Shown: one piece after another, positions 1 through 56,699 of the stretch | Layout of the letters: each line of letters opens with the position of its first letter | Numbering within the stretch: position 1 is the first letter of the stretch | Source: a bacterium | GTDB taxonomy: Bacteria; Patescibacteriota; Patescibacteriia; Patescibacteriales; JAKAJF01 | Assembly (NCBI GenBank): GCA_021788015.1 | Contig: JAJYLD010000008.1 | Location: 1-56,699, forward strand | Length of the DNA stretch: 56,699 nt | Direction of reading: 5' to 3' | Notes under the pieces: model-generated | Database searches by the model: none | What the model was told of the DNA's origin: nothing | Seen by the model: only the letters and a program-made list of their open reading frames with translations | Position numbers and translations under genes: made by a program

Positions 1-80
1 ACGCAATGGCCCTGTCTAAAATATTCCATATACCACCATTATACCCAAATTCACGAACAAAAGGACAGCGGGTGCTCTTC

Positions 81-104
81 ATCCCGCGGGCTTACGCCCG
101 GGGA
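81..104. repeat. GC-rich REP-like palindrome
   Basis: ATCCC-G-CGGGC TTAC GCCCG-GGGAT, a 10-bp stem with one bulge, directly visible. Confidence 0.6.
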
Positions 105-170
105 TTTTCGAAGGTTTATTAAAAATTTGAGCATTATTTAAAAATTACAAAATTAAAAATTCAAAAATTT

Positions 171-938
171 TTATCCTCTAACGTCACATTTCTTTGCATA
201 CTTCTTCGCTATTTCCAGCATCTCTTTCATTTCTTTTTCCGAAAATCTGGCCTTATTTTGAAAATTTTTATTTACCAAATCCGTATCACTTTTAAAGAAT
301 TGCAAATACCATTTGTCCGCGCCCGCGATCAGCTTTCCCATCTCTTCGATGTCTTCTTTTTTATGCAAACTTGGTACAAGTGTCGTTCTGAATTCATACG
401 AAACGCCGCTCTCTTTTATTATTTTAATGCTTTTTTGTATATTTTCCAAATTTACCCCGTTAAATAGCTTTGCTCCGGCTTCGCCGGATTTAACGGGACG
501 AACCTTAACTCCGATCACTTCTTCATATTTATCCAGGGGCGCTTTGATATCCATGGCCAAATAATCGATTAATTTTTCTTCGAGAACTTTTTCAAGCATC
601 TCGGGATTGGTCCCGTTCGAGTCCAGTTTTATTTTAAAACCCGCGTCTTTTATTTTTTTGATGAAGTCGGGCAAATCTTTATGCAAAGTCGGCTCGCCTC
701 CGGTAATAACCACGCCGCTCAATTTTCCTTTGCGCGATTTCAAAAAAGCAAAGAGATCATCCTCTTTGATTCGGGAATGATCTCTTTGATATTTCAACTT
801 GCCTTCCTTTTCGGGCCAGACAAGCATAGGGTTATAACAAAATTGACAACGAAAATTGCATCCTTGCGTGAAAACGATGGCGGCCAATTCACCGGGGAAA
901 TCGATTAATGTCAATTTTTCTAAGCCGCCTATAATCAT
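171..938 (-). CDS. nrdG: Anaerobic ribonucleoside-triphosphate reductase activating protein (radical SAM)
   Basis: CNFRCQFC (CxxxCxxC) radical-SAM motif, TGGEPTL, MDIKAPLDKYEEV; adjacent to nrdD. Confidence 0.9.
   Translation of the reverse strand: MIIGGLEKLTLIDFPGELAAIVFTQGCNFRCQFCYNPMLVWPEKEGKLKYQRDHSRIKEDDLFAFLKSRKGKLSGVVITGGEPTLHKDLPDFIKKIKDAGFKIKLDSNGTNPEMLEKVLEEKLIDYLAMDIKAPLDKYEEVIGVKVRPVKSGEAGAKLFNGVNLENIQKSIKIIKESGVSYEFRTTLVPSLHKKEDIEEMGKLIAGADKWYLQFFKSDTDLVNKNFQNKARFSEKEMKEMLEIAKKYAKKCDVRG
456..497. repeat. 42-bp palindromic element inserted in frame within nrdG
   Basis: CCCGTTAAAT...ATTTAACGGG (10-bp inverted ends) plus inner TCCGGC-TTC-GCCGGA; encodes PVKSGEAGAKLFNG inside NrdG. 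Confidence 0.8.
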
Positions 939-1044
939 ACACTAATTTAACGAATACTTACGAATGAAACGAATTAAAATTTCTTGTTTTGATTTTTTAA
1001 AATCATTTGTTTTTATTCGTGTTATATTCGTTGTCTTCGTGTTT

Positions 1045-1191
1045 CTATCCCTCGGATAACTGTTTATCGTAAGTCTTGCGGTCGACAAATTCGCTTTGTT
1101 TGCCCTTGTTCCAATTTTTAACCGGAGTAATCCAGCCCACGACTCGGCTGTAGACCGTGCATTCTTGTCTTTGTATTTGTTTTGGTGCCAT
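1045..1191 (-). CDS. 48-aa microprotein resembling the detached C-terminal tail of class III RNR (NrdD)
   Basis: Translated by eye: MAPKQIQRQECTVYSRVVGWITPVKNWNKGKQSEFVDRKTYDKQLSEG*; YSRVxGxxxPVxxWNxGKxxEFxxR is the tail motif of many NrdD proteins; absent from the ORF track (too short). Confidence 0.85.
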   Translation of the reverse strand: MAPKQIQRQECTVYSRVVGWITPVKNWNKGKQSEFVDRKTYDKQLSEG

Positions 1192-1392
1192 ATGATTTTT
1201 TTATTATTCAAGTTTATTTTATTTTTCTTGAATAATTCGATTTAAAAATTTTTTACTTTTTAAAATCAATTTAATTTCCAATTTCTAATTTTTAATTTCT
1301 AAACAATAACAATTTTTAAATTTTCAAAACTTTAAAATTTAATCATTAAAAATTGTTTAAAAATTTAAAATTGAAAATTATTCCCTCGCACG

Positions 1393-3465
1393 TTAACATT
1401 CCACACAGCCTTTTACATCTTCTAAACCGTCGTCAATTACCATAACTCCTTCTTTGTATCCCATCTCTTCATCGCATTTCGGGCAATATTTATGCTCGCC
1501 CGACAAATAGCCGTGCTTGGGACAGATCGAAAAGGTGGGGCTGATTGTATAATAGGGCAATTTGTAATTTTCCGCGATTTTTTTCACCAGTCTTTTGCAA
1601 TTTTCCGGATCATCGATTCTTTCGCCCAAGAAACCGTGCAAAACCGTGCCGCCGGTATATTTCGTTTGCAATTCGTCTTGCAAATCCAAAGCTTCAAAAA
1701 TATCGTTCGTAAAACCGACGGGGAGGTGGGTCGAATTGGTGTAATACGGATCCGCTCCGCGTCTTACCGCTTCTTCGTTGCCGACGATTATGTCCGGATA
1801 CAATTCTTTGTCTTTCTTGGCGAAACGATAACCGGCGCCTTCGGCCGGAGAAGCTTCGAGATTGTATAAGTTGTTGGTTTCATTTTGATAATCCATCAAT
1901 TTGTTGCGCATAAAATCCAAAATTTCCAAAGCGAATTCTTTGCCTTCTTTCGCGGCTATGTTCGTGCCCAGCAAATTGACAACGGCTTCGTTCATGCCGT
2001 TGATCCCGATGGTGTTAAAATGGTTTTGCCAATAAGTTCCGAATCGCTTATGAATGTCATCTAGATAAAATTTTGAATAAGGATAAAGGCCGTCTACCGT
2101 AAATCTTTCGATTATTTTCCGTTTTATTTCCAAACTTTCTTTGGCCATATCCATGAGTTTTCCCAATTTCTTTTTAAATTCGTTTTTGTCTTTGGAGAGA
2201 TGACCGATTCTCGCCAAGTTAATCGTAACAACGCCCAAGCTGCCGGTCAAAGGGTTGGCGCCGAACAAACCGCCGCCGCGTTTTCTCAGCTCCCTGTTGT
2301 CGAGTCGCAAACGGCAGCACATACTGCGGGCGTCGTCGCGTTTCATGTCCGAATTGATGAAATTGGAGAAATAAGGAATGCCGTATTTTGCCGTCATCTC
2401 CCAGACCGGTTTCAATACAGGATTGTCCCAGTCGAAATTTTTATCGATATTGTAAGTCGGAATCGGAAAAGCGAACACGCGCCCGGTGGCGTCTCCTTCA
2501 AGCATGACTTCGGCAAAGGCTTTGTTGAACATGTCTATTTCCTGTTGAAATTCTTTATATTTCTCCGGCATATATTTGCCGCCGATGATGACATGCTCTT
2601 CTCCGGTTTGTTCGGAAGGAATGACGTCCAAAGTGACATTGATGAACGGAGTCTGAAAGCCGACGCGAGTGGGAACGTTTACGTTAAACAAAAATTCCTG
2701 CAAGCATTGTTTCACTTCTCTGAAAGTCAAATCGTCATAACGAATAAAAGGCGCCAAATAAGTATCGAAATTGGCGAATGCTTGCGCTCCGGCCGCTTCG
2801 CCCTGCAATGTGTAAAGGAAATTGACGATTTGCCCGAGAGTGCTTCGAAAATGTTTCGGCGGTTTGGATTGCACTTTTTCGCTGACGCCGGCGAATCCTC
2901 GTAGCAACAGATCTTTTAAATCCCAGCCGCAACAATAAGGAGCGAGCATGCCGAGGTCATGGATATGAAAATCGCCGTTGATATGCGCGTCCCGGATTTC
3001 CTGGGGGTAAAGTTTATTCAGCCAGTAGCGGGCGGACACGGAAGAGGCTATATAATTATTCAAACCTTGCACGGAAAAACTCATGTTCGAGTTTTCCTTG
3101 AGACGCCAATCCGCTTGGCCCAAATAATCCCGCATTAATTTTTCCTCGTCGATTTTCCGATTCAATTCGCGAAGCTGGCGATGTTGCTCGCGGTAAATGA
3201 TATAGGCCTTAGCCGCTTTGGCCTGTTTGTTATTGATCAAAATATCTTCGACAATGTCCTGAATTTCTTCAACCGCCGGTATTGATCGCGAATGAAATTT
3301 TTCATTAAGCCTCTTCAGGGTTTGGGAAGCCAAATCCATGGCGAGTTTTTCATCCCTGGTGCCGACGGCTTCCAAGGCTTTAAAAATGGCTTTGGAGATT
3401 TTTTCTTCGTTGAAATCGACGATTTCTCCGGAGCGCTTGATAATTTTCGTGATTGAGTTCTGCAT
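1393..3465 (-). CDS. nrdD: Class III anaerobic ribonucleoside-triphosphate reductase
   Basis: ATP-cone N-terminus (KIIKRSGEIVDFNEEKISKAIFKAL), RNR barrel, Cys-rich C-terminus; start probably at internal Met4 of the ORF. Confidence 0.93.
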   Translation of the reverse strand: MQNSITKIIKRSGEIVDFNEEKISKAIFKALEAVGTRDEKLAMDLASQTLKRLNEKFHSRSIPAVEEIQDIVEDILINNKQAKAAKAYIIYREQHRQLRELNRKIDEEKLMRDYLGQADWRLKENSNMSFSVQGLNNYIASSVSARYWLNKLYPQEIRDAHINGDFHIHDLGMLAPYCCGWDLKDLLLRGFAGVSEKVQSKPPKHFRSTLGQIVNFLYTLQGEAAGAQAFANFDTYLAPFIRYDDLTFREVKQCLQEFLFNVNVPTRVGFQTPFINVTLDVIPSEQTGEEHVIIGGKYMPEKYKEFQQEIDMFNKAFAEVMLEGDATGRVFAFPIPTYNIDKNFDWDNPVLKPVWEMTAKYGIPYFSNFINSDMKRDDARSMCCRLRLDNRELRKRGGGLFGANPLTGSLGVVTINLARIGHLSKDKNEFKKKLGKLMDMAKESLEIKRKIIERFTVDGLYPYSKFYLDDIHKRFGTYWQNHFNTIGINGMNEAVVNLLGTNIAAKEGKEFALEILDFMRNKLMDYQNETNNLYNLEASPAEGAGYRFAKKDKELYPDIIVGNEEAVRRGADPYYTNSTHLPVGFTNDIFEALDLQDELQTKYTGGTVLHGFLGERIDDPENCKRLVKKIAENYKLPYYTISPTFSICPKHGYLSGEHKYCPKCDEEMGYKEGVMVIDDGLEDVKGCVEC

Positions 3466-3598
3466 GGGGAACAAAATAATTTATAATTTCTAATTTTTAA
3501 TTTTTAAACAATTTTTAATGATTCAATTTTAAAACTTTTTCATTGAAAATTGGAAATTGTTTGAAAATTGCAAACTGAAAATTGAAAATCTTTTATTT

Positions 3599-4078
3599 TT
3601 ATTTGCTTTTTTTATAACCCGTCTTTTTCTCTTTCATCAACTTGTTCAGTTCTCTTCGAAACGTATGGACGTCTTTGAAGGATTCGTAGACGCTCGCAAA
3701 CCGGATATAGGCGACTTGATCGATTTTTTTGAGGTGCTTCATGACAAGCTGGCCGATTTGATTCGAGGTTACTTCGTTTTTGCCGATGATTTGCAAGTCC
3801 CGTTCGATCGCGTTTACCAGTTTTTTAAAGTTATCTTCCGTTATCGGCCTCTTTTCAAGCGCCTTGTGCAGCCCTTTTGTCAATTTTTCCCGCGAATAGG
3901 TTTCTTTTTTGCCGTCGCGCTTGATTACGGCCAAATCGAGAATTTCGATTTCTTCGTAAGTCGAGAAGCGAAAGCCGCACTTAAGACATTCTCGCCTGCG
4001 CCTTATGGCCGAGCCGTCGATAACGACGCGGGAATCGATTACTTTTGTGTCATTATGATGACAAACTGGGCACTTCAT
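3599..4078 (-). CDS. nrdR: Transcriptional repressor NrdR
   Basis: MKCPVCHHNDTKVIDSR...IRRRRECLKCGFRFSTYEEIE Zn-ribbon plus ATP-cone. Confidence 0.95.
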   Translation of the reverse strand: MKCPVCHHNDTKVIDSRVVIDGSAIRRRRECLKCGFRFSTYEEIEILDLAVIKRDGKKETYSREKLTKGLHKALEKRPITEDNFKKLVNAIERDLQIIGKNEVTSNQIGQLVMKHLKKIDQVAYIRFASVYESFKDVHTFRRELNKLMKEKKTGYKKSK

Positions 4079-4303
4079 CCCGTTAGAAGCAGACCCCGGT
4101 AGTACACCTCGTAAACTCGGTGACTACGGGGCGAGACGTAGTTAAAAATAAGTTTTGTGCGATAGAACTTGTTCCGTAGTCAGATCCGATAGGATTTACG
4201 GTTTGGGATCGTGATCGTTTGATTTGCATAAATCATTATAAATTTACGAATCCTTAAACTTACTTTATTCTTTCCTGCTAAAGCGACCTCGACTTCTAAC
4301 GGG
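4079..4303. repeat. CCCGTTA palindromic/MITE-like element, copy 1 (225 bp)
   Basis: Terminal inverted repeats CCCGTTAGAAG...CTTCTAACGGG; flanked by TTCAT (4074-4078) and TTCAT (4305-4309); interior shared with copy 2. Confidence 0.8.
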
Positions 4304-4439
4304 ATTCATATATTAAACACGAAGTTTAATAATATCACACGAAAGATAACGAATTATATTTCATCTTTATCTGATTTGCGCCAATCCCATTCGTTGCTTT
4401 CGTGTACTATTCGTCTTGTTCGTGCTTATTGGCTTCGCC

Positions 4440-4510
4440 AATAAAAAAAACACCTATCTTTCAACCTTAAAAATCCTTTTCGAAGGGACCATTTAGAATA
4501 AGTGTTTAAA
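4440..4510 (-). terminator. Intrinsic terminator/attenuator-like hairpin in the nrdR leader
   Basis: Minus strand: AACACTTAT...ATAGGTGTT followed by TTTTTTT, located between the NrdR boxes and nrdR. Confidence 0.5.
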
Positions 4511-4526
4511 CCTCCACCGCCTTAAA

Positions 4527-4542
4527 AGTCTATATCTAGTGC
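4527..4542 (-). promoter_or_regulatory. NrdR box 1
   Basis: AGTCTATATCTAGTGC, matches the ACAC(A/T)ATATCTAGTGT-like consensus. Confidence 0.8.
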
Positions 4543-4558
4543 TTCTATTCCGCTCCGT

Positions 4559-4574
4559 ACCACTAGATATTGTA
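4559..4574 (-). promoter_or_regulatory. NrdR box 2
   Basis: ACCACTAGATATTGTA (reverse complement TACAATATCTAGTGGT); 32 bp centre-to-centre from box 1. Confidence 0.8.
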
Positions 4575-4737
4575 TTATATTTTCATTATATCACAGGAAA
4601 TACATATGTCAATACGGGTCAAGCGCTTATTTTCCCCTTATTTTTCAAGGGTTTTGATTCGAAAGTTAGAACATGTTCGGCGTGATTTACAATCCATTTC
4701 AAAAACCGCTGTGGATAAGTGGAAAAGATCAAAAAAG

Positions 4738-4768
4738 CCACAGTTTTCTATGGCTTTATTTTTTGAGA
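4738..4768 (-). terminator. Intrinsic terminator
   Basis: AAAGCCA...TGGCTTTTTT on the minus strand, directly after the 4786-6060 gene. Confidence 0.7.
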
Positions 4769-4785
4769 TACGGGCCAAGAACTAC

Positions 4786-6060
4786 TCAATTCTTTTTAAC
4801 AGGACGATTAATATAATTTATAATCCTTTTTAATCGTGACATTTCTTGTTCTTTGTCAGTTTTTGATTCTTTGGGGTGCAGACTCCCCTGTAAAATGCTT
4901 TTTGGTTTGCCTTCTTTGTCTTTTAAACCCATGTGATATTCTGGATTGGGCAATTTACGTGACAATTTTTTTATGGCGTTCATTTTTAATAATTTTTCTG
5001 TTTTTCCTCCGAAACTTATATTTTCCTCATCCTGAGTTTCATATAACCCTATTCTTTTCGGCAAAGCGATATTTCTGGATTTAAGGTCGATCAGTAATTG
5101 TCGAAAGGCCCGAAAGAATGAATCGTAAAAATAACGCTGGCCTCTTTCCGTACTTCCTAAAATATCTGTCGGAAAGCCTGTTTCGCCCACTTCGTATTCC
5201 ATGCCTAAAGCGGCCAATTGTTCAAATACTTTTTTAAGAGGATTGAGTTGCTTAAAAGCCTTTTTTCCTTTCAGCGGGTTATGCCAAAATCCAGGATAAA
5301 AATCAACAGATACCCTATCAAAATTTTCTTTTAACATTAACTTATAACGAGCGATGAAATCGGAAACTTTCGGCAAACCGACAGTTTTGGCAATTCGATC
5401 ATTAACATTGCTTACGATAAGGCTGGTTGAAATTTTTAGGTCGGGCTGAGTTCTGCTTAATTCATTTCGTACGATGCCGGTAATTTTAGGAATGTCCTTT
5501 ATATCTACATATTTAGATAGCAAGGAATGGTTAATTTCATTAAATATTTGGGCGGCCTTAATTTTTACATTTGCTTGTCCCAATGTTTCGCCGACACTAC
5601 GCACATATTCTTCGTATGCTTTAAAAAATTTTTCCTTATCATTGCGATACAGCTTGGCCGCCCATTCCGGCGGATTGGACAAGACTAATGTCGGCGGCTC
5701 TAAACCGGCCTCTTCCATAGCTTTAATCGCTCCGATATACCGGTCCAAAAAATTTTTATCGGTTACTCCCGGTTGAGGAGCAACATCTTTCCAGTCCCAA
5801 TCAAATCTAATGGAGGATATCCCATGATCCTTCATTTCTTTGTAGAGTTCATATTCATCTTCGACAGAAACCGCATCCGGATACCTTAGATTATGATCTG
5901 TTACATATATCTCGACATTCGGCGATTCACCCTTAAATTGCTCATTACTATCCTCGTGTTTCTTGTCTTTCGTATTAATATCAGTTCCCTTTTCTTGTTT
6001 GGCTTGATCCTGTTTAGGGTGCGGCTCTTGTAGAGGAAATTGTTCAGCGGGATTTTTCAT
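4786..6060 (-). CDS. Glycoside hydrolase-like (clan GH-A TIM-barrel) protein
   Basis: IRFDWDWKDVAPQPG, AQIFNEINH (NE catalytic-type motif), VGETGFPT. Confidence 0.6.
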   Translation of the reverse strand: MKNPAEQFPLQEPHPKQDQAKQEKGTDINTKDKKHEDSNEQFKGESPNVEIYVTDHNLRYPDAVSVEDEYELYKEMKDHGISSIRFDWDWKDVAPQPGVTDKNFLDRYIGAIKAMEEAGLEPPTLVLSNPPEWAAKLYRNDKEKFFKAYEEYVRSVGETLGQANVKIKAAQIFNEINHSLLSKYVDIKDIPKITGIVRNELSRTQPDLKISTSLIVSNVNDRIAKTVGLPKVSDFIARYKLMLKENFDRVSVDFYPGFWHNPLKGKKAFKQLNPLKKVFEQLAALGMEYEVGETGFPTDILGSTERGQRYFYDSFFRAFRQLLIDLKSRNIALPKRIGLYETQDEENISFGGKTEKLLKMNAIKKLSRKLPNPEYHMGLKDKEGKPKSILQGSLHPKESKTDKEQEMSRLKRIINYINRPVKKN

Positions 6061-6229
6061 TTTTCCAAATAAATTTTTTAAGACTTGTTGGCCATGCTCA
6101 GCATGTAGCCATACCGCAAGGCATCATAAATCATAAATGACTGAATTATTTACTGACCCTCGTTTTGCATTCATTCGTCGCGGCAGAATCTCCCGAAAGG
6201 GATTCTGCCGGTTTTTAATTTTTGTTTTT

Positions 6230-6292
6230 CTGGATTCCCGCCTTCGCTCGCCTCGCTGACGCTATGGCAAAGCAGGCGGGAATGACAGTTTA
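6230..6292. repeat. REP-like palindrome
   Basis: GGATTCCCGCCT...AGGCGGGAATGACAG inverted repeat. Confidence 0.6.
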
Positions 6293-6345
6293 AAATGCTT
6301 ATTTTATTATACCAAATCCAGATAAGTTTTTTCTAAAAACGAAAA

Positions 6346-6774
6346 CTATCTCTCAACCATATACGTTTTTAAAAACGTCTCGATCGCGCTTAATGTCGCA
6401 TCTTTCAATTTCGGATTACTCTCCGCTACCCATTTGGCAAAATTATAAAGTTCCTGATTATCAACCTTGATCCATTTTTGATTTATGTATAAAAAATAAA
6501 ATAAAGTGGTCATAGCAATCCGCTTGTTGCCGTTTTGAAAAGGATGATTTTTAATCATGAGATAAAAAAGTATCGCCGCCTTTTTTAGTAGCCCCGGATA
6601 TAATTGTCTTCCGCCAAATGACTGAAAAGGCGCTTCAATTGATCGTTCAAGAGCGTTCGTGTAGCGCGTGCTGAAATCTGGAATCGGTTCGGACCATTCC
6701 ATAGTTTCCTGTGCAAGGACATGTGCAACGTATTCGACGGATTTTATGGTCAATTTATATATCAGCATAATCAT
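6346..6774 (-). CDS. Fic/Doc-family (death-on-curing) toxin
   Basis: HPFQNGNKRIAM Fic/Doc core motif; overlaps the upstream HTH gene by 4 bp. Confidence 0.85.
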   Translation of the reverse strand: MIMLIYKLTIKSVEYVAHVLAQETMEWSEPIPDFSTRYTNALERSIEAPFQSFGGRQLYPGLLKKAAILFYLMIKNHPFQNGNKRIAMTTLFYFLYINQKWIKVDNQELYNFAKWVAESNPKLKDATLSAIETFLKTYMVER

Positions 6775-7052
6775 TCTTTGCCAAGAAGACGGAGGGTTTC
6801 TCCATATTCTTTAACGACTTTTTCAACCGCTTTATTTATTTCCTTTTTCTTTTCATCAGTCAAAATTTTTGAATTGCTTTTCTTTAAAATATCACTAACG
6901 TCATCCATGGAAATAGCATAATTTCTTCCTATTTTCTCGGCCGGAATTTCTCCTTTTTTTATTTTTTTAAATACGGCTATGCGACTGATTTTTAGCATTT
7001 TAGCCAATTCAACTATGGATATATAAACCGTCTTTTTCCCCTTATTTTCCAT
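6771..7052 (-). CDS. Helix-turn-helix (excisionase-like) antitoxin/regulator partner
   Basis: VELAKMLKISRIAVFKKIKKGEIPAEKIGRNYAISMDDV; coupled to the Doc-like gene. Confidence 0.7.
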   Translation of the reverse strand: MENKGKKTVYISIVELAKMLKISRIAVFKKIKKGEIPAEKIGRNYAISMDDVSDILKKSNSKILTDEKKKEINKAVEKVVKEYGETLRLLGKE

Positions 7053-7061
7053 ATTTATTAT

Positions 7062-7101
7062 GTTAACCTTATTTATATAATTAGGTTAACATATGTTAAC
7101 C
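7062..7101. promoter_or_regulatory. Putative TA operator
   Basis: Three GTTAACC half-sites (7062-7068 direct, 7084-7090 inverted, 7095-7101 direct) upstream of the HTH gene. Confidence 0.65.
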
Positions 7102-7118
7102 ATATAGTCAAACACAAA

Positions 7119-7146
7119 AAAACGAGGCATTTTTTCCTCGTTTTGA
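7119..7146 (-). terminator. Intrinsic terminator of ftsZ
   Basis: ACGAGGaaaaaatgCCTCGT then T-tract on the minus strand. Confidence 0.75.
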
Positions 7147-7164
7147 TTAATAAAAAGTAGTAAT

Positions 7165-8328
7165 TTACATCATCTTTTTCCGAATAAATGCCGGGATGCC
7201 GAGTTCGTCGTCTTCCGTATCCGAATTTCCCTTCTTCTGCGCCGGTTCGGCCTGGGCCGCTTTCAAAGAAGACGTTTTGCTTTTCTTCTTTTCCGGGGCT
7301 TTCTCTTCCTCGGTTATAAAAGTATTCGGGGTATAACGTTCGGTCGAGATCACTTCCCTTTCTCTGGGCACGCGGCCGTTGCCGAAGCCCGTCGCCACGA
7401 CCGTGATCTTAATTTCATCTTTCATCTTATCGTTAATCACCGTGCCGAAAATAATTTTCGCGTCTTCGTCGGCCGAAGCGGTAATCACTTTAGCCGCCTC
7501 GTTCACTTCGGTCATAGTCAAATTCTGTCCGCCGGTAATCGTAAAGAGAATTCCCTTCGCGCCTTCGATCGACATCTCGAGCAAAGGAGAGTTGATCGCC
7601 GCTTTCGCCGCCTCAATCGCCTTGTTTTCGCCCGTCGCTTCTCCGATTCCCATGAGCGCGCTTCCGGCGTTGGCCATAACCGCTTTCACATCGGCGAAAT
7701 CGACGTTAATCAATCCGGGAATGGTAATCAATTCGGCGATGCCCTGGACGCCTTGTCTTAAAATTTCGTCCACCACCATGAACGCGTCCAACAAGGAAGT
7801 CTTCTTGTCAATAACCTGCAAAAGTTTATCATTGGGAATGGTAATAATCGTATCGACTTTGTCGGCGAGCTCCATCAGCCCCCGTTCGGAAAGATTTTTT
7901 CTTTGCGCGCCTTCGAAAGCGAACGGTTTCGTAACGACAGCGACGGTCAACGCTCCTATGTCCCGCGCGATCTCGGCGACTATCGGAGCCGCGCCGGTTC
8001 CCGTTCCTCCGCCCAAACCGCAAGTGACGAAAACCATGTCCGTATCTTTTAAGGCGTCTCTGATTTCATTTTGCGTTTCTTCGGCCGCCTGTCTTCCGAT
8101 TTCCGGATTCATGCCCGCGCCCAAGCCGCGGGTGATTGTTTTCCCGATATGCAACTTTTTCGCCGCTTTGTTATAATGCAACGCCTGGACATCCGTATTC
8201 AAGGCGATGAATTCGACGCCCTTGACTCCGGCATCGATCATGCGGTTGATGGCCGCTCCTCCGGATCCTCCCACTCCTATTACTTTTATCTTTGCGAAAG
8301 ACTCGATGGCCGGTTTTACTTCTGCCAT
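7165..8328 (-). CDS. ftsZ: Cell division GTPase FtsZ
   Basis: [10 protein letters not shown] tubulin motif; C-terminal [14 protein letters not shown]. Confidence 0.97.
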
Positions 8329-8487
8329 ATTGGTTAGTTGTTGATTAGTTAAATAGTTAAACAGTTAAATGGTTAACCTCGCTTAACTGATTAACCGTGT
8401 AACCATATAACTTATAAATATAATAGCCCAGTCCCAAAAAATTATCAATACCCAACAAAAAACGGGTGTATACAAAATTTATACACC

Positions 8488-9753
8488 TTAAGGCAAGAGG
8501 GACGAAAACCAATTTTTAATTTTTTCAAACGATTTACCCACCATTTCGCCGCCGGACCATTTTACGTTAAAGCCTTTTCTTTTGCGGGTAAGCTGATCCC
8601 CCCAAACGACAAGGCCCAAAGCGGTGAGAAAAGACGGATCATTAACTTTATCGATAACCGAACTCAATCCCTTATTCGCGCCGATAGCGGCCGGCAGTCG
8701 CAAACTGTCTTTGGCGACGTCGACTACGCCTTCCAGTTTCGATCCTCCGCCGATTAAGAAAACGCCCGCCGGAAGCATGCCCGAACGATCTATCTTTTTA
8801 AACTCGGCGTCGATTTTTTCAAAAATTTCTTCGGCGCGCGCCTGGATGATTTCCGAAATATACTTTTGCGAAACCGTGGTCAACTCTCCTCCGAGATCTT
8901 CCGCTTCGGCCAGCTCGCTTACGTCCACTTCGTCTTTCTTGTTGAATTGATCGGACTTGGCGCTGCCATATTCGACTTTAATTCTTTCCGCCAAATTGAT
9001 CGGACATCTTAAGCCGATGGCGACATCGGAAGTGATATGTTCGGAGCCGATCGGCAAAACGGCGGCGTGAAGAATCTCTCCTTCTTCAAAAATAGCCACG
9101 CTTGTCGTCGAAGCGCCAATATTGACCAAGGCCGCTCCCAATTCTTTTTGTTTGGCCCCGATTACTGCTTCGCTCGCGGCCAAGGGAGACAAAACCAAAT
9201 CATCGATATCCAAGCCGGTTCTGTAAATGGCCTTGGTTAAATTTTTAATCTGGCTGGATAAGCCCTGGACAATCAAAGTTTCCACTTCCAGTCTGACGCC
9301 GGTCATGCCGATCGGATCTTTGATGTCTTCCTGATTGTCGACCGTAAACCTTACGGGAATGACATGGAGAATCTCATAGTTGGGCGGAACGGACAGCGCG
9401 CGCGCGGCTTCGATGGCGCGGGCGACATCGTCTTCGGTAACTTCTCCGTCGCTTTTCGACACGGCGACCACGCCGCGGCTTCGTTCGCATTTGATATGCG
9501 GACCGTTGATGCTTACCCAAACGCTCGAGATCGGCACGCCGATCAATCTTTCCGCTTTTTCCAAACATGCCGAAATGGAAGAGGTCGTATCTTCGATACT
9601 TGTAACCACTCCTTTATTGATTCCGGAAGAAGGCACTTCAACGGCTCCGATTATCTGGAGTTGTTCGGCGTTGTTGTTCAAGTTTTTTTGACCGACAACA
9701 AGTCTTATTGCGCTCGAGCCTATGTCCAGGCCGGCGATTATGTCATCACGCAT
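8488..9753 (-). CDS. ftsA: Cell division actin-like protein FtsA
   Basis: IAGLDIGSSAIRLVVG, LIGGGSKLEGV, upstream of ftsZ. Confidence 0.93.
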   Translation of the reverse strand: MRDDIIAGLDIGSSAIRLVVGQKNLNNNAEQLQIIGAVEVPSSGINKGVVTSIEDTTSSISACLEKAERLIGVPISSVWVSINGPHIKCERSRGVVAVSKSDGEVTEDDVARAIEAARALSVPPNYEILHVIPVRFTVDNQEDIKDPIGMTGVRLEVETLIVQGLSSQIKNLTKAIYRTGLDIDDLVLSPLAASEAVIGAKQKELGAALVNIGASTTSVAIFEEGEILHAAVLPIGSEHITSDVAIGLRCPINLAERIKVEYGSAKSDQFNKKDEVDVSELAEAEDLGGELTTVSQKYISEIIQARAEEIFEKIDAEFKKIDRSGMLPAGVFLIGGGSKLEGVVDVAKDSLRLPAAIGANKGLSSVIDKVNDPSFLTALGLVVWGDQLTRKRKGFNVKWSGGEMVGKSFEKIKNWFSSLLP

Positions 9754-9905
9754 AAATATGAGATACTAATACACGAATGCATACTAATTATACAAATAAT
9801 ACGAGTTTTTATTATTAGTATTCGTTCGTATCATTCGCATCCATTAGTATATTGGTATCTTTAATTATAACACACCTCAAAAAATGAAACAAATGGGTGT
9901 ACAAA

Positions 9906-10265
9906 TTATTTGAACAGGTAGGGATAGAATATAATCAGCCCTATAATGGCGGCGACCAGGGAAGAAACCATCACCGCCGCCGCCGTGATATCCTTGATTT
10001 CCTTAACATAACTGTTTATTCTCGGTCTTAAAACATCCGAAATCCTTTCCGCGGCGCTATTGATCGTTTCCATTAAAATAACCGAAGACATAGCTAAAAT
10101 GAGTATGCACCATTCAATCGGGCGGATTTTAACGACAAGGCCGAGTATGATAACGATTGCGGCGGCGAATGTCTGAATTTTCAAATTTTGCTCCTCGTGA
10201 AAAATCCTAAACAAGCCGCGAAAAGCGTATACGAAACTTTTAAATAAACGGCGAAACCTGATCAT
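9906..10265 (-). CDS. Diacylglycerol/undecaprenol kinase family membrane protein
   Basis: FRGLFRIFHEEQNLKIQ, METINSAAERISD, 3 TM. Confidence 0.88.
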   Translation of the reverse strand: MIRFRRLFKSFVYAFRGLFRIFHEEQNLKIQTFAAAIVIILGLVVKIRPIEWCILILAMSSVILMETINSAAERISDVLRPRINSYVKEIKDITAAAVMVSSLVAAIIGLIIFYPYLFK

Positions 10266-10345
10266 AAAAACTTCTAGAAATTTCTAATTTTAATTTTGAC
10301 ATTAGATATTTCATTGGAAATTAGAAATCATAATTTAGACATTTT

Positions 10346-10759
10346 TTATTTTTTCACTTTTAATTTATTTAAAAACTTTTCTCCCGCTTTTATCATCTCA
10401 AGTCTCTTTTTATCAGTATTGTCGTCATAACCAACCAAATGCAAAAGACCGTGCATCAGTATGAAAGCGAGTTCATATTTCGCGCGATGACCTTCTTTTT
10501 TTGCCTGCCTTTCGATCTGGGCGTAATCGATAATGATCTCTCCTAAAAATTTTTCTTCTCCGGAAAAAGTCAAAACGTCGGTGGGTTTGTCTGTCTTTCT
10601 ATAGGTCTTGTTAAGCTTACGCATGGCCGCGTCCCCCACTATCCCTATCGAAACTTCGTAAGTTGTTTTTTTATATTTCCTCAAAAACTCTTCGGTTACT
10701 TTTTTAACAAAATCAAAATCGACCTTGCTCTTCGTGGTATTATTAATTTCTATTTTCAT
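10346..10759 (-). CDS. ybeY: Endoribonuclease YbeY
   Basis: LMHGLLHLVGYDD (Hx3Hx5-type zinc motif). Confidence 0.92.
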   Translation of the reverse strand: MKIEINNTTKSKVDFDFVKKVTEEFLRKYKKTTYEVSIGIVGDAAMRKLNKTYRKTDKPTDVLTFSGEEKFLGEIIIDYAQIERQAKKEGHRAKYELAFILMHGLLHLVGYDDNTDKKRLEMIKAGEKFLNKLKVKK

Positions 10760-11970
10760 TTTTGGTTAAGAGTAAGGCTTTTTTCAAGGAGATGGAAGAG
10801 ATTGATGTAATCAAGAGTGTTTTCCGTTCCCGGGAAATAAGTCAGAGTATAAATATTGTTATGCTTCGCATCGGTGAGATAAATAATCAATCCGCCTTCG
10901 GTCGCAATCCCTTCCCAGCCGTTGCCCTCGACAACGCTCGATGGGTCCACGGCGGGAACATTGAACTGATTTTCGTACCAATTCGTAATCGATTGCTTTT
11001 CGGCATTGGGCTGGACTATGATTTGGAAAAATTGATCATCGCTGTTTGATTTTATCAAAACGGAATCATTTCCTCCAACCGCGTCCAAGCTCCAAGCGGC
11101 GGGATAAAAAACGCTGTAATTATAAGTTTTGTTTAAATATGTCTTTATGCCTTTGTTATTTGTAATTTTTCCGTCCCCAGCCGGATTATATAAATTTTCC
11201 ACTTCCGTCAAATCGTCATAACCGTCTTTATCGCTGTCTTTCGAGTTGGGATTCGTTCCGAGCAAAGCGTCTTCTTTGTCCGTCAACCCCGGTGATCCGT
11301 TGGCGTCAGAATCTACTCCCGGCTTGTATCCCGCAATTTGCGCAGGAGTGGATGTGCTTTCGGGAGTTGAAGTTGCCGTGGATGTCGCGACGGAATTCAC
11401 AAACCAACTCTCGGTTAAAATGTTCCAATTCTCTCCATTTAAATTCATCACGACGGTTCCGGTTTGTTGCAGATCTTTTGTTTTTACCGTTAAGGTAGCG
11501 GTATTTCCGTTAATCGCTTCGTTGATTTCGCCGATTTCATCTATAGTCGGACCGGTACTGGTCGAATTTACGGAAATGGCTTGTTCTCGCTTTAAATCAA
11601 GATAGGCTTCTTTTGGATCCTGAACGGGTGCCGGCGGTGGAGCTGTCGCGGTGGAAGTGGCGCTTGGGGCGGGATTCGTTTTTTGTTGCACTTGCGCTTG
11701 ATTGGCCGTTTCATTGACCGCGGTCTGCGGCTTTGTGTTAAATAAATAACGATAAGCCAAGACGGCCAAAACAATAATAAATAAACCGCCTCCGATTACG
11801 ATAAACAGCCCAATGATTCTTGAGCCGTCCTTTTTTAAAGCGGCGAAACGAAACTGTTCGGGCATGGTAAAAATGGCGATGTTCTTGTCCAATTCCTGGC
11901 TTGTAATCGTATTTTCAGGATTTATTTTATCTTCCGATTTTTGATTCGTTTTCTTTTTTAAGCCAAACAT
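10756..11970 (-). CDS. Membrane-anchored protein with a thrombospondin type-3-like Ca-binding segment
   Basis: DSDANGSPGLTDKEDALLGTNPNSKDSDKDGYDDLTEV; one TM; Pro/Thr linker. Confidence 0.75.
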   Translation of the reverse strand: MFGLKKKTNQKSEDKINPENTITSQELDKNIAIFTMPEQFRFAALKKDGSRIIGLFIVIGGGLFIIVLAVLAYRYLFNTKPQTAVNETANQAQVQQKTNPAPSATSTATAPPPAPVQDPKEAYLDLKREQAISVNSTSTGPTIDEIGEINEAINGNTATLTVKTKDLQQTGTVVMNLNGENWNILTESWFVNSVATSTATSTPESTSTPAQIAGYKPGVDSDANGSPGLTDKEDALLGTNPNSKDSDKDGYDDLTEVENLYNPAGDGKITNNKGIKTYLNKTYNYSVFYPAAWSLDAVGGNDSVLIKSNSDDQFFQIIVQPNAEKQSITNWYENQFNVPAVDPSSVVEGNGWEGIATEGGLIIYLTDAKHNNIYTLTYFPGTENTLDYINLFHLLEKSLTLNQK

Positions 11971-11973
11971 AAT

Positions 11974-12705
11974 TTATTTTAAATTCATATTTAAGTTCGA
12001 TAATTTTCCCGGTCCGTTGGGATTATAACCGTTTTTAACCTCTACCCCGTCCGGATAACCGTCCCCGTCCGTATCCGGGTTTAAAGGATCCGTATGATAA
12101 ACATTCACTTCTTCTCCGTCGGTTAAACCGTCGCCGTCGGTATCGGGGTTGTTTGGGTCCGTGCCCAAGGCCTTTTCTTCGGCGTCAGTCAGGCCGTCGT
12201 GATCGCTATCGATGTTGGCAAGCGTAGACGCAGTCGGGGTCGAGCTCGGCGTTTCATTCGCGATAGTCGCCGATTTTTGGGATTCTTGATTTTCAGGTTC
12301 AACCGGAATTTGTGGTTGCTGATTTTGGTTTTGAACGCTGTTATTTCCGCCGCCAGCAATCCGTTCCTTTTTTGCTCCTCCGGCCGCAAATTTGGCATAA
12401 ACCAAATAGCTCGCGAAAACAATAAAAACAAAAACCAAAATCATGGCTCCAAGAATAAAAAGGCGGCGATCTTTTTGCGGTTTTTTGTCGATTTCCGGCA
12501 GACTGGCATTTTTTGGTTGAAAGACCGCCGGCTTATCGGCAATCGTAGCGGCATTAACGGAATTAACTCCCGACCCGGAAGCGGATGTCGCTTTAGGAAT
12601 TTCAACAGACGACTTTTCCGCCGGTACCGACTGATCCGTTCCGGAAAAAATATCTTCGACTGCTTTAGGACCGGAATTTTGATTTGTGTTTAAATTGTCG
12701 AACAT
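11974..12705 (-). CDS. Membrane-anchored TSP3-repeat protein
   Basis: [34 protein letters not shown]...[13 protein letters not shown]; one TM. Confidence 0.8.
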
Positions 12706-12718
12706 ATAAGAAATCTGT

Positions 12719-12796
12719 CATCCTGGAGCGAAGCGATAGGATCTCGCGGCACGAGACGCTATCAGTCGTTCCTTCGTCGCTCCCTCCAGCATGATC
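12719..12796. repeat. REP-like palindrome
   Basis: GTCATCCTGGAGCGA...TCGCTCCCTCCAGCATGATC. Confidence 0.6.
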
Positions 12797-12804
12797 TTTT
12801 TATT

Positions 12805-15800
12805 TTAATTCGAAAGCTTGGTAGTGGTCGCGCTCGGATTGCCGTATTGGTCAAAACCGACCATGCCGAAACAATATTGAACGCCACTAACCAAATTGGA
12901 AACGGTTGTTGTGCCCGTTTGGCCGTAGGGAACGGCCATCGAACCGCCGAAACCGGTCGCAGAATTACAGGTCGAAGCGGCGACATAATACAGGCGAAAA
13001 CTGATCGCGTCTCCGTTGCTCATGTCTTGCCAATTGACCGTAGCTACGGTTCCGGACTTGGAAGCATTAGTTATTTGGGGGGCGATCGGTCCGATCGTAT
13101 CTTTCGGCATGGCCGTCACTTCGTTTGAATATTGACTCTCCGCTCCGGTTTTGTAATGGGCGGTTATGGCGAAATAATAAGTTTTTCCGTTCGTTAAATT
13201 ATTGATTGTCGCGTTTGTGACTCCAGGCGAGGTGCTTGTTGAATCAGTGTAATGTCCCGAACTTGTCCCATAATAAATATTAAATTTGTCCAAATCGGAT
13301 AAGTTTATCTTATTCGGATCGACATTCCATTGCAAATTAATCGCCCCCCCGGCCTGAGGAATGCTGAAGGCGAGATAAAGGCCGGAAGCGTCGGGAACGG
13401 GCGCGCGGAAGAAATAGTATTCTTTCAAAGCGTTGGTCGAGGATCCGACAATGACCTGATTGCCGGCTCCGCTTTCTATCGCAGGCAAATCCCCGGCCGT
13501 ACCCGTGCCGCCGGAATCGCGGCAATAATAAATTTCATAATTGAAATTGTTGCATGTATTCGGAGAGGCCGTGCAGTTATTATTTGCGTCCTGCCAAGGG
13601 AACCATTGACCGTCCGCTTGCACCGGCGGCCAAGGATCATGGCAAAGAAACACGTAAACCATGGCGCTGGCCGATTTTGATTCGTTCGAACCGATAATAT
13701 TCGCGGTGGCGTCGATTTTTGTCTGACCGTCGGTTATGTTCGGTTGAGCCGTAACAATGGTTTTATCGGCACTCAAACCGTTAACGGTCGAAGTGGAAAC
13801 GACGGAAGTGTTTTCGGAAGTCCAATTCCAGTCCCAAGTAAAAGTTCCGACGGAATTCAGCGCCTGGCCGTTGGATCCGAAAGCTTGGGCGTAAAAAACT
13901 TTGTCATTATCGGCGATCGTGTCGAAAGTCGGATCATTAGGATTGACATCGTTTTCTTGCGGATCGTTATCCGCGGTCTGGAAAAGATAGGATTGCGGAT
14001 AAATCGCAACATGATCGAGCGGGCAAACGCCTTGATTGACGTCGTTCGTTCCCATGGTTGTGAATGACCAAATTTTTGAATTGGTGAACGAAACGCCGTT
14101 GAAATTATCCGAATCCGAACCGTTCATGCCGATTTTATAAGAGCTTAAAACTCCCGTGGGCGTGCTTGTCCCCGTCGGATTTTGATCTCCTTTAATTATA
14201 ACATAATAAGTCCTTGACGCATCAAGCATCTCTTGCGGAGCAAAAATCATTTCCGTGGAACTGCCTATGTTTTGCGAACTGACGACGCCGCTTATCGCGC
14301 AGTAATTTGTGCCCAAGATGGCGTAAGCGTCTTCGCCGAACAATAATTTATTTATGATCGGTACGCGCGCCAAGAAGTCGATAATATGATCCGCTATTCT
14401 TACCGCCAACGGTCCTTTGTATTCTTTTCTGGCGAGAAGATACTGGGTGCCGTCGGGACAAGCGCTTGAACCGTAATCTCCGACAACATAAATATTGTTG
14501 GTAAAACTGTTTGCGTCCATTGTTTGGTCGAAAGTGGCGGAAATCAAAGCGTTGCGACAGATGCCGGTCGCGTCCGCTCCCGGATCTTCGGCGATAACGG
14601 TCGGTCTGGCTCGGCAGCATGTATCATTGCCGCAACCCAGAGTCGTGCCGCCGCCGCAACTGTAATCGCCGCTACAACCGCAGCAAAGGCCGCGACTACT
14701 GCCGGTACACGGGCCTTGATCGGGATGACAACTTAAACTGACATTGCTTCCGGGCGGATTAAGACTGGCACAAGTATCGTTGTTTGGATCGCAACAGCAA
14801 GTCCCGCAACTATTAGGTGGAGTGGGGCCGGATCCGTCGGCATTCAAGCAAAAGAAATTCGTGCAAGAGCTGGTATCGCAAACAGGAGTCGAAGTCGAAA
14901 CCAGATTGCAAGTTTGACCGAAAGCTGGAAGAGTTTGGCAGGTGGAAGTGGCATTGCATTGAGTTTGACTATAAGTCAATGCGGTTGATGTCGCACTGGT
15001 AGAGCTTGCTACTGCCGCACTCAAATCGCAACCGTTTACTCCTCCGCTATTGCAGGCATAATAAGGACAATAGGCATAACCAGGGCTGCCCGGCAATCCG
15101 ATACCGGCCTGGCCCTTTCCTCCTTCGCAAGCATTTTGGTTTTTTGCGTCGACGCAGCAAACATCGCTATGGGCGCTGCATTGGTTCGGATCGGTAATTT
15201 GCGAACAGTCGAGACAAACGCCCGCTCCGCCGCCGCCGTTCACATCGCAGAATTTTCCGCTCGTGCCCGCGCAGTTGCAAGCGGCATCATGTTCGGCCTG
15301 AGTCGATCCCGCATGGGCGCAGCCGGTGCAAAGACCATAGGGACCGTTCGCATCGGTATCCGAACCGCAAGTGCCTTCGCATTGCAAAGGCGCGCAACAA
15401 TCTTGATTGGCGTCGGCCTTGCGACAGCAACATTGACATTCGGGAGCTTGCGTCTGGATGCATTTATTATAATCATTCTGACTGTTTGAGCATGCGGAAC
15501 CGGTCGGACAAATTTGATCATTAATCGCACAGACCCCGCTTCCGCCGCCGTTATCCAAACAGGCGAATCCGGTTGAACAGGAGTCGCAGGTAGCATTGTC
15601 TTCCGCGCATTTGTTGTTGCCGATACTGGTCCAACCGCTGGGGCAACTCATCGAAGTCGAAATTTGCCACTTCCCGTTTACGCAGGTTGCTTGGGTATTG
15701 TTATTGTTTATATCTTGGACCGTCTTGGGCAGATCGCAACTTGAATTTGTCTTTTCGCATTTGTTTAAATTTGAATCATATGTACATAAATTGGTTTGGC

Positions 15801-18285
15801 AAGCTGGTTTATTGTTGCAAGAATAATCGCAATCCCCCGTTACCTCTACACTGCCGCCTTGATTTGTTGAACATTGACCCGGCGAGTTCGGACACATTAA
15901 GGTGTTGCTGCATTGATTGAGACTGTACCCCGAGCATGAAGAGATTCCATTGGTGGAAGTCGCATTGGTCGAGGTGGCGAACCCGGTATCGAAATTCCAA
16001 TCATAAACGCAAGATTTAACCAGAGAATAGCATTGGTCTCCGCTGGCCTTGCATCTCCCCGCTTCCGGCGATCCGGTCGGGCAGCAGACATTCGTGCCGC
16101 CGCAATCCGCATCTTTTGTGCAAGATCCGATTTGAAGATTCATAGCGTTGCTTACCGATTCCGGACTGCCGACAACAACTGAAACCGGACCGGTCAAAGC
16201 CTGATTTTGAATCGTCGTTACCGCTTTATCCGGCTGAACCCCGCTCGTAACCGAGGTATCTTTGCCCCAATAGGAAATTGCCGTTCCGGATTGATCTTTG
16301 TTTGAATAAAATCTTATTTTGCTGTTCGTGTTTTGATTCCCGAAATCCTCTCCCCATAAACTGATTTGATCGTTATTTTGCCCGAAAACGGGATCAATTT
16401 TGCAAAGCCCCGGACTCAAACCAAGGCTGCTGTTGACCTGAAAATCGGGAGAACTTAAAGAAGAGGTGTCAATAACCCAGTTGCCGATGGCCATAGTAAT
16501 CTTATAGGCTCCGTCCGGGATGCCGCTCGGCACTTTAACGATTACCTGATTATTGGTCCAAACGCTCGAAGCGCAAACAACCGGAAAATTATAATCGGCT
16601 TCGTTGGTATTTACCGGACCGAAAAAAATCTTACTTGTTCCGCGAGTATCGCCGAAGCCGGTTCCGCGTATGGTAACATATTGACCGGGAGCGCCTTGCC
16701 CCGGGCCAAAGGAATAAATCTGAGGACCGGTATATGGTTCTTCCATCTTATTGAACAAAACAAAGTTGCTGGCTATATTTTTGGAAACAAAACTTGTGGT
16801 TGTTCCGGTTAAAATATTGGGCACGCCCCCACTCCCTTGGCTATCGTTTGTAAAAGAAGAATTAAGCGCCGAAACTTTGTTTACGAGATCTCCGAAGTAA
16901 GCCGTCACTCCGTTTAATTTGATGCCGTAATAGGAAAGTTGAGTATTTATGACTCCGGAACTCGGATCCAGTTTGCAGATGCCGGGACGAGCGATTGTGT
17001 TGACTATGAAATTAATTTTGGGACCGTTGGCGTCTTGAGTCGTTTCTTCAATTCCATTCGCAGTTACGACTTTAATCGTGCTCGTGGCAAGATTGTTCAG
17101 CCCCGCCGGAACAATGGCGATAATTTGATTGTCTTGCCAAACCGAACCGGAACAGTTGGGATTGCCCAAATTCGGATCATCGGCCAGAGGAGCGTTAATC
17201 CAATTCGAACCGGAAGAAAAATAAACGCTGCCGGTGCTGGTGCCGAAGTGATCGCCCAAGATAGTGACAAAATTGCCGTTGGTTCCGTTCGGAGTATTAT
17301 AATCGCAAATGCTGCCGGATCCGATACCCGAGCAGTCGCTTGAAGACTGACAAACGGTATCGGTCGGGTTGCCGGAGCCGTCGCGGCAAAAACTGCCTGC
17401 CGGTTGGAGCAAAGTAACGACCGGACCGCCACTATCGATCGAGTTTGAAGTTGAGAATTCAAATTGACAGTGGTTACCCGACGAACAATCCAAAGACTGA
17501 CCGTAAACGGAGGTGATGCTCGAATCGCCGTCCACCGTGACTTTAAATTTGCCAAGGCCGTCAAAACAATTATGCACGGTTTGACTGCAATCGGCACTCG
17601 GAGTAAAAATCAATTCGGTTTTGTCGGCGGAACTCGTCGCCGAACCCGCGACCGTAACGGGCGTGATCGGACTCTCGGTTATACTGCCGTCTGGGTTAAC
17701 CTGCAATGTGGCAATCTTTTCGATCGAAAAATTGGAGGTGCCGGGAATAAAGCCGTCGGCCAAGGGTAGATTGAAATAAACTTGAACCTTGGTATTTCTA
17801 AAAACGTCTGTTTGCTGATCGCTCGGAATCGTGTAACTTATGTAAAAAGTCGAGCTGGCATTATTACCGCCTCCGATTCCCCCTCCGCCGCCGTTGCCGC
17901 CATTACCGCCATTACCGCCGCCCGTTGCCGCTAAAATTTGGTTAAGAATAAAAGTTACGATCGCAAAAGCGGAAAGGACGATAAGCAAACCGATTATGGC
18001 GCCGATAAGAATTTTTTTGGCGCGTTCGATTTTTTCGTTACTTCCGTTGGCCGTCATCCATATCCAGCCGGCGTAAATAATCAAGGACAAAGCCACTATT
18101 CCAAGAAAACTCAAAATGATTCTTATGATATTTATGGCGACGACCTGCGGATCCAAATTGCCCAACCCGGTTGATGACGCGTATTGCAAACCTAAATCCG
18201 GAGCTTGAGCATGCGTAAAATGAACCACGGTGAAAACTGCAATTAATATGAATAAAATTGTAATTAGTTTTTTAACTTTAGGCAT
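12805..18285 (-). CDS. Giant (1826 aa) secreted protein: VirB2/TrbC pilin-like N-terminus, Gly-rich linker, IPT/Ig-like, Cys-rich and FnIII-like regions
   Basis: Signal peptide plus two TM (IYAGWIWMTANGSNEKIERAKKILIGAIIGLLIVLSAFAIVTFIL), GGNGGNGGNGGGGG linker, repeated IPT/TIG-like and Cys-rich segments. Confidence 0.7.
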   Translation of the reverse strand: MPKVKKLITILFILIAVFTVVHFTHAQAPDLGLQYASSTGLGNLDPQVVAINIIRIILSFLGIVALSLIIYAGWIWMTANGSNEKIERAKKILIGAIIGLLIVLSAFAIVTFILNQILAATGGGNGGNGGNGGGGGIGGGNNASSTFYISYTIPSDQQTDVFRNTKVQVYFNLPLADGFIPGTSNFSIEKIATLQVNPDGSITESPITPVTVAGSATSSADKTELIFTPSADCSQTVHNCFDGLGKFKVTVDGDSSITSVYGQSLDCSSGNHCQFEFSTSNSIDSGGPVVTLLQPAGSFCRDGSGNPTDTVCQSSSDCSGIGSGSICDYNTPNGTNGNFVTILGDHFGTSTGSVYFSSGSNWINAPLADDPNLGNPNCSGSVWQDNQIIAIVPAGLNNLATSTIKVVTANGIEETTQDANGPKINFIVNTIARPGICKLDPSSGVINTQLSYYGIKLNGVTAYFGDLVNKVSALNSSFTNDSQGSGGVPNILTGTTTSFVSKNIASNFVLFNKMEEPYTGPQIYSFGPGQGAPGQYVTIRGTGFGDTRGTSKIFFGPVNTNEADYNFPVVCASSVWTNNQVIVKVPSGIPDGAYKITMAIGNWVIDTSSLSSPDFQVNSSLGLSPGLCKIDPVFGQNNDQISLWGEDFGNQNTNSKIRFYSNKDQSGTAISYWGKDTSVTSGVQPDKAVTTIQNQALTGPVSVVVGSPESVSNAMNLQIGSCTKDADCGGTNVCCPTGSPEAGRCKASGDQCYSLVKSCVYDWNFDTGFATSTNATSTNGISSCSGYSLNQCSNTLMCPNSPGQCSTNQGGSVEVTGDCDYSCNNKPACQTNLCTYDSNLNKCEKTNSSCDLPKTVQDINNNNTQATCVNGKWQISTSMSCPSGWTSIGNNKCAEDNATCDSCSTGFACLDNGGGSGVCAINDQICPTGSACSNSQNDYNKCIQTQAPECQCCCRKADANQDCCAPLQCEGTCGSDTDANGPYGLCTGCAHAGSTQAEHDAACNCAGTSGKFCDVNGGGGAGVCLDCSQITDPNQCSAHSDVCCVDAKNQNACEGGKGQAGIGLPGSPGYAYCPYYACNSGGVNGCDLSAAVASSTSATSTALTYSQTQCNATSTCQTLPAFGQTCNLVSTSTPVCDTSSCTNFFCLNADGSGPTPPNSCGTCCCDPNNDTCASLNPPGSNVSLSCHPDQGPCTGSSRGLCCGCSGDYSCGGGTTLGCGNDTCCRARPTVIAEDPGADATGICRNALISATFDQTMDANSFTNNIYVVGDYGSSACPDGTQYLLARKEYKGPLAVRIADHIIDFLARVPIINKLLFGEDAYAILGTNYCAISGVVSSQNIGSSTEMIFAPQEMLDASRTYYVIIKGDQNPTGTSTPTGVLSSYKIGMNGSDSDNFNGVSFTNSKIWSFTTMGTNDVNQGVCPLDHVAIYPQSYLFQTADNDPQENDVNPNDPTFDTIADNDKVFYAQAFGSNGQALNSVGTFTWDWNWTSENTSVVSTSTVNGLSADKTIVTAQPNITDGQTKIDATANIIGSNESKSASAMVYVFLCHDPWPPVQADGQWFPWQDANNNCTASPNTCNNFNYEIYYCRDSGGTGTAGDLPAIESGAGNQVIVGSSTNALKEYYFFRAPVPDASGLYLAFSIPQAGGAINLQWNVDPNKINLSDLDKFNIYYGTSSGHYTDSTSTSPGVTNATINNLTNGKTYYFAITAHYKTGAESQYSNEVTAMPKDTIGPIAPQITNASKSGTVATVNWQDMSNGDAISFRLYYVAASTCNSATGFGGSMAVPYGQTGTTTVSNLVSGVQYCFGMVGFDQYGNPSATTTKLSN

Positions 18286-18454
18286 TTTTTGAAAACTTGT
18301 TTTTTTAATTTCTAATTTTTAATTTTATAATTTTTAAACAATAACTAATTTTTAATTTTTTATTACTTGTGAATTTTTGAATTATCAAAAATTTAAAATT
18401 AAAGCATTAAAAATTATTTAAAAATTAAAAATTTTAAATTTAAAATTAATCCAA

Positions 18455-21121
18455 TTATTGGCACATTTCCGTCGATGTCGGGGTACCGCTGCAGCAAGTC
18501 GGGGCGGCTTCAGTCGCCGCGCACCCCGGACCGCTGCACGGTTTAAAACAATTTTGATAGATGTCTTGCACTCCGGACCCCACCTCCGCTCCATATTTGG
18601 TCGCGCTTGAAAAATCGGTGTGTTTAAGATAGGCCTCCGTCCAATCCGGCATTCCGTCCGGAGGCGAATTGTCGACGTCTTGTTTCGTTACCCAATAGCC
18701 GACCGGTTGGTTGGTGAAACTTTTAAGATTGATCAATTGATGAACGACGTTTTCTTGCCCGTTAAAAACGGTAACTTGTCCGGTGTTCATGCTCGATGAC
18801 ATCATTACCTTACTGAAACTTATTGAAATCGGCTTATACAAATCCACTCCCGTCGCCCCCTGACCTGCATCGGTGGCGGTTATGACGGGTGCGGTCAAGT
18901 CGAGTTTGTCGCTGATAAAAAACGACCACTCGTAATCATCTCCTCCGCCTCCTTGCGGATCGTTTTCGTTATAGAAGCTCACGGGACCTTCCGCGTTGCC
19001 GTTGCGATTGCCGTCCAAAGAATTTAAAGAAACGTCGGTTATGCCGTCCAAGGCTCCGGAAGCGGTCGGATAATTGATCGGGTTGGAGGAACTGGCCGTG
19101 TTCTGGCAAAAACTATTGCAAGTTGAAAATGGATTTTTGCTCGCGCAGTCGGCGTCAGAGCCGCAAGGCTGAAGATTGGCCGCGGTCAATTCAACGCGCA
19201 ACTCGCTGTTCGCGGGCAGACAGTAAATTTTTTCTCCGCAAGCGTTTACTCCACATTGCTTGTTGGAAATAAACTCAACCGTTTGATATTCATTGGAAAT
19301 GACATAATTGCCTTCGAGATAATTGTTCGTTCCTTGACATGTCCCATTAACGCAATTAAAAGATTTGCAATCGGCATCGGTCTGGCATGTCGCTCCCGGG
19401 TCTTTCGCGTTAACGTCGGCGTTGATTATTTTTATATAACCGGCCAAATCGTCGCTCGAACCGGAAAGTCTCAATGGATCCATGGCTTTGTTAAAATTAA
19501 TCTGAATGACGGAATTCATGGGCTGATCCGGCTTATCTTTTACGATAGTACTCTCTTGACTGTCTTCTCCTCCGGACATCGGTGTTATCGACAAAGCGTT
19601 CGTATCGCTTGTACTTATATTTATATTGTTGCCCGCGGATCCGGGAACTTTGGCGGCAAGAATAACGGCGGTGTTATTGCCCGATGAAATGGAGGCGCCG
19701 ACATCCGGATTCGAGGCTAGCGCGTTTTTAATATTTAAAGCGGTTGTCGCGGGCGTGACGCCTCGGGCGATTAAGCTGCCCGAGGTGGTGGTTGAAAAAG
19801 TGTAAACCGTGCCGCCGATTGTCAAAGTATCCGCCTGTTTTTGCTGGGTGACGCTAAACGACCATGAATTTCCGGCGCTAAAACTGCCGCTCGAAGAAAC
19901 AAGCGTCAAACCGCAACCGATCGCGACTTGCCCCGAATTTGCGTTTCCTCCGCTGACAACGCCGTTCACGCCGCTTACGATTGCGGTCAAGTTGCCCGAA
20001 ATGGAGACATTAATCGTGCCGTCGGCTTGGCAGTTGTAAGCGCCTTGGGCGGTCGCTTGCGGAGAGCCGCCGCTCGGAACGGGCGTACCGACGCTTAAAG
20101 GAGTGTAAATATCTGGGTTGGCTAAAACTGTAATCGCTCCGCCGGCTTTTATCGCCGGGGTCGTAGAGCTGATCTCGTCTCGAATATTGTCCGGAGCCGG
20201 AAAAACTCCGCCGTTTACAACCTGGGGCGGGGTTAAATCCAATTTATCGGAAACATCGAATTGCCATTCAAATCCGTCGACAAAATTTTGAAACGCGTCC
20301 GTGCCGTCCGCTTTTTTAATTCCAGTTTCAAGATGGACCGTATACCAAATATTGTCAGTAGGGGAACCGAGATAACTCGCCGGCGAAAAAATAAAAGTTT
20401 TGTCATCGGTTGAATAAACTTTTACTTGAGTAACGTTGGAAATGTCGCATCCGGTCGTAGTGCCGTTGCCCGACTGACAAGAATCGCCTTGATTGGTTTG
20501 AAAAATTCTAATGTTGGATTCGACTATATTTTCGCCATTACAAGCGGAGCCGTTTGTCTGGCAGACAGTAGTCGGATCGATTTTTTCGCGGAAAGTAACG
20601 ATTATGCTCGTGTTCCTCGGAACATTTTGCTGATTCGGTTCGGGATATACGCTTTGGATAATGCCATTCCCCAAAGCTCCTATAGACATGCTGTAAGCAT
20701 TGTTGCCTCCGCCGTTTATCCCGTTCCCGCTCCCGGTGCCCGCGAGCATTCTATTTAAAATAAAACTGACTATGCCGAAAGCGGAAAAAATAATGAGAAG
20801 GCCGATAAGAGTATTTTTTAAAATATTTTTAGCTTTTTCAATTTTTTCTTCACTGCCTTCGCTTGTCATCCAAAGAAAACCGGCATATAAAATAAGTCCC
20901 AAGGCCACAAAACCGAGGAAGCCGAAAGCAATTTGAATGATTCTTAAAATTACGATTACAGGATCCGTATTACCTAGGCCGGTCTGCGCTCCGAAACCCG
21001 TACCCAACAAACTGTTCGAATCCGCGTAAACAAAACGAGCCATCCCGAACAAGACGGCCAAAAACGCGGTAAAAAATATCGATAATATTTTAGTTTTAGT
21101 TTTAATTTTACTTTTTAGCAT
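18455..21121 (-). CDS. Large secreted protein with VirB2/TrbC pilin-like N-terminus and SbsA/Ig-like domains
   Basis: ILYAGFLWMTSEGSEEKIEKAKNILKNTLIGLLIIFSAFGIVSFIL; VYPEPNQQNVPRNTSIIVTFREKIDP; start probably at internal Met12 of the ORF. Confidence 0.7.
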   Translation of the reverse strand: MLKSKIKTKTKILSIFFTAFLAVLFGMARFVYADSNSLLGTGFGAQTGLGNTDPVIVILRIIQIAFGFLGFVALGLILYAGFLWMTSEGSEEKIEKAKNILKNTLIGLLIIFSAFGIVSFILNRMLAGTGSGNGINGGGNNAYSMSIGALGNGIIQSVYPEPNQQNVPRNTSIIVTFREKIDPTTVCQTNGSACNGENIVESNIRIFQTNQGDSCQSGNGTTTGCDISNVTQVKVYSTDDKTFIFSPASYLGSPTDNIWYTVHLETGIKKADGTDAFQNFVDGFEWQFDVSDKLDLTPPQVVNGGVFPAPDNIRDEISSTTPAIKAGGAITVLANPDIYTPLSVGTPVPSGGSPQATAQGAYNCQADGTINVSISGNLTAIVSGVNGVVSGGNANSGQVAIGCGLTLVSSSGSFSAGNSWSFSVTQQKQADTLTIGGTVYTFSTTTSGSLIARGVTPATTALNIKNALASNPDVGASISSGNNTAVILAAKVPGSAGNNINISTSDTNALSITPMSGGEDSQESTIVKDKPDQPMNSVIQINFNKAMDPLRLSGSSDDLAGYIKIINADVNAKDPGATCQTDADCKSFNCVNGTCQGTNNYLEGNYVISNEYQTVEFISNKQCGVNACGEKIYCLPANSELRVELTAANLQPCGSDADCASKNPFSTCNSFCQNTASSSNPINYPTASGALDGITDVSLNSLDGNRNGNAEGPVSFYNENDPQGGGGDDYEWSFFISDKLDLTAPVITATDAGQGATGVDLYKPISISFSKVMMSSSMNTGQVTVFNGQENVVHQLINLKSFTNQPVGYWVTKQDVDNSPPDGMPDWTEAYLKHTDFSSATKYGAEVGSGVQDIYQNCFKPCSGPGCAATEAAPTCCSGTPTSTEMCQ

Positions 21122-21138
21122 GGGAATGCGGATAATCC

Positions 21139-21163
21139 AAAAGTCAAAAATCAAAAGTCAAAA
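21139..21163. repeat. 25-bp repeat AAAAGTCAAAAATCAAAAGTCAAAA
   Basis: Identical (inverted) copy at 49524-49548 inside ahcY. Confidence 0.8.
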
Positions 21164-21169
21164 TTACCC

Positions 21170-21201
21170 CGAGTAGCAGAGCAAAGCTCGCTACGGGGCA
21201 G
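21170..21201. repeat. REP-like palindrome
   Basis: CCCCGAGTAGC...GAGCAAAGCTC GCTACGGGG. Confidence 0.6.
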
Positions 21202-21534
21202 GCAATTTAAAATTCAAATTTTTTAACTTTTTATTTTTAACTTTTACTTTTGAATTTTGCATTTTGCCTTTTGACTTACTTTTTGACTTCTCCACAGTTT
21301 TATAATATCATACTTATTATAACATAAAATTCAGAGAACAAACAAATGAGGGCAAAAACAAAAATTTGACAAAAAAGTTTGGTGAATATAAATTCTAATT
21401 TCCAATTTCTAAATCCCTGCCGGCAGGCAGGCAGGCTAAACAAATTCAAAATTATGAATCAAAACGTTTTGAATTTGAAATTTTTAATTTAAATGTTTTA
21501 GAAATTAGAGCTTAGAAATTAGAAATTTTGTTAT

Positions 21535-23001
21535 ATGACTTTAAAGCAAATCGTTGACAAAGTGAAGGATAGCAATTCGAAAGCGGACCTCAAGAAATTG
21601 GAATCGGCTTATGATTTTGCTTACAAAGCTCATAAAGGGCAGATGCGAAAGAACGGCGAACCGTACATCGAGCATAGTATGAACACCGCTTTTACTTTGG
21701 CCGAAATCAGGGCCGATCTCGACATAGTTGTCGCCGGACTTCTGCATGACGTTCCCGAAGATACCACTTACACCCTTGAAGACGTTGAAAAACTTTTCGG
21801 CAAAGACATCGCCTTGATGGTTGAGGGCATAACGAAATTGAGCAAAATCAAATATCGAGGCATAGAGAGGTACGTTGAAAGCCTAAGAAAAATGTTTATC
21901 GCCATGGCGAACGATCCGAGAGTCATCTTGATCAAATTCGCCGATCGCTTGCATAATCTGCGTACTCTTGACGCCTTGCCTCCGGATAAACAAAAAAGAA
22001 TCGCTTTGGAAACTTTGGAAATCTACGCGCCCATCGCCGGCCTTCTCGGTATATGGCGCTTAAAATGGCAAATGGAGGATATTTGTTTTAAATATCTTTA
22101 TCCGGGAGAATATAAAAAATTGGAATATAAATACGAAGTCGAAAAGAAAGTCGAGCGCCGCCGCTTCATTCAAAAAGTCAAAGGGGTTTTAAGCCTTGAA
22201 TTGAGAAAAGCGAAAATTGAACATGAAATCACCGGCCGTTTCAAGCACTTGTACAGCATTTACAAAAAAATGCAAGTCAAGGACAGGAAATTTGATGAAA
22301 TTTACGATGTATTCGCTTTGCGTCTGGTCGTTCCGACCGTGGAAGATTGCTATAAGGCCCTGGGGATCATCCATGCCATTTGGAAACCGTTGATTGGCCG
22401 ATTCAAGGATTATATTTCCGTGCCCAAACCGAACGGTTATCGCAGTTTGCACACGACTGTCATTGGTCCGGAAGGCAAAGCGACCGAGTTTCAAATCAGG
22501 ACGAAAGAAATGAACGAAGAAGCTTTGTACGGTATCGCCGCCCATTGGTATTATAAACAACACGGCTCGGAATTCAGTCCGGCTAAACAAATGCGATGGA
22601 TAAAAGAGCTTCTTGATCTGCAAAGAAACACGAAAGATTCCCATGATTTTATTAACCAGGCGAAGTTCGACGTTTTTCGCAATCGCATTTTCGTTCTGAC
22701 TCCGAAAGGCGATGTCTATGATCTGCCCGAAGGTTCGACTCCGATTGATTTCGCTTATGCCGTGCATACGGATGTGGGTAACCAATGTGTCGGGGTTTTG
22801 GTCGATGATAAAATGGCCGCGCTCGACACGAAACTGAAAAACGGCAATGTCGTGGAAATTATTATCGATAAAAATCGAAGGGGGCCGAATCATGAATGGT
22901 TGAGTTTCGTGAGGACGCATAAAGCGAAAAATAAAATCAAGCAATTCGCCCGCCGCTCCCCGCTTGAAAATTTGAAACGTTTTATTCCGGGGATGAAATA
23001 A
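21535..23001 (+). CDS. rel: RelA/SpoT-family bifunctional (p)ppGpp synthetase/hydrolase (HD-SYN-TGS only)
   Basis: LLHDVPEDT HD motif, PNGYRSLHTTV, EFQIRTKEMNEEALYGIAAHW, TGS domain. Confidence 0.93.
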   Translation: MTLKQIVDKVKDSNSKADLKKLESAYDFAYKAHKGQMRKNGEPYIEHSMNTAFTLAEIRADLDIVVAGLLHDVPEDTTYTLEDVEKLFGKDIALMVEGITKLSKIKYRGIERYVESLRKMFIAMANDPRVILIKFADRLHNLRTLDALPPDKQKRIALETLEIYAPIAGLLGIWRLKWQMEDICFKYLYPGEYKKLEYKYEVEKKVERRRFIQKVKGVLSLELRKAKIEHEITGRFKHLYSIYKKMQVKDRKFDEIYDVFALRLVVPTVEDCYKALGIIHAIWKPLIGRFKDYISVPKPNGYRSLHTTVIGPEGKATEFQIRTKEMNEEALYGIAAHWYYKQHGSEFSPAKQMRWIKELLDLQRNTKDSHDFINQAKFDVFRNRIFVLTPKGDVYDLPEGSTPIDFAYAVHTDVGNQCVGVLVDDKMAALDTKLKNGNVVEIIIDKNRRGPNHEWLSFVRTHKAKNKIKQFARRSPLENLKRFIPGMK

Positions 23002-23028
23002 TTTGCATATCGCATAACTCATATGCAT

Positions 23029-23064
23029 GTAGAGACGCAAAATTTTGCGTCTCTACTTTTTTTT
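23029..23064 (+). terminator. Intrinsic terminator of rel
   Basis: Perfect palindrome GTAGAGACGCAAAATTTTGCGTCTCTAC followed by TTTTTTTT. Confidence 0.85.
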
Positions 23065-23094
23065 ACCCCTTTGTCAAAGAGGTGAGGGGGATTT

Positions 23095-23132
23095 TTTAAA
23101 AAAACCCTCGCACAATTTTGCGCGAGGGTTTT
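23095..23132 (-). terminator. Intrinsic terminator
   Basis: ACCCTCGC...GCGAGGGT with T-tract on the minus strand, downstream of the 23149 ORF. Confidence 0.7.
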
Positions 23133-23148
23133 ATGGGTTCTTTAAAAA

Positions 23149-23415
23149 CTATCTTAGATCTTGCTGCATAATTTGATCAGCACGTGTTTTCTTGATGATT
23201 ATCTCATCAGACGTAAGAAAATTGAGAGCCATGGCATTGCCTGGGGCATACTCTTTTCGTAACCGTTCATAGGCGTTTATAAAAGTGCACAATCCGTGAC
23301 CGGCTACATCTTGTACACGCTTCTCTATATCAGCCACATCGATGAGTTTCATTAAATGCACACAGTCAAGTTTTTTGAGTGAGACGTTACGTACCGATAA
23401 GTAGCCATGGGTCAA
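23149..23415 (-). CDS. Small protein, possible HEAT-like remnant (TTG start in track)
   Basis: In-frame coding-like sequence extends upstream (DREAENAVKRIGNQEHLLEIALTHGYLSVRNVSLKKL) without an ATG/GTG start. Confidence 0.4.
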   Translation of the reverse strand: MTHGYLSVRNVSLKKLDCVHLMKLIDVADIEKRVQDVAGHGLCTFINAYERLRKEYAPGNAMALNFLTSDEIIIKKTRADQIMQQDLR

Positions 23416-23540
23416 AGCAATTTCAAGAAGATGTTCTTGATTGCCTATGCGCTTGACGGCGTTTTCCGCCTCTCTGTCCGGTAACCCATTACATCACCTC
23501 ATTACAATCTTATACAGAATTTCCTCATCGAGAATATTTT

Positions 23541-25334
23541 TTATTTCGTGCATCCTACTTTACGCATTACATGTTTCTTAAACTCCTCCCACCCAAGCGC
23601 ATTCACCACATCTTTTTTCTCAAGCCATCCCCTCCTCGCCTGCCCCACGCCGTAGCGCATAAAATCGAAAGTCTCGATCGAATGGCTGTCCGTACTGATC
23701 GCGAATTTGATTTTATATTTTCTCGCTTCAAAAATTAATTCATCGTTCAAATCGAGCCGCGCCGGCTGGCTGTTTATTTCCAGAATTCTATTTTCCGCTT
23801 CGGCGACCAGAAAAATTTCTTTTAAGTCCATCTTGTATTCCGGCCGGAAGTTGATTATCCGCCCGGTCGGATGGGCAAGAATTTTTAAATACGGATTTTT
23901 TAAAGCGGTTACTATCCGTTTCGTCATCTCGCGCTCGGGCATTTTAAAATTGGAATGGATTGCGCCGACGACAATATCCAGATTCTTTAAAATGCGCTCC
24001 GGATAATCTAAACTGCCGTCTGGCCTGATATCGACTTCCGCGCCTTTTAAAATTTTCACTCTTGTCGTCCTCGCGACCCTGTCGATTTCTTTCCATTGCT
24101 CTCTTAATCTTTTCTCGCTCACTCCCCGCGCGATCGGAAGCGAGGGCGAATGATCGGTGACGGCGATGTATTCATACTTTTTTTCTTCGGCCGCGCGGAT
24201 GATTTCTTCGATTTTATTGACGCCTTCGCTGAAATTGGAATGGACATGCAAATCCCCTTTTATATCTTTTAATTCAACCAATTTCGGCATTTTGCCTTTT
24301 TGCGCGAGTTCGATTTCGCCCCGATTTTCGCGCATCTCCGGCGGAATATATTCGAGTCCCAATTTTTTATAGAGAACCTGCTCGTCCGGAGCGTAAATCG
24401 GCTTGCCTGTTTTTTTGTTCAAGAGATCATATTCTGAAAGTTTATAGCCTTTTTTCAAGGCGATTTTTCGCGTTTCGATATTATGTTCTTTTGAACCGGT
24501 AAAATACTGAAGCGCGGCGGCATAACTCGAATCTTTCACAACGCGAATATCGACATGCGCCTCTTTTTCCGAAAGCAAAATCGTGCTTTTTGTCGGCCCT
24601 TGCGCAATTATTTTTTTTACCCCGGGCATGTTCGTAAAAATACGCATCACCTCTTTCGCGCTTTTCGCGGTCGCGAGTATATCGATATCGCCGATCGTTT
24701 CTTTCATGCGCCTAAGCGACCCGACATAGTTAATTTTTCCAACCAAGGCATGCGTTTTTAAATAGGCGACCGTTTCATCGGCCAAAGGCATCGCTTCGCT
24801 TAATAGCATGCGTCCTTTCTTTTTATAAAAAGTAAAGGCTTCGGCGATATTTTTTTCCGTTTTTTCGCCAAAGCCTTTGAGTTCGCGGATTTTATGAGTC
24901 TGCACCGCTTTTTCCAAGTCGGAAAACGATTTGATGCTAATCTCGCGCATGAGCCTTTTTACTTTTTTCGGGCCCAAGCCTTCGAGTTCCGTCATTTCCA
25001 AAATCGCTTCCGAATATTTCTTTTTTAAAGCCTCGACATTTTTTATTTTTCCCGTTTTAAGATATTCGGCGACATATTCGGCGATACGCGATCCCACTCC
25101 GTTTATTTTTTTTAAACCCTTCATTCCTTCGCGCTTGAATATTTCCTCCGCGTCTTCGCGCAAATTTTCAAGCCCTTGAGCCGCCTCCGAATAAGCCCGC
25201 GGCTTCCATTCCACGCCTTCGAATTCGAGCATGATGCTATAATCTCGAAAAATTTTCGCCAGCTCCCGATTTTTTTTGGTCATATAGTTTTTAAATTGCG
25301 CCCGTTTATTTCTCAACAAAATTCCTAAATTCAA
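23541..25334 (-). CDS. polX: Family X DNA polymerase with PHP domain (PolX)
   Basis: GSLRRMKETIGDIDIL pol X motif; DLHVHSNFSEG, AHPTGR, STDSHS PHP motifs. Confidence 0.95.
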   Translation of the reverse strand: MNLGILLRNKRAQFKNYMTKKNRELAKIFRDYSIMLEFEGVEWKPRAYSEAAQGLENLREDAEEIFKREGMKGLKKINGVGSRIAEYVAEYLKTGKIKNVEALKKKYSEAILEMTELEGLGPKKVKRLMREISIKSFSDLEKAVQTHKIRELKGFGEKTEKNIAEAFTFYKKKGRMLLSEAMPLADETVAYLKTHALVGKINYVGSLRRMKETIGDIDILATAKSAKEVMRIFTNMPGVKKIIAQGPTKSTILLSEKEAHVDIRVVKDSSYAAALQYFTGSKEHNIETRKIALKKGYKLSEYDLLNKKTGKPIYAPDEQVLYKKLGLEYIPPEMRENRGEIELAQKGKMPKLVELKDIKGDLHVHSNFSEGVNKIEEIIRAAEEKKYEYIAVTDHSPSLPIARGVSEKRLREQWKEIDRVARTTRVKILKGAEVDIRPDGSLDYPERILKNLDIVVGAIHSNFKMPEREMTKRIVTALKNPYLKILAHPTGRIINFRPEYKMDLKEIFLVAEAENRILEINSQPARLDLNDELIFEARKYKIKFAISTDSHSIETFDFMRYGVGQARRGWLEKKDVVNALGWEEFKKHVMRKVGCTK

Positions 25335-25467
25335 TCCAAAAATTTTTAATTCTTAATTTTATAATTTTCAAATCTTTAAAATTCTGCACCGATATAACTG
25401 AAAATCAGAATATTAAAAATTGTTTAAAAATTAAAAATTATAAAATCTAAAAATCAATAAGATGTGT

Positions 25468-25977
25468 TCAAATTTTAATCATCAATTTTTTTAGACTTCT
25501 AAAATCATCCCGAAACTTTTTCCTCATCTTTCCAGACCGCATAGCCGCCGCCGGGTGATATGTTTCCAAATAAACAATCCCCCTTTTTCGCGGCGTTTTC
25601 CGGGCCGTTTCGCCCATGAGCACGATTATTTTAGGCTTGATCATTTTAATCTGCTCCAAAAAATACGGTAAGCAAGCGGCAATCTCGTCGTTTTTCAGTT
25701 TGCGGTTGCCGGGCGTTTTGTGCTTCACGATATTGGTGATAAACAGCTTTTCACGCTCGATTTTATTTTCTTCCAAAATCTTATTTAAAAATTTACCGGC
25801 CCGACCGACAAAAGGACGGCCGGTTTTATCTTCTTCTTCGCCCGGATTTTGCCCTACGAGCATCACTCGCGCATCTCTGGGTCCTTCTCCGAAAACAGTA
25901 TGCTTCGCGCCTTTCCAGAGGCGGCACTTTTTGCATGTCTTCACCTGACTTGTTAAATTCTCCCAAGATGTAGCCAT
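25468..25977 (-). CDS. Uracil-DNA glycosylase, family 4-like
   Basis: VGQNPGEEEDKTGRPFVGRAGKFLNKIL, TYHPAA, CKKCRLW. Confidence 0.9.
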   Translation of the reverse strand: MATSWENLTSQVKTCKKCRLWKGAKHTVFGEGPRDARVMLVGQNPGEEEDKTGRPFVGRAGKFLNKILEENKIEREKLFITNIVKHKTPGNRKLKNDEIAACLPYFLEQIKMIKPKIIVLMGETARKTPRKRGIVYLETYHPAAAMRSGKMRKKFRDDFRSLKKLMIKI

Positions 25978-26010
25978 ATTTTAAATATATAATCCGGTTT
26001 TAACTAAAAC

Positions 26011-26050
26011 CTCAAAACGCAAAACTCAAAACCAAAACTTAAAACTAAAA
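26011..26050. repeat. 40-bp intergenic repeat copy A
   Basis: CTCAAAACGCAAAACTCAAAACCAAAACTTAAAACTAAAA; 39/40 identical to 56574-56613. Confidence 0.75.
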
Positions 26051-26175
26051 AAGTTTTGAATTTGAAGTTACAGTTTTGAGTTTTGACATTTGAGTTTTGA
26101 GATAATTTGCCAGTCATTAAATATTGATTCTAAATCCTATTTGTAAATTTGTATTTAATTTGTAATTCGTAGATG

Positions 26176-26739
26176 TTATTTAGAATAAAACTCAAAAATC
26201 AAATGCGTCAAAATGTCGCGTCGCAATTCGCTCACTTTCGGCAGATGTTTGACCCGGCCGACATTTTTTTCGCGTTCGATCCAGGTCGCGATTTCCGTCG
26301 GCTTTCTTTGCTGCAGAGCTTCCCGAACGTGTGGGCTTTCAAAAATATCTTTGGCAAGAGCAATGCGATCGCGCGGAAGAACGTGGTAAGAAGAAACATC
26401 CACCTTTTTCCCGTTGACGGTAACATGCCCATGCGCTACGAGTTGCCTCGCTTGCGGCCGAGTCGAAGCGAACCCGAGTCGGTAAACGACATTGTCAAGC
26501 CTTGTTTCGAGCAGACGCAAAAGGTATTCGCCCGGCTCTTCCGAAGATTTCAGCGCTTCCAAAACATAACGATGGAATTGCCTTTCCGTTATGTCATAAA
26601 TGAACTTGAGCTTTTGCCTCTCTTCAAGACGGATGGCGTAATCTGATTTTCTTTTCTTCGTCTCTCGCTTTGGCTTTTGGTCGGAAAGCAAATCGAAACG
26701 CTTCAAAATTTTTTTTCTTGGGCCGAGATAGCGCGTCAT
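26176..26739 (-). CDS. rpsD: 30S ribosomal protein S4
   Basis: LETRLDNVVYRLGFASTRPQARQLVAHGHVTVNGKKV. Confidence 0.97.
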   Translation of the reverse strand: MTRYLGPRKKILKRFDLLSDQKPKRETKKRKSDYAIRLEERQKLKFIYDITERQFHRYVLEALKSSEEPGEYLLRLLETRLDNVVYRLGFASTRPQARQLVAHGHVTVNGKKVDVSSYHVLPRDRIALAKDIFESPHVREALQQRKPTEIATWIEREKNVGRVKHLPKVSELRRDILTHLIFEFYSK

Positions 26740-26856
26740 ACAAATAAATGAAGGCCTTAATTTTAGCAGATTGGAGGAGTAAAGTCAATGTATTAAGTTA
26801 CCAAAACAAACTGAAACGCGGACCCGCGCGGATTTATCTTTTTAAACTAAATTTTG

Positions 26857-26889
26857 GCGGTTCAACCGCTCAAAAAGCGGTCGAGCCGC
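26857..26889. repeat. Strong 14-bp hairpin
   Basis: GCGGTTCAACCGCT CAAAA AGCGGTCGAGCCGC. Confidence 0.6.
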
Positions 26890-26907
26890 TTTGTTTTAAA
26901 TAAAAAA

Positions 26908-26942
26908 ATAATACGGATCTTTTTGAGCCGTATTATTTTATG
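26908..26942 (-). terminator. Intrinsic terminator of the rpsU-yqeY operon
   Basis: AATAATACGG...CCGTATTATTTTTTT on the minus strand. Confidence 0.75.
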
Positions 26943-26956
26943 TAGCCAGTATAATT

Positions 26957-27400
26957 TTATTTTCCCAAAACTTTTTTCACGATCTCCCCGACTTTGCTTC
27001 CGTCCGCCTTGCCTTTTAATTTTCCCATGGCTTGGCCCATGACCTTACCGAAATCGGTATTCCCGGAAGCGACAATTTCTTTAACCGTTTTTTCAATCTC
27101 TTCATCGCTCAATTGTTCGGGCAAATATTTTTCTAAAATTTTAATTTCATTCTTTTCTTTCTCGGCCAAATCGCTTCTGCCGCCAGCCTCGTAAGCGCTC
27201 ACCGAATCTTTTCTTTTCTTGATTTCGCTTTTGACGACATCGATGATGCCTTCGCTTTTTAATTCGGCGTTTTTTTCGCGGAGAACAATTTCTTTGTTCT
27301 TAATCGCGCTCGAGAGCATCCTTAAAACAGAAAGAGAGAGCTCGTCTTTCACCTTCATCGCCCTTTTTAAATCATCTGTAATCTGATTTTTTATATCCAT
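26957..27400 (-). CDS. yqeY: GatB/YqeY domain protein
   Basis: MDIKNQITDDLKRAMKVKDELSLSVLRMLSSAIKNKEI...GKVMGQAMGKLKGKADG; start probably downstream of the ORF-track start. Confidence 0.9.
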   Translation of the reverse strand: MDIKNQITDDLKRAMKVKDELSLSVLRMLSSAIKNKEIVLREKNAELKSEGIIDVVKSEIKKRKDSVSAYEAGGRSDLAEKEKNEIKILEKYLPEQLSDEEIEKTVKEIVASGNTDFGKVMGQAMGKLKGKADGSKVGEIVKKVLGK

Positions 27401-27435
27401 AATTTTATTTAACCGCTTAACCATCGAACCAAAAA

Positions 27436-27672
27436 CTACCATCTCTTTGCGCTCTCTTCTTTATATTTGCCGATTTTTTTAAGATATTCTCTTTGGGAAT
27501 GGAGTTTTTTCCCAACGAGGGCTCGAAGTTTTTGTTTGTTCTTGGTGATCTTCGGAGTTATGTATTGTTTTTGGCGTACTTCGTACAGTTTTCCGCTTTG
27601 TTGCAACCGTTTGCTGAAACGCCTCAAAAAACTTTCAAAGCTTTCGCCTTTCTTTCTTTTTGTCTCAACCAC
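27436..27672 (-). CDS. rpsU: 30S ribosomal protein S21
   Basis: VETKRKKGESFESFLRRFSKRLQQSGKLYEVRQKQY. Confidence 0.85.
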   Translation of the reverse strand: MVETKRKKGESFESFLRRFSKRLQQSGKLYEVRQKQYITPKITKNKQKLRALVGKKLHSQREYLKKIGKYKEESAKRW

Positions 27673-27802
27673 AAAAACCCACCTGCCTTTCTAGAAATAT
27701 CTACAAATTACAAATTTTATACAAATTTACAAATAGTTTGTATGTTTGTGAAAAAATTTGTATTTTGTGAAGTTAATTTAAATTAAAAATTACCATTCTA
27801 AT

Positions 27803-29203
27803 TTAAGCGCTTTTCTCTTCTTTGTCAAGAGGGACCGCCATTTTTTCCTTACTTTCTCCGTTCGATAATCTTTTCTCGATTTCCGCTTTTATTTTTTTAT
27901 AATCCACCACTTCTTGAATGCCGGATTCCATATCGCGTATTAAAATGGTGCCGTCGAGAATTTCTTTTTGGCCCAAAATCAAACTGAATTTCGCGCCCAA
28001 TCTATTCGCTTCCTCGAGTTGCGCTTTTAAACTGTCTTTTGTGAACAGTTGGCGGACCTTTAAACCGGCGCGGCGCAATTCTTCAAAAAGTAAGAAAGCT
28101 TTTCTCCTGGCCTGCTCGCCGAGTTGCGCGATAAAAATGCAATCTTCGCTTTCGGAACGGAGAGGAATGTTGGTTTCCTTGATTTTCGCCACCACTCTTT
28201 CCAGCCCCAAACCGAAACCGCAAGCCGGAGTCGGACGGCCGCCCATATGTTCGACAAGGTCGTCGTACCTTCCACCTCCGCCCAAAGAAGATTGTCTCGA
28301 TTGCTCGTCGCCGACCGACCAAATTTCAAAAACGGTTCTGTTATAATAATCCAAACCGCGCACCAAAAGCGGATTAAGGTTATAAGGCACGTCGAGTTCG
28401 TCGAGGTACTCTAAAACTTTGATGAAATGATTGCGACAATCATCGCATAAAGAATCGACTATCTGCGGAACCTCTCCGAGCATGCTGACGCATTTTTCTT
28501 CTTTGCAATCAAGAAGACGAAGCGGATTTTTTACCAATCTTTTTTTGCAATCAACGCACAGCTTCGATCTTCTCCCCCGCTCTTTGTAAAAATCAACCAA
28601 TTTTGAAACGTAAATTTTTCGGCATTCTTTGCAGCCGATACTGTTAATTTGAATTTGGACGTTTATCTGCAATTCGCGGAAAAAATTGTAAGTCATGAGA
28701 ATTGTTTGGGCGTCCGCCACCGGTCCGGGTTCGCCAAACATCTCCATATCGATTTGCGTATGCTGGCGATAACGTCCGGACTGGGGTTTTTCATGGCGAA
28801 AAAGAGATCCGATTAAAAACAATTTCACCGGTTGCGGCAGATTGAACATGCCGTGCTCGACATAAGCTCTGACAATGCCGGGAGTCGCTTCCGGACGCAG
28901 AGAAACTTTTTCCCCGCTTTTATCGATGAAGGCGTACATTTCTTTGGTAACGATGTCGCTAGAATTTCCGGTCGATCTTTCATACAAATCCGCGCTTTCG
29001 AGAATCGGGGTTTCGATGCGCTTAAAACCGTAAGACCTGGCCAAATCCTCCGCCTTCTTTTTGGCCACTTCCCAATAGCGATACTCCTCGGGCAAGATAT
29101 CTTTCATTCCGCGGAGGCGGGAAAAACTTTTGTATTTTCGGGAAGGCGCCGTCGCGTCTTTTTCCTTCTCTTTTTTAATCGTTTTTTTAGCTGGACGAGG
29201 CAT
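27803..29203 (-). CDS. hisS: Histidyl-tRNA synthetase
   Basis: RGMKDILPEE, LRPEATPGIVRAY, GSLFRHEKPQSGRYRQHTQID, VRGLDYYNRTVFEI. Confidence 0.96.
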   Translation of the reverse strand: MPRPAKKTIKKEKEKDATAPSRKYKSFSRLRGMKDILPEEYRYWEVAKKKAEDLARSYGFKRIETPILESADLYERSTGNSSDIVTKEMYAFIDKSGEKVSLRPEATPGIVRAYVEHGMFNLPQPVKLFLIGSLFRHEKPQSGRYRQHTQIDMEMFGEPGPVADAQTILMTYNFFRELQINVQIQINSIGCKECRKIYVSKLVDFYKERGRRSKLCVDCKKRLVKNPLRLLDCKEEKCVSMLGEVPQIVDSLCDDCRNHFIKVLEYLDELDVPYNLNPLLVRGLDYYNRTVFEIWSVGDEQSRQSSLGGGGRYDDLVEHMGGRPTPACGFGLGLERVVAKIKETNIPLRSESEDCIFIAQLGEQARRKAFLLFEELRRAGLKVRQLFTKDSLKAQLEEANRLGAKFSLILGQKEILDGTILIRDMESGIQEVVDYKKIKAEIEKRLSNGESKEKMAVPLDKEEKSA

Positions 29204-29375
29204 AAGTATGGAAAAATAAAATATAAAAAATAAAAATGTCTAAATTATAACTTCTAATTTCTAATAAAGCTGCGGGCGGAAACAGATTTGGACATTTTGA
29301 TTTTATTAGAAATTATAATTTAGAAATTAGAAATTTTAAATTTTTTTATTTTTAATTTTTTATTTTATGAGTTTA

Positions 29376-29939
29376 TTATTGATTATACACTTGCGTTTTA
29401 AAAACGTTGATGCGGTCGAACGGCCAGCCTCGGAAGAGGACCTTCCCGATGATGAAACTTTTATCGACCGGACCGAAGTATCTTGAATCTTTTGAGGCGT
29501 TGCGATTGTCGCCCAAGACATAAAATTGGTTACTCCCCAAGGTAACGGTATCGTCGGTCAAACTGTAAGTTTTTACGTCCGGGCTTAAGTAAGATTCATG
29601 CAAGGCGAAACCTTCGGGATGCTCTTGATTAAATATGTGTATCTCCCCGTCTTTAATTTGAATTTTTTCGCCGGGAAGGCCGATGACTCTTTTGATAAAA
29701 AACTCCTGCGGATCTCGAGGATAGCGAAAGACGATAACGTCCCCTCTTTGCGGGGCTTCAAAACGATACGAGATTTCGTCCACAATCAAATATTCTTCGT
29801 CATAAAAATTCGGCTCCATGGAAGCGCCCTTGACATAAAAAGGCTGGATTAAAAAATAACGAATGGGAATGATGATTACCAAAGAAATAATGACAATTTT
29901 AACCAACTCAAAAATATAATTAAAAAAACTTTTAAGCAT
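29376..29939 (-). CDS. lepB: Signal peptidase I
   Basis: KGASMEPNF Ser motif, FIKRVIGLPGEKI Lys motif, VLGDNRNASKDSR; start at MLKSFFNYIF, the ORF-track N-terminus is too long. Confidence 0.93.
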   Translation of the reverse strand: MLKSFFNYIFELVKIVIISLVIIIPIRYFLIQPFYVKGASMEPNFYDEEYLIVDEISYRFEAPQRGDVIVFRYPRDPQEFFIKRVIGLPGEKIQIKDGEIHIFNQEHPEGFALHESYLSPDVKTYSLTDDTVTLGSNQFYVLGDNRNASKDSRYFGPVDKSFIIGKVLFRGWPFDRINVFKTQVYNQ

Positions 29940-29978
29940 TTTGATTGTTATTGTTAAATTTTTTAAAACCGTATCCAC

Positions 29979-30007
29979 ATTATAACATTTAGCGTAAAAA
30001 AAATCAA
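29979..30007 (-). promoter_or_regulatory. Sigma70-like promoter for lepB
   Basis: Minus strand TTGATT-N17-TATAAT. Confidence 0.65.
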
Positions 30008-30032
30008 TCAAACTAGTTTTAAAAAAAGAAAA

Positions 30033-30061
30033 TTGCCAAAACGCCGAGAACGAGATATAAT
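30033..30061 (+). promoter_or_regulatory. Sigma70-like promoter for the LCP gene
   Basis: TTGCCA-N17-TATAAT. Confidence 0.65.
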
Positions 30062-30108
30062 TTAGAAATGAGAAAAAATTTTTAAAAATTTGCAAAAAAA
30101 TCAAAATT

Positions 30109-31593
30109 ATGTCGGAACAAAAAGATTTTAAGGGATTTAGAAAAAAAGAGGTTGTCAAGTTCAGTTCCCCCGTTCGGGAGCAAGAAGAAATTAAATCATC
30201 AAAATCATTAGCTTATTTTATAATTTTCATCGCGGTCGCTTTAGCGATATTTTCGACAAAATTCATAATTTCAAGCCAAGGCGGGGACGGTTGGGTTTCA
30301 AAAATTCCGGTAATCGGACAAATAAGCGAGCTCAAAAATTTGGCTGAAAGCGCTACTAAAAGTTTAAAGGGCGAAGACCGCGACCGAATAAATATCCTTC
30401 TGTTGGGCATAGGCGGCCAGGGGCATGACGGTCCTTATCTTACGGACACGATGATGGTAGTAAGCCTTCAACCTTCTACAAAAAAAGTGGCAATGATATC
30501 CGTTCCTCGCGATTTGACCGTGCCGATTGAAGGCATGGGCTGGAAAAAAATTAACAGCGTCGACGCTTACGCGGAAATGAAAAATACCGGTTCGGGCGGC
30601 TTGGCCGCCAGTCAAACCGTAAGCGATGTTTTGGGCATCCCCATTGATTATTATGTCCGCGTTGATTTTCAAGGCTTTATAAAAATTATCGATGATTTGG
30701 GCGGCGTCAGTGTTTATGTCGACAATACTTTGGATGATTACAGCTATCCTGTGCTCGGAAACGAAGACGGTCCTTGGGCCTCCCGTTACGAGCATCTGCA
30801 TATAGATAAAGGTTGGCAAGAAATGGACGGGTCATTGGCTTTAAAATACGCTCGCTCGCGCCACGCCCTGGGAATCGAAGGATCGGATTTCGCCAGAGCG
30901 AAAAGGCAGCAAAAAATTATAGAAGCGGTAAAAGACAAATTGCTTTCCATGAATACCATTCTCCATCCGACCATCCTGACCAACGTCCTCGGCGATTTAA
31001 GCAGTCACATCAGCACGAATTTGCAACCATGGGAAGTGGTGAGATTATGGAGCATGTTTAAAGACGTAAAAAAGGAAGATATCATTAACAAGGTTTTGGA
31101 CGACAGCCCAGACGGCTTGCTTGTGGCCGGGCGCGGCGAAGACGGCGCCTACATTCTGACTCCGAAGAGCGGCGATTTTTCGGAGATTCAATACATGGCC
31201 AATAATGTTTTCACGCAGGCTCCGCGGGATGAAAAATCTCAGATCACGGCGGAAAAAGCCAGCGTGGAAATCAGGAACGGCACCTGGGTTAACGGATTGG
31301 CGCAAAGAGTCGCCCTCGATCTCGAGCAATACGGCTTTACCGTCACCGCGGTAGCGAACGCCGACGAGAAAGATTTCCAAAAATCGGTAATTTACGATCT
31401 GACTTACGGAGCCAAGGCCCAGTCTTTGGAAATTTTAAAGAACAAAACCGGAGCCAACGTTTCTTTCAATCTGCCTCAATGGTTGATTAACGATATTAAA
31501 AACGGCAACAGTACCGATAAGCCGGATTTTATTTTAATTCTCGGCCAGGACGCCGACCAGAACCAATCCGGAATCAATAATCCAATCCAATGA
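30109..31593 (+). CDS. LytR-CpsA-Psr (LCP) family cell-envelope transferase
   Basis: ILLLGIGGQGHDGPYLTDTMMVVSLQPSTKKVAMISVPRDL, IDDLGGVSVYV, ALKYARSRH, LytR-C-like tail. Confidence 0.93.
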   Translation: MSEQKDFKGFRKKEVVKFSSPVREQEEIKSSKSLAYFIIFIAVALAIFSTKFIISSQGGDGWVSKIPVIGQISELKNLAESATKSLKGEDRDRINILLLGIGGQGHDGPYLTDTMMVVSLQPSTKKVAMISVPRDLTVPIEGMGWKKINSVDAYAEMKNTGSGGLAASQTVSDVLGIPIDYYVRVDFQGFIKIIDDLGGVSVYVDNTLDDYSYPVLGNEDGPWASRYEHLHIDKGWQEMDGSLALKYARSRHALGIEGSDFARAKRQQKIIEAVKDKLLSMNTILHPTILTNVLGDLSSHISTNLQPWEVVRLWSMFKDVKKEDIINKVLDDSPDGLLVAGRGEDGAYILTPKSGDFSEIQYMANNVFTQAPRDEKSQITAEKASVEIRNGTWVNGLAQRVALDLEQYGFTVTAVANADEKDFQKSVIYDLTYGAKAQSLEILKNKTGANVSFNLPQWLINDIKNGNSTDKPDFILILGQDADQNQSGINNPIQ

Positions 31594-33005
31594 AAAAAAT
31601 TAACGCGGAATCGCCCCTTGTCGTTATTTTCGGCAGAACCAATGTCGGCAAATCTTCTCTTTTCAACCGTTTGACCGAAACGAACAAGGCTTTGGTTTCC
31701 GAAATTGCGGGAACGACCAGGGACGGCAATATCGGTCGCGTGTTTTGGCGAGGAGTGGAATTCGAACTGATCGATACAGGCGGCATAATGGATTTTAAAC
31801 ATTTGTTTGGAAAAAAAATTAAAACCGCCGATATTGAAACCGAAGTGCAACAACGAGCTCGCGACTATCTGAAGCGAGCCGATTTAATTCTATTTTTGGT
31901 CGACAGTCAGACGGGGTTGCTGGAGGAAGACAGGCGGCTGGCAATCATGACGAAAAGGATCGTTCCTCAAAAAAAAATTATTTTGGTCGCCAACAAAGCT
32001 GATGGACCGAGCCAAAAAAGAGAAATTCCCGAATTACATAAGTTGAGTCTTGGCGAACCAATTCCGGTTTCGGCGATAACCGGTTCGGGAACCGGCGATC
32101 TTTTGGATCTTGTTCTTGATAATCTGAAAAAAATCAAAAAGGCACCGGAAAGAAAAGAAGAAAAGACTATAAATGTTTCGATTCTGGGCAAGCCCAATGT
32201 GGGAAAATCCAGTCTCTTAAATTCCATCCTGGGGGAAGAGCGCGTTATCGTCAGTCCGATTCCCCATACTACTCGCGAACCGCAAGATACTGTTTTGGAA
32301 TTCCAAAATAATCTTATTAAAATCGTCGATACCGCCGGAATCAGCAAAAAAGAATTGCGAAAAGCGAAATTGAAAAAAGCGAAAGTGAGCATGGAAGAAA
32401 AATTGATCGAAGCGGGAATTTTGAAATCTCTCGGTTCTTTACAGCGTGCCGATATCGCCATTTTGGTTCTTGATATAAAGGAAGGCATTACCAATCAAGA
32501 CCAAAAAATCGCTCAAGAAATCGTTAACCGAAAAAAGAGCCTTGTTATCGTCGCGAACAAATGGGACTTGATCGAAAAAAAGGACACGAAAAAATATACG
32601 AGTTACGTTTTGGACAATTTTCCTTTCGCTCGCTGGGCGGAAATACAGTTTACCTCCGCTCTCACCGGAACGAAAGTAAATAAAATTTTGGAATTGATTT
32701 TAAAAATGGAAGCGGAACGAAAAAAAGAATTAACCGATTCTCAATTGAATTCGTTCATGATGCGCACAGTTAAAATCCACCCTCCGGCGAAAGGCAAGGG
32801 GCTCAAGCGGCCGCGCATACATAAATTCGCGCAAACAAAAACCAATCCTCCCGAATTCGACTTAAGGATAGGATCCAAAGACGAACTGCATTTTTCTTAC
32901 GTCCGTTTTATTGAAAACAGGTTGCGGGAAAAATTCGGGTTTAAAGGCGCTCCTCTTATCATCCATATCGTTAAAGGGAAAAATGTTCACGGAATGCATG
33001 CCTAA
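31590..33005 (+). CDS. der: Ribosome biogenesis GTPase Der (EngA)
   Basis: Two G domains (GRTNVGKS, GKPNVGKS), NKWD, KH-like C-terminus. Confidence 0.96.
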   Translation: MKKINAESPLVVIFGRTNVGKSSLFNRLTETNKALVSEIAGTTRDGNIGRVFWRGVEFELIDTGGIMDFKHLFGKKIKTADIETEVQQRARDYLKRADLILFLVDSQTGLLEEDRRLAIMTKRIVPQKKIILVANKADGPSQKREIPELHKLSLGEPIPVSAITGSGTGDLLDLVLDNLKKIKKAPERKEEKTINVSILGKPNVGKSSLLNSILGEERVIVSPIPHTTREPQDTVLEFQNNLIKIVDTAGISKKELRKAKLKKAKVSMEEKLIEAGILKSLGSLQRADIAILVLDIKEGITNQDQKIAQEIVNRKKSLVIVANKWDLIEKKDTKKYTSYVLDNFPFARWAEIQFTSALTGTKVNKILELILKMEAERKKELTDSQLNSFMMRTVKIHPPAKGKGLKRPRIHKFAQTKTNPPEFDLRIGSKDELHFSYVRFIENRLREKFGFKGAPLIIHIVKGKNVHGMHA

Positions 33006-33147
33006 AGATAACAAAACAGGAATAATTTTTTAATTTTTAAAATTGTGACATTAAAAATTGTTTAGAAATTAAAAATTAGAAATTTAAAAACGTATTTCCA
33101 ATTGGGTTTAATTTTCGATAAATCATTTTTTCCAAATAATAAAAAAT

Positions 33148-33693
33148 ATGAGAATTATTCTCGGTCTCGGCAATCCGGGCGAAAAATATAAAATCACCCG
33201 CCATAACGTCGGCTTTACGGTTTTGGACAAGCTTGCCGAAGAGTTCGATTCGGCATGGGAAAACAATAAAAAATTCAAAGCGGAAATCGCAATGACGCCC
33301 CTTATCAAGGAAGGCGAGGGAGGATTTGTTTTGGCCAAACCGCAAACTTTTATGAATCTTTCCGGCGATTCGGCGCAAAAAATATTAAACTTTTATAAAA
33401 TTAAGGAAAATGAACTTCCTGAAAAGCTTACGGTAATTCACGATGATTTGGACATCGAATTCGGTAAATTTAAAATCTCCGTCAACCGCGCGAGCGCCGG
33501 CCATAACGGCGTGCAGTCGATTATCGACAAAATCGGGACAAAAAATTTTAAACGCGTGAGAGTGGGAATTAAAACGGCGGAACGCGAAAAAATTCCGGCC
33601 GAAAAATTCGTTTTGGGAAAATTTAAAAAAAAGGAATTGGGGATTCTGGAACCGCTGATTGCAAAAATAATCGAAGAAATAAAAAGGGATTAA
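33148..33693 (+). CDS. pth: Peptidyl-tRNA hydrolase
   Basis: MRIILGLGNPGEKYKITRHNVGF, KPQTFMNLSG, IHDDLDI, GHNGVQSI. Confidence 0.96.
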   Translation: MRIILGLGNPGEKYKITRHNVGFTVLDKLAEEFDSAWENNKKFKAEIAMTPLIKEGEGGFVLAKPQTFMNLSGDSAQKILNFYKIKENELPEKLTVIHDDLDIEFGKFKISVNRASAGHNGVQSIIDKIGTKNFKRVRVGIKTAEREKIPAEKFVLGKFKKKELGILEPLIAKIIEEIKRD

Positions 33694-33719
33694 GAAACTC
33701 TTAATCCGCGCTAAATGCA

Positions 33720-33980
33720 AAATCATGCCTAGGAGACAAGAATAATCTCGTTTAAGATTCGCGGTTCGACCAAGGAGGGTAGGTCTCGCCGAAATCACTC
33801 CTAGGCAAGATTCCATATTCAGATTTTAAAAACAGATAGTATTCGGGTTACTACTTGTCTTTAGGGGACATTTGAGTATAAATGGATAAGGAGGAAGATC
33901 CACTTACGAAATCAACGCCCCATGACAAGTAGAAATCTGAATGCTATCTGCAATCGTAAACATCCTATCACACGGATTTT
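33720..33980 (+). ncRNA. Candidate structured ncRNA with two SD-like hairpin loops (unknown family)
   Basis: Domain 1 stem TGCCTAGGAG/CTCCTAGGCA; domain 2 stems CAGATAGTATTC/GAATGCTATCTG and CTACTTGTC/GACAAGTAG; loops AAGGAGGGTA and AAGGAGGAAG. Confidence 0.65.
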
Positions 33981-34033
33981 TTATTGTCAAGGGTATTATG
34001 ACTTAGGAAAAATTACTAAAGTTAGTTAAAATC

Positions 34034-35137
34034 ATGGAAAAAAATCAAAAAAATCTAAAATTTTTCGTAGCCTTGGGTCATTTCCCAAAATTCGGTCCGG
34101 CTCGGCTCAAAAAATTAAAAAAATTTTTTCCAGATCCGGAATCGGCGTTTAACGCGGACGCGAAAACTCTGGTCAAGTCCGGAATTGAAGAAAATATCGC
34201 CAATGAATTCATTTCCGCTCGCACGAGCATCAATCCGGACAAAATTTTCGATTGGCTTCTTAAAGAAAACATAAAAGTTTCAACTTTGGAAGATCGCGCG
34301 TATCCGAAACTTTTAAAAGAAATTTTTGATCCGCCCCAAATTCTTTATTATAAAGGCGCTTTCGATGAAAACGAAGAGTTTAATTTGGCCGTGGTCGGAA
34401 CAAGAAAATTTACTCCCTACGGCCAAAGAGTCACGGAAGAAATCACAAAAAATCTTGCGCAAAACAATCTCACGATCGTAAGCGGACTGGCCTTGGGCAT
34501 CGACGCTCTCGCTCATTACGCCGCCCTGGAGGGAGGAGGAAGGACGCTCGCCGTTTTGGGTTCCGGTTTGGACAGAGAAAATATTTATCCCGCTCAAAAC
34601 CGTCTTCTGGCGGAAAGAATAATCAAAGAGGGCGGCGCGATTATTTCCGAATTCCCCTTGGGCACCGCTCCTCTGCGCTTTAATTTCCCCCAAAGAAACC
34701 GCATCGTTTCCGGCATGTCTCTCGGCACCTTGGTGATCGAAGCCGATGAAAAATCAGGCGCTTTGATTACGGCCCGGTTCGCTCTCGAACAAAACCGGGA
34801 AGTTTTTGCCGTTCCAGGAAATATTTATTCGAATGTTTCTCGCGGCACCAATTTTCTGATCAAGGAGGGGGCGAAGCTGGTCGCCAAGGCGGATGACATA
34901 ATCGAGGCCTTGAATCTTAAGCAGGTGCACACGTTTCTGGACAATAAAAAAATAATTCCCGAATCGAAGGAAGAAGAACTTATTTTATCTTTTATTCGCG
35001 AGGAACCCAAGCATGTTAACGAGCTTGTCCGCCTGACAAGACTTGACACAAGCAGAATAAATAGTACACTGGCAATTATGGAAATGAAAGGAATGGCGCG
35101 AAATTTAGGCAATATGCAGTATGTCGCGGCCAGATAA
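34034..35137 (+). CDS. dprA: DNA processing protein DprA
   Basis: VVGTRKFTPYGQRVTEE, SGLALGIDALAHYAAL, FPQRNRIVSGMSLGTLVIEA, C-terminal winged helix. Confidence 0.96.
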   Translation: MEKNQKNLKFFVALGHFPKFGPARLKKLKKFFPDPESAFNADAKTLVKSGIEENIANEFISARTSINPDKIFDWLLKENIKVSTLEDRAYPKLLKEIFDPPQILYYKGAFDENEEFNLAVVGTRKFTPYGQRVTEEITKNLAQNNLTIVSGLALGIDALAHYAALEGGGRTLAVLGSGLDRENIYPAQNRLLAERIIKEGGAIISEFPLGTAPLRFNFPQRNRIVSGMSLGTLVIEADEKSGALITARFALEQNREVFAVPGNIYSNVSRGTNFLIKEGAKLVAKADDIIEALNLKQVHTFLDNKKIIPESKEEELILSFIREEPKHVNELVRLTRLDTSRINSTLAIMEMKGMARNLGNMQYVAAR

Positions 35138-35237
35138 ATATAAGAAAATCAAATTTCTAATTTCTAAACAATTTCCGATGACTAAATTTTTAAACATTTT
35201 TGTTTGAAAATTTAAAATCGAAAATTGAAAATTCTTC

Positions 35238-37475
35238 ATGAATTTAATCATCGTCGAATCTCCAACCAAAGCGAAAACAATTTCCAAATTTCTCGATAAA
35301 AATTTCAAAGTCGAGTCTTCTTTCGGTCATATCCGCGATCTCCCGAAAAGCGATATGGGAATCGATATCGAACACGGTTTCGCTCCGAAATATATAATTC
35401 CGACCAAATCGAAAAAAATCGTTACCAATTTAAAAAAACTGGCGGCCAAAAGCGAAAAAATTATTCTCGCTTCCGATGAAGACCGCGAAGGAGAAGCCAT
35501 CGCCTGGCATCTCACTCGAGCTTTGGACATTCCCGAAAGCAAGACCGATCGCATCGTTTTCCACGAAATTACAAAGGAGGCCATTTTGGAAGCTTTGAAA
35601 AATCCCAGAAATATAAATATAGATTTGGTGGACGCCCAACAGGCGCGTCGCATTCTCGACCGCTTGGTCGGCTACGAAATGTCTCCCTTTCTTTGGAAAA
35701 AAGTGGCGCGCGGTTTATCGGCCGGAAGAGTACAAAGCGTGGCCGTGCGTTTGATTGTCGAACGGGAACGGGAAATTAAGGCTTTCAAAATCGAAGAGTA
35801 TTGGACGGTCGAGGTCTTGTTTCAAGGCGGAAAAGAAAAACTCGAATTCAAAGCGAAGTTGAACAAAATCAACGACGGGACCTTGGACAAGTTTGAAATT
35901 AAAAATGAAACGGAAGCGAAAAAAATTATTTCCGATTTGGAGGGCGCGAAGTACGAGGTCACGAAAATCGAACGCAAGGAAATTAAAAAGAAACCTCTTC
36001 CTCCGTTTACCACGTCAACTTTGCAACAAACCGCCAATCGATTTTTGGGATTTAGCGCGAAGCAGACCATGATGATTGCGCAACAACTTTACGAAGGCGT
36101 TGAAATCGAAAATGAAGGGAGCGTCGGTTTGATAACTTATATGAGAACTGACTCGCTCAATCTGTCCGAAAAGTTTATCGGCGACGCAAAAAATTGGCTA
36201 ACAAAAAATTTGGGAGAAAAATACGCGGAAACGAAACGCTTTAAAACAAAAGCGAAAGGCGCGCAAGAAGCGCATGAAGCTATCCGTCCGACGGAAGCTT
36301 CCCGCGATCCGGAAGTGATCAAATCGTCTTTAAACGGCAACCAATACAAATTATACAAATTAATCTGGCAGCGCGCCCTGGCAAGTCAGATGGCGAATGC
36401 CGCTTTGGACAATACGACTGTCGATATCGACGCAGTAAATACGCCGTACCAATTTCGTTCAAGCGGACAGATTTTAAAATTCGACGGCTATTTAAAAATT
36501 TACCCGGAAAAAAGCCAAGAAATCGAACTGCCTTCTTTGCAAGAAAAAGAAGAATTGGAAATGAAAAAAATTGAAGGTCTCGAGCATTTTACAAAACCGC
36601 CGGCGAGGTATTCGGATGCCGGTTTGGTCAAAGTGCTCGAACAATATGGTATCGGCCGGCCTTCCACTTACGCGCCGACAATCGCGACCATTATTGAGAG
36701 AAATTATGTCAGCCGCGACGAAAACAAAAGACTGGCCCCGAACGATATCGCTTTTATCGTTACCGACTTGCTTATAGCCCACTTCCCTCAAATAGTCGAC
36801 TACCAGTTTACGGCGAAGATGGAAAAAAATCTGGATGAAATCGCGATCGGCGAAATAAAGTGGCAACCGGTGATTGAAAATTTTTACGAACCGTTTCATG
36901 AAAATTTGGAGCATAAATACAAAGAGGTGAGTAAAAACGAAATCATGCCCGAAGAAAAATCCGAGGAAGTTTGTGACAAGTGCGGCAAGCCGATGATCAT
37001 TAAAACCGGGCGCTACGGAAAATTTTTGGCCTGCAGCGGTTTCCCGGAATGCAAAAACATCAAATCTCTGCCCGGCGGTCCGGAAAAATCGAAAGAAGAC
37101 GAAGAAAAAATGAAAGAGTTCATGGAAAAATACAAAGGCGAAGTTTGCGACAAGTGCGGTTCGCCCATGATCGTAAAATCGGGACGATACGGTTATTTTC
37201 TTTCTTGTTCGGCTTACCCGCAATGCAAAAACGTAAGAAACATTCAAGGTAATGTGACGACCGGCATAAAATGCCCCGTCTGCGGCAAGGGCGAAATCGT
37301 ACAGAAACGCGGACGCCGCGGCATTTTCTACGCCTGCAGCAATTATCCGGAATGCAAGAACGCGTATTGGTCAAAGCCGACCGGCGAAGTCTGTCCTGAA
37401 TGCGGAAGCTTGCTTGTTCACGGGAAAAATAATAAGATAGTTTGCAGCAAAAAGGAATGCGGATACGAAAAATAA
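35238..37475 (+). CDS. topA: DNA topoisomerase I
   Basis: Toprim MNLIIVESPTKAKTI, ASDEDREGEAIAWH, GLITYMRTDS, multiple C-terminal Zn ribbons. Confidence 0.97.
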   Translation: MNLIIVESPTKAKTISKFLDKNFKVESSFGHIRDLPKSDMGIDIEHGFAPKYIIPTKSKKIVTNLKKLAAKSEKIILASDEDREGEAIAWHLTRALDIPESKTDRIVFHEITKEAILEALKNPRNINIDLVDAQQARRILDRLVGYEMSPFLWKKVARGLSAGRVQSVAVRLIVEREREIKAFKIEEYWTVEVLFQGGKEKLEFKAKLNKINDGTLDKFEIKNETEAKKIISDLEGAKYEVTKIERKEIKKKPLPPFTTSTLQQTANRFLGFSAKQTMMIAQQLYEGVEIENEGSVGLITYMRTDSLNLSEKFIGDAKNWLTKNLGEKYAETKRFKTKAKGAQEAHEAIRPTEASRDPEVIKSSLNGNQYKLYKLIWQRALASQMANAALDNTTVDIDAVNTPYQFRSSGQILKFDGYLKIYPEKSQEIELPSLQEKEELEMKKIEGLEHFTKPPARYSDAGLVKVLEQYGIGRPSTYAPTIATIIERNYVSRDENKRLAPNDIAFIVTDLLIAHFPQIVDYQFTAKMEKNLDEIAIGEIKWQPVIENFYEPFHENLEHKYKEVSKNEIMPEEKSEEVCDKCGKPMIIKTGRYGKFLACSGFPECKNIKSLPGGPEKSKEDEEKMKEFMEKYKGEVCDKCGSPMIVKSGRYGYFLSCSAYPQCKNVRNIQGNVTTGIKCPVCGKGEIVQKRGRRGIFYACSNYPECKNAYWSKPTGEVCPECGSLLVHGKNNKIVCSKKECGYEK

Positions 37476-37506
37476 ATCCGAAATCCTAAGCCAGAAACTT
37501 AAAACA

Positions 37507-37524
37507 ATCCCGAGGACTCGGGAT
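37507..37524. repeat. Short palindrome
   Basis: ATCCCGAG GA CTCGGGAT. Confidence 0.6.
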
Positions 37525-37613
37525 AAATTCAAACATGCAAACGTTTTGAATTTCTGTTATTAAAATTTTGAATTTGTTTAGATTCTCGGATTTTTAATTC
37601 TAGATTTATATTC

Positions 37614-37700
37614 GGAAGGGTGTCAGAGTGGTTGAATGAGACAGTCTTGAAAACTGTTGTGCCTGAAAGGGTACCCAGGGTTCGAATCCCTGCCCTTCCG
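37614..37700 (+). tRNA. tRNA-Ser (anticodon TGA), CCA not encoded
   Basis: GGAAGGG...CCCTTCC acceptor, ACAGT-CTTGAAA-ACTGT anticodon arm, long variable arm, CAGGGTTCGAATCCCTG T-arm. Confidence 0.95.
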
Positions 37701-37784
37701 CACTTGACATAGTAGCTATAAAATGCTACTTTTTTGTATCGATCTTTTTTAAACAATTTTTTGGAAAAAACAGGGAGAGATACC

Positions 37785-46553: not shown

Positions 46554-46904
46554 TTAAACATTTAAATAAATTTTATCTTTTTTAATCTGCTCGGCTAATT
46601 CCTCGGGTTTTCTGAATTTTTTTACTTCGCGGATTTTTTTTAAAATTTTTACTTTTATTTTTTCTCCGTAAATGTCTTCACGGAAATTATCGATAAAAAT
46701 TTCCGCGGAAAATATGGAATTAAAAGTTTTCTTGCGGCCATAATGCATAAGGCCGTTGTATTTTTTATTTTTAATTTCCGCTTCGACCAAATAAACCCCT
46801 TCTTCGAGTTCCAATTTTATATCCAGATTCGCCGTGGGAAAGCCCAATTGTCTTCCTCTTCCTTCGCCCCGAATCACGGTAGCCGAGAATATGGTCATAA
46901 TCAC
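46554..46904 (-). CDS. Stand-alone riboflavin kinase (flavokinase) domain
   Basis: GEGRGRQLGFPTANL...MHYGRKKTF...EIFIDNFREDIYGEKIKV; no FAD synthetase domain. Confidence 0.85.
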   Translation of the reverse strand: MIMTIFSATVIRGEGRGRQLGFPTANLDIKLELEEGVYLVEAEIKNKKYNGLMHYGRKKTFNSIFSAEIFIDNFREDIYGEKIKVKILKKIREVKKFRKPEELAEQIKKDKIYLNV

Positions 46905-47305
46905 TTTTCCAAAAGCGCATCGACGGCCTCAATGGCGCGGCGAGCATGCGATTTTAAACGACTCCGAATCTGATTCGGCAAAACTTCCGGTCCCACTATT
47001 CCGATTCCCACCGGCTTCATAAAAAAAAGTTCCAGATCGATAATCGCTTTCATAACCGTCTGCGCCATTACCAAGCCGTGTTTCGTTTCTCCCTTCTCGA
47101 TAATTCCCAAAACTACCGCTCCTTCAATATCGTCGCGAGCCAATAATTTTTTTAAAGCCAGAGGTTTTTCATAAGATCCCGGCACCCAAACTTCTTCTAT
47201 TACATTGAGCTTCATTTCCGCCGCCGCCAATTTCGCTTCTCTTGCCATTTCCTCCACCTCGGTTTTATGGAATGCGCCCAGTACAAGCGCTATATTTCTA
47301 GACAT
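46901..47305 (-). CDS. ribH: 6,7-dimethyl-8-ribityllumazine synthase
   Basis: VWVPGSYEKPLALKKL, VLGIIEKGETKHGLVMAQTV. Confidence 0.9.
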   Translation of the reverse strand: MSRNIALVLGAFHKTEVEEMAREAKLAAAEMKLNVIEEVWVPGSYEKPLALKKLLARDDIEGAVVLGIIEKGETKHGLVMAQTVMKAIIDLELFFMKPVGIGIVGPEVLPNQIRSRLKSHARRAIEAVDALLEK

Positions 47306-47893
47306 TTATTTTTTTAATAAATTCTCCAAATATCTTGCCATCATGTCCACCTCTATATTTATTTTATCTCTTTTTTTTAATTTAGAAAAATTAGTCACTT
47401 CCACGGTATGAGAAATTAAACTAACTTTAAAGAATTTTTTACCACATCCGGAAATAGTCAGGCTAACACCGTCCAAGGCGACCGAACCTTTACAAGCTAA
47501 ATATTCCATCAGTTCTCGCGGCGGTTTTATAATTAATTCTTTATTTTTACCTTGACTTAATATATTTTCAATCACCCCCACCCCGTCGACATGGCCCAAA
47601 ACAAAGTGGCCGTCAATTCTCTCGTTCGCTTTTAAACCCAATTCCAAATTGACGAGATCGCCGATTTTTGCGTTTCTAAAGTTTGTCACTCTTAGCGTTT
47701 CGGGCATGACTTCCGCCTTAAATTCGTTTTTCTTTTTCGCTATTACGGTCAAACAGGCGCCGTTTGTCGCGATACTGGCTCCCACTTTTACGTCTTTAAG
47801 AAAATTTCTAACTTCTATTGTGAAATATCGTCTGCCATTCCTATCTTCTATCTTCTTTATCTTTCCGACTCTTTTTATGATTCCTGTGAACAT
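47306..47893 (-). CDS. ribE: Riboflavin synthase alpha chain
   Basis: MFTGIIKRVGKI; internally duplicated lumazine-binding domains; GSVALDGVSLTI. Confidence 0.94.
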   Translation of the reverse strand: MFTGIIKRVGKIKKIEDRNGRRYFTIEVRNFLKDVKVGASIATNGACLTVIAKKKNEFKAEVMPETLRVTNFRNAKIGDLVNLELGLKANERIDGHFVLGHVDGVGVIENILSQGKNKELIIKPPRELMEYLACKGSVALDGVSLTISGCGKKFFKVSLISHTVEVTNFSKLKKRDKINIEVDMMARYLENLLKK

Positions 47894-47897
47894 TATG

Positions 47898-47964
47898 AAT
47901 TATGAATCATGAATTATGAATTATGAAATTAGGCCCTAATTCATAATTCATGATTCATAATTCG
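47898..47964. repeat. 24-bp perfect inverted repeat, 19-nt loop
   Basis: GAATTATGAATCATGAATTATGAA ... TTCATAATTCATGATTCATAATTC. Confidence 0.85.
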
Positions 47965-47988
47965 GTAACGCTAAATTTATTCTATTCA

Positions 47989-49164
47989 TTAAATCCCCGC
48001 CTCTTTCTTTAAAACTACCGCTTTATCCGTCTTTTCCCAGGTAAAATCTTTGTCATTGCGACCGAAATGCCCGTAAGCGGCGGTTTTTCTGTAAATCGGG
48101 CGTTTTAAATTCAAATTTTTGATGATTTGTTTCGGCTTGAAATCAAAATGTTTTTTAATCAGTTCCAAAACTCTCGGTTCGGGAATTTTATTGGTACCGT
48201 AAGTTTCGATATAAATTCCGACCGGTTCGGCGATGCCGATCGCGTAGGCGACTTGGAGTTGGCAACGGTCGGCGAGTCCGGCGGCGACGACGTTTTTCGC
48301 GACATATCTCGCCATATAAGCGCCGCTCCTGTCTACTTTGGTTAAGTCCTTGCCCGAGAAAGCTCCGCCTCCGTGCGGAACTATTCCGCCGTAAGTATCA
48401 ACGATAATTTTTCTTCCCGTCAGTCCGGTATCCGCCGGCGGCCCACCGAAGATAAATTTACCGGTGGCATTGATAAACAGTTTGGTTTTTTTATCGATTA
48501 ATTTTCCCATAACCGGTTCAATGACTTTCTTCTTGATGTCGGCTCTTAATTTTTTCATGCTTATGTCGGCGCTGTGGTGCGCAGCGATAACGACCGCGTC
48601 CGCTCGTTTCGCTTTGCCGTTTTCATATTCAATCGTCACCTGACTTTTCCCGTCCGGACGCAAATAAGGCAAAATGCCTTTTTTTCTAACATGCGCCAAT
48701 TTTTCCGTGAGTTTATGAGCAAGAATAATCGGTAACGGCATAAATTCCGGAGTCTCGTTCGTTGCGTAACCTATCATCAACCCCTGATCGCCCGCTCCCA
48801 TTTCTTTGAACTCGCCTTCGCCTTCGTTTACGCCCTGGGCGATATCGGGACTTTGTTCGTGAATGGATGAAATCACGCCGACGTCATCCGAGCAAAAACC
48901 GTATTCCTGCTTGTCGTAACCGATTTCTTTTAAAATATTGCGTACGATCTTGTCAATATTCACGTAAGCCTTGGTCGTGACTTCGCCGCCGACGACAACC
49001 AACCCGGTCGTGCAAAAACATTCGACGGCGGAACGGCTGTTCGGGTCGACTTTTAACATTTCATCGTAAATACCGTCGGAAATTTGATCGCAAATTTTAT
49101 CCGGATGCCCTTCGGTAACCGATTCGGAAGTGATTAATCTGATATTGTTTATGTTTCGTTGCAT
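47989..49164 (-). CDS. metK: S-adenosylmethionine synthetase
   Basis: [40 protein letters not shown]; start probably at MQRNINN. Confidence 0.96.
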
Positions 49165-49251
49165 AAAAATAAATAAGAACAAGAAGAAAAATAAGAAAAT
49201 AGGTTTCTATTTTTTTATCCTATTTATCTTATTTTTCTTATTTCTATTATT

Positions 49252-50951
<1,700 letters not shown>

Positions 50952-50992
50952 GTTGATTTATTCTTTTTATCTTATTTATCTTATTTTTGTTT

Positions 50993-51928
50993 TTATAAGT
51001 TTTTTCCAAAATTTTTCCTAAATCTCTTCTCCATTTCTCTCCACGTAAACTCATGATTTTGCCCCCCGTATTTTTCGACTGCAAACGAAGCGACTACGCT
51101 TCCCATTTGTGCGGCTTGTTCAATCGGCCAACCTTCTTTCAATCCCTTGATTAGGCCGGCGCGGTAAGCATCGCCCGCTCCGGTCGGATCCAAAACCTTT
51201 TTCGGTTTTGCCGCTTTGATTAAATATTTTTCTTTTTTAGCAAAAATCTCCAAACCTTGTTCACCTTTGGTAATAATCAATATATTTACTTTATCAATTA
51301 TATCATCAGTTGTCCATCCGGTTTTTTTCTTGATCATTTCGATTTCATAGTCATTGCCGATTAAAATTTCCGCCCCCGTAATGCCATTTTTTAATTTTTC
51401 TTTACTCAAAACGGTGATCTGCTGCCCCGGATCGAAAATGTATGGAATTTTATTTTTGTAAATTTTCGCATAATCTTCCATGTCTCGCAAGTTGCCAGGA
51501 GAAATTATGGCGATGCTGTTTTTCAGTAATTTACCATCAAATTTTCCTCGCGATTCATTCATCGCTCCCGGATTGAATCCGGCAATCTGATTATCAGCTT
51601 TGTCAGTGATAATATACGCGCTGGCGGTTAATCTCTCTCTTATTTTTCTTATTTCTCTTATTTTAATTTTGTTCTTCCGCAACCATTTTTCGTAATTTCC
51701 AAAATCAGCACCACCGGAAGCTAAAATATACGGACTCTCACCAAGTAAAGCCAAGTTGTAGGCGATGTTTCCGGCCGTGCCGCCGAAGTTTTCTTTCAGT
51801 TCATTGATAAGAAAAGAAACATTCAGAGCGTGAATTTTATCTGGCAGAATATGATCTTTGAAATAACCGGGGAAATCCATGATTCGGTCGTAAGCGAGCG
51901 AACCGGAGATGAGGATGTTTTTATACAT
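50993..51928 (-). CDS. PfkB-family carbohydrate/adenosine kinase
   Basis: NFGGTAGNIAYNLALLG; DPTGAGDAYRAGLIKGL. Confidence 0.9.
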   Translation of the reverse strand: MYKNILISGSLAYDRIMDFPGYFKDHILPDKIHALNVSFLINELKENFGGTAGNIAYNLALLGESPYILASGGADFGNYEKWLRKNKIKIREIRKIRERLTASAYIITDKADNQIAGFNPGAMNESRGKFDGKLLKNSIAIISPGNLRDMEDYAKIYKNKIPYIFDPGQQITVLSKEKLKNGITGAEILIGNDYEIEMIKKKTGWTTDDIIDKVNILIITKGEQGLEIFAKKEKYLIKAAKPKKVLDPTGAGDAYRAGLIKGLKEGWPIEQAAQMGSVVASFAVEKYGGQNHEFTWREMEKRFRKNFGKNL

Positions 51929-51952
51929 TGTTAAATTTAGGTACTTAGGTAA

Positions 51953-52336
51953 TTAGGGATTGGGTTTGGATTTTTGTTTTTTCTTTAAAAAATTAACATA
52001 TCCATTAATTCCTTTAATCAATTCTGTATATTTTTCTTCTGTAAACTTTGAAATTTTCTCAGTTGTTAATCCTTTCTTGTAGGCCCTGATTATTCCCGCT
52101 TTAGTTTCTCCGGCTTCTCCTCTGGCGATATACATTCTATTTATTTTATCTCCATACGAGAAACGATTGTAACTCTCGGCAATGTTATCGGAAACTGAAG
52201 AAGATGATCTCCTAAGCTGGTCAACACTTCTGAATTTTTCATCTTTTGGGAATTTTTCGGTTAGTTTATATATAAAAATTTCTAAACGCTCCGACAATTT
52301 ATAAATTTTTAAATTTTCCAAACCATTGTTGCTCAT
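51953..52336 (-). CDS. Four helix bundle protein (second copy of family)
   Basis: LENLKIYKLSERLEIFIYKLTEKFPKDEKFRSVDQLRRSSSSVSDNIAESYNR. Confidence 0.88.
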   Translation of the reverse strand: MSNNGLENLKIYKLSERLEIFIYKLTEKFPKDEKFRSVDQLRRSSSSVSDNIAESYNRFSYGDKINRMYIARGEAGETKAGIIRAYKKGLTTEKISKFTEEKYTELIKGINGYVNFLKKKQKSKPNP

Positions 52337-52439
52337 AAATCCTAATTACCTTATCACCTAAGCCCTAATTATATCGAATAAATGTTAAAAGAATTTAGTT
52401 TCTTCCATACTACTTAATTTATATTCCAAATTCCAGGTC

Positions 52440-53339
52440 CTATCTTCTAGCTTCCAATCTCTTTATCTCCTCCTCGATGGCTTTGTATTCGAGGGAAGAG
52501 GGGGAATAATTTTTGAGCATTAATTTTAAATTATTAATTTTTTCAGCATTATCATTTTTTATTACATTCGCACCGATGGTTTTATTTTCATTTTTTTGCT
52601 TAAAAAATCCGAGTTTTTCCAATTCGTCTACGGCTTTTTTTGCTTCCGGATCGACATCCTCCAATTTTCCATCATTCCAGTTCATGATTTTACCGTCTAT
52701 TTCCATTGTAATACTTTCTTCAAATCCGTTCGGACTATTTGAAGAAATTTTCAGTTTTTCATACAATTTTAATAAATTTTTTACCTTCTCTCTTTCGATA
52801 TTTTCCAACGCCTTTATATTTTTTGAATTTATAAAATATTCTTCAAATTTTATATTATCGACAACTCCCGTTCCCAAAAATCCGTGATAATCTTTAACCC
52901 AATTTTCCAAAGTACCGGAAACCGTTTCATTGCTTAAAATTAAATTCTTCTTAGTAATTTTTGCCTTATTCTGAATCAGTAAATTCTTGATTGTATCTTT
53001 TATTCGATCTCTTTCTCGGTAGTCGGCAAAAATGATTAAATAATTTCTTATCTTTTCCCATAAATCATAATCTTCAATTTCAAAAATTACGCCCAAATGA
53101 TTCTCAATCAAAGAGAAAATGTCTTTTTCTCTTAAATTGGACAGGCCCAAGAAACCGAATTTGTACTGCAAACTTTTAAATTGCCTGAAAAGAATGCCGT
53201 TTTCTTTTTCCAGATTGGGATTTAACAAATCTTTTAGATAATAAAAATAGGTCCTGGAAGCGCTAGACATTCCATATTCATTAATAAGATCCAGTTTGCT
53301 CTTTAAATCCGCTAAATTGTTATTATCGAATTGTATCAT
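52440..53339 (-). CDS. Hypothetical protein, T4SS-neighbourhood
   Basis: 299-aa ORF overlapping the VirB6-like gene by 4 bp. Confidence 0.65.
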   Translation of the reverse strand: MIQFDNNNLADLKSKLDLINEYGMSSASRTYFYYLKDLLNPNLEKENGILFRQFKSLQYKFGFLGLSNLREKDIFSLIENHLGVIFEIEDYDLWEKIRNYLIIFADYRERDRIKDTIKNLLIQNKAKITKKNLILSNETVSGTLENWVKDYHGFLGTGVVDNIKFEEYFINSKNIKALENIEREKVKNLLKLYEKLKISSNSPNGFEESITMEIDGKIMNWNDGKLEDVDPEAKKAVDELEKLGFFKQKNENKTIGANVIKNDNAEKINNLKLMLKNYSPSSLEYKAIEEEIKRLEARR

Positions 53340-55972
53340 GTATTTTTATAACTGGCCGGATATTTTCCCGCTTTATCTAATTCATCTACGGCCATGCCGG
53401 CGGTATACAGCTTATCGTTTCTGGCCGCCTTTTTTAATTCGTCAATTAAATGCGCCGATACCCCCGCTTCTATCATTTTTGCCATGTTCTCGGGTATAGT
53501 TAGTCTGGCTATAACATTCGGATTGATACGTTTAGGCTGATCGGCCAATTTTGGGCCTACGGTCTTTAAAATAGTTAAACCGACTTCATTTAAAATAAAT
53601 TTTCCATCCGGAGTTTCTCCTCCGTAGCCCAAACGGTTAAGTTGCCTTGCGATTGCTTGCGGATCCATTTTTGCAACTTCCGAAGCGGAAACAAGGGCTT
53701 GCTCTTTCGGGCTGGCAAAGTCATAATAGCCATCGCGTACTTTTATGGATCTTGCCGTTGCCCAATGATTATTCTTTTCCGCCAGATAACTTATTTCCAT
53801 GGCCAAGCCTTTCGCTTCTTGATCGGAAAAGCCGACATAATTATCGTTGTCTTTTTTCGCTATGTCTCTCGCCATTTGTTGCAAACCTTCTCCGGTTGCG
53901 GAATATCCCATATTATTTAAGAGGCCGTCATTTTCATTTCCATCCTTCGCAAGCTTCTTGGCGATAGCGGCAAAACGGATTTTATCTTTTTGTCTAATAG
54001 CATCTTTTAACATAGCACCCAATTCTTCCTCGTCTTCTCCGACAATCTTTTTCATTTCTTCCGCTTCCAAAGAAGCTTTGGCGGCTATGGCATTAAAATC
54101 GGCAATAGGCTTATATTTTAAGGTTTTTGCTTTTTCTATTTTTATCTTTTCCCTTTCATCTTCTATATCCTTATCATGAACCGCTAATCTGGCTTTAGCA
54201 TTGTCTATAATTGGTTGCCTGTATACTTGACCGTTACTGTTTTTTAGAATATTTTCAATATCCATAGATTCTTCGGACAGTGAATCCATTTTTGCCTTGG
54301 CCTCGTCTTTCTTTTTCTTAAATTTATATTTATCGGCGTACTCGGTTGCATTGCGCTCATCCTGCGTAGCCTGATCCATTTCTCTTGCTACGTCTTCAAT
54401 TTGTGTTTTCAAATCTCCTTGTTTAATTAAATAATCGTTTCTTTGTTCAGGAGTTAATGCGATTGAAAGTTTTAGCGCATCTTTATAATCGTCACTGTCT
54501 CGTATGTCTTTTATTTTGTCTTCATGGCCTTGTATAATTTCTTGCTGTTTTTTCACCTCGTCTTTGGACGCTTTACCGCCTCGGAATCTTTGAGCCCAAC
54601 CTTTGGTAGTGGAAAGCTGTTCCCAGGCGCTGCCGGGCGTACCGGTCATGGCCAAGGCGCCGTGAAATCTGCCGCCGTGTTGCATTGCCAAACCGGCCTG
54701 AACCATCCCTTCCCCATATCTTTTTCTTTGTATTTCGGCTCTTTTTTCTTGAATGCCTTTCCAAACCCTGCCCACATTTAAATCAACTCCGGTTTTTTGA
54801 TGAAGTTTATCAATACCATAACCACCCAAAGATTTAGCGCCCTTAAACGGTAACAAAGCTCCGCCCGCGGCCAAAGACCCCGTCTTCTTCGCCCAATTCA
54901 TTCCTTTTCCCGCAATGCTCGCCGCCGCGCCGCCCATCTGCTGCGCGACCATAAGCCCGCCGATTAAAAGCGCGATCGTTATCGCGTAATCTTGTAAATT
55001 GGAAGTGTTAAACAAAGAGTTGGGGGAGGTTACATTTGAGTCATTGGTATTGGCGGTATAACTCCCGGAAGTAATTTGGACAGAAGTGGAAGAACTATAA
55101 TCCGATGGCTTGCCTAAAGCCAAAGAAGAACTGCTCGCCGTTAATAATGCCAGCCAAATAAAAAATGCCAAAATCGGTCCGATTATTACCTGCTTGATAA
55201 AATCTTCCCAGACCCGACTTGTATATTTTCCGATTCCGGGCACGGCAAAGCCCAAAAAAACCAAAGGCGATAAAATCGTATAAACCCAAAGCATGACCAC
55301 GCGCATAACCAGAATCGCCATCAAAACCGTTATGACTATGACCGATATGATCATGGCGATAAGGCCCATAATTATACCTGCCGCGACAAAAAGAGCGCTG
55401 CCCGACGCCTGACTTTGATTGTTAACCGCGCTTAAACTTCCATATTTCTGCATTTGAAATAAGTCGACAAAGTGTCCCGCTCCATTGGCCGCAAATCCGT
55501 TGACAAAAGTAAGCATCACCACTTGCCCGAAATCGATAATTAAACCGAAAATCGTCCGGGAAAAATTTATAAGAACGGCCATGATAAGAAGTTTCGGTAG
55601 CATTTTTTTCCATTGATAACTTTCAATGCGTAAAATCGTGGCAAAAGCGATGACAAGCACAATTAAAATAAAAAACATGTTACAGACATCGCGAACAGTA
55701 ACCCAGCCGACCTGCACCGCCTGGACATTGATAATGTTATTGAACTGCGCCACCCAAACCAAAAGACTTATAATAACAGTTCCTACAAATCCGATTACAT
55801 AACTCAATAAATACGCTATCCATCCTATAACCGTAGCTATCCCTATCATAATCGGATTCGGACTATCGGCGGCAAAAATCGGTTTGGCGACCAGAAGTAA
55901 AACAACGCTAAACAAAACTACCCAAATGATAATCTTTCTGTTTTTTCTTAGTTTGTTTTTTAAATCAATCAT
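53336..55972 (-). CDS. VirB6/TrbL-like polytopic T4SS protein with long soluble C-terminal region
   Basis: Signal plus multiple TM helices in the N-terminal ~360 aa, then ~500 aa charged/helical tail. Confidence 0.75.
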   Translation of the reverse strand: MIDLKNKLRKNRKIIIWVVLFSVVLLLVAKPIFAADSPNPIMIGIATVIGWIAYLLSYVIGFVGTVIISLLVWVAQFNNIINVQAVQVGWVTVRDVCNMFFILIVLVIAFATILRIESYQWKKMLPKLLIMAVLINFSRTIFGLIIDFGQVVMLTFVNGFAANGAGHFVDLFQMQKYGSLSAVNNQSQASGSALFVAAGIIMGLIAMIISVIVITVLMAILVMRVVMLWVYTILSPLVFLGFAVPGIGKYTSRVWEDFIKQVIIGPILAFFIWLALLTASSSSLALGKPSDYSSSTSVQITSGSYTANTNDSNVTSPNSLFNTSNLQDYAITIALLIGGLMVAQQMGGAAASIAGKGMNWAKKTGSLAAGGALLPFKGAKSLGGYGIDKLHQKTGVDLNVGRVWKGIQEKRAEIQRKRYGEGMVQAGLAMQHGGRFHGALAMTGTPGSAWEQLSTTKGWAQRFRGGKASKDEVKKQQEIIQGHEDKIKDIRDSDDYKDALKLSIALTPEQRNDYLIKQGDLKTQIEDVAREMDQATQDERNATEYADKYKFKKKKDEAKAKMDSLSEESMDIENILKNSNGQVYRQPIIDNAKARLAVHDKDIEDEREKIKIEKAKTLKYKPIADFNAIAAKASLEAEEMKKIVGEDEEELGAMLKDAIRQKDKIRFAAIAKKLAKDGNENDGLLNNMGYSATGEGLQQMARDIAKKDNDNYVGFSDQEAKGLAMEISYLAEKNNHWATARSIKVRDGYYDFASPKEQALVSASEVAKMDPQAIARQLNRLGYGGETPDGKFILNEVGLTILKTVGPKLADQPKRINPNVIARLTIPENMAKMIEAGVSAHLIDELKKAARNDKLYTAGMAVDELDKAGKYPASYKNT

Positions 55973-56571
55973 TTAAATAAATTTACTAAAGCTGATATTG
56001 TGGACCAACCCAGACTTGATAAGGCGTCCCATAACCATTTTATTTTCTGTAACCAGCTCGCACTTATCCAAGTTACTATCATGACGATAAGAGCCAAAAT
56101 TGAAAAAATTATGGTTAAAGCCAATAAATCCAAAAACAGCAATCCCATCTTCTCAAGCAATCCGATCATCTTTCCGGGTTGCGGAATATTTTCTCCCGCA
56201 ATCTTCGGAATCCATTCGTCTCCCAGTTTGCAGAAAAAATTTTCTCCCAAAACCGCGCCGAGAAAAACATGGATATTGATATAAATCAAACTCAAACCGA
56301 AACTCGGGATCAATAGTTCCCAGGCGGTACGCAAAAGTCCGCTCGTCGTTCGGCTCATTCCCAATCCTTCCTCTATTCCCGAAGCGGCATTGTTTTTCGC
56401 TTCTTCCGTCCTTCTTTTCTCCATGACCATTTCTCGCAATGATTTTTGCTCTTCCGGACCACCCTCACTCCCAGAGGGATCATTATTTCTCGCCCTTTCT
56501 TCTTTTAATTTTTCCGCGGCCATCAGTTGTTCATCTAGGTTGTTTAGAGTATCGGGCATATTTAATCTCAA
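55969..56571 (-). CDS. Membrane protein, T4SS-neighbourhood
   Basis: Two or more TM helices; 4-bp overlap with the VirB6-like gene. Confidence 0.6.
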   Translation of the reverse strand: MRLNMPDTLNNLDEQLMAAEKLKEERARNNDPSGSEGGPEEQKSLREMVMEKRRTEEAKNNAASGIEEGLGMSRTTSGLLRTAWELLIPSFGLSLIYINIHVFLGAVLGENFFCKLGDEWIPKIAGENIPQPGKMIGLLEKMGLLFLDLLALTIIFSILALIVMIVTWISASWLQKIKWLWDALSSLGWSTISALVNLFK

Positions 56572-56573
56572 AT

Positions 56574-56613
56574 CTCAAAACGCAAAACTCAAAACCAAAG
56601 CTTAAAACTAAAA
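56574..56613. repeat. 40-bp intergenic repeat copy B
   Basis: CTCAAAACGCAAAACTCAAAACCAAAGCTTAAAACTAAAA; 39/40 to copy A. Confidence 0.75.
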
Positions 56614-56699
56614 TCTTTTATTCTTAAGGGTAAGAAGGCTGGCGCCTAGCATTTTTGAGAGTTCTTCAAGCTCTTGCAATAATTTATTAATTTTAATTT

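Follow-up and report, generated by a model that had tools for sequence, protein, structure and literature searches.

A 42-bp palindrome within nrdG of a Patescibacteria genome is very probably a translated, non-autonomous mobile element

The evidence from the comparison of nrdG with its homologues and from the search for related sequences indicates that the 42-bp sequence studied here is very probably a non-autonomous mobile palindrome, which was inserted in nrdG and is translated within the protein. The element is a member of a family whose insertion is proposed to copy approximately 6 bp of target and whose copies within genes survive in frame. The analysed window was an entire contig (C12; 56,699 bp) of the 1.13-Mb genome of an ultra-small bacterium, in 13 contigs, and the whole-genome searches were run on rejoined stretches covering 1.13 Mb. 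All the compared genomes were draft assemblies of uncultivated organisms. The features of the nrdG region were as follows.

171-938, minus strand: nrdG, radical-SAM activase of anaerobic ribonucleotide reductase (NrdG2 type; TIGR02495, 5e-65; Pfam Radical_SAM and NRDD)
450-455, minus strand: 6-bp flank, GTAAAT on the coding strand, present in the empty site of G040
456-497, no strand assigned: 42-bp palindromic element in frame within nrdG, its minus strand predicted to encode PVKSGEAGAKLFNG; identical 42 bp at G047:C21:29720-29761
456-465, no strand assigned: outer arm CCCGTTAAAT, 10-bp pairing with 488-497
466-474, no strand assigned: inner hairpin AGC-TTT-GCT, perfect, 3-nt loop
475-487, no strand assigned: inner hairpin CCGGC-TTC-GCCGG, perfect, 3-nt loop
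488-497, no strand assigned: outer arm ATTTAACGGG, pairing with 456-465
498-503, minus strand: 6-bp flank, GTTCGT on the coding strand, missing from the empty site; putatively either a target-site copy that has diverged or bases carried by the element
1393-3474: nrdD, adjoining nrdG

The NrdG protein reads ...IGVK-VR-PVKSGEAGAKLFNG-VNLENIQKSI and contains 16 extra residues, VRPVKSGEAGAKLFNG, which were absent from all 49 NrdG homologues of the order; the segment was thus ruled out as an ancestral part of NrdG. The alignment upheld the lineage-specific, in-frame insertion proposed in an earlier note on this DNA, although its size was corrected to 16 aa, or 48 nt (the 42 bp plus 6), in comparison to the homologues. 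None of them carried the peptide without the palindrome, which was the case that the note had set against its own reading. In the closest homologue (G040, 73%), the site is empty and GAP is joined straight to VNLENIQKSI; at the DNA level, aaatttac is followed directly by tggcgctcc, where the window has 48 nt more. The closest match of the NrdG structure model (mean pLDDT 90) was pyruvate formate-lyase activase 3cb8, with which the fold agrees. Placement on this model, as proposed earlier, located the inserted residues, 146-161, in a flexible loop that lies between helices 135-142 and 164-175 and has a pLDDT of about 50. Because the insert is predicted to occupy such a loop, NrdG probably still works. 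The enzyme tolerates insertions at loops, since its relatives carry other repeat peptides there: in G012, the loop corresponding to that of the window's insert holds another repeat-type peptide, and other homologues have further repeat peptides at two more loops. In-frame loop peptides seen in relatives (L091, L093, L094, L098, L104) included ACAKASAGKP.., RSEAISVKSHSPEIASSSRGGTPRND.. and PSPSKGEG.., one of them at the loop of the window's insert. Separately, the NrdG of G040 (L062) lacks 12 residues including the radical-SAM cysteine motif (CNFRCQFCYNPM) with the frame kept, which is either a real loss or an assembly error.

Bases 456-497 read CCCGTTAAAT AGCTTTGCT CCGGCTTCGCCGG ATTTAACGGG and constitute a perfect 42-bp palindrome with a T shape, in which a 10-bp outer stem carries two perfect inner hairpins that fill the whole interior. 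The earlier note described a single inner hairpin, TCCGGC-TTC-GCCGGA; there are two, AGC-TTT-GCT and CCGGC-TTC-GCCGG. Folding of the segment as single-stranded DNA returned exactly the T structure (z = -3.2). This result, the matches of the strict pattern given below (reversed control, 0) and the rarity of such structures in the genome show that the palindrome is not due to chance. A sequence-blind scan of the 1.13-Mb genome for perfect T-shaped double hairpins recovered only the nrdG copy and one A/T-rich palindrome. There was no Rfam match at the 42-bp element or at the leaders of the long elements described below, the only match in the window being one tRNA, and a known RNA family was therefore rejected as the identity of either.

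A search with the pattern CCCGTTARAN{10,40}TYTAACGGG located 67 short relatives, distributed over 17 of 78 related genomes (reversed control, 0). They are T-shaped and 29-58 bp long. Among 111 genomes of the order, 12 contained a strict pattern, CCCGTTAAATN{10,40}ATTTAACGGG, whose reversed control had no match, and the strict CCCGTTAAAT form occurred in 7 of 389 genomes drawn from the class, so the family is patchy. The constancy of the outer stem is partly due to the search, which required it. The inner arms were left unconstrained; the interior consisted of two perfect hairpins in 32 of the 40 distinct elements of testable length, as compared to 0.35% of shuffled interiors. The inner arms vary widely: they differ freely from one locus to the next, and elements at a single site can differ too. 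The nrdG palindrome is the single short copy of the source genome, and an identical sequence (42/42 bp) is present in G047, a member of another family of the order, at a different place in the genome; these two observations argue that it is mobile. Its arrival in the source genome was presumably horizontal. G047 belongs to an element-rich family, together with G062, G070, G074 and G032. A 51-bp variant palindrome, CCCGTGAAAT..ATTTCACGGG (L027:10681-10731, contig C8), was rejected as a second short copy in the source genome, as it lies in another frame within a UvrC-like ORF (C8:9339-10910), which also holds a repeat-like segment, LLRPSPTPLLIRRGIKGEA. The outer-stem pattern had no match in a viral contig collection, and a viral vector for the short elements was ruled out on these grounds.

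The sequences flanking the short elements point to target copying. Homologous sites were excluded and every copy was read on the coding strand before the test. The 6-bp direct flank identity was 95, versus 76.3 for shuffled flanks (0/5000), with a peak at exactly 6 bp and none at 4, 7 or 8. In nrdG itself, the two flanks (GTTCGT and GTAAAT) are identical at 3 of 6 positions. The family consensus was GTTMAC/CCCG..CGGG/GTAAA. The left copy is GTTCAC at many sites, and thus some of the six bases may belong to the element rather than to the duplicated target.

Length was divisible by three in 30 of the 31 copies located within ORFs (of at least 150 aa) versus 13 of the 36 other copies (p = 9e-8). 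Some of this excess is inherent in the comparison, as a copy that shifts the frame would cut the ORF short, and this survivorship is what the proposed model predicts: copies of a multiple of three in a stop-free frame would leave the host gene open and survive inside it, and purifying selection would leave only in-frame copies within genes. The frames used by the ORF copies were PV[KR]..[FS]NG (22) and PL..LTG (9). The expectation of PV[RK]..NG insertions in other ORFs was borne out in related genomes, where there are many, but not in the source genome, which has none. Aligning the decorated proteins of other genomes to the source genome revealed empty orthologous sites in rpoC (RNA polymerase beta'), lepA, rplR (uL18), atpG (ATP synthase gamma), recJ and fpg, as well as in the genes for a penicillin-binding protein, a TIGR00375 protein (which carries two tandem elements in a relative), a flippase-like protein and others. 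MnmA of G024 is decorated too, and its alignment gave no clean gap. Given the in-frame nrdG copy and the sister palindromes in frame in essential genes (RNA polymerase, a ribosomal protein), these lineages are, judging by their genomes, tolerant of a spreading DNA element written into core proteins. Copies with a length not divisible by three (40, 49, 50 and 58 bp; L113, L116, L183, L185, L188, L190, L192 and others) lie mostly outside long ORFs and show extended inverted flanks (e.g., GCTCGC..GCGAGC) resembling terminators.

These terminator-like copies and the retained perfect pairing could also be expected of a functional RNA or DNA structure (a terminator, an attenuator or a protein site) under selection, rather than of a selfish insert. 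The same applies to uL18, where G047, G062 and G032 share a site with 0-1 differences in the 51-bp element, while the remaining gene differs by 25-32%. However, copies of the element are scattered over unrelated genes, patchy and usually missing in sister genomes, and the free variation of the inner arms is hard to reconcile with a conserved structure. The uL18 element is missing in sister genomes of the same genera, with a possible remnant (VHPAKG) in G074. Because the bases on either side differ up to the very edge of the element, we favour recent repeated insertion of one circulating copy over strong conservation, and such insertion accounts for the identity equally well. In a second gene (orthologous to window 44945-46396), the elements of G062 and G032 occupy one and the same codon and differ in their inner hairpins, and a decayed left half is present in G070. 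A selected structure is, in our judgement, unlikely.

The source genome additionally contains long elements, CCCGTTAGAAGC..GCTTCTAACGGG, which measure 113-120 bp or, where they contain extra inserts, 193-231 bp. Most have ATGNNN on either side. Three long elements are located in the window.

4079-4303, minus strand: long relative of 225 bp with CCCGTTAGAAG ends, inserted precisely at the nrdR start codon (gene at 3599-4078), as ATGAAT-element-ATGAAG
40607-40895, minus strand: long relative, degenerate at one of its ends, which contains a nested 75-bp palindrome (40636-40710) and abuts the ATG (40606) of a ComF-like ORF, with ATGAA on both sides
41507-41622, minus strand: long relative of 116 bp, directly next to the ATG (41506) that starts an ORF of roughly 200 aa (MKKYFGFLMILIG...)

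At nrdR, ATGAA is present on both sides of the element, and 16 homologous genes have an empty site with a plain start, mostly ATGAAA. Of the 18 orientable long copies, 17 end exactly at ATG and one at GTG, and 16 of the right-hand frames have at least 129 aa. The genes behind them presumably include those for LigA, IF-2, GAPDH and phosphoglycerate mutase, as read from the N-terminal sequences. The oriented 6-bp flank-repeat count was 87 versus 81.7 (p = 0.001); it was used because counting without fixed orientation overstates the signal. The earlier note had connected the nrdG palindrome with MNPVRSR leaders; the ends are indeed the same, but the leaders belong to this longer relative sitting at start codons. 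The leader ORFs are 10-34 aa long, and TATAAT lies shortly upstream of some. Several of the long elements also have another conserved repeat, CCCCGGTAGTACACCTCGTAAACTCGGTGACTACGGGGCGAGACG, nested within them (window 4079-4180, C1:157100-157154, C1:263700-263768). Long and short forms are linked by their common ends and by the 6-bp repeat in their flanks, and we infer that both were moved by the same enzyme. The start-codon elements, with the same ends as the short ones, point to a dependence of insertion on a short target found at many gene starts.

The proposed explanation comprises a T-shaped family with the outer stem CCCGTTARA/TYTAACGGG and two exchangeable inner hairpins, distributed across families within a single Patescibacteria order and also outside it. 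On insertion, about 6 bp of target with a consensus near RTNAAN would be duplicated. An enzyme acting in trans would move the element, either like a MITE or as a single-strand hairpin, and the T fold of its single-stranded DNA would be in keeping with an intermediate of transposition or replication. The nrdG peptide would be translated and near-neutral. Between paired ends in the source genome, six ORF-sized intervals bounded by CCCGTTA were found and none was transposase-like, which ruled out an autonomous transposon there.

The palindrome could instead be a REP element that was mobilised by a Y1 (RAYT) tyrosine transposase and landed in the gene by chance; it is short, and REPs within genes have been described (PMC3733652). 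The source genome has two Y1 matches, and a Y1 enzyme is present in G000 and some others. However, neither G047 (98% complete, 9 strict copies) nor G070 (4 strict copies) has a Y1 match, and Y1 was rejected as the mover for this reason. The stem is symmetric and perfect, the GTAG tag is missing, and Y1 transposition leaves no target duplication, in contrast to the 6-bp repeats observed. We regard this explanation as decidedly improbable. One Y1 transposase motif, YIHNNPVKKEFVEKPEDW (L043, contig C8, about 34640-34700), has the coding sequence AATCCCGTTAAA, which is identical to the end of the element, probably by coincidence. Tentatively, and at somewhat less than even chance, all the elements could belong to one unrecognised Patescibacteria transposition system with CCCGTTAR ends and 6-bp RTNAAN targets. 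At ATGAAN starts, the duplication would copy the start codon, so that the gene keeps an ATG behind a structured leader; within genes, T-shaped double hairpins would be placed in frame, and copies would exchange inner hairpins with pairing kept perfect, and essential proteins (RNA polymerase beta', uL18, LepA) would carry translated elements.

An assembly or binning artefact, i.e., a foreign or chimeric contig, would fit the position of nrdG near the contig end, the sole short copy and the draft state of the assembly. Nevertheless, nrdG has an intact ORF continuous with nrdD and nrdR, the genome has a completeness of 100% and a contamination of 0.81%, and the same contig bears the genome's own long elements, which makes an artefact very hard to believe. 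Replication template switching can generate palindromes, yet a birth of this one within nrdG, with convergent likeness to the others, is almost certainly not the case, as the outer stem is common to 67 loci and the identical 42-bp copy in another family refutes it unless contamination is involved.

In-frame selfish palindromes are known mainly from Rickettsia and Wolbachia. The mobile palindromes described here form a distinct, much shorter family, which is spread between families of uncultivated small-genome bacteria and resides in core proteins (RNA polymerase, uL18); a non-exhaustive literature search returned no report of such elements in Patescibacteria. The family accounts for recurrent 'PVKS..NG' peptides and warrants caution in reading them as functional domains, and the natural pairs with and without the insert allow the cost of a translated mobile element to be tested.

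MITEs (Correia/NEMIS, RUP, ERIC, Coxiella MITEs) have terminal inverted repeats and target-site duplication but no transposase of their own, and in-frame fusions are known. This description fits the long CCCGTTAGAAGC elements well. Terminal inverted repeats of 10-12 bp are present, and target-site duplication is seen as the 6-bp direct repeat excess, explicit at nrdR and imperfect (3/6) at nrdG. The long forms (75-231 bp) are within the MITE size of 70-300 bp, whereas the short in-frame forms (29-58 bp) are below it; unlike MITEs, the long forms lie almost only at start codons, with no parent transposase found between paired ends in the source genome. Mitochondrial genes of Nematomorpha contain perfect inverted repeats within coding sequence, with dynamic gain and loss (PMC6649704). 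These differ in lineage and are much longer. They are not known to have a shared end sequence or a flank repeat. REPs are palindromes of 20-40 bp, sometimes within ORFs, and include GTAG/CGTC-tagged repeats (PMC3733652). The short elements resemble REP/RAYT in size, palindromic form and intra-ORF copies, but they have a perfect outer stem and 6-bp direct repeats and carry no GTAG or CGTC tag, while REPs have a GTAG tag beside an imperfect hairpin and a Y1 transposase in the same genome, in contrast to G047 and G070. The Rickettsia elements (RPE) are described as having a length of 105-146 bp and long stem-loops and lie in frame in conserved protein genes (PMC2229807), and CGTC stands at one end of RPE-4 and RPE-6 of R. 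conorii (PMC3733652). CGTC is not a feature of our family; the window's TTCGT/CCC reads CGTC across the junction, and other copies do not. Short length (29-58 bp), the T shape with two exchangeable hairpins and the 6-bp flank repeat set the Patescibacteria elements apart from RPE descriptions. The term RPE-like thus holds as an analogy (in-frame copies in conserved genes), while membership in the Rickettsia RPE families is unsupported in size, end tag, lineage and architecture; what is shared with RPE and the Wolbachia palindromic elements is in-frame residence in conserved protein genes with the host protein intact, together with copies outside genes.

Follow-up and report, generated by a model that had tools for sequence, protein, structure and literature searches.

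A putative small RNA family with anti-Shine-Dalgarno loops, encoded beside pth and broadly conserved in Patescibacteria

The window, i.e. the whole stretch of 56,699 nt analysed here, belongs to a genome of 1.13 Mb in 13 contigs. The small size and gene context of this genome suggest that it is of Patescibacteria type, and the nearest named DprA relatives found are MAGs with 47-49% identity, one of them from Moraniibacteriota (Patescibacteria group). Between pth (peptidyl-tRNA hydrolase) and dprA, both confirmed as such by Pfam (Table 1), no credible coding frame overlaps the interval, and the structures that a sequence-only reading had drawn there on the plus strand are present: the stems TGCCTAGGAG/CTCCTAGGCA and the element GACC-AAGGAGGGTA-GGTC lie within 33726-33807, and a long second hairpin ends in the loop AAGGAGGAAG. 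The folding is as strong as that reading held, plus-strand positions 33724-33955 reaching -79.6 kcal/mol compared with -50.0 kcal/mol for dinucleotide shuffles (z -6.7). The heptamer AAGGAGG is not rare (6 occurrences in the window, 5.1 expected); what counts is its placement in two loops and not the heptamer itself. Comparison with homologous loci indicates that the interval is a stand-alone noncoding RNA gene of about 275 nt, predicted to be read from the minus strand (33955->33680), on which the two loops carry anti-Shine-Dalgarno (aSD) motifs. The predicted minus-strand transcript has the order 5'-D2-D1-terminator, is 276 nt long and folds at -99 kcal/mol (z -8.5).

Table 1. Features of the pth-dprA locus, in window coordinates and in the order of the minus strand
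Feature	Position	Strand	Description
dprA	34034-35137	+	PF02481; divergent neighbour, outside the RNA
Promoter of the RNA gene	33962-33990	-	TTGACA-17-TGATAGGAT; extended -10, sigma70-type
-35 element	33990-33985	-	TTGACA; spacer 17
Extended -10 element	ends at 33962	-	TG-A-TAGGAT
D2	33833-33951	-	Long interrupted hairpin; GCAGATAGC.../...CTATCTG, then CTACTTGTC/GACAAGTAG; 10-nt apical loop CUUCCUCCUU
D2 apical loop	33888-33897	-	Minus CUUCCUCCUU, plus AAGGAGGAAG; aSD motif
D1	33720-33813	-	Three-way junction; 17-bp P1 closes it; aSD loop on P3; short hairpin P2
D1 apical loop	33772-33781	-	Minus UACCCUCCUU, plus AAGGAGGGTA; aSD motif
Intrinsic terminator	33680-33707	-	GGATTAAGAGTTTCTTAATCC (hairpin 33707-33687), then CTTTTTATTT, at the end of the RNA gene; overlaps the last pth codons
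pth	33148-33693	+	PF01195; convergent neighbour, outside the RNA

Base-pair asymmetry, folding energies, promoters and model scores, as independent lines, agree on the minus strand for the RNA. G.U pairs are tolerated in a true helix and read as A.C when the wrong strand is taken; in helix alignments built on the plus strand, A.C cells (G.U on the minus strand) stood against G.U cells at 74:18 in D1 and 51:10 in D2, i.e. 125 to 28 over both domains. The minus-strand fold was the more stable one in 66 of 73 domains (40/45 for D1, 26/28 for D2), its free energy being lower on average by 9 kcal/mol for D1 and 11 kcal/mol for D2. In the window's own genome D1 folds at -34.5 kcal/mol on the minus strand compared with -29.2 kcal/mol on the plus strand, and D2 is slightly more stable on the plus strand, which may explain why the sequence-only reading, correct in describing a structured noncoding RNA with special loops (absent from Rfam and conserved, as the searches show), assigned it to the plus strand. 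A covariance model of D1 rebuilt on the minus strand (R3) scored the window at 86.1 bits on the minus and 20.0 bits on the plus strand, and its search of the own genome gave no second match of at least 16 bits.

The putative promoter in the window has 10/12 matches and a TG before the -10 element, and places the predicted transcription start at ~33955, with the first stem of D2 beginning four bases on. A scan covering the 110 bases that flank the RNA on its right in 44 homologous loci revealed a promoter at its minus-strand 5' end in 35 of them (z>2 vs shuffles) and in none of the 44 on the plus strand; the form TTGACA-16/17-TGnTAnnnT recurred on the minus strand in nearly every locus scanned. 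Terminator-like hairpins to the left of D1 were found in 20/44 loci on the minus and 18/44 on the plus strand, where shuffles led us to expect 4.0. These counts do not discriminate between the strands; most of the terminators are bidirectional and serve pth too, and across loci they thus mark the end of the gene and not its strand.

Homologues of D1 carry CCUCCU in the apical loop in 52 of 52 sequences and CCCUCCU in 51, and the corresponding columns 48-54 form the sole continuous run at 98-100% identity in an alignment whose mean column identity is 68%. Around this invariant block the helices covary: compensatory change was seen in 30 of 31 pairs of D1 (52 sequences), and doubly changed cells numbered 318, compared with 48-78 after pairing partners had been shifted by one to three columns (slid controls). 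The P2 arm is longer in other orders than in the home order. Pairing of the loop AGGAGG with CUCCU of P1, as given by RNAalifold on the plus strand, was considered and set aside, being uninformative within the order and involving a CUCC in P1 that is unconserved in other orders. D2 shows CCUCCUU in all 27 homologues, and covariation in 15 of 21 pairs, where doubly changed cells number 72 compared with 4-17 in the slid controls; its loop has an unpaired probability of 1.0, and the loops of both domains are predicted to be fully open. D2 was aligned with covariance models, an alignment by MAFFT only having misaligned it so that RNAalifold gave no structure. Because the covariation alignments come from fitting to the models, they lean towards the proposed structure; neither the slid controls nor the evidence from promoters depends on this fit. 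The homologue models anticipated by the sequence-only reading bore it out in this respect, with stems that covary and CCUCCU(U) loops that are kept.

A blastn search across the order revealed six further copies between pth and dprA. The covariance model R1, made of D1 from six sequences, found D1 in at least 45 of the 111 genomes of the order, and R3 found the RNA in at least 47 of the 111 and in at least 37 of 59 genera. Beyond the order, R1 matched at least seven more genomes from other orders within the class, and R3 at least six from other classes within the phylum; all these counts are lower bounds, 11 to 38 candidates having been scored per genome. The copies from the six genomes of other classes all have a long P1 and CCCUCCU or CCCCUCCU in an apical loop; in most cases a recognisable promoter precedes and a terminator follows the RNA, and most lie convergent to pth. 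A diverged copy with AUCCUCCUUG was seen in the MAG AUK017 (L147) at 24 bits. The RNA is single-copy per genome and usually convergent to pth, with dprA following on the plus strand in most loci, and it mostly lies between the two genes. The D2 model R2 detected D2 beside D1 in 28 of 45 loci, with one additional doubtful match; given that D2 is absent from several lineages, D1 appears to be the core of the RNA. The D1 model also scored D2 weakly on the same strand in L029, L030, L032 and L035 (24-27 bits), which hints at a possible relation of the two domains by duplication. G009 (L070), which alone in the order has csrA, gave no copy, although its genus mates carry the RNA.

The RNA has no match to a known Rfam family. 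Only one tRNA reached its family threshold in an Rfam scan of the window, a permissive scan of the locus returned eukaryotic noise alone, and no Rfam bacterial small RNA matched at E<=10 in the locus or, in 20 homologous loci, along the RNA. Housekeeping RNAs were also rejected as candidates. The tmRNA of the genome lies elsewhere (L121:16066-16453; 139.5 bits in Rfam, missed by ARAGORN), as does its class A RNase P RNA (L081:8284-8982), which with 699 nt, compared with a model of 367 positions, has a large insertion of ~300 nt. RF00169 and RF01854 of the SRP RNA do not match the locus, its loops are free of GGAA and AGCA, and neither domain has the domain IV signature; in the own genome as a whole, RF00169, RF01854 and a loose domain-IV motif scan found no SRP RNA. 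Scans of the own genome also gave a tRNA match of 126 nt at L079:1520-1645 that ARAGORN missed, its length probably reflecting an insertion or intron in the tRNA, and three aptamers of the c-di-GMP-II-GAG riboswitch, of which two lie in tandem (L072:10388-10480 and 10545-10633; L088:6867-6963). A search of the literature, covering few subscription papers, found no description of small RNAs in Patescibacteria/CPR. Judged by comparative sequence analysis, which establishes the RNA gene, its strand, its structure, the invariance of its loops and its conservation, the locus represents a broadly conserved, previously undescribed family of noncoding RNAs with aSD loops.

An exposed and invariant aSD, stems that drift, one or two loops of equivalent kind and a gene that stands alone are all features of the alphaproteobacterial aSD-loop small RNAs, and they led us to propose, with a probability of roughly 60%, that the RNA acts in trans and independently of Hfq by occluding Shine-Dalgarno (SD) sequences. 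The transcript, of ~275 nt or less in genomes that have D1 but no D2, would form one rigid domain or two, with CCUCC(U) displayed in the 10-nt loop at the tip of each as a copy of the 3' tail of 16S rRNA. These loops would bind AGGAGG-type SD sequences of mRNAs through the pairing that 30S subunits themselves employ, and with the SD bound, initiation would be blocked or the mRNA exposed to decay. The 16S rRNA of the own genome ends in GGATCACCTCCTTT, whose anti-SD the RNA loops match. Hfq was found in none of the 111 genomes of the order, in a search in which control genomes gave matches, and CsrA (PF02599) in one of the 111. We infer that the aSD-loop RNA is transcribed in vivo, pairs with the SDs of mRNAs and represses them. 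Of the ~1035 genes given by a crude caller in the own genome, about 68 have a strong, suitably spaced AGGAGG SD and over half lack an SD; given that strong SDs are confined to a minority of genes, a selective regulon is possible. We also asked whether the base that follows AGGAGG at start codons is matched to the loops; its counts (A 25, G 23, C 11, T 9) agree with the genome background, indicating that the mRNAs show no sign of adaptation to the loops.

It also speaks against SD occlusion that a rigid three-way junction with long conserved stems exceeds the complexity of known aSD small RNAs, which could mean that the RNA has a protein partner. In a rival reading in which the C-rich loops of the same minus-strand RNA dock a protein and not mRNA, the RNA would be a ribonucleoprotein or a protein-titrating RNA. 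Its deep conservation, single copy and elaborate architecture speak for this, and two near-identical loops in many genomes would suit a dimeric protein. We nevertheless think protein docking unlikely, since the invariant block is exactly the aSD core, which base pairing accounts for with no new protein, and since no candidate protein was identified, Hfq being absent and CsrA nearly so. The shared CCUCCUU would also fit a decoy of the 16S 3' tail that rivals the 30S subunit in binding a factor which reads the tail, or an RNA pairing with one dedicated partner RNA. The GAUCA upstream of CCUCCUU in the 16S tail is read by tail-binding factors such as Era; the identity with the loops ends at CCUCCUU, this GAUCA is missing from them, and the base before CCUCCU in D1 is C and not A, all of which makes a decoy improbable.

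The sequence-only reading had offered an SD mimic, a plus-strand RNA whose SD-like AAGGAGG loops engage the 16S 3' end, and the plus strand does fold well in the own genome, D2 even slightly better; given the G.U/A.C asymmetry, energies, promoters and model scores in favour of the minus strand, this proposal fails, CCUCCUU loops being unable to pair with the 16S 3' end, and we consider it very improbable. Equally hard to credit is a cis-regulatory leader of the dprA-topA operon. Although dprA comes next on the plus strand in most loci, the RNA is on the wrong strand for it, and L040, L056, L058, L061 and L067 have neither pth nor dprA in the fetched flanks, yet all have minus-strand promoter signals. 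The other proposal of that reading, a CsrA/RsmA sponge, was based on AAGGA in the plus-strand loops and has next to no likelihood: the loops on the true strand are free of GGA, and csrA, the gene that it asked for, is confined to a single genome of the order (G009), itself without a match to the RNA.

Preferring SD occlusion, we note that the RNA would predict which mRNAs, namely those led by AGGAGG, fall under its control. RNA regulation has been little described in Patescibacteria; a copy of the 16S tail that is invariant across several classes gives a concrete handle on it, and the covariance model enables annotation of the RNA in published genomes. A wider and rather doubtful extension is that this is an ancestral Patescibacteria noncoding RNA, one per genome and present across classes, that competes globally with the ribosome for SDs without Hfq or CsrA; if true, it would be a main regulator of these reduced genomes at the post-transcriptional level and would set SD-led genes apart from those that lack an SD.

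The closest known systems are the alpha-r14/NfeR1 'cuckoo' RNAs (SmelA075, SmelA099), of which NfeR1 represses ntrB and transporter mRNAs at the ribosome-binding site with redundant aSD loops and no Hfq (PMC10746234; also PMC3927594). Like the RNA described here, they come from genes of the trans-encoded small RNA type and have hairpins with an ultraconserved aSD loop on drifting stems (PMC10746234, PMC3927594). Whereas cuckoo RNAs display CCUCCUCCC on three or four simple hairpins, the RNA here has CCCUCCU on a three-way junction and UCCUCCUU on a long interrupted hairpin, and it differs in phylum, in having no Rfam match and in its neighbours. It shares with them the unpaired aSD loop on variable stems and the free-standing gene, whose own promoter and terminator are seen here as sequence signals; it lacks CCUCCUCCC in at least three hairpin loops, having CCCUCCU (D1) and CCUCCUU (D2) in one or two loops per RNA, and does not match a curated covariance model. 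Since it departs from the cuckoo motif and architecture, we assign it to a new family within a functional kind that is already known.

The C-rich small RNAs of staphylococci and RNAIII pair with SD sequences through UCCC loops. These C-rich, SD-pairing loops resemble those described here, but their motif is shorter, their structures are unrelated and they are restricted to their lineage; RNAIII is also named in PMC3927594. AbcR1 and AbcR2 silence transporter and metabolic mRNAs with aSD-like motifs (PMC10746234); they fall outside the Hfq-independent class of NfeR1 and have no architecture in common with the RNA here. The CsrB/RsmZ sponges likewise repeat identical motifs in their loops, but these are GGA loops that depend on CsrA, and the RNA here has neither, its transcribed strand carrying CCUCC and not GGA and its own genome having no CsrA. 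The RNA also suggests that aSD-loop small RNAs arose here independently of the alphaproteobacterial ones.
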